This document shows positions 1-64,000 of a stretch of 64,000 bases of DNA, piece by piece. Under the pieces are notes generated by a model that saw only the letters and a program-made list of their open reading frames with translations, made no database searches and had not been told where the DNA came from. Positions within the stretch are counted from its first letter, which is position 1. Each line of letters starts with the position of its first letter. The position numbers and the translations under genes were made by a program. This DNA comes from Fluctibacter corallii (GTDB lineage Bacteria; Pseudomonadota; Gammaproteobacteria; Enterobacterales; Alteromonadaceae): NCBI RefSeq assembly GCF_025751585.1, contig NZ_JAOWKX010000012.1, positions 1-64,000 on the forward strand, read 5' to 3'.

Positions 1-15
1 TGGTGAAATCGCATA

Positions 16-48
16 AAAAAATCCGATGACTAGTGATCATCGGATTTT
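16..48 (-). terminator. Hairpin terminator downstream of atpC
   Basis: A 12-bp perfect inverted repeat (AAAATCCGATGA at 18-29, TCATCGGATTTT at 37-48) has a 7-nt loop. Read on the minus strand it ends in a run of T (the A run at 15-21), so it would stop the atp operon transcript. It also has four T on the plus side and may act both ways. Confidence 0.7.
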
Positions 49-58
49 GAACTTATGA

Positions 59-89
59 AAGGATCGGTCAACCGATCCTTAGATTTTTT
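59..89 (+). terminator. Second hairpin after atpC
   Basis: AAGGATCGGT (59-68) pairs with ACCGATCCTT (71-80) around a 2-nt loop, followed by six T at 84-89 on the plus strand. With the hairpin at 18-48 this makes a tandem stop region after atpC; the T run favours termination of plus-strand transcripts. Confidence 0.55.
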
Positions 90-130
90 AACTATTGCCG
101 CTTAACTGATCGGCATTAGGCGTAGAGCCG

Positions 131-146
131 GGTTTCACATGAAACA
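131..146. promoter_or_regulatory. Degenerate parS-like site
   Basis: GGTTTCACATGAAACA matches the consensus parS palindrome TGTTTCACGTGAAACA at 14 of 16 positions; one mismatch is in the central CACGTG core. The cognate ParB gene is at 7686-8561 and two better sites lie in recF. Whether ParB binds this variant is not known. Confidence 0.45.
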
Positions 147-157
147 TGTCGATTCAA

Positions 158-574
158 TTACTTGCGTAGTTTCTGAATCAAGCGTAGCTGAGCTATTGCT
201 TCTGCTAGCTCTGCAGCGGCTTCTGCGTAATTGAAGTCTGAACCTGCGTTGGCAATATGTTCTTCAGCACGACGTTTTGCATCCTGAGCTGCCTGTTCGT
301 CTAGATCTTCAGCGCGAACCGCAACATCAGCCAAAACAGTCACGTTACCTGGTTGAACTTCAAGCATACCACCAGCGATGTAAATCATCTCTTCGTGGCC
401 ATGCTGCTTCACCAAGCGAACCATGCCAGGTTTTAGGGCGGTGATTAAAGGCGCGTGACCCGGGTAAATCCCCAGCTCACCTTCACTACCCGTCACCTGA
501 AGGGTTTCTACGCGACCTGAGAAGATTTTCTCTTCAGCGCTTACCACATCCAGATGTACTGTCATTGCTGCCAT
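158..574 (-). CDS. atpC: ATP synthase F1 epsilon subunit
   Basis: Epsilon subunit of the F1Fo ATP synthase, part of the central stalk; it couples rotation and can inhibit ATP hydrolysis. The 138 residues match the usual length. An N-terminal beta-sandwich (about 1-85, with the segment [20 protein letters not shown]) is followed by a C-terminal helical hairpin (about 88-138). The ATG at 574 has an AGGAGG ribosome site just upstream; the second Met at codon 4 is a less likely start. It is the last gene of the atp operon and, unusually, is separated from atpD by 174 bases containing nested inverted repeats. Confidence 0.98.
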
Positions 575-642
575 TTAACCTCCTAAAGGTTGTTTATAAG
601 CTAGAAAAAACCAGCGTGTAATGTCGCCTTCAAATAAGAAGG

Positions 643-745
643 TTAATGTGATTTGCATAGTTGCTTGCTTTGCAAGAAAGTGCAAAGATGTTTTTTATCT
701 GAACACTTTCTTTTTTAAGCACAACGTTGTGCAAAATCACATTAA
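643..745. repeat. Nested inverted repeats between atpD and atpC
   Basis: An outer pair TTAATGTGATTTGCA (643-657, approximate) and TGCAAAATCACATTAA (730-745) matches with one base missing. Inside lie three smaller palindromes: CTTGC-TTT-GCAAG (664-676), AGAAAGTG/CACTTTCT (675-682 and 704-711) and the 14-bp palindrome GCACAACGTTGTGC (719-732). The whole spacer could fold into a branched structure. It may tune atpD/atpC stoichiometry as an mRNA structure, or be a small mobile palindromic element; the sequence does not decide. Confidence 0.6.
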
Positions 746-748
746 ATA

Positions 749-2143
<1,395 letters not shown>

Positions 2144-2165
2144 TCATTAATTTTTTAACCTTTGC

Positions 2166-3026
2166 CTACACCGCAGACGCACCACCAACGATTTCGCTAA
2201 TTTCTTGCGTAATCGCGGCTTGACGCGCTTTGTTGTATACCAATTGCAAGTCATCAATTAGGTTGCCCGCGTTATCGGTGGCGGCTTTCATTGCAACCAT
2301 ACGAGCAGCTTGCTCTGACGCAGCGTTTTCAACTACGCCTTGATATACTTGAGACTCTACGTAGCGCACCATAAGTGCTTCCAAAATAGGCTTTGGATCT
2401 GGCTCGTAGATATAGTCCCAACGGTGTTCTAAATCTTTATCATCAGACTTTGGCAAAGGTAATAGTTGATCGATCTTAGGCTCTTGAGACATTGTGTTAA
2501 CGAAGCGGTTGAACACCAAAAACAGGCGGTCAATTTTGCCTTCGTCAAATGCCTTAAGCATGACACGAACGGTACCAATCACATCTTTAACACTTGGTTT
2601 ATCGCCCAGGCCAGACTCTGCTGCTAGAACGTTTCCACCAAAACGACCGAAGAAAGCACAAGCTTTCGAACCCAGCGCTGCAAAATCTACTTCAACGCCT
2701 TTGTCTTGCCATTGCTTCACTTCTGTTGTGACTTGTTTGAACTCGTTAGTGTTCAAACCGCCACATAGTCCACGGTCGGTAGAGATGACGATATAGCCAA
2801 CACGCTTAACCTCGCGCTCTTCCAAATAAGGATGGCGATATTCAAGGTCACCGTGCGCCAAGTGACCGATCACTTTTCGCATATTGTCAGCGTATGGACG
2901 GCTTGAAGCCATACGGTCTTGCGCCTTTTTCATTTTAGACGCAGCAACCATTTCCATTGCGCTGGTGATCTTTTGAGTATTCTTGATACTCCCGATCTTA
3001 CCTTTTATCTCTTTGCCGCTAGCCAT
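2166..3026 (-). CDS. atpG: ATP synthase F1 gamma subunit
   Basis: Gamma subunit, the rotating central shaft of F1. The 286 residues fit the family (E. coli 287). The N-terminal helix ([20 protein letters not shown]) and the C-terminal helix ([20 protein letters not shown]) that form the coiled-coil shaft are both present, with the conserved [12 protein letters not shown] end. The ATG at 3026 follows GGAGATAG. It sits between atpA and atpD as expected. Confidence 0.99.
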
Positions 3027-3074
3027 GACTATCTCCGATATTTACACGTTGCACTGCCGAGGCAGTGCGTTTGA

Positions 3075-4616
3075 TTACCAGGTTTGTGTCGCTTTGAACT
3101 TTTCCAAAGCTTCAGTTAGCTGGGCTTCAATTTCACCGTTGTAATTACCGGTTTCGTTGATAGTCTTCATTAGGTCAGCGTATTCACTGTTAGCGAAAGA
3201 GTGTAGAGATGCTTCAAAATCAAGCACTTTATTCAGTTCTACGTCTTTCAAGAAGCCTTTCTCAACAGCGAACAATGAAATAGCCATGTCACCGATAGAT
3301 AGCGGTGCATACTGGTTCTGTTTCATTAGCTCTGTTACGCGCTCACCGTGTTCTAGCTGTTCACGTGTTGCTTCATCTAAGTCAGAAGCAAACTGAGAGA
3401 ACGCTGCAAGCTCACGATACTGAGCAAGCGCTAGACGGATACCACCACCAAGTTTCTTGATGATTTTTGTTTGCGCAGCACCACCTACACGCGATACCGA
3501 GATACCAGCGTTAACAGCCGGACGGATACCTGCGTTAAACAAATCAGATTCCAAGAAGATCTGACCGTCAGTAATTGAGATTACGTTAGTAGGTACGAAT
3601 GCCGAAACGTCACCTGCTTGCGTTTCAATGATAGGAAGCGCAGTCAATGAACCAGTTTGGCCCTTCACTTCACCGTTAGTGTACTTCTCTACGTAAACAT
3701 CGTTTACACGAGCAGCACGCTCTAGTAGGCGTGAGTGAAGATAGAATACGTCACCAGGGTAAGCTTCACGACCAGGAGGACGACGAAGAAGCAATGAAAT
3801 TTGACGGTATGCAACAGCTTGCTTAGACAAGTCATCGTATACGATCAATGCATCTTCACCACGGTCACGGAAGAATTCACCCATTGTACAACCAGAGTAC
3901 GCTGACAAATATTGTAGCGCAGCAGACTCAGACGCTGATGCAGCAACAACAATGGTGTGCGCCATTGCGCCGTGCTCTTCAAGCTTGCGTACAACGTTAG
4001 CAATGGTAGATGCTTTCTGACCGATCGCTACGTATACACACTTAACGCCAGTGCCTTTCTGGTTAATGATGGCATCGATAGCCATCGCTGTTTTACCTGT
4101 TTGACGGTCACCGATGATAAGCTCACGCTGACCACGACCGATTGGAATCATCGAGTCAACAGATTTATAACCAGTCTGGATAGGCTGATCTACTGATTGA
4201 CGCTCGATAACACCCGGTGCGATTTTCTCAACAGGTTCGAAGCCTTCTGCATCGATAGCACCTTTACCGTCGATTGGCTCACCTAGCGTGTTAACAACAC
4301 GGCCAAGTAGTGCACGACCAACAGGTACTTCTAGAATACGGCCTGTAGATTGTACTTTAGTACCTTCTTGTAGATCCGCATAAGGACCCATAACTACCGC
4401 ACCAACAGAGTCTCGCTCAAGGTTCAATGCGATAGCGTAGCGATTGCCAGGAAGCTCAATCATCTCACCTTGCATTACATCTGCAAGGCCGTGAATGCGA
4501 ATAATACCGTCAGTTACTGAGACGATAGTACCTTCGTTACGAGCTTCACTTACTACTTCAAACTGCTCAATTCGCTTTTTGATCAGTTCTGCAATTTCAG
4601 TGGAATTCAGTTGCAT
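3075..4616 (-). CDS. atpA: ATP synthase F1 alpha subunit
   Basis: Non-catalytic nucleotide-binding alpha subunit of F1. The 513 residues equal the E. coli length. An N-terminal beta-barrel (about 1-95) is followed by the nucleotide-binding domain with Walker A GDRQTGKT (about 169-176) and the VSRVGGAAQ segment carrying the arginine that reaches into the catalytic site of beta. Start at ATG 4616 with GGGGAAAAGAG upstream. Only 13 bp separate it from atpH, so the two are probably translationally linked. Confidence 0.99.
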
Positions 4617-4629
4617 GCTCTTTTCCCCG

Positions 4630-5163
4630 TTATGCTTGTAACGCGTCTGCCAGACGGTTCAATTTAGATTTTACGGAACCATCGATAACCATATCACCGG
4701 CTTTAATCACAGCACCGGCGACCAATGCAGGGTCCACGTTACAATTCAGCTTAACTTTTCGTGCAAGACGTTTTTCAAGAGACGCGCTGAGTTCTGCTTT
4801 TTGTGCATCAGACAATTCTGCTGCTGACGTAACGTCAACGTCGATTTCTTTGTCATATGCAGCCTTCATGCTATCAAACATGGCAGAAACTTCAGGAAGC
4901 GCTTGTAAGCGTCCGTTTTCGGCCAGAAGCTTTATCAGATTCTGGCCATGCTGGTCGAGTTGTTCGCCACAGACGTTGTTAAATACTTCTGCTAGCTTGT
5001 CAGATGCAAGCGAACTAGTCAGGACACCCTGCATAGTCTCGTTATTTGCAACTTCAGCTGTAAAAGCCAACATCTCTTGCCATTTGGCAACAGCGTTTTT
5101 CTCTACCGCGTAGTCGAAAGCAGCTTTAGCGTAGGGGCGAGCGATAGTTGTCAATTCAGACAT
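4630..5163 (-). CDS. atpH: ATP synthase F1 delta subunit
   Basis: Delta subunit, the connector between the peripheral stalk (b2) and the top of F1. The 177 residues equal the usual length. The N-terminal six-helix domain begins [19 protein letters not shown] and the conserved C-terminal element ([20 protein letters not shown]) is intact. ATG at 5163 follows GGGGAAGAG. It sits 14 bp after atpF in the operon. Confidence 0.98.
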
Positions 5164-5177
5164 AGCTCTTCCCCTCG

Positions 5178-5648
5178 TTAAAGTTCAGCGACAAGTTTTT
5201 CAACTATGTCACTTTGTGCAGCTGCGTCGATTTCACGCGCAAGGATTTTCTCAGCGCCAACTACTGCTAATGCAGCAACTTGCTTACGAAGTTCCTCTTT
5301 TGCACGGTTACGCTCAGCTTCGATTTCTGCCTGACCTTGCGCAACGATTTTTTCACGCTCGGTATGACCACGTTGCGTTTCTTCGTCAACAATTTGTGAC
5401 GCACGCTTCTTGGCTTGCTCGATAATTTCAGCTGCTTGAGTCTTGGCCTCTTTCAATTGCTCAGTTGCTTTTTCCTGAGCAAGTTCAAGTTCCTTCTGGC
5501 CTCTTTCTGACTTGGCCAAACCGTCAGCAATATCCTTCTGACGTTTTTCGATTGCTTCCATAAGCGGTGGCCATACGAATTTCATACAGAACCATACGAA
5601 AACCGCGAAAGCAATTAGTTGGCCGATAAGAGTGGCGTTAATGTTCAC
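5178..5648 (-). CDS. atpF: ATP synthase Fo b subunit
   Basis: Subunit b of the peripheral stalk, dimeric in the membrane. 156 residues as in E. coli. One N-terminal membrane helix (about 5-25, followed by [14 protein letters not shown]) leads into a long charged helix that forms the stator. The start is GTG at 5648, preceded by GGAG; the first residues [13 protein letters not shown] align with E. coli AtpF, which also uses GTG. It lies between atpE and atpH. Confidence 0.98.
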
Positions 5649-5695
5649 GACCGCTCCTCCTCATTAGTTGTTCGCTAAAAACCTAAGATTAAAAA

Positions 5696-5932
<237 letters not shown>

Positions 5933-5978
5933 TTAGTTAATTTAAAAGTTAAAAGTTAAAGTTAAGAAAATGTTTTTA

Positions 5979-6000
5979 GGCTCTGAAGGTAATCAGAGCC
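5979..6000 (-). other. Stem-loop upstream of atpE
   Basis: GGCTCTGA (5979-5986) pairs with TCAGAGCC (5993-6000) around a 6-base loop, in the atpB-atpE spacer. On the minus strand it is followed by an A/T-rich stretch (TAAAAACATTTT). It may protect or process the atpE message, which must be made in excess, but this is an inference. Confidence 0.5.
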
Positions 6001-6007
6001 TTATCAA

Positions 6008-6844
<837 letters not shown>

Positions 6845-6921
6845 TTAACCCAAATGTTTAAGTTTAAAAATCGTTTTTATCTTTCTTTTACTGCTGTTCA
6901 TTTGTGCACACGAAAAAATCG

Positions 6922-7308
6922 TTAGTTATTGTGTCTGAACATCAGCATGGCCACCCATTGGGAAGCCGTTGTCAGGGCATATGCGATAAGAACCGTCAAC
7001 GGTTCAATCGGCAAAAATTTAAATGCCACAACAAATAAAATCATTGTGAGTAAAAGTTTGAGCTTTGCACCCTTGTTAAAACTACGTACGACTTGCTGAT
7101 TTTGGCTCGCACCTGAATGAAGAAATGCGAAACGGGCAAAAATCGTATTAGGAAGAATGCAGATAATCGCACCACAAATAGCCGAAACCCCAGATATTTC
7201 GCCGTTTTGAATAAACTCAAACAAGGCGAAAAGGCCCGCTATAAGACTTTGAAAAACGATAACTTTCGCAGCCAACTGTCGGCCACTTTGAGCCAAGATG
7301 TTTGCCAC
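6922..7308 (-). CDS. atpI: ATP synthase I protein
   Basis: Small membrane protein that assists assembly of the c ring; four predicted membrane helices, first gene of the atp operon. I favour GTG at 7308 (128 residues), since AGGA lies 4-5 bases upstream; a TTG at 7329 would give 135 residues but sits almost on top of its possible ribosome site. The family is poorly conserved, and identification rests on position and topology (segments SAICGAIICILPNTIF and the C-terminal ASQWVAMLMF). The sigma-70 promoter at 7351-7378 lies just upstream. Confidence 0.88.
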   Translation of the reverse strand: MANILAQSGRQLAAKVIVFQSLIAGLFALFEFIQNGEISGVSAICGAIICILPNTIFARFAFLHSGASQNQQVVRSFNKGAKLKLLLTMILFVVAFKFLPIEPLTVLIAYALTTASQWVAMLMFRHNN

Positions 7309-7350
7309 TATTTCCTGCGTTCCGTTCAAACCTTTACAAAAAGCGCCAAA

Positions 7351-7378
7351 AGTATACCGATTTGTGGCAAATTTTCAA
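7351..7378 (-). promoter_or_regulatory. Sigma-70 promoter of the atp operon
   Basis: On the minus strand TTGAAA (7378-7373) and TATACT (7356-7351) are separated by 16 bases. Transcription would start near 7344, leaving a leader of about 35 bases to the GTG of atpI. It is the best promoter match upstream of the operon. Confidence 0.75.
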
Positions 7379-7632
7379 CTGAATAACGTGGTTTGGAATA
7401 AGAATTGTAGTATTTCAAACCGCCTCTCAAAAAAACCAGTTTGTAAGTGCTTAGCAGCCCTTACGAAAGAGACGGTAAATTAGATTAATTTTATTGAAAA
7501 TAAGGCTGATATGTTACTTTCCAAGTACCTCGTTAATACAGTAAAAATAATTTAAAAATCATCTTGATTTATTCAAGATCTAGTATCTAGATTCTGATCT
7601 CACTGTATTTTTGTACACAAAGATATTCACAG
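7379..7632. other. Gene-free spacer between atp and parAB operons
   Basis: A/T-rich spacer without a plausible gene. It contains short inverted repeats (ATCTTGA at 7561-7567 with TCAAGAT at 7573-7579; ATCTAG/CTAGAT around 7579-7592) and several GATC sites. Near its right end are DnaA-box-like nonamers listed separately. Confidence 0.6.
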
Positions 7633-7654
7633 AAAAAAGGCGATCTGTGGATGA
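7612..7654. promoter_or_regulatory. Cluster of three DnaA-box-like 9-mers
   Basis: TTGTACACA (7611-7619 approx), ATATTCACA (7623-7631) and, on the other strand, TCATCCACA (7654-7646) each differ from the DnaA box TTATNCACA by one base. The last lies in the loop region of the parAB terminator. Chance matches cannot be excluded in an A/T-rich spacer; clustering about 4.5 kb from oriC makes them worth listing. Confidence 0.35.
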
Positions 7655-7663
7655 TCGCCTTTT
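7633..7663 (-). terminator. Terminator of the mnmG-rsmG-parA-parB unit
   Basis: AAAAGGCGATC (7635-7645) pairs with GATCGCCTTTT (7653-7663) around a 7-base loop. Read on the minus strand it ends in six T (A run 7633-7638), directly after the parB stop at 7686. Confidence 0.85.
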
Positions 7664-7685
7664 CTTTATAAACCAATGAGTTAGA

Positions 7686-8561
7686 TCACTTTATATGGGC
7701 TAAAATACCGTCCAATTGATCTAAGTCACTGAAATTTATCACAAGCTTACCTTTGCCTTTTGCATTGTGTGCGATCGAAACTTGAGCACCTAATGTTTCA
7801 GATAACTGTGTTTGAAGACGCTGCACATCGGGATCGACCGATTTCTCTTCTTTTGCTTTTGGTGGTTCAAGCATTTTTCGTACAAGATTTTCGGTATCTC
7901 GCACTGTTAAACCTTTACCAGAAACGATCTGGGCAGCTTCTGTTTGCACTTCACCTTCGAGAGACAGTAAAGCACGAGCGTGTCCCATCTCTATGTCACC
8001 ATGTTCAAGCAACAGCTTTACATCATCATTCAGGTTATTAAGTCTTAATAAATTCGTGACTGTAGTACGCGATTTCCCCACCGCCTCGGCGACTTCCTGA
8101 TGAGTCAGTTCGAACTCTTTCATTAATCGATCAAGCGCTTGTGCCTCTTCCATTGCATTAAGATCTTCACGCTGAATATTTTCTATCAATGCAATTGCCA
8201 CAGCAGCTTCGTCTGGCACATCTTTGATTAAGCATGGAATAACGTCCAATTGAGCTAACTGTGATGCGCGCCAACGGCGCTCTCCAGCGATAATCTCATA
8301 GCTGTTTTCGGCTAGCTTTCTAACAACGACAGGCTGAATAATACCCTGAGAACGAATAGACGATGCCAACTCTTCCAATGCTTCTGGAGACATATCTTTG
8401 CGAGGCTGGTATTTACCGGGTTGTAAATACTCTATTGGCAGTTTTTGCAATTCACCTTTTGTCTCAGGTTTTTGCTCTGTTTCAAGCTTTGATTGCGTTG
8501 CTTGGCTGGTTGCCAATAGGGCATCCAATCCTCTGCCTAAACCGCGTTTTTTCGACGACAT
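7686..8561 (-). CDS. parB: Chromosome partitioning protein ParB
   Basis: Centromere-binding CTPase that loads at parS, spreads as a clamp and recruits SMC/ParA. 291 residues: N-terminal low-complexity region with a ParA-stimulating start (KKRGLGRGLDALL), ParB domain with the CTP-binding GERRWRAS motif (about 98-105), a helix-turn-helix (LTHQEVAEAVGKSRTTVTNLL, about 152-172) and a C-terminal dimer domain. ATG at 8561 follows GAGGAAG. It is the last gene of the unit and 38 bp after parA. Matching parS sites lie in recF. Confidence 0.97.
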   Translation of the reverse strand: MSSKKRGLGRGLDALLATSQATQSKLETEQKPETKGELQKLPIEYLQPGKYQPRKDMSPEALEELASSIRSQGIIQPVVVRKLAENSYEIIAGERRWRASQLAQLDVIPCLIKDVPDEAAVAIALIENIQREDLNAMEEAQALDRLMKEFELTHQEVAEAVGKSRTTVTNLLRLNNLNDDVKLLLEHGDIEMGHARALLSLEGEVQTEAAQIVSGKGLTVRDTENLVRKMLEPPKAKEEKSVDPDVQRLQTQLSETLGAQVSIAHNAKGKGKLVINFSDLDQLDGILAHIK

Positions 8562-8599
8562 GGCTTCCTCAAATGTTTTAATTATTCGTTGGTTATGAA

Positions 8600-9385
8600 T
8601 TAGCTAGCTTTTTTCATCGTCTTGTCACGACGACGAAGGATTTCACCTGCTAGGGCCAAATACGCTTTAGCACCTGTCGATGATTTATCATAATACATGG
8701 CAGGCGCGCCGAAACTTGGCGCTTCTGCTAACCGTACGTTTCTGGGAATGACAGTTCGATACACAAGCTCGCCGAAGTGACGCTTAAGTTGCTCCGATAC
8801 ATCATTCGCAAGACGGTTACGAGGATCGTACATGGTTCGAAGAACCCCCTCGATTTTAAGTTCCGGATTGACTACGGCAGCCAGTTTCTTGATGGTATCC
8901 ATCAAAGCTGTTAATCCTTCCAATGCATAATATTCACATTGCATAGGAACAAGCACTGAATCTGCAGCAGCCATTGCATTTACCGTCAATTGGTTCAGTG
9001 ACGGTGGACAATCAATAAAAATATAATCGTAGTAATCTCTGACAGAGGCTAATGCATTACGAAGTCGAACTTCTCTGGCAAACATTTCCATTAATTTAAT
9101 TTCGGCAGCAGTGACATCACCATTGCCAGCAATCAAATCGTATTTGCCTGAGGTATCTTTCACAATAACCTCGCTCACAGGCTTATCTTCAATTAGCAGT
9201 TCGTAGCTGGTTGATTCCACTTCATATTTGTCAACACCGCTTCCCATTGTTGCGTTACCTTGAGGATCAAGGTCGATAAGCAATACCTTTCGCTTAGTCG
9301 CAGCCATTGATGCCGCGACATTAACAGCAGTAGTGGTTTTACCCACTCCACCTTTTTGGTTAGCAATTGCAATTACTTTGGCCAA
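8600..9385 (-). CDS. parA: Chromosome partitioning ATPase ParA
   Basis: Walker-type ATPase of the MinD/ParA family (Soj) that moves ParB-parS complexes along the nucleoid. 261 residues; deviant Walker A KGGVGKTTT (about 11-19), Walker A' VLLIDLDPQGN and Walker B IFIDCPP are intact. No N-terminal DNA-binding extension, as usual for chromosomal ParA. The start is TTG at 9385: an in-frame stop lies four codons upstream and the protein aligns from AKVIAIANQKGG. Followed by parB. Confidence 0.97.
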   Translation of the reverse strand: MAKVIAIANQKGGVGKTTTAVNVAASMAATKRKVLLIDLDPQGNATMGSGVDKYEVESTSYELLIEDKPVSEVIVKDTSGKYDLIAGNGDVTAAEIKLMEMFAREVRLRNALASVRDYYDYIFIDCPPSLNQLTVNAMAAADSVLVPMQCEYYALEGLTALMDTIKKLAAVVNPELKIEGVLRTMYDPRNRLANDVSEQLKRHFGELVYRTVIPRNVRLAEAPSFGAPAMYYDKSSTGAKAYLALAGEILRRRDKTMKKAS

Positions 9386-9456
9386 AATGTTATCCAGCTA
9401 CGTTAGTGATTCGTTAAATCCAAGGAGACGACTTTATCAAAAAAGCGAGAATAGCA

Positions 9457-10092
9457 CTATTTTTTCACGATTTTGAGCAAGTGACGTTCACCTTCTAGCT
9501 CAGGAACCGATAGAACGATAGATTCAAGCAATTGATGGCTACCTGAAATCTCATCAATTTCGTCCTCAGGAAATTGCCCTTTAAGTGCTAAAAAGGCCCC
9601 CTTTGAATCTACCAGATGTTGGCACCAGTGCAACATATCTTTTAACGAAGCAAAAGCGCGACTCAGCACACCATCAAGTTGGTGCTCAGGTTGATAAAGT
9701 TCTACACGACTTTGCACAGGGTCGATATTGTTAAGAGACAACGCAAACTTAACTTGTTTCATAAAACGTACGCGTTTGCCCAAACTATCCAATAGCACAA
9801 AGTGTTTGTCTGGACACATAATTGCAAGTGGGATACCTGGTAAGCCAGGTCCCGTTCCTACATCAATAAAGTGTGTGCCAGATAGATGGGGGGCGACCAC
9901 GATTGAATCAAGAATATGCTTGACCAACATCTGCTTAGGATCCCGCACTGACGTTAAATTATACGCTTTGTTCCATTTATCCATTAGCTCGACATACGCG
10001 ACTAATTTGATAAGTTGGTCTTCAGTTACGGTCAACGACGTTTTTACAACGCCTTCCTTAAGAAGGCGCAAAAGTTCAGAATTCACCTGCAT
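9457..10092 (-). CDS. rsmG: 16S rRNA (guanine527-N7)-methyltransferase
   Basis: Methylates N7 of G527 in 16S rRNA (E. coli numbering) using SAM. 211 residues; the SAM-binding motif [17 protein letters not shown] is near 78-94 and the DSLGKRVRF segment follows. Formerly gidB. It starts 3 bp after the mnmG stop, so it is co-transcribed with mnmG, and the order mnmG-rsmG-parA-parB is the standard bacterial arrangement. Confidence 0.98.
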
Positions 10093-10095
10093 TGT

Positions 10096-11997
10096 TTACG
10101 CACTTTGTTTTTCAGACTTTCTTAAAAGCCCTTGTTTTTTAAGGTGAACCAGCAGCAAAGATATTGCCGCAGGTGTGATCCCAGAAATGCGTGACGCCTT
10201 GCCGATCGTTTCGGGGCGAGCATCGGTTAATTTCGCGATCACCTCATTAGATAGTCCCGAAATCGTGCTGTAGTCAAAATCCATCGGCAACAAGGTATTC
10301 TCGTGGCGTTGTGCCTTCGCGATCTCGTCCTTTTGACGCTCAATGTAACCAGCATATTTAATCTGAATTTCTACTTGCTCAGCCGCTAGCGGATCATCGA
10401 TCCCCGGCCCTAATGCTTCGATCGTCATTAGCGTCTGGTAGGTCATTTCTGGGCGTCTAATCAAATCCTCTAGCGAATGTTCACGCGATACAGGCGTTTT
10501 CAGTAGTGGATTAAGGGCTTCTACTGCCTCATGAGAAGGATGAATCCATGTCGCTTTTAAACGCTGTTTCTCCGCTTCAATTGCTTCCATCTTAGCATTA
10601 AATGCAGCCCAGCGGTGGTCGTCAACCAAGCCAATTTGACGACCTTTTTCTGTTAAACGAATATCCGCGTTATCTTCGCGTAAGAGCAAACGGTATTCTG
10701 CGCGACTGGTAAACATACGATAAGGCTCTTTTGTTCCCATTGTAGCCAGATCGTCAATCAATACTCCCGTGTACGCTTCATCACGACGCAAGATAAACGG
10801 CGCTTTGTTTTGTACTGCCAATGCAGCATTACAACCCGCTAATAAGCCTTGTGCACCAGCTTCTTCGTAACCCGTCGTGCCGTTGATTTGTCCGGCAAAA
10901 TACAAACCCGTTAAAAATTTGGTTTCGAGGGTTTGTTTCAGATCGCGAGGATCAAAAAAGTCATATTCGATCGCATAGCCAGGTCTGATAATGTGAGCAT
11001 TTTCAAATCCTCGTATTGAACGGACCATCGCCAGTTGCACATCAAACGGTAAGCTGGTTGAAATGCCGTTCGGATAGACTTCAATACTGTTTAGCCCTTC
11101 TGGTTCAACAAAGATTTGATGGGTTTCTTTATCAGCGAAACGCATGATTTTATCTTCTATTGAAGGGCAATAACGCGGGCCAATACCTTCGATCACACCG
11201 GTATACATAGGCGATCGATCTAAACCACTACGAATAATGTCGTGCGTCTGACTGTTGGTATGCGTGATGTAACACGGGATCTGTTTGGGATGATCGTCGC
11301 GTGAACCAATAAATGAAAACACGGGAACAGGATCATCGCCTGGCTGTGGCTGCATCACTGAGAAATCAAGGGTTCTGGCGTCTAGTCGCGCAGGTGTACC
11401 GGTTTTCAAGCGATCAACCCTAAAGGGAAGATCCCGTAGCCTCTCTGCCAATGCGATAGAAGGTGGATCGCCTGCACGGCCTCCACGATAGTTTTCCAAC
11501 CCTACGTGGATGGTACCTCCAAGAAAGGTCCCAACGGTTAATACAACGGTTTTGGCTTTGAATTTGAGCCCCATTTGGGTTACGACACCCGTTACACGAT
11601 CATTTTCTACGATCAGATCGTCACACGATTGCTGAAATATCGTTAAATTCGATTGGTTTTCTAGCATCTGCCTGATCGATTGTCGATATAGCTGTCTATC
11701 AGCCTGTGCGCGGGTTGCGCGTACAGCAGGGCCTTTACTCGAGTTAAGCGTGCGGAACTGGATCCCTGCTTTGTCGATCGCGAGGGCCATCGCGCCACCA
11801 AGGGCATCAATTTCTTTAACTAAATGTCCTTTCCCGATCCCACCGATCGCAGGATTACAAGACATTTGTCCGAGTGTTTCAACGTTATGCGTCAATAGCA
11901 GCGTATTTACGCCCATCCTAGCTGCTGCCAGTGCGGCTTCTGTACCTGCATGACCTCCGCCAACGACGATAACGTCAAACTCTTGTTGATAGAACAT
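10096..11997 (-). CDS. mnmG: tRNA uridine-5-carboxymethylaminomethyl modification enzyme MnmG
   Basis: FAD enzyme that with MnmE builds the cmnm5 group on U34 of several tRNAs. 633 residues: FAD-binding [10 protein letters not shown] (about 13-22), the [17 protein letters not shown] signature, a second nucleotide segment and a C-terminal helical domain that binds tRNA/MnmE. ATG at 11997 follows AGGGGCAG. The partner gene mnmE is at 23682-25049, beyond the island. oriC lies directly upstream. Confidence 0.99.
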
Positions 11998-12149
11998 TTG
12001 CTGCCCCTGTTAAAACTCGTTAATTACCGCTTACGCCTTTAAAAACCTAGTGTAGAACAACTGTAGCTACTTAGGTTTATTTAGCCCCTTAAAATAAAAG
12101 GGCGCATATTCTATATGTATTTTGTTAGAAGATAAACGATTAAAATTTA

Positions 12150-12600
12150 TTCAAGGGATCTTTTATTTGTTTCTTGATCATAAAAAGCCTTTCAATATTA
12201 TGAATACTGTCTTTGCGATCACATTACGGATCAAAAGGATCCAAATGACTTAGATATAGATCTCTTTTTTGATCTTTAGTTTATTATTTTTATTATATAG
12301 ATCGGCAAGATCTGTTGGTAAGTCAATTTAATTCTTTTAAATCAGTGCTTTAAAGAATGATCTATCCTGTGGGTAGTCTCTGATCAGATCGCGTATAAGC
12401 TGGGATCAAAATGGCATTTTATCCACAGTTCAATATTTGGAAAACTTATTCATTGTTGAGATCAGTGCTTTCGAAGATGATATCCCGATCTTTATCCACA
12501 GTAACTAACAATAAGTGATCTAACTGTGGGTAAAATGTGATCTAATGATCGTATATTGCGATTAGATCCCCTCTATATCGCAGATCGGAACGATCAAAAC
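12150..12600. other. oriC: Chromosomal replication origin oriC
   Basis: The 712-base gap between mnmG and the dnaC-like gene holds about 20 GATC sites, at least two perfect DnaA boxes TTATCCACA (12419-12427, 12492-12500) and variants TGTGGGTAG (12368-12376) and TGTGGGTAA (12525-12533). At the mnmG side three A/T-rich 13-mer-like units starting GATCT (near 12158, 12259, 12271) form the likely unwinding element. The stretch CGTATAAGCTGGGATCA (12391-12407 approx) also occurs in E. coli oriC beside box R2. Position next to mnmG and mioC is the enterobacterial one. Exact ends are my estimate. GATC density implies Dam/SeqA control. Confidence 0.95.
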
Positions 12601-12669
12601 GGATTGGAAGATAGGCTGTGTAAAACTTTTTAAATCTAAAATAGTGAAAAGAGAAGAGGGAGAAATGGT

Positions 12670-12698
12670 AGCCAGCTACACTAAGCTGTGAGCTGGCT
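12670..12698 (-). terminator. Hairpin after the dnaC-like gene
   Basis: AGCCAGCT (12670-12677) pairs with AGCTGGCT (12691-12698), with a smaller CAC/GTG pairing inside. It follows the minus-strand dnaC-like gene (stop near 12710) and could separate its transcript from oriC. No clear T run follows, so termination is uncertain. Confidence 0.4.
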
Positions 12699-12709
12699 CT
12701 AGACAGGTA

Positions 12710-13540
12710 TTATTTAACCTGATTGGGCTTGTATCCGCTAGTATTGGAAGCGAGAGACGCAGTTTGTGCTGTCTCTGGAGTGATAATTTCCTTGCGCCGA
12801 CTTGGGCCTGAAAACTTTACTTTATAGGTGTCATACTCTTTGATCGATTCAAAACAGTAGCGACCTAATGCTATTTCAAGTTCTTGAAGATTATGATTCG
12901 TGATAAGAATGCAGTTCTTTTTATTGACTAATCGTTGCCTGAGTAAATTACCCAACCAGCTTTGTGCGTTTTTCTTTAACATGCTCTCATTGACGCATAC
13001 CTCGTCTAAAATCAGCAGATCGACATCGAGTAATTCTTGATTTACTTCTCTGAATTTTTCGCCAATATTGTCTTGAGCATTGTAATCGTAAGAGAAAAAA
13101 CGCATTTCCAGCAAGCTAGACAATTGGCGGTATAAAACAGATATCTCGTACTGTTCTATTAATTCATGCGCAATGGCACCGGCAATGTGAGATTTTCCAC
13201 GCCCATAATCACCGTAAAAGATCATCATGTGTGAGCCTGCTTGACGCCATGCTACATCTTCGTGTGCAGCAATAAATGAGCGTGCGATACTCACGGCTTC
13301 GATTACATCGGTGCTGTCTTCTATTAGATTGGCAAAGGTCCATTTCGGGTTGAGATCGGAGCGGCCGTGAATCGCCTCAATCCGCTTATGTTTGGTTTCT
13401 GCTTGAAGCTTCCTGACATCAGCATTGGCTTGTCTTTCATACTGCTTGCGTAGTGATGAGTATTCGATATATTCGCCACCGGTATCTTGTTTACCGAGGG
13501 AGCGACCAAGTTCACGGATTCGATCATTAATACTTTTCAT
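12710..13540 (-). CDS. DnaC-like replicative helicase loader ATPase
   Basis: AAA+ ATPase of the DnaC/IstB group, likely loading DnaB at the origin. 276 residues: Walker A GDYGRGKSH (about 108-116), Walker B LLILDEV (about 180) and a sensor-1 segment ILITNHN are present. The N-terminal 70 residues are charged and helical, as in DnaC, where this part binds DnaB. The gene follows a DnaT-like gene by 8 bp and reads directly toward oriC. E. coli carries dnaTC elsewhere, so the location beside oriC is notable. An IstB-type transposon helper is less likely given the neighbours. No symbol is given because orthology was not tested. Confidence 0.85.
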   Translation of the reverse strand: MKSINDRIRELGRSLGKQDTGGEYIEYSSLRKQYERQANADVRKLQAETKHKRIEAIHGRSDLNPKWTFANLIEDSTDVIEAVSIARSFIAAHEDVAWRQAGSHMMIFYGDYGRGKSHIAGAIAHELIEQYEISVLYRQLSSLLEMRFFSYDYNAQDNIGEKFREVNQELLDVDLLILDEVCVNESMLKKNAQSWLGNLLRQRLVNKKNCILITNHNLQELEIALGRYCFESIKEYDTYKVKFSGPSRRKEIITPETAQTASLASNTSGYKPNQVK

Positions 13541-13548
13541 ATTTCGCT

Positions 13549-14190
13549 CTATTTTTTGCTATATTTTTCGACAAGCTTTCTGGCATTGTCATCCACTTCC
13601 AACCCTGCTTGTGGCGTATAATGCTGCGTGCCTGCAATATTTGTATGCTTCACCACACCCGACTGGCGTTTATTTTTAATATGAAAAACAAACTTCTGAG
13701 TCCATTGGTATTGGCTGAATTGCATTTGGGGCCGCCCCATCCAATATGCAATGAAATCACCCAATTCAGCGGCCTCATAGTGTTTATCAATAATACCGAC
13801 TAGCTGAGCAATATCTTCGAATAAAGATGGCGTAGGGACCCAATCTGGATGCATATTCTGCCAGTCCATGTGCATGGCTGTATAGTCATTCGGATCGCCA
13901 GATAGAAGCGGTAACAATAGTTGCTTACCATTGAAGCTAGTATCAAGCGATTGCGTGTCTGGTACGGCTAACAAACCCACGTCAATAAGCTCTTGGATGA
14001 GTTGATTGACTTGTCTGCCCAGTGTGTAAGTGGGCTTTTGACCATTAAGCAATTCGATTAACTGCTTGTAGTTCAATGGCTGAGACTGGCCTGAAATCTT
14101 CTTGGCATAAGGGCGAAGGCCAAGTAAATAAAGTACTCGAGCATCGTTACTTATGGGCCGATATAATGCATTGAGCTCAGATTGATTCAA
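13549..14190 (-). CDS. DnaT-like primosomal protein
   Basis: Probable DnaT homologue, a partner of PriA/PriB and DnaC in primosome assembly. 213 residues. The C-terminal part (about 95-165) fits the DnaT ssDNA-binding domain: MDWQNMHPDWVPTPSLF, then ELGDFIAYWMGRPQMQFSQY and WTQKFVFHIKNKR, paralleling the MSLDWQPDP...FIAYW...QWQQKLAR pattern of E. coli DnaT. The N-terminal part resembles a winged-helix fold (LNYKQLIELLNG...LIQELIDVGLL). The start is TTG at 14190, directly after the mioC stop, with GGAGG 5 bases upstream, so translation is coupled to mioC. Confidence 0.8.
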   Translation of the reverse strand: MNQSELNALYRPISNDARVLYLLGLRPYAKKISGQSQPLNYKQLIELLNGQKPTYTLGRQVNQLIQELIDVGLLAVPDTQSLDTSFNGKQLLLPLLSGDPNDYTAMHMDWQNMHPDWVPTPSLFEDIAQLVGIIDKHYEAAELGDFIAYWMGRPQMQFSQYQWTQKFVFHIKNKRQSGVVKHTNIAGTQHYTPQAGLEVDDNARKLVEKYSKK

Positions 14191-14637
14191 TCATGCCTCC
14201 AAATATTGTGCGCTGATCTGTTTTTCAAGCCAAGGCGCAGCGATCTCTTCTGGAATAGGGTGATTGAGAACGTCAATATGTAAAGGTGGTGCAAGAAGTG
14301 TTGCGCCTTGTGCTTCGCATAGTGATTGCATTTTCATAGCACCAAAACAATAGGTATCGTAACTGCTATCACCTAAACCAATCACGAGAAAGCGTGTAGT
14401 ATTTAGTGATGCGTTAGCGAGGGCGTCTGCAAAAGGTTGTATATTATCAGGTAAATCGCCTGCGCCATGGGTAGAGGTACAAATAATCCATGGACGGCTT
14501 GCATCTATTTCGCCTAAGGTTGGGGTAAGGTGAATCGTACCTTGCATACCACACTTTTCCAGTGTTTCGAGTACGGCATCAGCAACGTATTCAGTCGCAC
14601 CTAAAACAGAACCTACAATAATCTCAAAGTGTGCCAT
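14191..14637 (-). CDS. mioC: Flavodoxin-like protein MioC
   Basis: FMN-binding flavodoxin-fold protein; in E. coli MioC takes part in biotin synthesis in vitro and its gene reads into oriC. 148 residues; FMN phosphate-loop region GSVLGATEYVADAV (about 9-22), the loop STHGAGDLPDN (about 54-64) and GLGDSSYDTYCFGA (about 86-99) match the family. In most relatives it lies next to mnmE; here a 9-kb island separates them, its boundary repeat being only 14 bases before the ATG. Confidence 0.95.
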   Translation of the reverse strand: MAHFEIIVGSVLGATEYVADAVLETLEKCGMQGTIHLTPTLGEIDASRPWIICTSTHGAGDLPDNIQPFADALANASLNTTRFLVIGLGDSSYDTYCFGAMKMQSLCEAQGATLLAPPLHIDVLNHPIPEEIAAPWLEKQISAQYLEA

Positions 14638-14651
14638 TGTCGTGATATATC

Positions 14652-14669
14652 CTATTTACCGATACAAAA
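14652..14669 (-). repeat. Island boundary att site beside mioC (displaced mnmE end)
   Basis: Minus strand TTTTGTATCGGTAAATAG, which reads F-C-I-G-K-stop, exactly the last residues of MnmE. All three differences from the copy in the present mnmE gene are synonymous. It is best read as the original 3' end of the host mnmE, left beside mioC when the island inserted. Confidence 0.9.
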
Positions 14670-14809
14670 AGTTAAGTTTCCTTGTTATACAATAGCTTAT
14701 GTTTTATTTGGTGGGCCGTTTGCGGCCCGCTACCGGATAAAAAAATCTAATAAAAGGAAACTAAAAATAATTTTCGATTTTCTTTTGCTTTACTTTGTTT
14801 TCTTGATCA

Positions 14810-15220
14810 TCACTTGGATCTTAGGTTCCTATTTAGATGATCCACTTTTTCTTTAGTGAATGATTGTACTTCGTCTTCAGTCATTACTCTATTGCTTAAT
14901 AGCCAGTTATCAATTTCTTCTCGAGGGAAGTAGATCTTTTTACCGTTAGGCTTGCAATGTGGAATCTGCCTGGCATGGGTAAGCTTATACAAATAGTCTT
15001 TACTGAGCCCTGTATATTCGACACATTCATCAAAGGTTAGTGCCTTCTTCATACCTAAAGATATTTTCTTAAATTCATGTTGGATGATTTGATGAATACT
15101 GAACGTTGTTTCTGGTTTGCTCTCGAGCTCTTTTAAACTGCTCAAGTCACCAATTAAACTATCAATGCTATCGTCTTGTTCATCTAAAAAGCTTGGGATA
15201 TTGGGAATTTGGGAAACCAT
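14810..15220 (-). CDS. AlpA/excisionase-like helix-turn-helix protein
   Basis: 136-residue protein with a MerR-type winged helix-turn-helix in the C-terminal half (LTFDECVEYTGLSKDYLYKL, then PHCKPNGKKIYFPREEIDNWL, about 61-105), typical of AlpA/excisionase regulators of mobile elements. The N-terminal 55 residues are acidic and not recognised. Near the island end beside mioC, in the same direction as the integrase, it is likely to regulate integration/excision or replication genes of the island. Length and the FPREEIDNWLLSNR ending match many island-borne regulators, but the exact role is unknown. Confidence 0.75.
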   Translation of the reverse strand: MVSQIPNIPSFLDEQDDSIDSLIGDLSSLKELESKPETTFSIHQIIQHEFKKISLGMKKALTFDECVEYTGLSKDYLYKLTHARQIPHCKPNGKKIYFPREEIDNWLLSNRVMTEDEVQSFTKEKVDHLNRNLRSK

Positions 15221-15394
15221 ATATAATTCAACCTCTTATGCTTGGTAAACTTTTTGGGGAAAATCTATTGTTAGGGATAACTCTGTGCAAATACGTTGTG
15301 GAAAGACTTTGTAATATCTTTCTTGTTTGCTTGGCTCTCCTGATAGTGCTGGTTTTACTTTGAAAGTGCCTCTACTACTTTCATTGGTTTGCAA

Positions 15395-15899
15395 CTAACC
15401 TTTCTTAGCCATAAGGCTTGATAGTTCAAGTGTTTTTCTTGGGCTGGCTTGCTTTAAACCAAATCCATTTCTAAAACTATCTCTTGTGATGAACCAAGTC
15501 AGTTCATCATTCTCATACTTCCAGTATCCTGCTAAGTCAGGGGCGAGTTCTTTTCCTGGTAGTGTTAATCGGCTATTCCATGCCTTAATTGCAAATGGTG
15601 TCTTTCGGACAACAAACTGTTCTTCGGCATCGCCTTCAAACCCTCTTGCTGCAATCCAAGATTCAACCACCTGAAAAATTGAGGACTCAACCTCTCCTTT
15701 AGACCAGGGAACAAGCCCAAATCGAGTTGCCAATTCTCCAGCTACGGCTAAAAGCGCAAACCTGTCAAGAGCATAACCAACTTGGTTTCCAGCCTTGTCG
15801 ATTTTCCAATTACTAGTTAACTCTTGTATTCTAAGGCGTAAGAATTGGGAAATATTTTGAATGCTACTTAGATGAATTAACCAGGGGTGGAACAAAGCG
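15395..15899 (-). pseudogene. C-terminal fragment of a DUF927-type helicase/primase
   Basis: About 168 residues remain. The pattern DRFALLAVAGELATRFGLVPW, VVESWIAARGFEGDAEE and a C-terminal winged portion (GYWKYENDELTWFITRDSFRNGF) matches the end of DUF927 proteins, which are mobile-element replication helicases/primases. The N-terminal several hundred residues, including any ATPase motifs, are gone: the reading frame runs straight into the left inverted repeat of the IS3 element at 15900. No such sequence resumes on the other side of the IS, so the insertion came with a deletion. Confidence 0.75.
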
Positions 15900-15964
15900 T
15901 GGTAAGACCCTAGCGCACTAGACACTTTATAGCTTTATAATTGCATAAACTATGAGGTGTTGTA

Positions 15965-16258
15965 ATGAGCGGAAAACGCTACCCAGAAGAATTTAAAATC
16001 CAAGCCGTTGAACAAGTTACTAAACAAGGTCATTCGCTGACTTCTGTCGCGGAGCGATTAGGTGTGAGCTATAAGTCGTTGTCGGATTGGGTCAAACGAT
16101 ATGACAAGCCAGCGAGCCAACGAAAACAAGACGACGATCAGGCAGCAGAACTACGCAAACTAAGAGCTGAGTTAAAACGTGTAACGATGGAACGTGACAT
16201 ATTAAAGGAAGCCGCCGTGTACTTTGCAGGGGAGTCAAAGAAAAGTACGCGTTCGTAA
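15965..16258 (+). CDS. IS3-family transposase OrfA
   Basis: 97-residue DNA-binding subunit. An N-terminal helix-turn-helix (RYPEEFKIQAVEQVTKQG then LTSVAERLGVSYKSLSDWVKRY, about 5-47) is followed by a leucine-zipper-like coil (AELRKLRAELKRVTMERDIL). The A-rich CAAAGAAAAG near 16236-16245 at its 3' end is a likely -1 frameshift site giving the OrfAB transposase. Confidence 0.9.
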   Translation: MSGKRYPEEFKIQAVEQVTKQGHSLTSVAERLGVSYKSLSDWVKRYDKPASQRKQDDDQAAELRKLRAELKRVTMERDILKEAAVYFAGESKKSTRS

Positions 16259-16290
16259 GGGAGCTGCTCCCACGCTACCCGATTAAAACC

Positions 16291-17115
16291 ATGTGTCATG
16301 TGCTCAATATTGAGCGTAGCGGCTTTTATGCCTGGCTCAAACAACCGTTGAGTGCCAAAGCGAAAGACGATAACCGCTTACTGGGTAAAATCAAACAGTT
16401 TTGGCTTGAGAGCGGCTGTACTTATGGCTATCGCAATATAACGATTGACCTTAGAAGTGATGGTGAAATCTGCGGCAAGAACCGCGTATATCGCTTGATG
16501 CGTCAAGCTAATATTCACGCTGTACGTGGATATAAACGTCATCCTGGCTTTAAGGGCGGTAAGACCAACGTTGCTGCACCTAATACCCTCAATAGGACGT
16601 TTGACGTGGATAAACCCGACTGCTATTGGGTAACAGACTTCACTTACATTCGCACATACGAAGGCTGGTTGTACGTAACCGTCGTCATCGATTTGTTTTC
16701 TCGCAAAGTAGTGGGCTGGACTATGAAGAGTAGCCCTAAAGCCGACTTGGTTATCGACGCCTTACTTATGGCCGTTTGGCGTCGACGTCCAAAGAAAAAG
16801 GTGCTGGTTCATTCAGACCAAGGTATTCAATACACATCTAGTGATTGGCGCTCCTTTCTAAATGAACACAACCTTGAGGCAAGTATGAGCAGAAAAGGTA
16901 ATTGCCATGATAATGCTGTTGCTGAAAGCTTCTTCTCATTGCTTAAAAAGGACAGAGTGAAACAAAAAATCTATCCAACTCGGCAACAAGCCCGTGCGGA
17001 TATCTTCGATTACATCGAAGGCTTCTACAATCCAAGAAGAAACCATGGTACAAATGGAGGGCTGTCTCCAGTCGAATATGAAAGACAGTACTATCAGCAG
17101 CTTAAAGATGTCTAG
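16291..17115 (+). CDS. IS3-family transposase OrfB (integrase catalytic domain)
   Basis: Catalytic subunit with the rve integrase core: DDE residues in YWVTDFTYIR, VLVHSDQGIQYTS and NCHDNAVAESFFSLLK. The ATG at 16291 is only the first in-frame Met; the frame is open upstream (VKEKYAFVRELLPRYPIKT) and matches family members, so expression is most likely by -1 frameshifting from OrfA. No internal stop, so the element may be active. Confidence 0.92.
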   Translation: MCHVLNIERSGFYAWLKQPLSAKAKDDNRLLGKIKQFWLESGCTYGYRNITIDLRSDGEICGKNRVYRLMRQANIHAVRGYKRHPGFKGGKTNVAAPNTLNRTFDVDKPDCYWVTDFTYIRTYEGWLYVTVVIDLFSRKVVGWTMKSSPKADLVIDALLMAVWRRRPKKKVLVHSDQGIQYTSSDWRSFLNEHNLEASMSRKGNCHDNAVAESFFSLLKKDRVKQKIYPTRQQARADIFDYIEGFYNPRRNHGTNGGLSPVEYERQYYQQLKDV

Positions 17116-17133
17116 ATTGCTGGGGTCTTACCA

Positions 17134-17145
17134 ATGCCGAATTTT
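17134..17145. repeat. Half copy of the ATGCCGAATTTT palindrome
   Basis: ATGCCGAATTTT begins at the base after the IS3 end and equals the right half of the 22-bp palindrome at 19041-19062. The left half appears to have been lost with the IS-associated deletion. It follows the stop region of the XRE-ImmA gene and may be the remains of that module's terminator. Confidence 0.55.
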
Positions 17146-17154
17146 TCCATACGT

Positions 17155-18249
17155 TTATTTTACTAATCTAAGGTTAGGCCTTTTGGTTTCGCCGGTAGGG
17201 TTATTTGGGCCAGAAATAACTCCGACCTTAAATAGCAAGTTAGTCACTTCTTCAAGCGGCAAAGAAAGGTGGGTTGCAATGTCTTTTATTGAAATACCTT
17301 CTTGTTTCAACGAATTCAATAACTTGCCTATTAATAACGACGTTTCTCGTTCAATACCGTTTATTTCTTTTGATCTAAGGCCTTTTTTACTTGCCTCAAT
17401 AATCAGGTTCCTATGGTGCCACTCTGTAATTCCATCAACGTTTTTCATATGTACGATTAACGCCATAGCTGAAACTTTCCAGTTTTGTTTTAAGCCGATT
17501 ATATCTTCCAGTGAAAGGTAACGGTTGGAGTGGGCAAGGACTGTTTTTTTTGGCATTAGTAAATGTGCAGCAAACTGGTCCGCTTCTGCTTCTAAATCTT
17601 TCCCTTGAGGAATACCATGGCGGTGTAAAATAAGATGGCCAAGTTCATGTGCAGCATCAAACCTGCTGCGTTCGCCAGACTTTTGGGTATTTAAAAAAAC
17701 ATATGGAATATCATCTTTCCAAAATGAGAATGCATCAACTGACTGTGTATTTTCTGCCAAGGAAAATACTCTGACACCGTGGAGTTCAAGTAAGTGAATC
17801 ATGTTACTGATACTTTGACTCCCTAATTTCCATAACTCACGCAATGTTTCTGCGGCTGCTTCCGGATTTAATCCTCTGAGGTCAGGAATGTTTACTGGAG
17901 GTAAATTGAAGTTGCTTTCAAAGTAATTATTGATCAGTAATGCTATAGAGCCTGCTCCAATAGCGGCGTGTTGTTGAGCAGCTTTCATGCTTTTTAACGA
18001 ACGAAATGAAACAGTATCAGGTGATACTTCCTCAATATCGTCAGAAATAAAAAAGAAATCTTCTGGGTATCCAAGAGCATCAGAAAACGCGTTGATTGTG
18101 TGCTCAGGAGGAATGTGTTCACAATATTTCTTTTCATACTCGGAAACCATCCGAGGGGTTAAGCCAACTTTTTCAGCTAACGCCTTTAACGTTAGCTGAC
18201 GCCTAGTTCTAGCGAGCTTTAACCGAGATGGATTAAACTGCTTAATCAT
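17155..18249 (-). CDS. XRE-family regulator with ImmA/IrrE metallopeptidase domain
   Basis: 364 residues. An N-terminal XRE helix-turn-helix (LARTRRQLTLKALAEKVGLT then MVSEYEKK, about 12-40) is joined to an ImmA/IrrE zinc protease domain with the active-site helix DAAHELGHLILHRHG (about 198-212) and downstream EAEADQFAAHLLMP. Such proteins cleave partner repressors or act as antitoxins/regulators in mobile elements and defence loci. The C-terminal 100 residues include a possible second helix-turn-helix (ISIKDIATHLSLPLEEVTNLLF). It lies 13 bp after the unknown gene 18263-18934 and probably forms an operon with it. Confidence 0.88.
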   Translation of the reverse strand: MIKQFNPSRLKLARTRRQLTLKALAEKVGLTPRMVSEYEKKYCEHIPPEHTINAFSDALGYPEDFFFISDDIEEVSPDTVSFRSLKSMKAAQQHAAIGAGSIALLINNYFESNFNLPPVNIPDLRGLNPEAAAETLRELWKLGSQSISNMIHLLELHGVRVFSLAENTQSVDAFSFWKDDIPYVFLNTQKSGERSRFDAAHELGHLILHRHGIPQGKDLEAEADQFAAHLLMPKKTVLAHSNRYLSLEDIIGLKQNWKVSAMALIVHMKNVDGITEWHHRNLIIEASKKGLRSKEINGIERETSLLIGKLLNSLKQEGISIKDIATHLSLPLEEVTNLLFKVGVISGPNNPTGETKRPNLRLVK

Positions 18250-18262
18250 GATGTTTCAAAAT

Positions 18263-18934
18263 TTATTCTACTTTCTTAGTTACATCAAAACTAATATCCT
18301 CATTGAATTCAGGCTTATCAGTCGGTGTAACATCTGAGTTAAATGGAACTGGGTTAAATATAATTCTCTGTTCCCAGCTGTCTATTCTTATTTTACCGTT
18401 TGATCCGGACATACCGCTTGGTAGTGACAATTCGAACCGTACTTGCTTTAAAGCGGTATCAATGTGGTACAAAAGAACCCAGGTTTCTGTTTTATCGATT
18501 TTTTCTTGAAAAATTGATACTACGTCCTCATCGTCTCCAAAAAGGCTATAGTTGACGCCTACATAGTTTTGAGTAGAAGCACCTTTTGTATTCTTTGTTT
18601 TAGGAAAACCTTCCTTTATACCAGTATGCCTATCGCCACTGGTTACAACTATATTAACACCAAGACTTTTGTTAAAAGTTAGCGTCAGCCCTTTTTCATG
18701 TGACATATTCCAACCAGCCTGGGTTTGTAATAGTTGCTCCCGGAGTGAAGCGTTAACTTCCTCCCAAGCTCTTGACCCCCCGGCTGTAACAGGGTGTAAT
18801 TTTGTAACTTTTTTAAATTGGAACAAACCTTCTTGAATGGCACGCTCCAAAATTTCTCGACTTAACCCTAATTCAGCAAGTTTGGATTTTGCTGCTTCAG
18901 AGGTCTTAGTTGAGGATGAGATAAAACTACTCAT
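18263..18934 (-). CDS. Unknown protein paired with the XRE-ImmA gene
   Basis: 223 residues, no family recognised. No signal peptide or membrane helix is visible. The N-terminal 75 residues are helical (AAKSKLAELGLSREILERAI) and the rest looks beta-rich with aromatic residues (ETWVLLYHIDTALKQVRFEL, EQRIIFNPVPF). It is directly upstream of the XRE-ImmA gene with 13 bp between, suggesting a functional pair such as effector/toxin plus regulator. The acidic tail (NEDISFDVTKKVE) is a possible protease-accessible end, which is speculative. Confidence 0.7.
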   Translation of the reverse strand: MSSFISSSTKTSEAAKSKLAELGLSREILERAIQEGLFQFKKVTKLHPVTAGGSRAWEEVNASLREQLLQTQAGWNMSHEKGLTLTFNKSLGVNIVVTSGDRHTGIKEGFPKTKNTKGASTQNYVGVNYSLFGDDEDVVSIFQEKIDKTETWVLLYHIDTALKQVRFELSLPSGMSGSNGKIRIDSWEQRIIFNPVPFNSDVTPTDKPEFNEDISFDVTKKVE

Positions 18935-19040
18935 ATAAATGAACCTTAAAAATAGTGGTTAATAGTAAATTCGCTGCAACACGTACTTCCTATTTTATCC
19001 TCAAAAATGAGGGGAAATCAAGAAATGAAACTATTAACCC

Positions 19041-19062
19041 AAAATTCGGCATGCCGAATTTT
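19041..19062. repeat. Perfect 22-bp palindrome
   Basis: Arm AAAATTCGGCA followed by its exact complement TGCCGAATTTT. It could fold as a 9-bp stem with a CATG loop and flanking A and T runs (bidirectional terminator) or be an operator. It lies 107 bases upstream of the unknown gene 18263-18934 and overlaps the stop of the integrase remnant. A half copy is at 17134. Confidence 0.7.
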
Positions 19063-19186
19063 ATCGTCCAAGGTAAGTAACAGTTATCTGCTCTCTCTCA
19101 TGTCCTAGCTCTTTAGATATAGTAAACCTGGCTTGTTGGTCGATTTCTTTTGCTTCAGGAGTTAACTGTCTACTCGTTGGGCCTCC
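19061..19186 (-). pseudogene. C-terminal remnant of a tyrosine integrase
   Basis: About 41 residues before the stop at 19061-19063 read as the end of a tyrosine recombinase: SRQLTPEAKEIDQQARF, ISKELGHEREQITVTYLGR. The GH of box II and the catalytic Tyr (TYLG) are present; everything before is replaced by the IS3 end at 19187. It differs from the integrase at 22716-23532, so a second integrative element once contributed to this island. Confidence 0.7.
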
Positions 19187-19236
19187 TGAATCAATCCGGG
19201 TTTGTCGGAGGCTAATTATCTTGAGAGAATTAGCCA

Positions 19237-19575
19237 ATGAACAAAAGAGTAACTTATTCCCCAGAAGTACGCGAGCGTGCGGTTCGCATGGTTTTGACAT
19301 CAGAGCATGAACATTCATCGAGGTGGGCTGCGATGGTCTCTATTTCATCTAAAATTGGTTGTACACCTGAGACATTGAGGGCTTGGGTTAACAAAATAGA
19401 AGTCAACACAGGTAAGAAGGTTGGGGTCACAAGTGATGCCGCAGCTAAGATAAAAGAGTTAGAGCGGGAAAACAAAGAGCTTAAACAAGCCAATGAGATT
19501 TTGAAAAAAGCAGCTGCATTTTTTGCTCAAGCGGAGCTCGATGGGGCAACCCACGCGCACAAACCTCAGAAGTAG
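19237..19575 (+). CDS. IS3-family transposase OrfA of the outer element
   Basis: 112 residues: N-terminal helix-turn-helix (TYSPEVRERAVRMVLTSEHE, then IGCTPETLRAWVNKIE) and a coiled coil (KIKELERENKELKQANEILKKAAAFF). It reads intact but is non-functional for transposition alone because its orfB is destroyed. Confidence 0.88.
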   Translation: MNKRVTYSPEVRERAVRMVLTSEHEHSSRWAAMVSISSKIGCTPETLRAWVNKIEVNTGKKVGVTSDAAAKIKELERENKELKQANEILKKAAAFFAQAELDGATHAHKPQK

Positions 19576-19649
19576 TCCAGTTTATTGATTTATATCGCTC
19601 GTTGTATGGTGTCGAGCCTATTTGTCGTGTTGTGCTGTCCACTTCCCCA

Positions 19650-20492
19650 TTAATGACACAGTTCTAAATTAGAGTTTTCCAGTTTAGCTCGGTAAGCTGC
19701 CGGTGGTAGATTACCTAAGCTTTCATGCGTTCTTTCTTCGTTGTAATCCAGCCGCCAGAACCAAGACATCTCTCTGACTTGAGTGATGCTTTCAAACAGA
19801 TATACATCCAAGAACTCTCGTCTGAATGAACCGTTAAATCTCTCAATAAAGCCGTTTTGCTGAGGTTTACCCGGTTGGATATACACCAATTCTACCTTTT
19901 GTTCTTCGCACCAATCAGTTAAACATGCTGATATCAGCTCCGGACCGTTATCGACGCGGATCTGATTAGGCAGGCCTCGCTCAGCTTTAAGTTGCTCCAA
20001 TGTCCGTACAACGCGGTCTGCCGGCAATGACGTATCCACTTCGATAGCAAGACATTCTCGCGTACCTTCGTCAACAATATTAAGTGTTCGAAACCGCTTA
20101 CCGCAGTACAGCGTGTCATGCATAAAATCCAAGGCCCACTGATGGTTCACTTGTTTGAGCACATCTAACGGCTGTGCGATGCGTTTAGGCAGTACGCGCT
20201 TGGCTCTGCGTTTCAGGTTCAGGCCCATCTGACAGTAAACGCGATACACACGCTTGTGGTTGAATGTGAAGCCTTTGAAGCGCATGCGCCCAAAACATTT
20301 CCAGAAGCCTGCTCTAGGCGACTTCTTTAACTCTGCATTAATCGCATCAATGACAGCAGAATCTGCTTTGCGCCAGTCTCGTTTGGGTCGGTAGAAGGTT
20401 GAGCGGCCAATCCCAACAAACAGACAGGCTTTTAATATGCTCAATCCGGACTCAACAAGTAGTTTGGCGCAATCGCGCTTCTCTGCTGTCAC
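19650..20492 (-). CDS. Inner IS3 transposase OrfB
   Basis: 280-residue integrase-core protein. The HTH_21-like N-terminus (SILKACLFVGIGRSTFYRPK) precedes the DDE domain: WALDFMHDTLY, IRVDNGPELIS and NGFIERFNGSFRREFL. It is complete, ending ENSNLELCH, and overlaps orfA by 4 bases. The stop codon lies within the terminal repeat, as in many IS3 elements. Confidence 0.92.
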   Translation of the reverse strand: MTAEKRDCAKLLVESGLSILKACLFVGIGRSTFYRPKRDWRKADSAVIDAINAELKKSPRAGFWKCFGRMRFKGFTFNHKRVYRVYCQMGLNLKRRAKRVLPKRIAQPLDVLKQVNHQWALDFMHDTLYCGKRFRTLNIVDEGTRECLAIEVDTSLPADRVVRTLEQLKAERGLPNQIRVDNGPELISACLTDWCEEQKVELVYIQPGKPQQNGFIERFNGSFRREFLDVYLFESITQVREMSWFWRLDYNEERTHESLGNLPPAAYRAKLENSNLELCH

Positions 20493-20759
20493 CAGCCCTT
20501 TTTTGCAAAGAGCTCCTTAATCGCATGGTTTTCCAGGCTGACATCGGCATACATCTTTTTCAGCTTGGCATTTTCTTCTTCAAGCTCTTTTAGTCGCTTA
20601 ACATCAGACGCTTCCATACCACCGTACTTGGACTTCCAGTTGTAATACGTTGAGCTACTTATCCCATGTGTTCGGCACACATCATCTACTTTCATTCCAG
20701 AATCGGCATTCTTTCAGAATGCCGATGATCTGTGATTCGGTAAAACGTGATTTTTTCAT
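20489..20759 (-). pseudogene. Inner IS3 OrfA with a frameshift near its start
   Basis: From the ATG at 20759 the sequence reads MKKSRFTESQIIGILKECRF and then runs into a stop, while the remaining frame (68 residues from MKVDDVCRTHGISSSTYYNW, 20695 down) continues to a normal coil and KELFAKKGW. Compared with the usual L-K-E-A-E-x-G-M-K-V, one base is inserted near 20719, where the DNA now forms a perfect inverted repeat ATCGGCATTCT/AGAATGCCGAT (20702-20726). A shortened OrfA from the internal Met is possible. Confidence 0.65.
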
Positions 20760-21207
20760 TGTTGTCTCCTGCATTAATCATTGCAGAAAACTCCAATTAA
20801 GTCTGTTTCATATTAGGGGAAGCTGACAAAAAGGCGTTATCCATCACAGCGATCGCGGTAGCCAATATGTTTCAATTCGCTACTCTGAGCGCCTTTCAGA
20901 GGCTGGCTTCAACGCCTCTGTCGGCAGTGTTGGAGATTCTTATGACAACGCTTTGGCCGAAACCATAAATGGCCTATACAAAACAGAAGTCATCCACAAA
21001 GATGGCCCTTGGAAAGGACTAGATCAAGTTGAGCTAGCCACACTAGGTTGGGTTGATTGGTTCAACAACAGGCGCCTGCTAGAGCCTATCGGAGATATAC
21101 CACCGGTTGAATATGAGGAAAACTATTATCGACAATTAGGTAAAGATGCGGCAGCATAACTCAAACAAATCCGCCTCCGAATTTACCGGTGCGATTCATC
21201 AATACAA

Positions 21208-21762
21208 TTAAAATAAACTGCTTTGTTCATTTTTAAATGATTCAATAGATGACATAAGGCTTATTTTCTTATCTGCTTTTGTTAGTGCTGTTTCACTCAT
21301 ATAGGAAATTAAAGTTTCTAGATCATTAACTGTCTTAACTTTAAGAAACTTCTTTTCTTTATTAATGAAAACCAGAGATTTCTTACCTCTTTTGAGGAGT
21401 TCTATTGCATTACTTAATGTACCTGTACTTTTAGTATCCCATATCATCAGCCCATAATCACAATCTTCGGCCATTTTTAAATCTTTAGCAGTAAAAAATG
21501 CTCGGGTTCCTTTGGAGTGATTCGTTGCTATGTTATTTGTCTTCCACTTTCCTATATTATTTCTCGGTTGATCACCTGCACAGTAAACCAGCACAGAATT
21601 AGCGTGCTTTTCCAGTAAATATGTTTGTATTGAGGTATCTACCCCATCAGCATCTCCAACTAAAACGTGAAATCCAGAGTTGATGATGTTGTCTATCCTG
21701 GCTAGTACATCTTGATTAATATTTTTGATTCTCATTGAACCTGAAATAAATACTTTATGCAT
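21208..21762 (-). CDS. SLOG-like Rossmann-fold protein
   Basis: 184 residues. The start VFISGSMRIKN, then NSGFHVLVGDADGVDTSIQTYL, matches the nucleotide-binding pattern of SLOG/DUF2493-like Rossmann proteins (the fold shared with DprA and LOG); the GDADGVD loop would hold phosphate. CDYGLMIWDTKSTGTLSNAIELLKRGKKSLVF follows as the typical second half. Its ATG overlaps the stop of the PRTase gene by one base (TAATG), so translation is coupled. SLOG proteins bind or cleave nucleotides and occur in conflict and signalling systems; the substrate here is unknown. The outer IS3 ends 10 bases downstream. Confidence 0.75.
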   Translation of the reverse strand: MHKVFISGSMRIKNINQDVLARIDNIINSGFHVLVGDADGVDTSIQTYLLEKHANSVLVYCAGDQPRNNIGKWKTNNIATNHSKGTRAFFTAKDLKMAEDCDYGLMIWDTKSTGTLSNAIELLKRGKKSLVFINKEKKFLKVKTVNDLETLISYMSETALTKADKKISLMSSIESFKNEQSSLF

Positions 21763-22343
21763 TAATGTTTCCTCGTAGCGGTCGCAACGTATATATTTCT
21801 TATTTTATTGTAACTTCGAAGGACTTGTGTAGCTGCCTCAAGTGAGGAACCAGTATCATAGAGATCATCAATAATTAGTACATCATATTGTCCATTATTA
21901 AGCACGTCATTCACGGAAAATGCTTCTATTAATGTTTGAACTTTTTCATCTCTGTCTTCAATGTCTTTTATTTGAGGTGTATTTTGTACCTTCTGTAATA
22001 GGTTCTCAAGGCATGGAATTCCCATATTTTGAGCAACTTGTCTGGCAACTTCTACGACTGGTTGCCTAGTACGTTGTTTAGAAGGCGGCATAGGTATTAT
22101 TAGGCCTGCACTAGAAAAATATCTTGCTAGAGAGGAACTCATTTGATTAGCAATAGGCGATATTTGTTGAAAGTTTGAACGGTACTTTAATTGAAAAAGG
22201 GCTTCTCCAACTTCTGATCTTGTTGTGTCAAATTCTGGGTGGCCCCATTGGTTCTCGCCTAGATAAATACTTTGAATAACATGCTTATCTAATGAATAAC
22301 CTAGATCCCAGCTTCCATGTATTACTTGAATGTTAACTTCCAT
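21762..22343 (-). CDS. ComF-like phosphoribosyltransferase
   Basis: 193 residues with a type I phosphoribosyltransferase fold: PRPP loop YDVLIIDDLYDTGSSLEAA (about 153-171) preceded by IIPMPPSKQRTRQPVVEVAR (about 82-101), the ComF-like arrangement. No zinc-finger N-terminus as in competence ComF. The N-terminal part (GSWDLGYSLDKHV...GEALFQLKYRSNF) is the usual ComF lead-in. With the SLOG gene it forms a two-gene operon. Such a pair could make or break a ribosyl/nucleotide bond; this is inferred from the folds only. The promoter would lie in 22344-22433. Confidence 0.82.
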   Translation of the reverse strand: MEVNIQVIHGSWDLGYSLDKHVIQSIYLGENQWGHPEFDTTRSEVGEALFQLKYRSNFQQISPIANQMSSSLARYFSSAGLIIPMPPSKQRTRQPVVEVARQVAQNMGIPCLENLLQKVQNTPQIKDIEDRDEKVQTLIEAFSVNDVLNNGQYDVLIIDDLYDTGSSLEAATQVLRSYNKIRNIYVATATRKH

Positions 22344-22500
22344 ATTTTTAAACCTTTAAATTCATTTTACTTAGTCATATTTAGTGATGGTTTGTTAAAT
22401 TAACAAGAGGAAAGTAGAAAAATAGTATTTTTATTACTTTTTAATTAGCCGGATAGTCATTATTAAGCTATGGATTTGTGATTTTCCGGCAAAGCCGGAA

Positions 22501-22692
22501 CGGCTTATCGTGCTGTGGCTAACACTCAGCCGCTTTCCAATTTCCCGGTAACTGAAACCCTCGCGTAAGTAGGCCTCTATCTGGTATCTTTGCCCTTCGA
22601 TCAACTGCTTGTAACTCATGGTAATACTCTAATTGTTTGGCGACTTTAGAATACCACCAACAGGCAGTTGATCGTGTCCACTTCCCCATTAA
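22501..22692 (-). pseudogene. IS30-family remnant (transposase N-terminus and one end)
   Basis: From the ATG at 22619 the frame reads MSYKQLIEGQRYQIEAYLRE, GFSYREIGKRLSVSHSTISR, the helix-turn-helix start of IS30 transposases, and then changes at about 22500 to unrelated sequence containing TTCCGGCAAAGCCGGAA. The catalytic part is gone. The end TTAATGGGGAAGTGGACA (22692-22675) is the terminal region of the IS. The element cut off the integrase gene next to it. Confidence 0.8.
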
Positions 22693-22715
22693 CCATGAGT
22701 GGTGCACTTATTATC

Positions 22716-23532
22716 TGAATTCGGGCTTAGTCTTTTTATGATTAAATACTATTCTGTAGCCATCATCCAGTTTACACAAATCAACCCAGGTGAATTTTTG
22801 AATATCGCTCCAACGAATTCCAGTCAGGCAGCTAAATATAAATGCTCTTTTTAACACATCATATCTGCACTCTGCGTTTACCAGGCGTTTGAGTTCTTCA
22901 TCAGTAAGGTAGTTGCGCTTATTTTGGATGATTTTAATACTCTTCACTTCTTGCACTGGGTTTCGTCTGATTATCCCTTGCTGATAGGCTAGGTTTAGAG
23001 CGGCCCTAATCTTATTAAAGTAACTACTTGCCGTATTGCTTGATAACAGGGTGTCTGACTTTGTTTTTGCAGAGGATTGTAAATATTGTTTAAAACCGTT
23101 TAATAGTTCGGCATCTATATCTTCAAAATTTAGCTCTGGCAATGGATGAAAGCGTCTAAGGTGTATTAAGGAAGATACCCAAATTGAGTAATTTGAAGCA
23201 CTATCTGTTTTGTGTTTTTCAACAATAATGCCTTCCATAAATTCGAAGAAACTTGCTTTTTGCTTCTCTAAATCTTCGAAACAATGCTTATTGTTTGCGT
23301 AGTCAACAAGAGCTTTCGCTCTAATGTTTTCGGCTAAAGAGTTCACACTTTTGTTGTGCTCTCTCTGATTTTTATCTTTTGGGTTTTGATAAACAAATAG
23401 ATCAAGACTTTGTCGTCTACGTTTTTTCTTGCGCTTGCCTGATTCGTCAATAACCGAGCCAAAATTTCTAGTTAACATTAGTGCCTGACGACCTTGAGCG
23501 TCAGGCGACTTTTTTTCTATGGTAATTTTCAT
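22716..23532 (-). pseudogene. Island integrase, C-terminally truncated
   Basis: Tyrosine recombinase of the SAM-like/arm-binding type that is common in Bacteroidetes but also found in proteobacterial islands. ATG at 23532 (MKITIEKKSPDAQGRQALML) starts an N-terminal arm-binding domain; a SAM-like core-binding domain spans about 100-190 and the catalytic Arg sits in SCLTGIRWSDIQKFTW (about 250). The protein stops after HKKTKPEFR at the IS30 remnant, so the H-x-x-R and Tyr of the active site are missing. It lies beside the mnmE att site, as integrases do. Confidence 0.85.
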
Positions 23533-23593
23533 GCAGTCTCCAACTGGCCTACTAGTGGGCACATCGTGGAGAATATTTAGCTGTTAAAAGAAA

Positions 23594-23660
23594 AGAAGGA
23601 AAGTAAAAAATAAAACTAATTTATTGATAATATTAGTTATTTTAATCTTTCTTTCCTTTG
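23594..23660. repeat. A/T-rich imperfect hairpin between integrase and att site
   Basis: AAGGAAAG near the left and CTTTCCTT near the right, with AACTAAT/ATTAGTT inside, form a long imperfect inverted repeat next to the att core. Arm sites for an integrase/IHF are often arranged like this; it may also terminate mnmE or integrase transcripts. Confidence 0.45.
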
Positions 23661-23681
23661 TTTGGGTGTTGTTTTCTTTAA

Positions 23682-23699
23682 TTATTTACCAATACAGAA
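23682..23699 (-). repeat. SGI1-type att core at the 3' end of mnmE
   Basis: Minus strand TTCTGTATTGGTAAATAA, encoding F-C-I-G-K-stop of MnmE. From memory it matches the known attachment core of SGI1-type islands at trmE/mnmE. The second boundary copy is at 14652-14669. Confidence 0.88.
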
Positions 23700-25049
23700 T
23701 GAAGAGAAAATACGCCCGAGTAAATCGTCAGATGAAAATTCACCAATAATCTCGTTTAGATGATGTTGAGTGAGACGAAGTTCCTCTGCCAGTAATTCTC
23801 CCGCTAAATTTTCGTGAAGTTGTTGTTTACCTAACGCGAGGTGTTCACAAGCGCGATTTATCGCGTCAATGTGGCGTCGTCTGGCAATAAATTGGCCTTC
23901 TGAATTGGATTGGTAGCCCATACAGTCTTTGAGATGTTGCGCGAGTGCATCAATGCCTGCTTTTTCACTCGCTGAAATGCGATAGACTGGCATTCCATTG
24001 TTTTCGGAGAAGCCTGGCTCTTCCAATGACAGGTCGGCTTTATTTCTCACTAACGTCACGCCAATGTGTGGCGGTACTTGCTGCATGAATTCAGGCCATA
24101 CTTTATGGGGATCTGATGCGTCAGTTTCTGTACTGTCTACCACAAACAAAATACGGTCTGCTTGACGAATTTCTTGCCATGCGCGTTCAATACCAATTTG
24201 TTCAACTTTGTCGGTACTGTCGCGCAATCCTGCAGTATCGATGATATGAAGCGGCATGCCATCTATGTGAATATGCTCTTTCAATACATCTCGCGTGGTG
24301 CCTGCAATTTCTGTAACGATAGCGGCATCTCGACCGGCTAGGGCATTGAGTAAACTAGATTTACCGGCATTGGGTTTGCCTGCAATGACTACTTGCATGC
24401 CCTCACGTAACAGAGTGCCTTGTTTCGCCTTGTTTTTTACGGTGTCTACATGTTGGATGATATCGTCTAAATCGCCTGCTACTTTGCCATCACTAAGAAA
24501 GTCAATTTCTTCTTCTGGAAAATCAATAGCGGCTTCTACATACATTCTTAGATGAATGACTTTTTCAACCAGTTGCTGGATTTGTTTTGAAAAATCCCCT
24601 TGTAGAGAACGCATGGCACTTTTTGCTGCCTGTTCAGAGCTGGCTTCGATGAGATCGGCGATGGCTTCAGCCTGCGCGAGATCTAACTTATCATTTAGAA
24701 ACGCACGCTCACTAAACTCACCTGGGTTGGCCATTCTGATGTTTGGAAGCGTCAGAATCTCTTTTATGAGCATGTCTATGACCACTTGGCCACCATGACC
24801 TTGAAGTTCAAGCACATCTTCGCCAGTGAAAGAGTTCGGCCCTTGGAAATACAATGCAATACCTTGGTCTAGGGTCTCACCGTCGCTATTATTAAACGGC
24901 AGATACTCTGCTGTACGGGGATTAGGAATACGGCCTAAAATGGCTTTTGCAACGTGTTTGGCTTGATGACCTGAAACCCGTACTATTCCTACTCCACCTT
25001 TGCCTGATGCCGTTGCTTGAGCAACGATGGTATCGTTTTGTACTTCCAC
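23682..25049 (-). CDS. mnmE: tRNA modification GTPase MnmE
   Basis: GTPase that with MnmG forms cmnm5U34 in tRNAs. 455 residues: N-terminal tetrahydrofolate-binding domain (1-120), a helical domain, and an inserted G domain with G1 [10 protein letters not shown] (about 223-232), G3 DTAGLRD and G4 NKAD; it ends with the strictly conserved FCIGK motif whose Cys is catalytic. The start is GTG at 25049. The last six codons are supplied by the integrated island, with no change of protein. Adjacent yajQ lies 5 bp upstream. Confidence 0.98.
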
Positions 25050-25054
25050 CGTGA

Positions 25055-25537
25055 TTAATCTCTGAAGTTGTTGAATTGGAAAGGTTGACCTAAATCGGCC
25101 TCACGTACGAGTGACATGACTGATTGCAAGTCATCTCGCTTTTTACCTGTTACGCGAAGCTGCTCTCCTTGTATAGAAGTTTGCACTTTCAGTTTGGCGT
25201 CTTTAATGAGTTTGGTCAGTTTTTTTGCTGTAGGTTGATCGATACCCTCCTGGAACTCAATGCGCTGCTTGACGGTTTTACCTGAGTGCTCAACATCACT
25301 TCTGTCCATGGCTGCTGTATCAACACTGCGTTTTACACAGTTGCTTCTTAAGATGTCGATCATTTGCTTAAGTTGAAAGTCGGCTTCGGCCTTCATGACC
25401 ACAACGCCATCGGCGAATTCGAATGTGGCTTCAATACCTCGGAAATCGAAGCGTGTGGAGAGCTCACGATTCGCATTGTCTACTGCATTTTTTACTTCAA
25501 CCATGTCTATTTCAGAAACGATATCAAATGAGGGCAT
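25055..25537 (-). CDS. yajQ: YajQ family cyclic-di-GMP-binding protein
   Basis: 160-residue YajQ/UPF0234 protein made of two ferredoxin-like domains; members bind nucleotides, and some bind cyclic-di-GMP. Signature [20 protein letters not shown] at the N-terminus and [23 protein letters not shown] near the C-terminus. It lies in an apparent unit with mnmE (5-bp gap). The cellular role is not settled; E. coli YajQ was linked to RNA binding. Confidence 0.95.
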
Positions 25538-25600
25538 GGGTGCATTCCTATTAAATGTGTTTTTAAATAATTGAGTGCTATTGTATCAGCGTATGAGATT

Positions 25601-25627
25601 CAAAAAAGCCCGCTTTTGCGGGCCTTT
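25601..25627 (-). terminator. Terminator after yidC
   Basis: GCCCGC (25607-25612) pairs with GCGGGC (25617-25622) around a TTTT loop, with outer A/T pairs. On the minus strand it is followed by six T (A run 25601-25606). It closes the rpmH-rnpA-yidD-yidC transcript before yajQ. Confidence 0.85.
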
Positions 25628-25639
25628 TCTACATATTGA

Positions 25640-27280
25640 TTAACTCGTTTTTAAGCCTCGCTTTTCCATCGAGCTGTAAATCATTTTAGCTTGTATCAGC
25701 GTAATCACGTTACTGATTAACCAGTAAAGTACCAAACCTGCTGGGAACCATAAGAAGAAGATACTCATGAAAACAGGCATCCATTGCATAATCTTTTGCT
25801 GCATTGGATCGGTAACAGTCATTGGCTGAAGCTTTTGTAGCAAATACATACTCGCACCGGTAAGCACTGGGAGCACAAAGTATGGGTCTTTAACGCTCAA
25901 GTCTGTAATCCATAAATAAAAGTCAGCGTGGCGTAATTCAACACTTTCAAGGAATACCCAGTAAAGCGCTAAGAAGATTGGCATTTGAAGAAGCAGCGGG
26001 AAGCATCCACCCATTGGATTAACTTTCTCTTTCTTATAGAGCTCCATCATCCCTTGTGACATCTTTTGACGATCGTCACCAAAACGGTCTTTTAGCTGCT
26101 GCATCTTGGGCGCTAAGTTACGAAGCTTTGCCATAGACTCATATTGCTTCTTGGTTAATGGATACATTGCTCCTTTAACAATAATCGTGATCAAAATAAT
26201 TGCTAGACCCCAATTACCGACTAACCCGTGCAGGAACTTAAGCAGTGCGAACAGAGGCTGTGAAATCCACCACAAAATTCCGTAATCGACTGTAAGGTCT
26301 AAGCCGCGAGCCAAGTTAGCAAGAACATCTTGGTCTTTAGGGCCTAAGTACAATGTGCTGTCTAAACTTGTTGTGTCGCCAGGCTGCAATACAACCACTT
26401 CTCCTGTATAACCAATTGCTGCAAAGCGGTTTTGAATAGTGCGGGTAAACAGGTTATTCGTATTGGTTTGATTCGGAATCCAGGCTGAAACAAAATAATG
26501 CTCTAGCATAGCGACCCAACCGCCATTTGTTGTCGTTCTTAGATTTTCATCTTCAATGTCGTCGAACGTATATTTCTCATATCGGGTATCTTCCGTTGAG
26601 TAAGCTGTACCGCGATACGTAGGCATGAACATATTGCCTTCAGGCACACTGAGAGTTTGTTTTAGCTGACCATAAGGTTGAAGCTGTTTCGCCGAATCAG
26701 ACTGGTTTGTGATGAGGTATTTCACATTAATGGCGTGCTGATCGCGACTAAATATAAATTGTTTTGTGATGAGTAAGCCATCTTCTGATTTCCATGTTAA
26801 AGGAACGATCAACTCATCACCCGTCATTTCATAGCTAGACTCCGCGCTTTGATAAATCGGGCGACCACGTGGGTTTGCATCAGGACCATCAACACCAATA
26901 AGGCCACTTTGTGCTACATACAGTTCTGACTCGCCAGCATGGAGCAACTCGAACGCTTCGTCTGAGTTTTGCGTAAGTGGGAAGTTCAGAAGCTTTGCCG
27001 ACACAATATCGCCGCCACGGGTATCAATTTGCACTTGGTGATTGCTTGAAACCACATTAATGATTTGCTGCTTGCCAGTGGTTACTGATGTCGCGCTGAG
27101 GGATTGTTCACTGACAGGTACATCCGCCGATGGTTGACCCGCTGGTGCATCATTCACCTGAGTAGGTTGTGTTTGAACTGTTGCGACGGGCTGAGGACCA
27201 TAGTCCTTCTGCCATTCCATCCATAACAAGAAACTGACCATAACAAGGCCGATTACCAAAAAACTACGTTGGGATTCCAT
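25640..27280 (-). CDS. yidC: Membrane protein insertase YidC
   Basis: Inserts and folds inner-membrane proteins, alone or with SecYEG; 546 residues from the ATG at 27280 (MESQRSFLVIGLVMVSFLLW). A TTG six codons upstream is rejected, because the protein aligns from MESQ and the AAGAG ribosome site lies between the two. One N-terminal membrane helix, a large periplasmic domain (about 50-340) and five C-terminal helices with the conserved LLQMPIFLALYWVFLESVEL are present. Confidence 0.98.
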   Translation of the reverse strand: MESQRSFLVIGLVMVSFLLWMEWQKDYGPQPVATVQTQPTQVNDAPAGQPSADVPVSEQSLSATSVTTGKQQIINVVSSNHQVQIDTRGGDIVSAKLLNFPLTQNSDEAFELLHAGESELYVAQSGLIGVDGPDANPRGRPIYQSAESSYEMTGDELIVPLTWKSEDGLLITKQFIFSRDQHAINVKYLITNQSDSAKQLQPYGQLKQTLSVPEGNMFMPTYRGTAYSTEDTRYEKYTFDDIEDENLRTTTNGGWVAMLEHYFVSAWIPNQTNTNNLFTRTIQNRFAAIGYTGEVVVLQPGDTTSLDSTLYLGPKDQDVLANLARGLDLTVDYGILWWISQPLFALLKFLHGLVGNWGLAIILITIIVKGAMYPLTKKQYESMAKLRNLAPKMQQLKDRFGDDRQKMSQGMMELYKKEKVNPMGGCFPLLLQMPIFLALYWVFLESVELRHADFYLWITDLSVKDPYFVLPVLTGASMYLLQKLQPMTVTDPMQQKIMQWMPVFMSIFFLWFPAGLVLYWLISNVITLIQAKMIYSSMEKRGLKTS

Positions 27281-27399
27281 ACGGTACTCTTTTTTCAACG
27301 AATGTTATTGTGCGGAGTGGTGTGCTCCGAGTTCACATTATTTGATTTCAACCTTATAAGGCTGAAATGGTTTACTTTATTAAGCGCACGAATGACAAG

Positions 27400-27663
27400 T
27401 TATGTGTCTTTTGATTTCGTGCAGTGCAATTTATGCGGTACAGGATCGTGCCCACCTTCATGCAAAGGGTGGCATTTTAATATGCGTTTGACAGATAACC
27501 AACCTCCAATTAAGAATCCATGCATTTTTATTGCATCGATAGCATATTGAGAGCACGTTGGATGAAAGCGACAGCTTGGACCTATCAACGGAGAAATAAA
27601 TCGCTGATAACCACGAATGAGTGTAATAGGGATTAAGCGCAACGCTTGGAAAGCTTTTTCCAT
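27400..27663 (-). CDS. yidD: Membrane protein insertion efficiency factor YidD
   Basis: Small basic, membrane-associated protein that aids YidC-dependent insertion; 87 residues. Conserved signature [20 protein letters not shown] followed by [15 protein letters not shown], with the family Cys residues, and the terminal Pro-His rich part ([12 protein letters not shown]). Its 5' end overlaps the 3' end of rnpA by 31 bp, typical for this cluster. Confidence 0.97.
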
Positions 27664-27986
27664 AATTTACTCAGTAATTGATAAACCTGTTCATTTGAAA
27701 GGGTATCGAGCTGACTTTTGCCAACTACAACAATATCGATGTCGGGTAAATTATGTTGATTTAAGCGAAAGCTTTCGCGAATCAATCTTTTTAATCTATT
27801 TCTATCGTGGGCTTTTCTGACACGTTTTTTAGAAAGTGTAATACCAATACGAGGGTGGTTACTCTCATTCTTACGTGCAAGAAGTGTTAGGTGTGGGGAA
27901 ACTGCCGGTATTGCATCGGCAAAGACATATTCAAAGTGGGAGGGAGATAATAATCTTAACTCCCTTGAAAACGAATTTTCACCCAC
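27633..27986 (-). CDS. rnpA: Ribonuclease P protein component
   Basis: Protein subunit of RNase P, which matures the 5' ends of tRNAs. 117 residues, start GTG at 27986. The RNR motif [16 protein letters not shown] (about 58-73) and the N-terminal [12 protein letters not shown] loop that binds the pre-tRNA leader are present. It lies 8 bp after rpmH. The small overlap with yidD suggests coupled translation. Confidence 0.98.
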
Positions 27987-27994
27987 TTCGGATA

Positions 27995-28129
27995 TTACGC
28001 TGATAAACGAGCACGGCCTTTAGCGCGACGACTAGCTAGAACCTTGCGGCCATTTTTTGTCGCCATACGAGCACGAAAACCGTGAGAACGCTTACGCTTT
28101 AAGTTACTTGGTTGAAAAGTTCTTTTCAT
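27995..28129 (-). CDS. rpmH: 50S ribosomal protein L34
   Basis: 44-residue ribosomal protein, too short for the usual gene list but unambiguous: it starts [20 protein letters not shown] and ends [13 protein letters not shown], rich in Arg and Lys. ATG at 28129. It is the first gene of the rpmH-rnpA-yidD-yidC unit and divergent from dnaA. Confidence 0.99.
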
Positions 28130-28220
28130 GACCTAGTCCCGCTATACATAAGGTTGTTGGTTAATACCACAGTGGAATCAACATTACGTTAATAACCGCT
28201 GTGCTCAAAAAGGACGCTGA

Positions 28221-28249
28221 ATTCTAGAGATCATCTGACGCTTTGTCAA
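28221..28249 (-). promoter_or_regulatory. Strong sigma-70 promoter of rpmH
   Basis: On the minus strand TTGACA (28249-28244) and TAGAAT (28226-28221) are separated by exactly 17 bases. Transcription would start near 28214, about 85 bases before the rpmH ATG. Confidence 0.85.
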
Positions 28250-28329
28250 TCAAAGATCGTAAGGATCGCTAAAAATTTATTCAATTTCTTTTTTCTCAGT
28301 TGTTAATAGTTTTCAGAATTTCACACTAT

Positions 28330-28392
28330 GTATCCACAGATAAAGGAAAAATGAAAAAAAACAGATGAAATTTAACATAAAATTTATCCACT
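28330..28392. promoter_or_regulatory. DnaA boxes in the rpmH-dnaA gap
   Basis: GTATCCACA (28330-28338) and TTATCCACT (28384-28392) each match the TTATCCACA box at 8 of 9 bases. They lie upstream of dnaA and probably serve autoregulation of dnaA. The rest of the 558-base gap (28130-28687) is A/T-rich, holds the rpmH and dnaA promoters and no gene. Confidence 0.6.
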
Positions 28393-28515
28393 CTGTTGAT
28401 CTTTGTCGATCCGAATAAAAGTTTTACCCCACATTACAAATTAATTAAAAGTATATTAAAAACAATAGTTTATATTTGTTTTGCGTGAGATGCATAAAAA
28501 TAAAAAAGATCAATG

Positions 28516-28545
28516 TTGAAGTATGTATAGGTTATGCGAGATAAT
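28516..28545 (+). promoter_or_regulatory. Putative dnaA promoter
   Basis: TTGAAG (28516-28521) and GATAAT (28540-28545) with 18 bases between them, giving a start near 28552 and a leader of about 135 bases to dnaA. The best match upstream of dnaA, but the spacer is slightly long. Confidence 0.5.
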
Positions 28546-28687
28546 TCACAGCCCTCGTCGAACGAGGTGAGAAATAGAATAAATATTAACCTTCAAAAGT
28601 AGTCACACATAATTACTTAATTTAGGCTAATACCTCAAGTAGTAGTGAGCTGGGCTTGTCAAACCTCAGCATGGAGCAACATTTTCG

Positions 28688-30076
28688 ATGTCTTTGTGGA
28701 ATAAGTGTCTAGAACGATTACAACAAGATTTGCCGACTCAGCAATATAGTATGTGGATAAGACCGCTTCGTGCTCAAGAAGAAGTGGGTGCTTTAACGTT
28801 GCTTGCGCCAAACCGGTTTGTATTGGATTGGGTCAGAGACAAATACAGAGCTAAAATTACAGAGCTTTTCGATGAGTTTTGCGGGGCTGATGCGCCTAAC
28901 TTACGCCTAGATGTTGCTGCGGTAAACCCATCTATGAATGGTTTTTCACAAGGTGCGACGGCGATGCATTCATCATCAATGCCAGTAACACATGCTGTTA
29001 AAGCTGCTGCGCCTGCGACCAAGCCCGTTGTTCCTGCTCCAGTCGAAGACGATCACAAAAGTAATATTAATGTTACTTACACCTTTGATAATTTTGTCGA
29101 GGGTAAATCGAATCAGTTAGCCAGAGCCGCTGCTTCGCAGGTGGCTGATAATCCTGGTGGTGCTTATAACCCGCTATTTTTGTACGGCGGAACGGGCTTA
29201 GGTAAAACCCACTTATTACATGCGGTGGGCAATGGCATTATGGCGAAAAAGCGAAATGCTAAGGTTGTCTATATGCATTCTGAGCGTTTTGTTCAAGATA
29301 TGGTAAAAGCCCTACAAAATAACGCTATTGAAGAATTTAAGCGCTACTATCGCTCCGTAGATGCATTGTTAATAGATGATATCCAATTTTTTGCGAATAA
29401 AGAACGCTCACAAGAAGAGTTCTTCCATACTTTCAATGCACTGCTTGAAGGTAATCAGCAAATTATTCTCACGTCAGATCGCTACCCTAAAGAGATAGAT
29501 GGGGTAGAAGATCGCCTTAAATCTCGGTTTGGGTGGGGGTTAACAATTGCAATTGAGCCACCGGAACTAGAAACTCGGGTGGCCATTTTAATGCGAAAAG
29601 CGATGGAAAATAAAATTCATCTTCCAGACGAGGTTGCATTTTTTATTGCTAAACGCTTACGTTCGAATGTACGTGAATTAGAAGGCGCATTGAATCGAGT
29701 TATTGCAAATGCGAACTTTACCGGTCGTCCTATTACCATTGATTTTGTTCGTGAGGCACTGCGAGATTTACTAGCGCTTCAGGAAAAGTTAGTGACAATT
29801 GATAATATTCAAAAAACGGTCGCCGAATATTATAAGATTAAAATTGCTGATATTTTATCGAAGAAGCGTAGTCGTAGTGTTGCGCGTCCGAGGCAAATGG
29901 CAATGGCCTTATCAAAGGAACTAACAAACCATAGTTTACCTGAAATCGGTGATGCGTTTGGTGGAAGAGATCACACAACGGTTCTTCATGCATGCAGAAA
30001 AATAGTGCAGCTAAGAGAAGAAAGTCATGATATAAAAGAAGATTATCAGAATTTAATCAGAACACTGTCTTCATAA
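28688..30076 (+). CDS. dnaA: Chromosomal replication initiator DnaA
   Basis: AAA+ initiator that binds DnaA boxes in oriC and opens the duplex. 462 residues: domain I (1-85, begins [20 protein letters not shown]), variable linker (about 90-125), AAA+ domain with Walker [11 protein letters not shown] (about 167-176) and Walker B LLIDDIQF, and domain IV with the DNA-binding signature [11 protein letters not shown] (about 428-438). ATG at 28688. The gene lies 16 kb from oriC rather than next to it, as usual in gammaproteobacteria. It is the first gene of dnaA-dnaN-recF-gyrB. Confidence 0.99.
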
Positions 30077-30095
30077 TAAAGTATTGAGCGAATCT

Positions 30096-31199
30096 ATGAA
30101 ATTTACGATTAGCAGGGAAAATTTTCTTCAACCACTACAGTTGGTGTCTGGCGCAGTGGAGCGTCGTCATACGCTACCTATATTATCGAATGTTCTGATA
30201 AAGGTTAGCGATAATTCTTTATGGATGACTGGCACCGATTTAGAAGTCGAGTTGATTGCCAACGTCACGCTTACGGGAGAGTTTAATGAAGGGGAAATTA
30301 CGGTTCCTGCTAAAAAGCTCTTAGATATCTGTAAGGGACTTTCTGATGACAGTGAGATTAGGTTTGAGGTTGATGGTAATAAGGCAATTATTCGATCTGG
30401 TAGGGGACGCTACTCGCTTTCAACCTTATCTGCTAGCGATTACCCCAATTTAGAGGATTGGGAGGGTGAAGTCGAGTTTGAGGTCTCTCAGAGTGATTTG
30501 AAACGGCTAATCGACTGTGTATCTTTTTCAATGGCACAGCAGGATGTTCGGTATTATTTAAATGGGATGTCGTTGGAAACGGAAGAGCATTTAATTCGCT
30601 CCGTTGCGACAGATGGTCATCGATTGGCGCTATGTAAAATGGAATACTCCAGTGCATCACTTCCTACTAGACAGGTAATTATTCCTAGAAAAGGTGTAAT
30701 GGAGATATCGCGCTTAATCGAAGCAAATGACAAGCTAGTGAAGATTCAAATAGGTGCAAATCATATTCGAATCTTTTCAAATGACTTTATCTTCACCAGT
30801 AAGTTAGTAGATGGTCGTTTCCCTGATTACAGACGAGTCTTACCTAAGGACGGCGATAAATTAGTGGAAGCAAGCAAGGACGTTCTTAAGAGCGCATTTT
30901 CTAGAGCTTCAATTCTTTCTAATGAAAAGTTTAAGGGTGTCAGGCTAAATCTTGTAGGGCAGGATTTAAAAATCACAGCCAACAATCCGGAACAAGAAGA
31001 AGCAGAAGAAATTGTTGAAGTTCAATATCAAGGTGAAGACTTGGAGATAGGTTTCAACGTAGCGTACTTAATTGATGTGTTTAATGCGTTAGGTTCTGAG
31101 AATGTAAAAATTTCTCTTTCTGACTCAAACAGTAGTGCTTTAATTGAAGATGCCGCTGATGACTCTGCACTTTATGTCATTATGCCAATGAGACTCTAG
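30096..31199 (+). CDS. dnaN: DNA polymerase III beta sliding clamp
   Basis: Ring-shaped clamp that tethers polymerases to DNA; three repeated domains, 367 residues. I start at ATG 30096 (MKFTISRENFLQPLQLVSGA), which aligns with E. coli DnaN; the TTG four codons earlier lies in its ribosome site. It ends with the conserved VIMPMRL tail, needed near the hydrophobic binding pocket. It follows dnaA by 19 bp. Confidence 0.98.
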   Translation: MKFTISRENFLQPLQLVSGAVERRHTLPILSNVLIKVSDNSLWMTGTDLEVELIANVTLTGEFNEGEITVPAKKLLDICKGLSDDSEIRFEVDGNKAIIRSGRGRYSLSTLSASDYPNLEDWEGEVEFEVSQSDLKRLIDCVSFSMAQQDVRYYLNGMSLETEEHLIRSVATDGHRLALCKMEYSSASLPTRQVIIPRKGVMEISRLIEANDKLVKIQIGANHIRIFSNDFIFTSKLVDGRFPDYRRVLPKDGDKLVEASKDVLKSAFSRASILSNEKFKGVRLNLVGQDLKITANNPEQEEAEEIVEVQYQGEDLEIGFNVAYLIDVFNALGSENVKISLSDSNSSALIEDAADDSALYVIMPMRL

Positions 31200-31223
31200 T
31201 TCTCTTAAAAATCGGTTTATTGT

Positions 31224-34773
<3,550 letters not shown>

Positions 34774-34810
34774 CTTGTAGACGCAAAGTAATAATTCTAC
34801 ATTACCGTCA

Positions 34811-34839
34811 AAACCCAATGCGATGCATTGGGTTTTTTT
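34811..34839 (+). terminator. Terminator after gyrB
   Basis: AAACCCAATGC (34811-34821) pairs with GCATTGGGTTT (34825-34835) around a GAT loop, and T runs on to 34839. It closes the dnaA-dnaN-recF-gyrB transcript. Confidence 0.92.
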
Positions 34840-35303
34840 GTAGCAGTCTGAAACCTAAATGGTGATATCAGACTAACCATTTATGCCTCTTTGTTCAGGC
34901 TTGCTACATCCCGCTCTTAATAAGAATATCTATTCCAATTCAAAACGCTCGGTTAACTATCGTTTAAATAAATGGATTACTTAACCCCAATTACAACATG
35001 TCATATGAGGTGACTTTACTACCACAACACCTGATGGAGCAGCCTGCCACCGTCGACTCCTTTCTGAACCTTGCTCGAATATTTAGGGTCTTTCAAGTGT
35101 CCCATTGTCAATTGTAACGCCGAATTCTGTGCTAAAAAATAAATATAAAACCAACTGTTCTTAAATATTGTTAGTAACATAAGTAGGGCCAATGTGTAGT
35201 AAAGATGTCCCGTTTACGATTGAGAATAAGTGAGGGAAGGAGAGCCCCAATCAAAAATAAAATCGAGGCATTTAATGGGGAAGTAGAATCTCTTTGAAAC
35301 GCA
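34840..35303. other. Gene-free stretch downstream of gyrB
   Basis: About 460 bases without a convincing gene in any frame. It is A/T-rich and may be eroded sequence: ATGTCCCGTTTACGATTGAG and the run TTAATGGGGAAGTAGA near 35272 resemble IS ends, but no pairing partner or transposase is seen. I see no sRNA with promoter and terminator here. Confidence 0.55.
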
Positions 35304-35735
35304 CTAATCTTTTAAAACGTAAACAATAGGTTGAGATTGATTGCGTGCATCAAATATAAAACGATAAAGCCCTGTTTTATTGGGCGTAAACTTAAAGTTT
35401 TCTTTCGGATTTTGACAATCCACTAACGCTTTGGCGCCAGCTTTTAAATTAATATCTCGATTCGACAATGGGCCGCATGCTAAGCCTGGCGTCCAATTTT
35501 CATCTGCAAACTTAAAATCATAAGGTTGGCCATCGGCGATGAGCTTGACACTTGCACTATAAACTTCATCACTGCCTTCTTTAACTTTGTAGCTGGGGTT
35601 TGCTTCCCACCAAGTAAATACGCCTCTTAAATACAGCTTGCTATAGTCTTGGGTTTTCCTCTGTTCGACTGAAATGGTTGAACATCCCGATAAGGCAGTT
35701 AACGCCAACAAGTACGAAAAAATCCTGAACTTCAT
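35304..35735 (-). CDS. Small lipoprotein, possible carbohydrate-binding fold
   Basis: 143 residues with a lipoprotein signal: hydrophobic MKFRIFSYLLALTALSGC with lipobox LSGC, so the mature protein starts at Cys 18. The mature part (YLRGVFTWWEANPSYKV, then YDFKFADENWTPGLACG, FTPNKTGLYRFIFDA) resembles small beta-sandwich modules such as those attached to amylases/pullulanases, and has a possible Cys pair. It is preceded on its left by the glyS terminator region and has no clear partner. Function unknown. Confidence 0.72.
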   Translation of the reverse strand: MKFRIFSYLLALTALSGCSTISVEQRKTQDYSKLYLRGVFTWWEANPSYKVKEGSDEVYSASVKLIADGQPYDFKFADENWTPGLACGPLSNRDINLKAGAKALVDCQNPKENFKFTPNKTGLYRFIFDARNQSQPIVYVLKD

Positions 35736-35757
35736 TGTTGTACCTTTGCTACATCGT

Positions 35758-35780
35758 AAAAAAGGGGCGTGATGCGCCCC
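35758..35780 (-). terminator. Terminator after glyS
   Basis: GGGGCG (35764-35769) pairs with CGCCCC (35775-35780), and on the minus strand six T follow (A run 35758-35763). It ends the glyQ-glyS transcript. Confidence 0.85.
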
Positions 35781-35792
35781 TCTACGATTGAA

Positions 35793-37859
35793 TTAATTCA
35801 ATAGGGAGATATCAGCTGTGTGTAAGAACAAACGTCTTAGCGTGAACAACAACGCTAAACGGTTTTTCTTAATTGCGTCGTCATTTGCCATCACCATGAC
35901 GTTGTCGAAGAACGCATCAATACTATCTCTTAGGCAAGACATCGCCTTCAGGGCTTCCTCGTAGTTACCCGCATCAAGCATCGGACGTACTGTCTTTTCA
36001 ACGTCTTCTAGTGCACTGAATAACTGACGCTCTTCGTCTTGCTCGAATAAAGCGGTGTCAATTTTACCTGCTTCAGAAATGCCATTTTTTTGAAGTATAT
36101 TCGCCACGCGTTTGTTCGCAGCTGCAAGAGCTGATGCTGACTCCATTGACTTAAACGAAGATACACCCTCAATTCTAGCGGCGAAATCGGCAGGCTTTGT
36201 AGGGCGTTTTGCCTCTACCGCCTGAATCACATCGACGTCGATGCCTTTTTCCTGGTAAAACGGTCTGAATCGAGCAAGGATAAAGTCAACGACCTGATCG
36301 CTAGTATCTTGGTTCGTCAATTTGCCACCGAATAATGTCGCCGAGCGAGAGACTAAATCAAGCAGATCCAGTTCAAGTTTATTCTCAACGATAATACGCA
36401 GTACACCGATTGCGGCTCTTCTCAGTGCAAATGGGTCTTTATCACCCTTAGGCAACTGGCCTATACCGAAAATGCCCACTAGCGTATCCAGTTTATCAGC
36501 GAGCGCTACGGCGCTACTGGTTCCTGCTGAAGGAAGGCTATCCCCCGCAAAACGTGGTTTGTACTGTTCATCCAACGCCGTCGCTACGGCCTCCGGTTCG
36601 CCATCGTGACGCGCATAGTGCATCCCCATGACACCCTGAACATCAGGAAACTCCATGACCATGTTGGTCATAAGGTCCGTTTTACACAGCAGTCCCGCTC
36701 GCTTCGCTTCTGCCGTATTGGTTCCCATCAATTCCGCAATTTGACCCGCAAGCGCAGAAATACGATCAGATTTGTCTTTTAGCGTACCGAGTTGCTTTTG
36801 AAACAATACGGTTTCTAAGCTAGATAAACGCGACTCAAGCGTCTCTTTTCTGTCTGTTTCAAAGAAAAAGCGAGCGTCTGCCAGACGTGGACGAATTACC
36901 TTTTCGTTACCCGATATCACCTGTGATTTATCTTTACTGTCTATATTACTAACAAACAAAAAGCGGGGCATAAGCTCGCCGTCTTTAGACAATAAAGGGA
37001 AGTATTTCTGATCGTCTTTCATGGTATAGATCAGGGCTTCTTTCGGTACTTCCAAGAAGTCTTCGTCAAAGCTCGCTGTTAGCACAACTGGCCACTCAAC
37101 CAATGATGTGACTTCTTCTAATAATTCGTTGTCTGTTTCTACTACGCCACCTTCAGCCTCAGCAGCCTTTGCTAATTGCTCGATGATTTGTTGCTTTCTT
37201 GCTGCATAGTCAGCAATAACAAACTGTGATTCGAGTGATTGTAGGTAATCATCTGCGTGAGTAAGTGTGAACTCACCATCACCATGGAAGCGATGACCGC
37301 GGATAGTGGCAGCGGAATTGATATCCAGCACGCTACCAGAAATTATTTCGTTTCCATACATCATAGTAAACGTATGAGCAGGGCGAATAAATTGCGTTGT
37401 TTTCGCTCCCCAGCGCATCGGCTTAGGAATAGGAAGCTTTTTCAAAGCGGTCGCGACGATGTCTGGTAGCAACGACTCAATAGGCTGTCCCTCAACATTC
37501 GCCTTGAAGAGTAACCATTCACCTTTGTCTGTCGTAAGGCGCTCCGCATCCGCTACAGTAATGCCATTAGAGCGCGCCCAGCCTTCGGCTGCCTTTGTCG
37601 GATTGCCTGAATCATCAAATGCAGCCGCAATCGCAGGACCACGCTTTTCAACAACCTTATCTTCTTGACGGCTAACTAACTGAGTTACCTTAACCGCTAA
37701 ACGTCGTGGAGAGGCGTACCAAGTTAGGTCTTCAAATGACAATTCAGCGTCATGTAATCCATCTTGAATGCCGTCTTTAAAGGCTATCGCTAGGCTCTTA
37801 AGCGCCTTCGGTGGTAATTCTTCCGTTCCCAATTCAATTAAAAGGCTTTCTTTACGCAT
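35793..37859 (-). CDS. glyS: Glycyl-tRNA synthetase beta subunit
   Basis: Beta subunit of the alpha2-beta2 glycyl-tRNA synthetase; binds tRNA(Gly). 688 residues, in line with E. coli GlyS (689). Starts [20 protein letters not shown] and carries the HD-like and anticodon-binding (DALR-like) parts. It follows glyQ by 3 bp, so translation is coupled. Ends ...[12 protein letters not shown]. Confidence 0.98.
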
Positions 37860-37862
37860 CGT

Positions 37863-38768
37863 TTACTGCTCCTTTTGACACATTGGGAATCCAAGCGTTT
37901 CACGCTTCTCGTAATAGCTTTGTGCGCATGCCTTGGCTAGGGTTCTGACTCGCAAGATATAGCGCTGACGTTCCGTAACCGAGATAGCATGACGAGCATC
38001 TAACATATTAAATGCGTGAGACGCACGCATTACCTGCTCGTAAGCTGGTAAGGGTAATCCAGCCTCGATCATACGCTGGCTGTCTTTTTCGCATTGGTCG
38101 AACATGGCAAATAGCGTGTCTACATCTGCGTGTTCGAAGTTATATGCTGATTGCTCTACTTCGTTCTGATGGAATACATCGCCATAAGTGACTTTACCCA
38201 TCGGGCCGTCTGTCCATACCAAATCATAGATACTGTCGACGCCTTGAACGTACATTGCTAGTCGCTCGAGTCCGTAGGTGATCTCGCCAGTAACTGGTGA
38301 ACACTCTAATCCACCCACCTGCTGAAAATAAGTAAACTGAGTGACTTCCATGCCATTAAGCCAGACTTCCCAACCAAGTCCCCAAGCTCCGAGAGTGGGA
38401 GATTCCCAATTGTCTTCTACAAATCGGATGTCGTGAACCAGCGGATCAAAGCCGAGCTCTTTCAAAGACCCAAGATATAATTCTTGAATATTGTCAGGTG
38501 ATGGCTTCAACATAACCTGAAATTGGTAGTAATGTTGTAAGCGATTGGGGTTTTCTCCATATCGACCATCGGTGGGACGACGACAAGGTTGTACATACGC
38601 ACTGCTAATAGGCTCAGGACCCAAAGAGCGTAGGAATGTCATAGGGTGAAATGTACCTGCACCCACTTCCATATCAAGGGGTTGAATAATGACACAGCCT
38701 TGCCGCGCCCAGTAATCCTGTAGGGCGAGAATTAGCCCTTGAAAGGTCTTGATATCATACTTTTGCAT
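37863..38768 (-). CDS. glyQ: Glycyl-tRNA synthetase alpha subunit
   Basis: Catalytic class II alpha subunit, charges tRNA(Gly) with glycine. 301 residues; starts [20 protein letters not shown] and has the family motifs [20 protein letters not shown] and [23 protein letters not shown] at 38768. It is the first gene of the glyQ-glyS operon, divergent from tag. Confidence 0.98.
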
Positions 38769-38878
38769 AATGCACTGCTAACTCGGTTAATTGATTCAAA
38801 AAATGCTGTTCAGTATACCTTTTGTGCGCGAATGAATGTAGATTAAATAGCGCAAATAACACACTTTAGGCTGAATTT

Positions 38879-39457
38879 ATGGACAAAAAACGTTGTGGAT
38901 GGGTGTCTGATGATGCTTTATACCAAGATTATCACGACAATGTGTGGGGGCGTCCAGTCGAGGATGCACAAGAGCTGTTTGCAAAACTGTGCCTAGATGG
39001 TCAACAGGCCGGCTTAAGTTGGATTACCATCCTCAAAAAACAAGCCAACTACGAAGCGCTATTTCATGATTTCAATCCGTACAAAATAGCGCAAATGACA
39101 CCTGACGATGTGGAGCGCCTTATGCACGAACCTGGCATAGTAAGGAACCGTCTTAAAATTCAGTCGGTTATTAAAAATGCGCATGCGTTTATCAAAATAG
39201 AAAATGAAGGCAGTTTTTCAGATTTCCTATGGGATTTTGTTGATCACAAAACACGTGTTAATCAATGGAGGACTTTGTCTGACGTGCCAGCGAGCACACC
39301 GGAGTCGGATGCGATGGCGAAGGCATTAAAAAAGCGAGGGTTTAGCTTTGTGGGCACCACGATTTGCTACGCGTTCATGCAGGCAGTGGGCATGGTTAAT
39401 GACCATGTTGTGGATTGCCATTGTTATGAAGATACGGTAGCTCTAGCTAAAAGGTAA
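38879..39457 (+). CDS. tag: DNA-3-methyladenine glycosylase I
   Basis: Removes 3-methyladenine from alkylated DNA. 192 residues (E. coli Tag 187). The start KKRCGWVSDDALYQDYHDNVWG and the end VVDCHCYED supply the zinc ligands (one Cys and one His near the start, His and Cys near the end), and the helix-hairpin-helix-like region lies between. It is divergent from glyQ, a common arrangement in gammaproteobacteria. Confidence 0.97.
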   Translation: MDKKRCGWVSDDALYQDYHDNVWGRPVEDAQELFAKLCLDGQQAGLSWITILKKQANYEALFHDFNPYKIAQMTPDDVERLMHEPGIVRNRLKIQSVIKNAHAFIKIENEGSFSDFLWDFVDHKTRVNQWRTLSDVPASTPESDAMAKALKKRGFSFVGTTICYAFMQAVGMVNDHVVDCHCYEDTVALAKR

Positions 39458-39503
39458 TTGCATGGAGCGCGCTTACCTCCAGATAAACGCGCACTCTGGC
39501 TAA

Positions 39504-39959
39504 TCAGATAGCAATTTGAAAGGATTTTAGTGGTGCAATTTCTTTTAATATTGCGGTTTCTAAACGGCTTTCATGCTCTTCCCGTTCATCATCCTGTTCC
39601 TTACGAACCTGTCTGGTTAACGCTTTGCGTTCTTCATGAGTAGGTAAGTCTTTTACTAAGTCATAAAGTTCATATAGGGCTGGAAATTGAATCTGACAAT
39701 CAGGGACGTCTTTTACCGGTAAACTATGTAAAAGGTTAACTAAACGAATCGCGCCTTCAGACAAATTGCACTGTTGTTGCTCCATAGCCATTGCAATTAC
39801 TTGAACGCTTTCGGTGATGGAATCAACACGTTGCTGTCTCATTGCCAGCTGATTTTTAGACTGCTTATTTAGTGCAAATAGTAATTTACCTGCATAAAAT
39901 GCCAAGCTTGCAATTACTAAAAGCGCAAATATCAACGCAATCCACAGTTCGTAACTCAT
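39504..39959 (-). CDS. DUF2489 family membrane protein
   Basis: 151 residues: one N-terminal membrane helix (IALIFALLVIASLAFYAGKL, about 6-25) then a soluble helical part with a Gln-rich stretch (AMRQQRVDSITE, AMEQQQCNLSE). It matches the DUF2489 family, which is often found beside yihI. Function unknown. It lies 17 bp after yihI and is likely co-transcribed with it. Confidence 0.8.
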   Translation of the reverse strand: MSYELWIALIFALLVIASLAFYAGKLLFALNKQSKNQLAMRQQRVDSITESVQVIAMAMEQQQCNLSEGAIRLVNLLHSLPVKDVPDCQIQFPALYELYDLVKDLPTHEERKALTRQVRKEQDDEREEHESRLETAILKEIAPLKSFQIAI

Positions 39960-39976
39960 TATCTACAATACCCTAA

Positions 39977-40489
39977 TTATACTAACTTCTTGGGATCGAT
40001 AGACTCAAAACGTGCTAATGGATCATCGTCATCCCCATCTACATCGTCATTATCGTCGGCATCATCGTGAATACCGAGTAATTCACACAACGCACGGTGA
40101 CGTTGCATTTTTTGATCAACATATTGTTGTTCCTCAACGGAGAGCACAGCCTGATCTTCTATCTTATCTAATAATGCTTCAAGTCTGGCATCGGCTTCAA
40201 TCGCCGCCAGTTCCTGCTTGGGTGAGAAGTACTTAGGCTTAGGTACTTTTTTCTCAACCTCTTTTACCACTAGCGGTACTGGCTTTTTGCTGCCAACCCG
40301 TGGATCTTTCTTTTGATTTTGAATAGGCGCTTTAGTGTCTTGCTTAGTGCTATGACGACTTCCGCTTGGGTTACCGGTTTTCTTTTTCGGCTTCCCACCG
40401 GAAGGTGAGCGGGGTTGGCTTCCCGGTTCTTTTGGTGCTTTACGAACACCGATTTGCCCGACTTTACGGGTCTTTTTTGATCTGGCCAT
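39977..40489 (-). CDS. yihI: Der GTPase activator YihI
   Basis: Stimulates GTPase Der (EngA) in ribosome assembly. 170 residues: a basic, Lys/Pro-rich disordered N-terminus (MARSKKTRKVGQIGVRKA), the conserved core KKDPRVGSKKPVPLVV (about 61-76) and a helical C-terminal part (PKQELAAIEADARLEALLDK) ending in an acidic tail. It lies beside the Csr-type RNA, engB, spf and polA, as in E. coli. Confidence 0.93.
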   Translation of the reverse strand: MARSKKTRKVGQIGVRKAPKEPGSQPRSPSGGKPKKKTGNPSGSRHSTKQDTKAPIQNQKKDPRVGSKKPVPLVVKEVEKKVPKPKYFSPKQELAAIEADARLEALLDKIEDQAVLSVEEQQYVDQKMQRHRALCELLGIHDDADDNDDVDGDDDDPLARFESIDPKKLV

Positions 40490-40527
40490 ACTAACCTCAA
40501 TAATCTATCTGCGTTAATTTTAACGCA

Positions 40528-41199
40528 TTATGTCGGGCTGTTGATATGTTTTCTTAAGAAGACTACATCGTTACTTATCACTGACAGCGTTAAACCGTAA
40601 TGATTGGCTATCCATTGAAAGGTTTTTTCACTAAAAAAGCTTACGTGGGTGATATCGTTCTTGTAGTGCCAATGAGCAAACCGCTCTTTGCTTATCACGC
40701 GTTTTGTCATCACCGCCAACAACCCATTTGGCGTGAGCATGTTTATTAGCTTGGTAAATTCCACATGTGGCGCATGAAAATGTTCGCACGCTTCTGTGCA
40801 AGTGATCACGTCATAACGTTGTCTCAACTTGCTGAGATTATTGGCGTAAATAGGATCGAATACCGCCATCTTAATACCAAATTCTTCAAGCATTGAAGCG
40901 AGAACAGGGGCAGGGCCGCAACCAAAGTCGAGCCCTGAAAGCGTGGGAGAACTAAGGTTTTCTGATAATGTTTGTATGAGAGGAGCGCTCAGCTTAGTGA
41001 GAAAGTGCCGATATCCCTCATCTTCAAACGCATTCTCATGTAAATCGTATTCCTGCTTTTCTTGCACTTGATTAGGCAGACTGCACGGCTCAACAAAAAC
41101 AAGCATACAAAGGTTACATTGAAAATACCGTCGGCGTTTGTCTGTATGGTAGTGTTGGGTGTCGCCAGAAAGGCACAGTGGGCAAGGATAGTTGAGCAT
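40528..41199 (-). CDS. SAM-dependent methyltransferase with zinc ribbon
   Basis: 223 residues. The N-terminus carries a two-CxxC zinc knuckle (CPLCLSGDTQHYHTDKRRRY, then CNLCMLVFVEP), followed by a class I methyltransferase core with LDFGCGPAPVLASML (about 89-103). It resembles SAM methyltransferases of the type seen with RNA or polysaccharide substrates. No substrate can be assigned from the sequence. Its start lies only 18 bases from the terminator of the CsrC-like RNA, which reads in the same direction. Confidence 0.82.
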   Translation of the reverse strand: MLNYPCPLCLSGDTQHYHTDKRRRYFQCNLCMLVFVEPCSLPNQVQEKQEYDLHENAFEDEGYRHFLTKLSAPLIQTLSENLSSPTLSGLDFGCGPAPVLASMLEEFGIKMAVFDPIYANNLSKLRQRYDVITCTEACEHFHAPHVEFTKLINMLTPNGLLAVMTKRVISKERFAHWHYKNDITHVSFFSEKTFQWIANHYGLTLSVISNDVVFLRKHINSPT

Positions 41200-41216
41200 A
41201 TTTTCGTTTCACAAAG

Positions 41217-41498
41217 AAAAAAGGCGATAGCAATGCTATCACCTTTCGTATAACTAAGTGCCAGATGACACTTCTCCCGTTATGTATTCTTCCTGAATAA
41301 TAACAGTTCCCTATTTTACGCTTCCCTTATTTTTATTCTTCACGAAGCCTTATTTTCTCGTTTTCGGTCTTCCTGACGCTTTATTGGTCGTCCTTATATT
41401 TCCCAAGTAGGTTAGTGACTAACTCTTTTTATTGTTGATTACGCTAGTCTGGTCTTCCATGTTAGCTGCTCAAAAACAGCGTCCTTATTGTTATTGTT
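41217..41498 (-). ncRNA. csrC: CsrC-type regulatory RNA (sequesters CsrA)
   Basis: About 282 bases on the minus strand. Nine GGA motifs occur (minus-strand GGA at 41276, 41293, 41310, 41325, 41373, 41393, 41403, 41458, 41484), four as AGGA and four as GGGA, where about four would be expected by chance. CsrA-family proteins bind GGA in hairpin loops. A sigma-70 promoter lies just upstream and a hairpin with a T run (minus: GGTGATAGC-ATT-GCTATCGCC then TTTTTT) ends it. The place, between yihI and engB next to polA/spf, is that of E. coli csrC. No protein-coding frame is present. Confidence 0.82.
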
Positions 41499-41504
41499 GC
41501 GCAA

Positions 41505-41532
41505 AGCATACACTATTAGTGTGGTTTTACAA
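41505..41532 (-). promoter_or_regulatory. Promoter of the CsrC-like RNA
   Basis: On the minus strand TTGTAA (41532-41527) and TATGCT (41510-41505) are 16 bases apart. The spacer contains ACACTAATAGTGT, an imperfect inverted repeat that could bind a regulator; such RNAs are commonly controlled by the BarA/UvrY (GacA) system, but I could not see a full match to that binding site. Confidence 0.65.
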
Positions 41533-41575
41533 CTTTTTTACAAACAAAAAGTGAACTTTTTTTGAAAGTTGCAAT

Positions 41576-41600
41576 AAAAAAGCGACATATTGTCGCTTTT
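41576..41600 (-). terminator. Terminator after the cytochrome c4 gene
   Basis: AAAAGCGACA (41578-41587) pairs with TGTCGCTTTT (41591-41600) around a TAT loop; on the minus strand six T follow. It separates the cytochrome gene from the CsrC-like RNA promoter. Confidence 0.88.
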
Positions 41601-41606
41601 CTAAGA

Positions 41607-42230
41607 TTAGTGTAGGCCACCTAAATATTTCGAAATTATCTCAATATCTTTGTCTGTCAGACGTTTAGCGATATCTCGCATCATTCCGTTAGGGTCGTTG
41701 GCGCGATCACCAGAACGGAAAAGCTCCAACTGAGATTTTATATAAGCTGTGTGTTGCCCGCTAATATCTGGGAAATTAGCTAATCCCATTCCATTTCCGC
41801 GTGGACCGTGACATGCGATACAAGCAGTAATGCCACGCTCCATATCACCACCACGATAAAGCTGTTCACCCGCCTCGATAACATCTTCAGGCGTAGTGCC
41901 TGAGGTTGCTTCCTGACTTGCGAAAAAAGCAGAGATATCTTTGATATCTTGATCTGAAAGTCCGGCAGCCATACCATTCATTACAGCATTATTACGACCT
42001 TCAGCACCGCCTGTCTTAGATGCTAAACGGAAGTCCATTAATTGCTTTTCCAGATAGCTAGCATGCTGACCAGCCAACTTTGGATTCATATCGATGGCAC
42101 TGTTACCATCGTTTCCGTGGCATGCTGCACAAGCTGCCGCTTTGTTTTTACCTGCTTCAGGATTGCCTTCAGCGAATGCGCTTGAAGTAAATCCGAAGGC
42201 CACCAAGAATAGCAAACCCAATTTCTTCAT
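41607..42230 (-). CDS. Diheme cytochrome c4
   Basis: Periplasmic electron carrier to terminal oxidases. 207 residues from ATG 42230 (MKKLGLLFLVAFGFTSSAFA as signal peptide); a TTG five codons upstream is less likely. Two heme-binding CxxCH motifs, CAACHG (near residue 33) and CIACHG (near 137), and two similar halves typical of c4, each with a Met ligand region (NGMAAGLSD, DPNGMMRDIA). Family: cytochrome c4, two class I domains. Confidence 0.93.
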   Translation of the reverse strand: MKKLGLLFLVAFGFTSSAFAEGNPEAGKNKAAACAACHGNDGNSAIDMNPKLAGQHASYLEKQLMDFRLASKTGGAEGRNNAVMNGMAAGLSDQDIKDISAFFASQEATSGTTPEDVIEAGEQLYRGGDMERGITACIACHGPRGNGMGLANFPDISGQHTAYIKSQLELFRSGDRANDPNGMMRDIAKRLTDKDIEIISKYLGGLH

Positions 42231-42419
42231 AGTTGATCTCGACAAACGTTTGATTAGTTAACGATTTTTAATTAGGCGTATTTTACACATTTACGCGCCT
42301 GTTAAAATCATTTACAGAGTAATAGTAGGGATATTTCTTTGAAATACCACTATTTGTGCCATTTTCAGTGATATACTTTGCCTCATTATTCGCTGTAACA
42401 CACATTTTGTAGGTATATT

Positions 42420-43052
42420 GTGAGTCACTATAGCAAAGCTACCTTTTTTACCAGTGCACCTGATATTCGGCATTTAAAGCAAAATGACGGAATTGAAGTG
42501 GCGTTTGCAGGCCGCTCAAATGCCGGAAAATCAAGTGCACTTAATACATTAACACGTCAGAAAAACCTCGCCAGAACCAGTAAAACGCCAGGACGTACTC
42601 AGCTTATTAATGTGTTTGAACTTGATGAGACGCGACGCTTGGTAGATTTACCGGGCTACGGTTATGCAAAAGTACCCCTTGCCATGAAAGAAAAATGGCA
42701 AAAGTCATTAGGTGAGTATTTGCAACAGCGCAAATGCCTCAAGGGACTTGTTGTATTGATGGATATACGTCACCCATTTAAAGATCTCGACCAACAGTTA
42801 ATTCAATGGGCAGTTGATGGTCAACTTCCAGTTCTGGCCCTATTGACGAAAGCCGACAAACTAAAGTCTGGAAAAAGAAAAGCGCAATTGCTTATGGCCA
42901 GAGAGGCAGCTTTGGCGTTTTGTGGTGATGTAACCGTGCATACTTTTTCGTCACTGAATCGCCACGGGTTACCTGAGTTGGAGCGCACATTAGATGAATG
43001 GTTTGGGTATATTGAGCCAAAAACCGAAGACATTACGTTTGATGATCTTTAA
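42420..43052 (+). CDS. engB: Ribosome biogenesis GTPase EngB (YihA)
   Basis: Essential GTPase for 50S assembly and cell division. 210 residues, start GTG at 42420. G1 [12 protein letters not shown] (about 31-42), G2 region [10 protein letters not shown]3 DLPGYG and G4 TKADK are present. The C-terminal extension is acidic. It lies in the cytochrome c4/CsrC-like/spf/polA neighbourhood, facing polA. Confidence 0.97.
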
Positions 43053-43166
43053 TCGCTCCTCATTCAAACTTGGTCTAGTATCTTATATCTAACCACTTAA
43101 ATGATTCACTCGTTCTGTTGCGACCTCAGCATTGTTTCTTCAACGACTTCCCGCAAAAAAAGAAAA

Positions 43167-43188
43167 GCCTCTTATAAAAATAAGAGGC
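43167..43188 (-). terminator. Hairpin after engB
   Basis: GCCTCTTA (43167-43174) pairs with TAAGAGGC (43181-43188). On the minus strand TTTTCTTTTTTT follows, so it stops leftward transcripts arriving from spf/polA; on the plus strand no T run follows engB. The remaining 43189-43327 is A/T-rich without a gene. Confidence 0.6.
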
Positions 43189-43327
43189 TCAAATGAGAGA
43201 AAACACATAAAACACACAGTAATTAAGAGTGTGCTTTATTCGTAAAGTTCATCTATTAGTAAAAAAATATTAAATTATTTTTAATATGGTGTGGTGAGCG
43301 CTGGGTAAATCGCAGTTGACTAGGCAT

Positions 43328-43401
43328 AAAAAAACCCCGGCTAATTAGCCGGGGTCAAAGCAAAGGTCTGAAAGATTTAACATCTTACCTCTGTACCCTA
43401 C
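43328..43401 (-). ncRNA. spf: Spot 42 RNA (short form)
   Basis: Minus strand from 43401 starts GTAGGGTACAGAGGTAAGAT, identical to the E. coli Spot 42 5' end, then has the conserved CTTTCAGACCTTT and ends in a GC-rich hairpin (ACCCCGGCTAATTAGCCGGGGT) with a seven-base T run. Only about 74 bases compared with 109 in E. coli: the middle stem is absent. Spot 42 is an Hfq-dependent RNA repressing carbon-use genes. It lies between engB and polA, as in E. coli, with a matching promoter. Confidence 0.93.
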
Positions 43402-43408
43402 AGAGGAA

Positions 43409-43436
43409 ATAGTAACCTAAAATGGTGAAAATGCAA
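43409..43436 (-). promoter_or_regulatory. Promoter of spf
   Basis: On the minus strand TTGCAT (43436-43431) and TACTAT (43414-43409) lie 16 bases apart, 7 bases before the RNA 5' end. Confidence 0.8.
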
Positions 43437-43486
43437 GCTGATTATGTAAGTTTATTACATAAATGTGGTTTATTTTCATTATTTTC

Positions 43487-46249
43487 CTAATGCGCTTGAT
43501 CCCAGTTTTCTCCTGTTCCGGCCTCCACAAGTAGCGGAACCGAAAGAGATACAGCTTCTTCCATAAGACTGACAATGGTATTCGTATACGTTTCTACTTT
43601 TTGTTCTTTTATTTCAAATACAAGTTCATCGTGTACTTGCATGATCATTTTGACATCATCCGCTGGCAGTGTCGAAATCCATGCGTCAACTTTCAACATC
43701 GCCTTTTTAATAATATCGGCTGCTGTACCCTGCATCGGCGCATTAATTGCCGCGCGTTCTGCGCCCTTGCGTCTTGCACCATTACTTGCGTTGATATCGG
43801 GTAAGTAGAGGCGTCGTCCAAACACTGTCTCAACGAATCCTTGAGACTTTGCTTGTTCTCGTGTCGTCTCCATATAGGTTTGTACGCCAGGATAGCGTTC
43901 AAAATACAAATCCATATACTTTTGCGCATCATGACGTGGGATATTTAGCTGTCTGGAAAGACCGAAAGCAGACATCCCGTAAATTAATCCAAAGTTGATG
44001 GCTTTCGCGCTTCTACGTTGCTCAGTGCTTACTTCATCTAGTGGCACCCCAAATACCTCAGCCGCTGTTGCTTTATGGATATCTTTGCCTTCAGCAAAAG
44101 CGTTCAGTAACCCTTTGTCCTCAGATAAATGCGCCATAATTCGCAGTTCAATTTGTGAGTAATCCGCTGCGACCAATTTATACCCAGACTGAGGAACAAA
44201 AGCTTGTCTGACTCTTCGGCCTTCTTCTGTGCGAATGGGAATATTTTGCAGATTCGGATCTGTCGAAGACAATCGTCCAGTTGCAGCTACTGCTTGATGA
44301 TAAGATGTGTGAACACGCCCAGTGCGAGCATTAATCATGTGGGGGAGTTTGTCTGTGTAGGTATTTTTTAGCTTAGTTAACCCACGGTATTCCATTAATA
44401 ATTTCGGCAAAGGATAGTCATGCGCAAGTTCTTGCAATACTTCTTCTGAGGTAGAAGGTGCGCCTTTTGGTGTCTTTTTAATTACTGGCAGCTCAAGTTT
44501 CTCAAACAAGATGTGCTGTAATTGCTTCGTTGAGCTGAGGTTAAATGACTCACCCGCAATATTATGTACTTCTGTTTCCAACTCGAGAATGCGTTTTGCG
44601 AGATCCTGACTTTGCTGAGCGAGTTGTTGGCTATCAATGAGAACGCCTGTTTGTTCCATTCTGGCGAGAACCGACGCTAGCGGTAACTCTATATCATTGA
44701 ATATGCTTACCAAGGTGTCGTGTTCAGACAGTTTGTTCCAAATCGCGTCATGCAGTTGCAAAGTAATGTCTGCATCTTCTGCGGCATAAGGGGCAGCTTG
44801 CTCCAATGGAATTTGGTTAAAGGTCAGTTGTTTCGCACCTTTACCTGCAATTTCTTCAAATTTTACTGTGTTATAGGCAAGGTATTTAACCGCTAGGCTG
44901 TCCATATCGTGTCGCGAAGCAACACTGTTGAATACATACGATTCCAACATGGTGTCAAAGGCAATGCCTTGAAGATCTATGTCATAGTTAGCTAAGACAT
45001 TTTTATCGTATTTTAAATGCTGCCCGACTTTCTTATATTCATTGCTTTCTAGAATAGGTTTTAGCTGTTCTAGCACCCATTGCCTATCTAGCTGTTCTGG
45101 TGCATCAGCGTAATCATGGGCAACAGGTACGTAAGCGGCTTCACCAGCTTCTACCGCGAACGAAACGCCGACTAATTCAGCTTCCATGTAATTCAGACTG
45201 GTCGTTTCAGTGTCAAAGGCAAATAGTTCAGCACTTTTTAGCTTCTGTAGCCAAGATAAGAAGTCCTCTTTATTCAAGATAGTGTGATAAACCCCTTTGG
45301 CCGCTTCGGGTTTAGCATCTTCCGTGGGTTTGACGTTTGTTTCGCTAGGGTTGTCCAACACGTTATTGCCTTTGCTGACCTCTTCAAACCAGCGTTTAAA
45401 TTCGTATTCTGAAAACAGCGCTTTTAGCGCTTCATTATCTGGCGATGATGGACAAAGGGATTCAGGTGTATAAGAAAATTCACAATCAAGTTTAATCGTG
45501 GCCAGCTCATAGGATAATCGAGCTTGCTCTTCGTAGGTCTCCATTTTGGCAGCCATACTTTTTGCGCCACGAAATTCAAGTGAGGCGATACTATCAAGAT
45601 TGTTATAAATCGCATCGATACCGCCAATTCCTTGCAACATCGCCAATGCGCTTTTGTCTCCAACACCAGGTACACCAGGGATGTTATCGACCTTATCACC
45701 TTTGAGCGCCAGAAAATCAATAATCAATGAAGGGGGAATACCGAATTTATCAACCACACCGGCCTCATCCATAACCTGATTATTCATAGTGTTGATTAGG
45801 GTTACATGCTCATTTACCAGCTGAGCCATGTCTTTATCACCCGTACTAATAAGGGTAGGTATGCGCCTTTCGGTGGCAATACGCGCTAGGGTACCGATGA
45901 CATCGTCAGCTTCTACACCGTCTTCGACGATAATGGGTAATCCCATAGCTTTGATGATTTCATGTAGTGGCGCAATTTGGCTTCTTAGCTCTTCAGGCAT
46001 GGAAGGGCGGTTGGCCTTATACTCTTTGTATATGTCATCGCGAAAAGTTTTTCCTTTTGCATCAAAGACAACCGCCATGTGCGTTGGTTGAAATTGTTTA
46101 ATTAAACTTCTCAACATGTTCACTACGCCGTAAATGGCTCCCGTGTCCTGACCTTTAGAATTGGTTAGGGCCGGCATACCATGAAAGGCGCGAAAAAGAT
46201 AAGAGGAACCGTCAACGAGAATAAATGGATTGCTTGGAATATTTGCCAT
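43487..46249 (-). CDS. polA: DNA polymerase I
   Basis: Repair and Okazaki-fragment polymerase. 920 residues with all three parts: a 5' nuclease domain (1-290, [10 protein letters not shown]... [18 protein letters not shown]), a 3'-5' exonuclease domain with intact acidic residues ([12 protein letters not shown], about 345), and the polymerase domain with [12 protein letters not shown] and VHDELVFE. Proofreading residues appear intact. ATG at 46249. Spot 42 lies downstream. Confidence 0.98.
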
Positions 46250-46337
46250 AGTGAATAATTTTTGTTAGAGGAATCGACGTTTTGCGTAAGAATGCCATAA
46301 ATACTGCGATTCATCCATGTTAGCAATGTTAATTATT

Positions 46338-46373
46338 TGTGGATAACTCTGTTGATTATTATTTTATCAACAG
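46338..46373. promoter_or_regulatory. DnaA box and inverted repeat upstream of polA
   Basis: TGTGGATAA (46338-46346) is a perfect reverse DnaA box, beside CTGTTGAT (46349-46356) and ATCAACAG (46366-46373), an 8-bp inverted repeat. These lie about 90-120 bases upstream of the polA start. The whole 412-base gap to elbB otherwise shows no gene. Confidence 0.45.
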
Positions 46374-46661
46374 CGAAAACCACCATTGCAAATCGCAAAA
46401 GTGTCAAATTAAAAGTAAATTGTAACTTCTTTGAATAAAGACAGGATGATATCCAGTTTTTATTATTTTTATTTCTGAGCAGCGGAATTGCAAAGTACAA
46501 AGGAAGGTAAGAACGGACGTTTGCCCTCCTTGGAACTTTCAAGTAATTACTTTAACACAGTATCGGGATCTGTGTGGTAATGTGGTTAAACTTTTTTCTT
46601 CTGTGTGGTGTTAATTGAATGTTAAAATTGCATAAGCGAGTAAAATAGAGGGCATAAAGCA

Positions 46662-47318
46662 ATGAAGCCAGTAGCAATTATTTTAAGTGGGTGTGGTGTA
46701 TTTGATGGCGCCGAAATCCATGAGTCGGTATTTACCATGTATGGATTGGCAAAGCGGGGCGTAGAGTATGTTTGCTTTGCACCCGATATCCCACAAATGC
46801 ATGTGGTTAATCACCTGACCGGTGAAGTCGTCGAAGATGAATCGCGGAATGTGTTAGTAGAATCTGCGCGTATAGCCCGTGGTGAGATTAAATCATTGTC
46901 ACAATTAGATGTCAGTGAATTTTCGGCACTGGTGGTTCCAGGTGGTTTTGGTGCAGCAAAAAACCTGTGTGACTTTGCAGTAAAGGGAGCAGAGGCGAGT
47001 GTTAATCCTGATGTGTTAAAAGCGTGCAAAGCGTTTGCTGAGGCTAACAAACCTGCTGGATACGCGTGTATCGCTCCGTCGTTAATGTCTTCAGTGTATG
47101 GCACAGGCGTGAAACTTACCATAGGTAACGACGCTGATACCGCATCTGCATTGGAAGCGATGGGGGCACAGCATATCGATCAGCCAGTAACAGGTGTGGT
47201 CCTTGATGATAGAAATCGGGTGGTTAGTACACCGGCCTATATGTTGGCGCAGTCTATAACAGAAGCGGCAGACAGCATCGACAATCTTATTGAAAATCTA
47301 GTCAAACAAATTAGTTAG
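46662..47318 (+). CDS. elbB: ElbB family glyoxalase-like protein
   Basis: 218 residues of the class I glutamine-amidotransferase-like fold. In E. coli, ElbB has reported glyoxalase activity and is linked to isoprenoid levels. Conserved elements: ILSGCGVFDGAEIHESVFTM (about 7-26), VVPGGFGAAKNL (about 94-105) and the Cys of GYACIAPSLM (about 131-140). ATG at 46662. A TetR gene follows after 22 bp and could be its regulator. Confidence 0.9.
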   Translation: MKPVAIILSGCGVFDGAEIHESVFTMYGLAKRGVEYVCFAPDIPQMHVVNHLTGEVVEDESRNVLVESARIARGEIKSLSQLDVSEFSALVVPGGFGAAKNLCDFAVKGAEASVNPDVLKACKAFAEANKPAGYACIAPSLMSSVYGTGVKLTIGNDADTASALEAMGAQHIDQPVTGVVLDDRNRVVSTPAYMLAQSITEAADSIDNLIENLVKQIS

Positions 47319-47324
47319 TACACA

Positions 47325-47334
47325 CTAATATTAG
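47325..47334. promoter_or_regulatory. Small palindrome before the TetR gene
   Basis: CTAATATTAG, a perfect 10-bp palindrome 7 bases before the TetR start codon and just after the elbB stop. TetR regulators often bind palindromes next to their own genes; this is a candidate operator. Confidence 0.4.
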
Positions 47335-47340
47335 CGTAGT

Positions 47341-47946
47341 ATGACCTCAAAACAGACCTACCATCATGGGAACTTAAAGCAAGCACTAAAAGACGAAGCG
47401 CTTGCTTTAATTCGTCAAAACAGCGTAAATGCAGTGAGTTTGCGGGCGATTGCACGCAATGTTGGCGTGTCACAATCGGCTCCCTATCGACACTTTGGTG
47501 ACAAAGAGGCATTATTGTCAGCAATTGCCGAAGATGGATTTGAACGCCTGAGTGGGTCGATGCAGCGTGTGATGTCAAATAGACGAGAGCGGCCGTTAGA
47601 GGCATTAATTGACGGCGGTGTTGCTTACGTGGAATTTGCTTTTCATTATCCGGAACATTATCGCTTGATGTATATGTTTTCAAAAGATAAGCCCAAACTT
47701 CATTCACTGCATTGTGCTAATGATGCGTTTGATTTGTTGTCGGAAACCTTATCTTTTGGTGAATCGGCAGGGTGCTTTAAAACTGGTTGTAAAGACACAA
47801 TGATTTTATCGATTTGGTCTTTGGTGCACGGGTTCGCCACTATGTTAATCGATAAAACCATTGAAGATGACGCGCAAAGTATTCGCCCTCGGTTTGAGCG
47901 AATGATTAGCATTCTGTTTGATGGGATTGGAATTCCAACTACTTAG
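47341..47946 (+). CDS. TetR/AcrR family regulator
   Basis: 201 residues. N-terminal helix-turn-helix AVSLRAIARNVGVSQSAPYR followed by HFGDKEALLSAIAEDGF (about 34-70); the C-terminal part is of the WHG/TetR ligand-binding type (YRLMYMFSK, LSIWSLVHGFATMLIDKTIE). It follows elbB and converges on the hydrolase gene, overlapping its 3' end by 8 bases. The ligand cannot be predicted. Confidence 0.88.
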   Translation: MTSKQTYHHGNLKQALKDEALALIRQNSVNAVSLRAIARNVGVSQSAPYRHFGDKEALLSAIAEDGFERLSGSMQRVMSNRRERPLEALIDGGVAYVEFAFHYPEHYRLMYMFSKDKPKLHSLHCANDAFDLLSETLSFGESAGCFKTGCKDTMILSIWSLVHGFATMLIDKTIEDDAQSIRPRFERMISILFDGIGIPTT

Positions 47947-48841
47947 CCTTAGTTAGCAGCGTTGGGAGCAGTGGCTCCCATACTGACTGAGCGTATCGTT
48001 TTTTAAAAAAGCCCAAGTGACCGATTCGTTTCTCTCCAAATTCAGCAGGGTGTATTAGGTGTTTTTGTTTTTGCTGCATGCCAAACAAATCGACCAAATC
48101 GCGCCAATTTTTCTGGGATAGCATTTCGTCGTCTGCCATGAAGAGACTGTCTAGCGGTACGGATATGTCATTGAACTTGGCTTTTATTGCCGAACTTTCA
48201 ACGCCTACGCAATACTTAGGGTGCAAGCACCATCTACGCCATTGTCTCATCACATTTTTAGGAAGATCGCCTATAAGATTGATGCGTTTGCCGGGATAGT
48301 AACCCCAAAGTTGCGTTGAGACAGGCACAATGACGTACCACAGTAGCCATGCAATCTTATTTAATGGAGCAGCATTGTATCGCCAGTATCCCGTTCCAGA
48401 TGCCACAGTGATCACCTTTTCCACCTGATGAATACCGTTGATTAACGGAAATATTTGGCCTCCCAAGCTATGACCCAGCCAATAAACCGCTTTATCCTGA
48501 CTTTGTGACAGCACGTGAGAAAGCACGCATGAACAGTCTACGGTCGCCCAATCCAATATGTCATGGGCGTAATCTTTTATTGGCAGAGACTGAGATTGCC
48601 CCATGCCACGATAATCAAATGTAGTAACTCGCACTCCTTGACTGGCTAACCATGCCGCGAAATCGGCGTAATATTGCTGATGGACCCCCATCGCTGGCGC
48701 GATGATGACATGCTTTTCATATTCGCCAATTGGAAGATAATCAGTTGCCGTGATCGTATGTACATCGTTTGTCTTTATTTGAAATAAATGACAGTGGGGC
48801 TTTTGGTCATTCGTTTTTGATTGCTCAGTGAATGTGTTCAT
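47939..48841 (-). CDS. Alpha/beta hydrolase
   Basis: 300 residues from ATG 48841 (a TTG four codons earlier is less likely). The fold is alpha/beta hydrolase: an oxyanion-type start HVIIAPAMGVHQQYYADFA, TFDYRGMGQSQS and the nucleophile elbow WLGHSLGGQIF (about 105-115) with Ser; the C-terminal region includes IGHLGFFKK with a candidate His. Substrate unknown. Its 3' end overlaps that of the TetR gene, so transcripts collide. Confidence 0.85.
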   Translation of the reverse strand: MNTFTEQSKTNDQKPHCHLFQIKTNDVHTITATDYLPIGEYEKHVIIAPAMGVHQQYYADFAAWLASQGVRVTTFDYRGMGQSQSLPIKDYAHDILDWATVDCSCVLSHVLSQSQDKAVYWLGHSLGGQIFPLINGIHQVEKVITVASGTGYWRYNAAPLNKIAWLLWYVIVPVSTQLWGYYPGKRINLIGDLPKNVMRQWRRWCLHPKYCVGVESSAIKAKFNDISVPLDSLFMADDEMLSQKNWRDLVDLFGMQQKQKHLIHPAEFGEKRIGHLGFFKKRYAQSVWEPLLPTLLTKAK

Positions 48842-49060
48842 TAGCGTACTCAAATATCGATTTAACTTGTACGCTACGAATTAATGTGTTCATTGTCAAC
48901 ATTGGTGGATCCAACCAAGTCATATTGAATGAAATGAAGTTTTTTGTTGGCAATATCCATTTTATGCTTTTGATTTAATCGTGACGCGCACATAATTGAA
49001 TACTAAGCACAAAAAACGCGAAGTAGCGAAAGATGCCTTTTAGAAAACAGATAGAGTGTC

Positions 49061-50512
49061 ATGCAATTTAGAACCATAATAAGAATTCTTGGATTATTAG
49101 TGGCAATGTTCAGTACCACAATGATCCCGCCTGTAATCGTTTCGCTGATTTATCAAGATGGTTCAGGCTTACCCTTTTTGTTGGCGTTTTTTTTGTGCTT
49201 GGTGACAGGCGTAGCCTTTTGGTATCCAAACCGAACTTATCGCAGAGATCTTAGAGCAAAAGAGGGATTTCTCATTGTGGTCTTGTTCTGGACGGTACTG
49301 GCCAGTTTCGGGGCGCTTCCATTCTTACTGCTTGAACAACCTCAGATGTCAGTTACAGATGCATTCTTTGAGTCATTTTCTGGTTTAACAACAACAGGCG
49401 CGACGGTCATTCAAGGAATCGAGTACTTACCCAAAGCGGTACAATTCTATCGTCAGCAGCTTCAGTGGTTGGGGGGCATGGGGATTATCGTCCTTGCTGT
49501 GGCGATTCTCCCAATTTTAGGCGTTGGAGGCATGCAGTTATACCGTGCTGAAACCCCTGGGCCAGTGAAAGATTCAAAAATGACCCCGAGAATAGCAGAT
49601 ACAGCCAAGCACCTTTGGTACATTTATTTATCTCTCACAACTGCGTGCATGTTGGCCTATTGGATGGCTGGTATGAATGCATTTGATGCAATTTGTCATG
49701 CCTTTTCCACTATCGCGATAGGCGGGTTCTCCACTTATGATGCCAGTATGGGGCATTTTGATAGCCCCCTAATCAATGCTATATGTGTGGTATTTTTATG
49801 GATAGCAGCGCTCAACTTTGCCTTGCACTATGGTGCCGCTAGCGGCAGAACGGTGAAAGGTTACCTTAAAGATCCTGAATTTAAGGCGTTTTTCGTTATA
49901 CAGATAAGCTTAGTGCTTATTTGCTTCTTAGTATTAGTGTATTTCCGCGTATATGACACCGCTGAATCTGCGTTAGATCAGGCGCTGTTTCAATCTGTTT
50001 CCATTAGCACCACCGCCGGTTTTGCGACGGCAAGCTTTGCTCAGTGGCCTGCGTTTTTACCTATTATACTGATCTTCTCAAGTTTTATTGGTGGTTGTGC
50101 AGGCTCTACCGGTGGCGGTTTAAAAGTGATTCGTGTCTTTTTATTGTATCTTCAGGGCAAACGTGAAGTAGATAGGTTAATACATCCAAAAGCAGTGTAT
50201 GCCGTGAAACTGGGTGACCGTGCTATGCCTGAGAGAGTGGTTGAAGCGGTTTGGGGGTTTTTCTCTGCTTACGCAATGATTTTTGTGGTGATAATGGTTG
50301 GCTTGATTGCAACTGGAATGGATAACATTACTGCATTTTCAGCTACCGCTGCGACATTAAATAATCTGGGACCGGGGTTGGGAAGTGTATCTGGGACGTT
50401 TGCTGAAATCTCTGATGCATCTAAATGGTTATGTATTACCGCAATGTTATTCGGACGGTTAGAGATATTTTCATTGCTGGTATTATTCTCCCCGACATTT
50501 TGGCGCAGCTAA
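49061..50512 (+). CDS. trkH: Trk potassium uptake protein TrkH
   Basis: Ion-conducting membrane subunit of the Trk K+ system. 483 residues, about ten membrane helices in four M1-P-M2 repeats; selectivity-filter segments are TTTGATV (near 110), AIGGFSTYD, TTAGFATASF and NNLGPGLGS. Its regulatory partner TrkA is at 51778-53157 on the other strand. ATG at 49061. The stop codon lies within a long hairpin that may serve as a terminator. Confidence 0.97.
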   Translation: MQFRTIIRILGLLVAMFSTTMIPPVIVSLIYQDGSGLPFLLAFFLCLVTGVAFWYPNRTYRRDLRAKEGFLIVVLFWTVLASFGALPFLLLEQPQMSVTDAFFESFSGLTTTGATVIQGIEYLPKAVQFYRQQLQWLGGMGIIVLAVAILPILGVGGMQLYRAETPGPVKDSKMTPRIADTAKHLWYIYLSLTTACMLAYWMAGMNAFDAICHAFSTIAIGGFSTYDASMGHFDSPLINAICVVFLWIAALNFALHYGAASGRTVKGYLKDPEFKAFFVIQISLVLICFLVLVYFRVYDTAESALDQALFQSVSISTTAGFATASFAQWPAFLPIILIFSSFIGGCAGSTGGGLKVIRVFLLYLQGKREVDRLIHPKAVYAVKLGDRAMPERVVEAVWGFFSAYAMIFVVIMVGLIATGMDNITAFSATAATLNNLGPGLGSVSGTFAEISDASKWLCITAMLFGRLEIFSLLVLFSPTFWRS

Positions 50513-50530
50513 CATTAGCCGCGCCAAAAT
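50497..50530. terminator. Long hairpin at the trkH end
   Basis: ATTTTGGCGC (50497-50506) pairs with GCGCCAAAAT (50521-50530); GCTAA/TTAGC extends the stem inside, giving about 15 pairs in a near-perfect 34-base palindrome that includes the trkH stop codon. It lies between convergent trkH and the TraT-like gene and probably stops both. Confidence 0.7.
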
Positions 50531-50540
50531 AAAATGCTAT

Positions 50541-51287
50541 TTAGAAGAAAGATGCCATTGCGTAGGCAGTCTTCTCAAACATAAGCGGTTGAGCTTCAAC
50601 TAGTTCCAGATTTGCTTTGTTTGCTGTTGTTACCACACGTGTGCGGTATTCTTTCTGATTTGATACTTCAGAGTAGGTTTGTGTGGCTGCACCATCATCA
50701 GACACTTTCGTGTTTACTTTGGCGTCCCGTCTAATAATTACCCCTTCGCGTGCCTTTTCTTTAATTTGAATGTCGGCAACCAAAAGATAAGTAACATCTT
50801 TAACCAGTGCATTAGCCGCGGTAGATACTAGTCCACCGATTAGCGCAACGCCTGCAGCATCTTTATAGTCTCCGCCTGTCGCATATGCCACGGTAGCGCC
50901 AGTTGCGACTCCTTCAAAACCTGATTTCAGATAGTTATCTGCTGCCGATGGTGAGGCTTTTTCTAGGTTACGCACAAATACACTCATAGTGTATTGCGCA
51001 TCTTGTGGGTTTTCAGTGAAGCTGTAACCATTGCCACTGGCAGATATCTGGTTATTCAATGCAGCGCGAAATTCATTGCGATCGAATTCCATTACAGCAC
51101 TACGCACTTCCAAATATATTTTGCGTTTCTCTGCCGGAACAGGGTCAACAAATATTGAAGTGCTTAGTTTGGTTTGTACATCAAGATCTTTTTTTGCTAA
51201 CGAGGTGTGTACGGCTGCACATCCTGTAAACAATAGTACAGTTGTTAGTAGCACAGCGAAGCGTGCACAGTGTTTCCTTGCGTTCAT
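50541..51287 (-). CDS. TraT-like complement-resistance lipoprotein
   Basis: 248 residues, lipoprotein signal RFAVLLTTVLLFTGCAAV with lipobox FTGC. The mature protein matches TraT, an F-plasmid outer-membrane surface-exclusion and serum-resistance lipoprotein: it starts VHTSLAKKDLDVQTKLSTSI, then DPVPAEKRKIYLEVRS, with the glycine-rich GGDYKDAAGVALIGGLVST. Chromosomal copies occur in marine bacteria. There is no conjugation gene nearby, so a structural or surface role is more likely than exclusion. Confidence 0.85.
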   Translation of the reverse strand: MNARKHCARFAVLLTTVLLFTGCAAVHTSLAKKDLDVQTKLSTSIFVDPVPAEKRKIYLEVRSAVMEFDRNEFRAALNNQISASGNGYSFTENPQDAQYTMSVFVRNLEKASPSAADNYLKSGFEGVATGATVAYATGGDYKDAAGVALIGGLVSTAANALVKDVTYLLVADIQIKEKAREGVIIRRDAKVNTKVSDDGAATQTYSEVSNQKEYRTRVVTTANKANLELVEAQPLMFEKTAYAMASFF

Positions 51288-51314
51288 AATATTGCCTTAA
51301 ATGTCTTTAACGTC

Positions 51315-51650
51315 TTAAAAGTAGTAATGTCCGTAGTAGCGGTAGTAGTATCGACAATTACGGTATTCCTGCCAGCTGTACCGAAGGAGATCGCGGCAAG
51401 TGTAGCCGGGCCGCCAATAAGTTCCTTGGTACTCTTGTGGTTTAATGTTTTGCTCTAGCATGCTTTTAATGTATGCATCGACCTCTTCAGGCTTTTCCGC
51501 CAAAAAAGGTTTAGACAACACTTCAGCATTCAATTGAGCCTGTAATTTAGCCAGTTCATCATCGTCGTTTGCGTGTACCGAAGTAGCGTGCACAACAAGC
51601 GTTAATGATAGGGCTGTAATACGTATGATGGTGTGTTTACATACGTGCAT
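51315..51650 (-). CDS. Small secreted Tyr-rich protein, unknown
   Basis: 111 residues with a signal peptide (IIRITALSLTLVVHATSVHA), a mature helical part (DDELAKLQAQLNAEVLSKPF) and a tail rich in Tyr and Arg (YWRPGYTCRDLLRYSWQEYR, then NCRYYYRYYGHYYF). No family recognised. The gene follows the direction of the TraT-like gene, 27 bp upstream of it, so they may be co-transcribed. Confidence 0.7.
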   Translation of the reverse strand: MHVCKHTIIRITALSLTLVVHATSVHANDDDELAKLQAQLNAEVLSKPFLAEKPEEVDAYIKSMLEQNIKPQEYQGTYWRPGYTCRDLLRYSWQEYRNCRYYYRYYGHYYF

Positions 51651-51777
51651 ATCTCCTCCTCCATAAAGTGAAATGCACGAGTAACAGGTGATGGTGTTAA
51701 GCGATTTATTATTATTTTACTTAACTATAATAGAGAATTTCTAATAGTGTATTATTTATTAGGTAGATTCTATGTTC

Positions 51778-53157
51778 TTAACCAAAGAAAAATGCACTCG
51801 GTTGGAACAGTTTCTCAACGTCACCAATAAATTTCTTGTCTACTAAGAACAAAATAACATGATCGTTTGCCTCGATACGCGTGTCGCTATGGGCGATGAT
51901 GACTTCGTCTTCGCGTACGACAGCGCCAATGGTGGTTCCGGGGGGAAGTTTAATTTCTCTGATTTCCCGGCCAACAACTTTTGAGGTGCTTTCATCGCCA
52001 TGGGCTATCGCTTCAATTGCTTCTGCGGCTCCTCGGCGAAGGGAATAAACGTTAACAATATCACCACGTCGAATATGCGTAAGCAACGCAGAAATTGTGG
52101 CTTGCTGTGGAGAAAATGCGATATCAATTTCACCGCCTTGAACGAGGTCGACGTACGCGCTGCGTTGTATGAGGACCATCGCTTTTTGCGCACCCATGCG
52201 CTTAGCGAGCATGGCTGACATGATGTTTGCTTCGTCATCGTTTGTAACGGCAATAAATGCATCGACTTCCTGAACATTTTCTTCGCTGAGAAGTTCGTGA
52301 TCAGATGCATCTCCACAGAAAACAATGGTTTTGTCTAATCGCGCTGCAAGGTATTTAGCGCGCTCAGGCGAAAACTCTAATAACTTCACATTGTGATTAT
52401 GCTCTAAGCGTCTAGCCAGGCCTTCGCCAATCAATCCGCCTCCGGCAATCATAATACGTTTATAACTAGACTCGAGTTTTTGTAATTCGCTCATGACGGC
52501 GCGAATGTGCTTCGTTGCCGCGATAAAGAAAACCTCATCATCCGCTTCGATCACCGTTGTGCCGAGTGGGCGAATTGGTTTACCGCGTCGGTAAATAGCC
52601 GCCACCCGAGTTTCAACGTTAGGCATGTGCTCCTTGAGCGCCGACAGCGCATGGCCCACAAGTAAGCCGCCATAATAGGCTTTTACCGCCACTAAACTGG
52701 CTTTACCTTCGGCAAATTCCACAACTTGTAACGCGCCAGGGTAATCGATTAAGCGTTTAATTGCCTTGGTGACAAGTTGTTCTGGTGCAATCAGATGATC
52801 TACTGGAATGTCTTGGTGCTTAAACAACTTATCTTGATGAATGATGTATTGCTCTGAACGCACTCGTGCAATTTTAGTCGGCGTATTAAACAAACTGTGT
52901 GCAACTTGACAGGCCATCATGTTGCTTTCGTCGCTATTGGTCACCGCAATCAACATATCGGCATCTTCTGCGCCTGCTTTTTCAAGCACATCTGGGTGCG
53001 AGCCCATGCCGTTAATGACCTGCAAGTCTAATCTGTCTTGCAATGAGCGCAGTTTTTCTGCATCAGAATCGATGACGGTAATTTCATTGCGTTCCCCAAC
53101 AAGGTTTTCCGCAAGCGTGCCACCGACCTGTCCAGCACCAATAATAATTATTTTCAT
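51778..53157 (-). CDS. trkA: Trk potassium uptake regulator TrkA
   Basis: NAD+/NADH- and ATP-binding regulatory subunit of the Trk K+ channel. 459 residues with two RCK repeats: [19 protein letters not shown] (1-19) and [20 protein letters not shown] (about 235-254), each followed by an RCK-C domain. The last gene of the def-fmt-rsmB-trkA unit, with trkH about 1.3 kb away on the plus strand. Confidence 0.97.
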
Positions 53158-53211
53158 AGTTTTATTCGTTCAGAGCGATCCCGCTTTGATAGTAATTTGG
53201 GTATTCTTCGG

Positions 53212-54513
53212 CTAAGACTTTAGCAGTCTGGCGTAATAGAAACCATCCATCTGATCTTCGCCGGGCAGAATTTGTCTACCGGGATTGTCTGTTGTTTCTG
53301 TTTTTGTTACTGGTAATAACGACGCTGAAGGCGTGCGTGCCAGAAATTTCGCTATTTGTTGGCTGTTTTCTTCAGGAAGAATTGAACACGTCGCGTAGAG
53401 CAACGTGCCGCCCGGTTTTAGAATTTTCCACATGGCGCTTAAAATATCTTGCTGAATGGCAACTAGCTCTTCAATGTCTTTGCTTTTGCGTAGCCACTTG
53501 ATGTCTGGATGACGTCTAATCACGCCAGTGGCAGAGCAGGGGGCATCAAGCAAAATACGATCAAAGGGTTTCCCGTCCCACCATGTATCAACCTCTACGG
53601 CATCGCCTGCAACCAAGGTTGCGTTGTGGTTCAGGCGCAATAGGTTCTCTTCGACCCGTTCTAAACGGGCTTTGTCGATATCAAGGGCTATGCAAGCACT
53701 CAATGAGGGCTGTAACTCTAAAATGTGGCAGGTTTTACCGCCTGGGGCTGCGCAACAATCAAGAATGCGCTCGTTTTCTTGCGGTGAAAGCAAGGAAGCG
53801 GCCAATTGCGCTGCGCCATCTTGCACTGCAAATAAACCGTCAGTGAACCCCGGTAACGAGACGACATCAACACTTTTAGGAATAATAATCGCATCTTCAA
53901 GAGTGGCGTGCTTGTGCGCATTAATACTGGAAGGAAGCATGTCAAAATAGGCATCACGCGCAATTTTTTGACGATTGACTCTTAGCCATACAGGGGCGCG
54001 AGTGTGCATTGATTCCACAATCGCGTCTATTTGTTCAGGATAATTGGTTAACAAACGTTTATAGAGCCATTTAGGTAACCCTGAATTAATTTGTGGATCA
54101 TCCGGTTTTTGTAAGTGTTTATCTTGTCGTTGAAAATTACGCAATACAGCGTTAACGAGCCCTTTTAAGCCTGGTGCATTCAATGCGTTGCAGGCTGCAA
54201 CTGTTTCAGCCACGGCGGCATGAGCAGAGACTCGCGAAAATGCTAGCTGATAAAAGCCCAAGAGAATAAGGTGCTCGATGATCTTTTGGTTGCCTTTCAA
54301 CGGCTTTTGTAACATATCGCGCAGCCAATATTGCAATAATGGCAAGTGGCGTAACACACCAAAGCTCATCTCCTGCAACCAAGCTTTATCTTTGTCTTTT
54401 AATTGGGCCTGATATTTCGGGAGAACGTCTCTGGATGACTTGCCAGATTCTAAAATATCAAACAGCGCTTTGGCTGTTGCCGCTCTGAGTTTTGCGCCCG
54501 AATGATTGCTCAC
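53212..54513 (-). CDS. rsmB: 16S rRNA (cytosine967-C5)-methyltransferase
   Basis: Makes m5C967 in 16S rRNA. 433 residues: N-terminal NusB-like RNA-binding domain ([20 protein letters not shown]... [16 protein letters not shown]), C-terminal methyltransferase with [16 protein letters not shown] (about 252-267) and the catalytic-Cys region [17 protein letters not shown] (about 316-332); a second Cys in [11 protein letters not shown]. Start GTG at 54513, overlapping fmt by 4 bases. Confidence 0.97.
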
Positions 54514-55454
54514 GCTAGCACCGTACCCTCAGCGAACCAGTCGCTGCGTGCATTTAAAATGTCTGCGACAGACATCGCTTTTTTACCTGGAATTTGAATT
54601 TGAGTTAAACGCAGTGCGTTCTCACCACAGGCTATTAGCAATCCTGTTTTATCTGCTTTTAATATGGTGCCAGCCTGAACAGATTGAGTATTTTGTTCTG
54701 CGACTTCAGCATGCCATACCTTGACTGGGCCCGCGTCTAGTTCAAAGAACGCCATTGGCCAAGGGTTAAAGGCGCGTATGTTACGTTCTAATTGTGTGGC
54801 TGATAATGCCCAGTCGATTTTCGCTTCTTGCTTAGACAATTTCTCGGCGTAGTTGACCTGCGATTCATCCTGTTTTTCGGGTGTCAATGAGGTGAGCTGA
54901 GATAGCGTATCAAGCAAGGCTTGAGGGCCTATGTTAGCCAACTTCTCGTATAATGTAGCACTGGTGTCATTGGGCAATATTTCGACATCAGACTTTAGTA
55001 ACATATCGCCCGTGTCGAGCCCCTCATCCATTTGCATGATTGTAACGCCCGTTTGCGCGTCGCCTGCCCAAATGGCACGTTGAATAGGGGCTGCACCTCG
55101 CCACCTTGGTAGCAAAGAGCCATGCACGTTCAAGCAGCCGAGTTTCGGGCGCTCTAATATGGCTTTAGGTAAAATAAGTCCGTAAGCAACCACTACCATG
55201 ACATCGGCTTGTATTTCATTAAATTCTTGCTGCGCCTCTTCTGTTCGCAGGCTCTTTGGTTGCAGAACCGGAATGTCATGTTCAAGCGCGAGTTGTTTTA
55301 CTGCGCTTGCTTGTAATTTTTTGCCGCGACCTGCGGGTCTGTCTGGCTGAGAGTAAACCGCTACAATATTGTGCTCTGATTGAATCAATGCGTCTAAATG
55401 TCTTGCAGCAAAATCCGGAGTACCGGCAAAGATAATATTAAGTGGTGTGCTCAC
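54510..55454 (-). CDS. fmt: Methionyl-tRNA formyltransferase
   Basis: Formylates initiator Met-tRNA. 314 residues, start GTG at 55454. The N-terminal formyltransferase domain holds [20 protein letters not shown] (about 110-129) and the GDMLLK region; the C-terminal OB-like domain spans about 205-314. It overlaps rsmB and lies 8 bp after def: a standard def-fmt-rsmB operon. Confidence 0.98.
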
Positions 55455-55462
55455 GTTGTTCC

Positions 55463-55972
55463 TTATTGCTTGGCGGCCAAGCGGGCTTCTTTTTCGATTT
55501 TTGTGCGAATACGTTGGCGTTTCAGCGGAGAAAGGTAATCAATAAACAACTTACCTTTGAGATGATCTAACTCATGCTGAATACAAATCGCTAACAAGCC
55601 TTCGGCTTCTAAAGTGAACGTTTCACCATTTGCATCAAGAGCTTCAACGGTGACTTTTTCCGCACGTTCTACTTTTGCATAGCTATAAGGTACAGACAAA
55701 CATCCCTCTTCAGAGATAGTTTTACCTTCTTTGTGAGTAATTTCGGGATTGATAAATGCGTACGGCGTATCTTGATCTTCAGATACGTCAATAACGACCA
55801 CGCGCTTATGCACATTGACTTGCGTTGCAGCTAAGCCAATACCGTTTTCTTCTTTCATGGTTTCGAACATGTCTGAAACCAATTGTTTGATTTCGTCGTT
55901 TACCTCAGTTACGGGCTTCGCCACTGTACGTAAGCGCTCGTCAGGAAATCTAAGTACGTCTAATATTGCCAT
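55463..55972 (-). CDS. def: Peptide deformylase
   Basis: Iron-dependent enzyme that removes the N-formyl group from new proteins. 169 residues from ATG 55972 ([20 protein letters not shown]), matching the E. coli start; a TTG 11 codons upstream is rejected. The three active-site motifs are [17 protein letters not shown] and QHELDHLKG. First gene of the operon; divergent from the LysM protein gene. Confidence 0.98.
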
Positions 55973-56162
55973 GTTACTCGAAAATTTATCGGTGCCACGA
56001 GGCAAACGCCCATGGCAAAGTATTAATTACCATACGATCACGCGATAGTCGCTATTTAATCGCAGTACCCAGCCGTTATTCTAGCTTAAATAAAATCAAT
56101 ACCAAACACATATAACAATGATGCTAGGATTAACCTAACAGTTCATTGCTGCGAGGGAACAC

Positions 56163-57224
56163 ATGATCAAATCGGTTCGCAATTTCGTGCTTGTTTTAGG
56201 GCTATTACCTCTTTTATGTATTGCCGAAACGGTAAAAATCAAGTCTGATGCGCCCGTAGAGTACACCGTTAAAAAAGGTGATACGTTATGGGATATTTCA
56301 GAAATGTACTTATTCAAGCCGTGGTTGTGGCCAGAATTGTGGCGAAATAATACCCATATTGAGAATCCCCACCTTATTTACCCTGGTGATGTATTGTCAC
56401 TGCAATTTGATGAGCAGGGTAATCCCGTGCTAACCCTCACGCGAGATGCGAAAAACCGCCGCGTGCTATCGCCAGGCATTAATGTAAATGAAAAGCCCGT
56501 TGCCGTGCCCCTTATTTCGTTAGAGGCACTGACTCCCTTTATGGAGAATGCACATATTACCTCGCTAAGTGAATACGAAGGGCTGCCTCAAATATTAGGG
56601 AATTATGGCGGTGCGAATTTGTTTGGTGAGGGTGAGTTTGTTTTGGCTCATGCGATTGATCAACAAAATGATAAAACCCAATATAAGGTAATTCGAGCGG
56701 TTCAAGAAATTGAAAGAGCAGACAGTATCTTTGTGGTATCAAGGGAGGTGGGAGAAGTACGCCCAGTGCTTTCTGATACCGGAGAGGTGAGTTTTGCGCA
56801 AGTTGGCGTCGGCAAGTTAGAAGTTAGGCCTGGGGATCGCGTTAAAGCGGAAGTGCCGTCAGAAGATGTGTTTACTTTGGCAAGCCACAGTGCATGGGAA
56901 GCAGAATTAGTGGGTAGCCTAAAGGGTCACAATTTGATGGGAAAATTTGATGTAGTAATCGTTGAAAGTAAGGCTGAACCATTGGTTTCTGGCTCGGTTT
57001 TAGGTATATATCAACATGGCCCCACAATTGTTGTAGGAGACTCGCCAAAGTATCAAACTCACTCAGAGGAAGTCAGCACAATACTCGGACAACAAATCCA
57101 TCACCAACCAGCCATTAAAGTGGGAGAACTCATTGCAATTAAACAATTGGGTAAGTTTAATTTAGCCATCATCATCGATGCATCGGAGGTGGTGCGGCAA
57201 GGAGCTTGGCTCGGAAACCCTTAA
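56163..57224 (+). CDS. LysM-domain secreted protein
   Basis: 353 residues with a signal peptide (MIKSVRNFVLVLGLLPLLCI) and an N-terminal LysM domain (EYTVKKGDTLWDISEMYLFK, then PELWRNNTHIENPHLIYPGD, about 36-80) that binds peptidoglycan. The remaining 270 residues are beta-rich with no catalytic motif that I recognise. It is the usual companion of dprA in gammaproteobacteria (def divergent, dprA downstream). Confidence 0.9.
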   Translation: MIKSVRNFVLVLGLLPLLCIAETVKIKSDAPVEYTVKKGDTLWDISEMYLFKPWLWPELWRNNTHIENPHLIYPGDVLSLQFDEQGNPVLTLTRDAKNRRVLSPGINVNEKPVAVPLISLEALTPFMENAHITSLSEYEGLPQILGNYGGANLFGEGEFVLAHAIDQQNDKTQYKVIRAVQEIERADSIFVVSREVGEVRPVLSDTGEVSFAQVGVGKLEVRPGDRVKAEVPSEDVFTLASHSAWEAELVGSLKGHNLMGKFDVVIVESKAEPLVSGSVLGIYQHGPTIVVGDSPKYQTHSEEVSTILGQQIHHQPAIKVGELIAIKQLGKFNLAIIIDASEVVRQGAWLGNP

Positions 57225-57276
57225 CGAGACGCACAGGATGTGCATGCAATAAATAAAAAAATACAGGAGGTATTTA

Positions 57277-58404
57277 ATGTGCGCAGGGACGCAAACACTG
57301 ACATCAGAACATATTGCGGTATTGGTGCTTTCACAAGTTCCTAACTTTGGCCCAGTTTCATATTCTCGCTTGTTCAATACGTGCCAACTCACACCCGATG
57401 AGGTGATTAATACAAGTTCATCAAATTTAGCGTTGCTCGGCCTCTCAACTGCGCAAATTCGTGCCATTAAACAACCTAATTGGCAAGTAATTGAGCGTGT
57501 TGGCTCTTGGCTACAACAGGCTCCCTCGAACCATCTACTCCTACGTACTTCCCGCCACTACCCTAAGTTGCTAAAAGAATGTATCGATGCGCCCATCTTA
57601 TTATTTGCATCTGGGAATGTATCGCTACTAAATACACCGCAAATTGCGGTGGTGGGCACACGTAAGCCAAGTTTATCTGGTACTCGAGTAACGGAATATT
57701 TAATGCCGCAATTAGTTGAAAGCGGGTGGTGTGTAACCAGTGGTTTGGCCTTAGGCATTGACGCACTGAGCCACAAGGCGACACTGGGTGTTGGTGGCAG
57801 TACAATAGCAGTATTAGGAAGTGGCTTAAATAGCATTTATCCGAAGCGCCATGTTGGACTCGCTTGTGATATTGTTGCTGGTAATGGATTGTTACTTTCA
57901 GAATTTCTGCCGCATACACCTCCCAAAGCTCATCATTTTCCGGCACGAAATAGAATTATCAGTGGCATGTCATTCGGCACCTTGGTTATTGAAGCGGCAA
58001 TAAAAAGCGGTTCGTTGATTACCGCCGATTTAGCAGCGAATCAGGGAAGAGAGGTATTTGCTGTGCCCGGAAGTATATTTAACCCGTTAAGTGAGGGATG
58101 CCATCATTTAATCAATCAAGGGGCGAAAATTGTCAGACATGTGAATGATATAAATGAAGAATTCTCAATTATGGTTAATACTATAGGGGCAGGGACGGAA
58201 AATTATTTTCAAAAAAGTGATAACCAAAGCTTGGCAGAATGTAAATTGTTAGATAGTGTAGGCTTTGAAGCAACCGCATTGGATGTGGTCTTAGAGCGCA
58301 GCGCAGTTCCAATCAGTGATGCATTGTCTATGTTAACAGAATATGAGTTGCGTGGTTTGGTAGCTGCCGTTCCAGGTGGTTACATAAAATTGGGGGAAAA
58401 ATAG
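57277..58404 (+). CDS. dprA: DNA-processing protein DprA
   Basis: Loads RecA on incoming single-stranded DNA in natural transformation; also called Smf. 375 residues with a Rossmann (SLOG-type) core: [14 protein letters not shown] (about 126-139), [16 protein letters not shown] (about 155-170), [20 protein letters not shown] (about 219-238) and [10 protein letters not shown]. The C-terminal winged-helix-like domain (about 310-375) is present. ATG at 57277 with AGGAGG upstream. Confidence 0.97.
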
Positions 58405-58405
58405 C

Positions 58406-58882
58406 ATGTTTGATATCCTCATGTATCTTTTCGAGAATTTCATCCACAGCGAAACGGAAATACGGGTCGATCAGGACGAATTGACCGACGAGCTCGTGCG
58501 TGCAGGTTTTCATCATGATGAAATATACAAAGCTCTGGCATGGCTTGAGAAGTTAGCAGCCCTTCAAGAGACTGATATTAATCCCTATTTGGTCAAAGGT
58601 GTTAACGCCTCAGTAATGCGTGTCTATACCCATGAGGAAGAGATGCGTTTAGATGTCGAGTGTCGTGGATTTCTCATGTTTTTAGAGCAAATTAATGTAT
58701 TAGATGGCTCTACGCGGGAAATGGTCATTGACCGTGTAATGGAAATAGACTCTACCGAGTTTTGTTTAGAAGATTTAAAATGGGTCGTATTGATGGTGCT
58801 GTTTAACGTACCAGGAAAAGAAAACGCATACGCCCAAATGGAAGATTTATTGTTTGATGAGCCCGAAGGGCCGCTTCATTAA
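58406..58882 (+). CDS. smg: Smg family protein (DUF494)
   Basis: 158 residues of the Smg/DUF494 family, beginning [20 protein letters not shown]. It is mostly helical and acidic, with no catalytic motif. Function unknown; always next to dprA in gammaproteobacteria, here with a one-base gap, so co-translated. Ends [13 protein letters not shown]. Confidence 0.95.
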
Positions 58883-58950
58883 ACTGATGTAATAATATTA
58901 TGAGGAGGCATTGTGTTTCCTCGTAACCATACTTAGGCATATTTTTCTGT

Positions 58951-59514
58951 ATGTCCAAAATCGATCACTCTTTATTTAAGGCCTCTGAGCATGCTTTAGA
59001 GAATGCGTTTGGCACGTGCCCACTGTGTGATGCTCAACTTCGTATTAGAAATAGTAAAAATGGACGGTTTATAGGGTGCACTCATTATCCAGAGTGTACA
59101 TTCAGCAAACCGCTACATGAAACTGAAACGACGCAACTGAAAGTCATCGATGGCTCATCATGTCCTGAGTGCCAGCAAGCACTGGCAATCAAAAAAGGGC
59201 GTTTCGGCCTGTTTATTGGCTGCACAGCGTTTCCAGAGTGCCACCATATTGAAACGGTTAAACAGCAAAGTGACACAGAAGTGGCTTGCCCTAAATGTAA
59301 GAAAGGTAAGTTGATAAAACGAACCAATAAATATGGCAAAACCTTTTATGCCTGCAATCAATATCCTCATTGTAAATACTTACTGAATAGCAAACCGGTC
59401 GCAAAATCCTGTGAGGCATGCGGATGGGCTGTTATGATTGAAAAAAATACGACCAATGGCGTGGTATGCTTGTGCCCACAAAAGGATTGCCAGCATAAAG
59501 TCGCTCAGGGCTGA
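58951..59514 (+). CDS. yrdD: Topoisomerase-like zinc-finger protein YrdD
   Basis: 187 residues made of four C4 zinc fingers like those of the C-terminal tail of topoisomerase I: CPLCDAQLRI...CTHYPEC, CPECQQALAI...CTAFPEC, CPKCKKGKLI...CNQYPHC and CEACGWAVMI...CPQKDC. A nucleic acid-binding role is likely; no catalytic domain. It follows smg and precedes tsaC, as usual. Confidence 0.9.
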   Translation: MSKIDHSLFKASEHALENAFGTCPLCDAQLRIRNSKNGRFIGCTHYPECTFSKPLHETETTQLKVIDGSSCPECQQALAIKKGRFGLFIGCTAFPECHHIETVKQQSDTEVACPKCKKGKLIKRTNKYGKTFYACNQYPHCKYLLNSKPVAKSCEACGWAVMIEKNTTNGVVCLCPQKDCQHKVAQG

Positions 59515-59621
59515 TTTAGATCATATCAAGACGAGAATTTCTAATTAAACTCCGAGGTATAGTTTGTACTGGTACATTGATGCCTTACACCTTGCCTCAA
59601 TGCAATGTTATATAGTGTGCT

Positions 59622-61120
<1,499 letters not shown>

Positions 61121-61573
61121 TTATTTCCTATTGATCATGTGCTCAGCCAAGCTATCAAATGCTTGTCTGAGCTGATCTCTTAACGCCTTTTCTTTTACTG
61201 TTGCAACAAGAGCCCTGTCCATACACAACATCCATTGGTCTTTTAATTCGCTGTTAATAGGATAAGGCATGTGACGTGCGCGCAACCTTGGATGACCATA
61301 CTTTTGTTCGAACAAGGGCGGCCCGCCCATCCATCCTGATAAATATTCGAAAAACTTATGTCGGATTTTATCCAACGGTTTAGGGTGAAGATCATATAAA
61401 GGCCTAACGGTAGATTCAGTCTCCATCTCATCGTAAAAATGTTTTACTAAACGTTTTACGCCTTCCTCTCCGCCGATTCGTATATAAGGTGTTTTCAATA
61501 TATCGTTCTTTTTATTCTTCGCGTTTTCGGTTACCTTGCGCGTAGAGTTAAATAAATGTGTAAACCATTTCAT
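61121..61573 (-). CDS. Group 2 truncated hemoglobin
   Basis: Small heme protein of the 2-on-2 globin class, binding O2/NO. 150 residues. Core from YIRIGGEEGVKRLVKHFYDE (about 30-49), the proximal-His helix LRARHMPYPINSELKDQWML (about 97-116) and the end LAEHMINRK. The N-terminal 28 residues are extra. The gene is antisense to the row tsaC-hemF-aroE and has no spacer on either side: its stop abuts hemF and its start codon overlaps that of aroE. Confidence 0.9.
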   Translation of the reverse strand: MKWFTHLFNSTRKVTENAKNKKNDILKTPYIRIGGEEGVKRLVKHFYDEMETESTVRPLYDLHPKPLDKIRHKFFEYLSGWMGGPPLFEQKYGHPRLRARHMPYPINSELKDQWMLCMDRALVATVKEKALRDQLRQAFDSLAEHMINRK

Positions 61574-62399
61574 GGATAAGTTCGCTGTCTTTGGAAATCC
61601 TATTGCTCATAGCAAATCTCCTCAAATTCATAGGCTTTTTGCAGAGCAAACTGCTCAAAAAATTGAATATACCGCAATACTGGCGTCAGTCGAAACGTTT
61701 GAAGAAGAGTTAGATAGGTTTTTTAGTGACCCCAACGCACGAGGGTGTAATGTTACATTGCCTTTTAAAGAACGTGCGGCGTCTTGGGTAGAGGATTTAA
61801 CGCCCGCTGCTCAAATGGCTGGCGCAGTGAATACGATTATTCGCGACCCATCATCGGGAGAATTCATTGGTGATAATACTGATGGTGAGGGGTTAGTACA
61901 GGATTTATTACGTCAAAAGGTGATACTCCAAAAACAACGAATTTTACTCTTAGGGGCTGGTGGTGCTTCTAGAGGGGCGCTTTACCCTTTACTTCAACAG
62001 AAACCTAAAGAGATTATTATTGCCAATCGTACTTTCGACAAAGCGCAACAGCTAGCGGATTTAGTTTCGGGACATTCAGTTATTCCAATATCTTTTAAAG
62101 ACCTTTCAGCAAGCAGCGAGACTATTTTTGATGTGATCATAAATTCTACCTCGACCAGTCTAAGTGGTGTATTGCCTGCTATTCCTGATACATGTTACAA
62201 AGATGTCGAATTTGCCTATGACATGGTTTATGGTCAAGCGCCTACAACCTTTATGAACCACGCAATGTCTCTTGGCGTGAGTCGAGTATCAGATGGTCTG
62301 GGGATGCTAGTGGGCCAAGCTGCGCTAAGCTTTATGAAATGGACAGGTAAGATGCCTAAGGTTGAAGAAACTTTATCAATGATGAGAGACACGCTGTGA
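61572..62399 (+). CDS. aroE: Shikimate dehydrogenase
   Basis: NADPH-dependent reduction of 3-dehydroshikimate in aromatic amino acid synthesis. 275 residues from ATG 61572 (MDKFAVFGNPIAHSKSPQIH), the conserved start. Catalytic Lys and Asp are in NVTLPFKERA (about 59-68) and GDNTDGEGL (about 98-106); NADP loop LLLGAGGASRGAL follows. No good ribosome site is seen upstream of the ATG. It overlaps DUF1488 by 4 bases at its end. Confidence 0.97.
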   Translation: MDKFAVFGNPIAHSKSPQIHRLFAEQTAQKIEYTAILASVETFEEELDRFFSDPNARGCNVTLPFKERAASWVEDLTPAAQMAGAVNTIIRDPSSGEFIGDNTDGEGLVQDLLRQKVILQKQRILLLGAGGASRGALYPLLQQKPKEIIIANRTFDKAQQLADLVSGHSVIPISFKDLSASSETIFDVIINSTSTSLSGVLPAIPDTCYKDVEFAYDMVYGQAPTTFMNHAMSLGVSRVSDGLGMLVGQAALSFMKWTGKMPKVEETLSMMRDTL

Positions 62400-62647
62400 A
62401 TCAATCTATTCAGATTATAGATGGCTTTGAATATAGTGATCGTCGTGAGGCGATTAAAATGACAGCCATGAATTCAGGTCAGTTGATACACTGTTATATT
62501 ACTGGATTACAAAAGCAAGATGTTTTTGCCTTCTATAAGGAATATCAATTCGACATTGAAGAGATACTGGCAGAGCGAATTTCAGAAGAAATGTGGGACG
62601 ACAGTGGTGAAGTCTGGATTGACGCAGAGGATATTAAAGGGAGCTAG
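62396..62647 (+). CDS. DUF1488 family protein
   Basis: 83 residues, start GTG at 62396, overlapping the aroE stop (GTGA). Family DUF1488, small proteins often linked to aroE; function unknown. Sequence: helical and acidic, with SIQIIDGFEYSDRREAIKM at the N-terminus and an acidic C-terminal end. Confidence 0.88.
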   Translation: MNQSIQIIDGFEYSDRREAIKMTAMNSGQLIHCYITGLQKQDVFAFYKEYQFDIEEILAERISEEMWDDSGEVWIDAEDIKGS

Positions 62648-62668
62648 ACGACTCCCTTCACGGATTGA

Positions 62669-63205
62669 TTAATAACTTTCGTTTAAGTATTCGTTTTTCG
62701 TCTCTAAGTAGTTGTCCGCTGACTTTTTCAAAAATGCGATCTCATCATCATTAAGTTTGCGCGCTTGTTTTGCTGGGCTACCTACATAAAGATAACCACT
62801 TTTGAGAACTTTACCTGGAGGTACTAAGCATCCAGCACCAACAAAGACATCGTCCTCAATGATGGCTCCGTCCATAATTATGGCTCCCATCCCTACTAGA
62901 ATTCGATTTCTTAATGTACATCCATGTAGCATGACTTTATGACCGATGGTCACATCGTCACCTATTTCAAGAGGATAACCTTTTGGGGCTGAATGGCTAG
63001 CGCGGGTAACATGCAGCACAGATGCATCTTGAATATTCGTTCTATGGCCAATGCGTATGCTGTTTACATCACCTCTAGCTACCACCATCGGCCAAATACT
63101 GACATCATCACCACACTGTATATCGCCAACAACAACCGCTGTTTCATCGATATAGCAAGCATCCCCAAATATTGGCTTAACACCCTTGAAAGGTTTGACA
63201 GACAT
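62669..63205 (-). CDS. yrdA: Gamma-carbonic anhydrase-like protein YrdA
   Basis: 178 residues from ATG 63205 (MSVKPFKGVKPIFGDACYID); a Met 15 codons upstream is less likely as AGAGAAG precedes the chosen start. Left-handed beta-helix of hexapeptide repeats with the gamma-CA His ligands in TNIQDASVLHVT, IGHKVMLHG. YrdA-type proteins bind zinc; carbonic anhydrase activity is not proven. Convergent with DUF1488, with an inverted repeat between (AAGGGAG 62637-62643, CTCCCTT 62652-62658). Confidence 0.93.
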   Translation of the reverse strand: MSVKPFKGVKPIFGDACYIDETAVVVGDIQCGDDVSIWPMVVARGDVNSIRIGHRTNIQDASVLHVTRASHSAPKGYPLEIGDDVTIGHKVMLHGCTLRNRILVGMGAIIMDGAIIEDDVFVGAGCLVPPGKVLKSGYLYVGSPAKQARKLNDDEIAFLKKSADNYLETKNEYLNESY

Positions 63206-63348
63206 AAACACTTCTCTTCTTAAAATGAACAAACCGGAATATTCACGCATAAACGGTACCTGAGTACAGGTTACAACATTGTCGGAATATTGAATACTTA
63301 AGCGTCTGACATGGAGTCAGATATCAACACAAATTAAGGATAATATTA

Positions 63349-63522
63349 ATGGAAACAATAACAGTAAATGAGCAAGGCCTAGAGCAAGTATGCGGTGGTG
63401 TTAGGGGTTTTGTGCTCGGTTATATTGGTAGTCATGCATTAGATGTAATATTCGAAGCCGCGATGAATTCAAATTTTAACTATCGGGATTCATCGTTACA
63501 CCTACCTTATAATCGTCTTTAA
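63349..63522 (+). CDS. Double-glycine leader peptide (microcin/bacteriocin-like)
   Basis: 57 residues, too short for the usual gene list. METITVNEQGLEQVCGG matches the leader of class II microcins/bacteriocins (ITVNE... LEQVxGG; compare colicin V LTLNELDSVSGG); cleavage after GG would leave a 40-residue core starting VRGFVLGYIGSHALDVIFEA. The core has a Gly-rich hydrophobic start and a polar Asn/Tyr-rich tail (NSNFNYRDSSLHLPYNRL). ATG with AAGGA 8 bases upstream. No peptidase-transporter is visible within the window. A VanZ-like membrane gene follows. Confidence 0.7.
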   Translation: METITVNEQGLEQVCGGVRGFVLGYIGSHALDVIFEAAMNSNFNYRDSSLHLPYNRL

Positions 63523-63529
63523 ATTATGT

Positions 63530-63548
63530 GAAGGGGGTTACCCCCTTC
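63530..63548 (+). terminator. GC hairpin after the leader-peptide gene
   Basis: GAAGGGGG (63530-63537) pairs with CCCCCTTC (63541-63548) around a TTA loop. No T run follows, so it may attenuate rather than stop transcription into the VanZ-like gene, keeping peptide mRNA in excess. Confidence 0.45.
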
Positions 63549-63571
63549 CATACACTATATAGGTGAAAAAG

Positions 63572-63949
63572 ATGGCAACGAATAAAGCGAATATCTTAAT
63601 TTTTGTTTTAAGTGTGACTGTCTACTTTATATTGATGGTTGTCAGAAAAGAACTGAACACTGATGATGAGGCATTAGCCTTAATTTTAGGATCCTTTCCA
63701 AGTTTTCTAGTTACATTTGGCTTTCTCTCAATTTTGCCTTCATTGACCAGTGGCAAACAATCATTAATGAGCAACTATATTCTGTTTGTCTTGTTCGCTG
63801 TTGGCTATGAAGTGTCTCAGCTTTTTGTACGTGGTACATTTGATACTGCAGATGTTATTGCAACAATTGTTGGGGGGGCGTTGGGAATAGGTGCTATTTT
63901 GATTTTTAATAAGAAAAGAATCCTCCCTAATGCCACTTCTAAACTATAA
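63572..63949 (+). CDS. VanZ-like membrane protein
   Basis: 125 residues from ATG 63572, with AGGTG upstream (a GTG three codons earlier is possible). Four membrane helices. The segment VGYEVSQLFVRGTFDTADVI followed by ATIVGGALGIG matches the VanZ-like family pattern (E..Q.F..R.F...D...N..G). VanZ-like proteins give glycopeptide resistance in some cases, but the family is broad. Next to the double-glycine peptide it could be an immunity or export-linked protein; this is inference from position only. Confidence 0.65.
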   Translation: MATNKANILIFVLSVTVYFILMVVRKELNTDDEALALILGSFPSFLVTFGFLSILPSLTSGKQSLMSNYILFVLFAVGYEVSQLFVRGTFDTADVIATIVGGALGIGAILIFNKKRILPNATSKL

Positions 63950-64000
63950 TTTGTATGATTAATCTTCGCTTGGATGTTTTATTGTTCATATTGTTTCAAT

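Follow-up and report, generated by a model that had tools for sequence, protein, structure and literature searches.

A candidate counterpart of csrC between a cytochrome c gene and yihI in Fluctibacter corallii

Does the stretch between a cytochrome c gene and a methyltransferase gene in Fluctibacter corallii hold a small RNA gene, and is that RNA a counterpart of enteric CsrC? The DNA analysed was positions 1-64,000 of the forward strand of NZ_JAOWKX010000012.1 (GCF_025751585.1), and "the window" means this whole stretch of 64,000 nt. The gene order on the minus strand was polA, engB (reversed), cytochrome c, RNA, methyltransferase, yihI and DUF2489. The GTPase neighbor was assigned to EngB by position, and PolA is also encoded nearby. 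The RNA had been placed between yihI/methyltransferase and cytochrome c4 by the initial annotation, and Pfam agreed, finding YihI, Methyltransf_23 and two Cytochrom_C domains in the flanking genes; the name c4 is that of the initial annotation. The RNA has one copy in the F. corallii genome. The features of the locus were as follows.

41607..42245, minus strand: upstream gene, two-domain cytochrome c (Pfam Cytochrom_C, two stretches)
41505..41532, minus strand: promoter-like TTGTAA-16-TATGCT, the -10 preceded by TG (pattern search)
41217..41497, minus strand: predicted small RNA of about 281 nt (models R1 and R2 and fold; 5' end inferred from the promoter)
41367..41377, minus strand: core hairpin GUC[AGGAA]GAC with CsrA-type loop (covariation in 2 of 3 stem pairs)
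41320..41348, minus strand: hairpin GCUUC/GAAGC with A-rich loop (covariation in 5 of 5 pairs)
41285..41299, minus strand: hairpin UAUUC[AGGAA]GAAUA with CsrA-type loop (12 of 76 orthologs have GGA at that alignment position)
41274..41278, minus strand: GGGAG directly ahead of the GUGUC hairpin
41257..41272, minus strand: hairpin AGUGUC[AUCU]GGCACU, nearly invariant (alignment and covariation)
41217..41247, minus strand: intrinsic terminator, 13-bp stem (41247-41219) followed by a T-run (covariation in 8 of 11 modelled pairs)
40528..41199, minus strand: downstream gene, SAM methyltransferase (Pfam Methyltransf_23), starting 17 nt past the T-run
39977..40489, minus strand: yihI (Pfam YihI)

A scan with the cytochrome protein yielded 232 relatives, and the best 80 of these 232 were kept (named genomes, mostly Alteromonadaceae). 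Model R1 found the RNA at 75 of these 80 cytochrome-linked loci at E <=1e-5, and at 77 of them at E 0.01. R1 was trained on 36 sequences, the redundancy-filtered part of 57 motif-search finds among 81 sequences. Because the training set came from a motif search, motif-poor loci were left out of it; R1 afterwards recovered most of them. The 36-sequence alignment gave four helices by RNAalifold, namely the core hairpin, the GCUUC/GAAGC hairpin, the GUGUC hairpin and the terminator, and a second, terminator-free alignment gave one more hairpin between the second and third of these. Changes on both sides were found in 16 of 25 modelled pairs; they include pairs of the core stem, which every one of the 36 sequences can form. 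Of the cells, 97.9% were paired; shuffles gave 90.4% and slid versions 39-58% (maximum 58.1%), the comparison with slid versions being biased in the structure's favor since the structure was derived from the same alignment. The fold of the RNA had a z of -5.2 against shuffles, the terminator being included and part of the effect. This fold and its conservation with covariation are the features of the RNA that lie well beyond chance. Judged from the aligned sequences, the region is a real conserved small RNA gene, whose transcription is predicted.

The five loci missed by R1 at 1e-5 were Idiomarina and Pseudidiomarina records. In these Idiomarina-type genomes (L055, L064 and L079-L081) a poorly matching or unmatched stretch lies in the same place, and a GGCC[AGGA]GGCC hairpin is present in L055, L064 and L080. 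L079, L080 and L081, which gave no usable match, were left out of the ortholog RNA set, while L055 (E 0.0094) and L064 (E 0.0036) were included.

The initial annotation had described a clean promoter, a T-run terminator and no reading frame. A promoter-like pair is present, with TTGTAA at 41532-41527, a spacer of 16 nt and TATGCT at 41510-41505 preceded by TG. In a search aimed at this very pattern, 70 of 78 orthologs scored at least 11.5, as did 3 of 390 mononucleotide shuffles used as control. The pair was absent from the list of a sigma-70 consensus scan of the window. The terminator was borne out, with its 13-bp stem and T-run. The ORF list contained no minus-strand ORF of at least 60 aa in the RNA interval, in agreement with the claim on that strand; a plus-strand ORF of 63 aa (41062-41253) overlaps the end of the interval. 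By eye, a further terminator-like hairpin with a T-run was seen at 41574-41603, directly past the cytochrome gene and before the RNA promoter; it is absent from the scan lists.

The nine GGA motifs previously counted were recovered on the minus strand, with first bases at 41484, 41458, 41403, 41393, 41373, 41325, 41310, 41293 and 41277. Dinucleotide shuffles contained 6.2 GGA on average and 193 of 2000 reached nine, and other 283-nt stretches of the window contain up to 11. The GGA count alone is thus weak evidence, only mildly above chance, and the numbers were near chance in several tested orthologs as well. Two GGA-loop hairpins with a stem of at least 4 bp were present in the window RNA, matched by 28 of 500 shuffles, plus one GGA in the 3-bp covarying core hairpin. 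Of the expectation that the motifs sit in hairpin loops and are conserved, each half was borne out only in part, with uneven conservation from site to site. GGA was kept ahead of the GUGUC hairpin (in the GGGAG) in 73 of 76 orthologs, ahead of the core hairpin in 66 and in the core loop in 53, and was patchy elsewhere. The core loop lacked GGA in 23 of 76 orthologs, and was AAGAA or ACGAG in 17 of the 76. Among 78 orthologs the window RNA was the richest with its nine GGA, the other 77 having two to eight and most commonly five (38 of 78).

Model R2, built without the terminator, also reached more distant versions of the RNA, scoring 25-49 bits in families f6 and f15 and among remote members of the window's own family. 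Twelve distant versions contained 8-17 GGA, a rough count because promoter calls at these loci are unreliable, and their median density was 4.5 GGA per 100 nt versus 3.2 in the window's clade. The shuffle test for GGA hairpins with stems of at least 4 bp covered 22 of 90 RNAs, and its counts are not probabilities because the orthologs are related to one another. Seven such hairpins were found in L138, seven in L139 and four in L141, whereas shuffles had a mean below 1 and none of 500 reached these numbers. The excess in L132 and L134 (three each, reached by 7 and 12 of 500 shuffles) and in L136 (two, 22 of 500) is suggestive, and L130, L131, L133, L135 and L140 lay within or near the shuffle range. 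L138 was matched by R1 with 43 bits, while its only R2 match was on the other strand with 16 bits. GGA was present in the core loop of 11 of the 12 distant versions, and ahead of the GUGUC hairpin in only 6. By sequence, the distant relatives carry a denser, CsrB/C-like version of the RNA, and in most of those tested the GGA excess over chance was stronger than in the window RNA.

The position of the RNA was then compared with that of csrC. In E. coli K-12 the order is polA, spf, yihA/engB (reversed), csrC, yihI, the same order and orientation as in the window, where the RNA lies between engB (yihA) and yihI in the csrC orientation with extra cytochrome and methyltransferase genes in between. 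The E. coli csrC neighborhood proposed earlier, yihI, engB, spf and polA, was recovered in yihI, polA, engB by position, order and orientation, but not in spf, as an Rfam search of the window gave no match for Spot 42. Across the order, R2 gave one match each in 41 of 295 genomes: 36 beside the cytochrome gene, 4 beside DUF2489 or yihI only, and 1 elsewhere. In four genomes of one family (G006, G134, G147 and G160) the match was next to DUF2489/yihI and the engB-cytochrome pair was elsewhere. Thus 40 of 41 matches were in this neighborhood, spread over families f1, f6 and f15. The sole match without these neighbors, L171 (G164:C40:86124-86215, family f11, 33.6 bits), could represent a further Csr-type RNA or have arisen by chance.

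At its gathering cut-off (61 bits) the CsrC family RF00084 had no match in the window or in 20 loci, and at 1e-3 it had none in the F. corallii genome. A relaxed search gave the RNA 11.6 bits, which was rejected as a sign of CsrC membership because only the terminator part matched. The CsrB family RF00018 (cut-off 71 bits) did not match the RNA locus up to E 10, and no other match to the RNA was found with Rfam 15 in the window or the 20 loci. Conversely, R1 scored 28.3 bits on E. coli csrC, a score that is mostly terminator (the terminator on the opposite strand scored 23.3 bits), and R2 at E 1 missed E. coli csrC and five other RF00084-matched loci, four of them above the RF00084 cut-off. 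Direct homology to enteric CsrC was thus not recovered once the terminator was removed. A hairpin, GUCAGGAAGAC, is common to E. coli csrC and the RNA. Since R2 misses enteric csrC and the R1 score is mostly terminator, common descent rests mainly on place and orientation, plus the GUCAGGAAGAC hairpin. The RNA is a positional counterpart of csrC that lies outside the Rfam CsrC family by covariance score. "CsrC-like" stands for position, orientation, conservation, AGGA hairpins and the encoded CsrA and UvrY, but the covariance-model check suggested with it gave no Rfam CsrB or CsrC match. None of the papers listed describes the RNA from Alteromonas or related bacteria. Kulkarni and colleagues reportedly predicted Csr RNAs in bacteria in 2006, possibly including this one.

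That the RNA is an unrelated conserved sRNA sitting by chance in the csrC neighborhood would fit the missing Rfam match, the near-chance GGA count and the failure of R2 on enteric CsrC, but its place and orientation match csrC and the homologous loci in the same family, f6 and f15 are richer in GGA, several with above-chance AGGA hairpins, which makes coincidence very improbable.

The F. corallii genome encodes CsrA, Hfq and a UvrY with 61% identity to that of E. coli. It also contains a CsrB-like RNA of its own at a separate locus, with all RF00018 matches in the genome lying on one contig.

C11:207449-207653 of genome G000: CsrB-like RNA (L082), RF00018 62.6 bits against a cut-off of 71

This CsrB-like RNA contained 47 GGA in the 641 nt examined and had a one-mismatch UvrY box upstream. 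In the family, RF00018 matched 16 of 59 genomes at 1e-3, none of them above the cut-off. When the UvrY/GacA box TGTAAGN6CTTACA was sought near the promoter of the csrC counterpart, the best site within 300 nt had 3 of 12 mismatches and was shuffle-like; nowhere in the window was there a box with at most 2 mismatches, though one of weaker likeness is possible. Of the 90 RNAs from this locus, only L134 had a one-mismatch box, in a distant version whose upstream limits are uncertain. As shuffles yielded 2 such boxes in 450, the L134 box is not a firm sign that the lineage formerly had a UvrY box. The result near the promoter suggests that the level of the RNA is probably controlled differently from that of CsrB.

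From these results we consider it probable, with moderate confidence, that the RNA is a free-standing positional counterpart of csrC and a trans-acting, CsrA-binding sRNA. It would be transcribed from its own promoter and end at its own terminator. With the AGGA loops of its hairpins, the conserved GGGAG and further GGA as binding sites, it would most likely capture one to a few CsrA dimers in trans and so lower free CsrA as an auxiliary to the main, GGA-dense CsrB. Its level would probably be set unlike that of CsrB and perhaps be nearly constitutive. The sequestration of CsrA and the control of carbon storage, motility or biofilm named in the initial annotation could follow from such binding.

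The main rival to CsrA binding came from the A-rich linkers of the RNA, which contain A-R-N runs of the type bound by Hfq's distal face (PMC4104026).

41484..41495, minus strand: A-R-N run AATAACAATAAG, Hfq distal-face type (run search)
41422..41436, minus strand: A-R-N run AACAATAAAAAGAGT (run search)
41326..41340, minus strand: A-R-N run AAGAATAAAAATAAG (run search)

According to this alternative, the RNA is a csrC descendant acting mainly as an Hfq-bound base-pairing sRNA, with single-stranded A-R-N runs docking on Hfq and the conserved, unpaired AAUAAAG.. and ACCnAAAACAA pairing with mRNAs. Strict A-R-N runs (at least 4 triplets) covered 42 of 281 nt of the RNA versus 9.5 in shuffles (none of 300 reached 42). 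Only 6 of 6372 window stretches reached this level; all overlap the RNA, and no other part of the window is as dense in A-R-N runs. At least one run was present in 76 of 78 orthologs; summed over 26 of the 90 RNAs, the runs covered 831 nt versus 213 when shuffled (top shuffle 381). Non-A bases two As apart numbered 1084 versus 820 expected. Hfq is encoded and A-R-N runs, a feature looked for in Hfq-dependent sRNAs, are present, with none in the organism's own CsrB. However, the excess was within the shuffles in some RNAs (L030, 62 of 300; L138, 181 of 300), L139 was without runs, E. coli csrC also has 24 nt in such runs, and the A-rich linkers may be plain unstructured spacers. Nor did A-R-N runs rise as GGA fell (Spearman -0.12, p 0.27), so the idea that they replace lost GGA was rejected. 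The A-R-N share was equal in the distant relatives; being flat and independent of GGA, it leaves a swap from CsrA to Hfq unsupported. We judge a mainly Hfq-bound role unlikely. A broader proposal, about equally doubtful in our view, is that in Alteromonadaceae the csrC lineage lost most of its CsrA sites, with as few as 2 GGA left in some species, and seemingly UvrY control too, yet kept a rigid core and Hfq-type A-R-N linkers, so that it now joins the CsrA and Hfq networks or has passed from sponge to base-pairing regulator.

A trans-acting, CsrA-binding RNA also had to be weighed against a cis-acting leader, whose terminator would attenuate the methyltransferase-yihI genes. Such a leader is conceivable because the methyltransferase ATG lies 17 nt past the T-run, leaving no room for a promoter of its own behind the terminator, and yihI is downstream in both common arrangements. 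However, the RNA is kept while the first recognised downstream gene varies, being methyltransferase in 50 of 90, yihI in 34, DUF2489 in 5 and none in 1. The RNAalifold output, which was not a dedicated antiterminator search, contained no alternative antiterminator fold. The csrC RNA of E. coli, whose gene likewise precedes yihI, acts in trans. We therefore regard the cis-acting leader as very unlikely.

Compared with E. coli CsrC (RF00084), the RNA shares gene order, orientation, a length of about 250-280 nt, the GUCAGGAAGAC hairpin and a strong terminator, but it falls below the Rfam score, carries long A-R-N linkers, adjoins a cytochrome gene and often a methyltransferase gene, and has no UvrY box that we found near its promoter. 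AGGA-loop hairpins are common to the RNA and CsrB (RF00018), whereas the organism's own CsrB-like RNA is a separate, GGA-denser locus with a UvrY box. Nine GGA are also found in Pf3 of Pseudoalteromonas fuliginea, which has fewer GGA than its siblings Pf1 and Pf2, bound CsrA in EMSA and raised glycogen in E. coli (PMC11882849). The comparison is one of likeness, and Pf3 need not be the same gene. Database matches of Pf3 outside the genus include TAA/AAT-rich repeats, hinting at similar A-rich linkers (PMC11882849). The predicted csrC of Shewanella oneidensis is similar in having few motifs: it has four, is transcribed and is independent of BarA/UvrY, but its place, between mutM and SO_4727, differs (PMC3171408).

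If the favored reading is true, csrC would be an ancient gene that has held its position in several families of the order while its sequence drifted beyond the reach of Rfam, and the relatives, taken as a series, would show how far a CsrA sponge can shed sites and yet be kept. The natural variants, with 2 to about 17 GGA, are ready for testing how many sites are needed and whether Csr RNAs use Hfq. In six relatives (L144-L149) the engB-adjacent cytochrome gene gave two or three tandem matches within frames of 323 to 436 aa.
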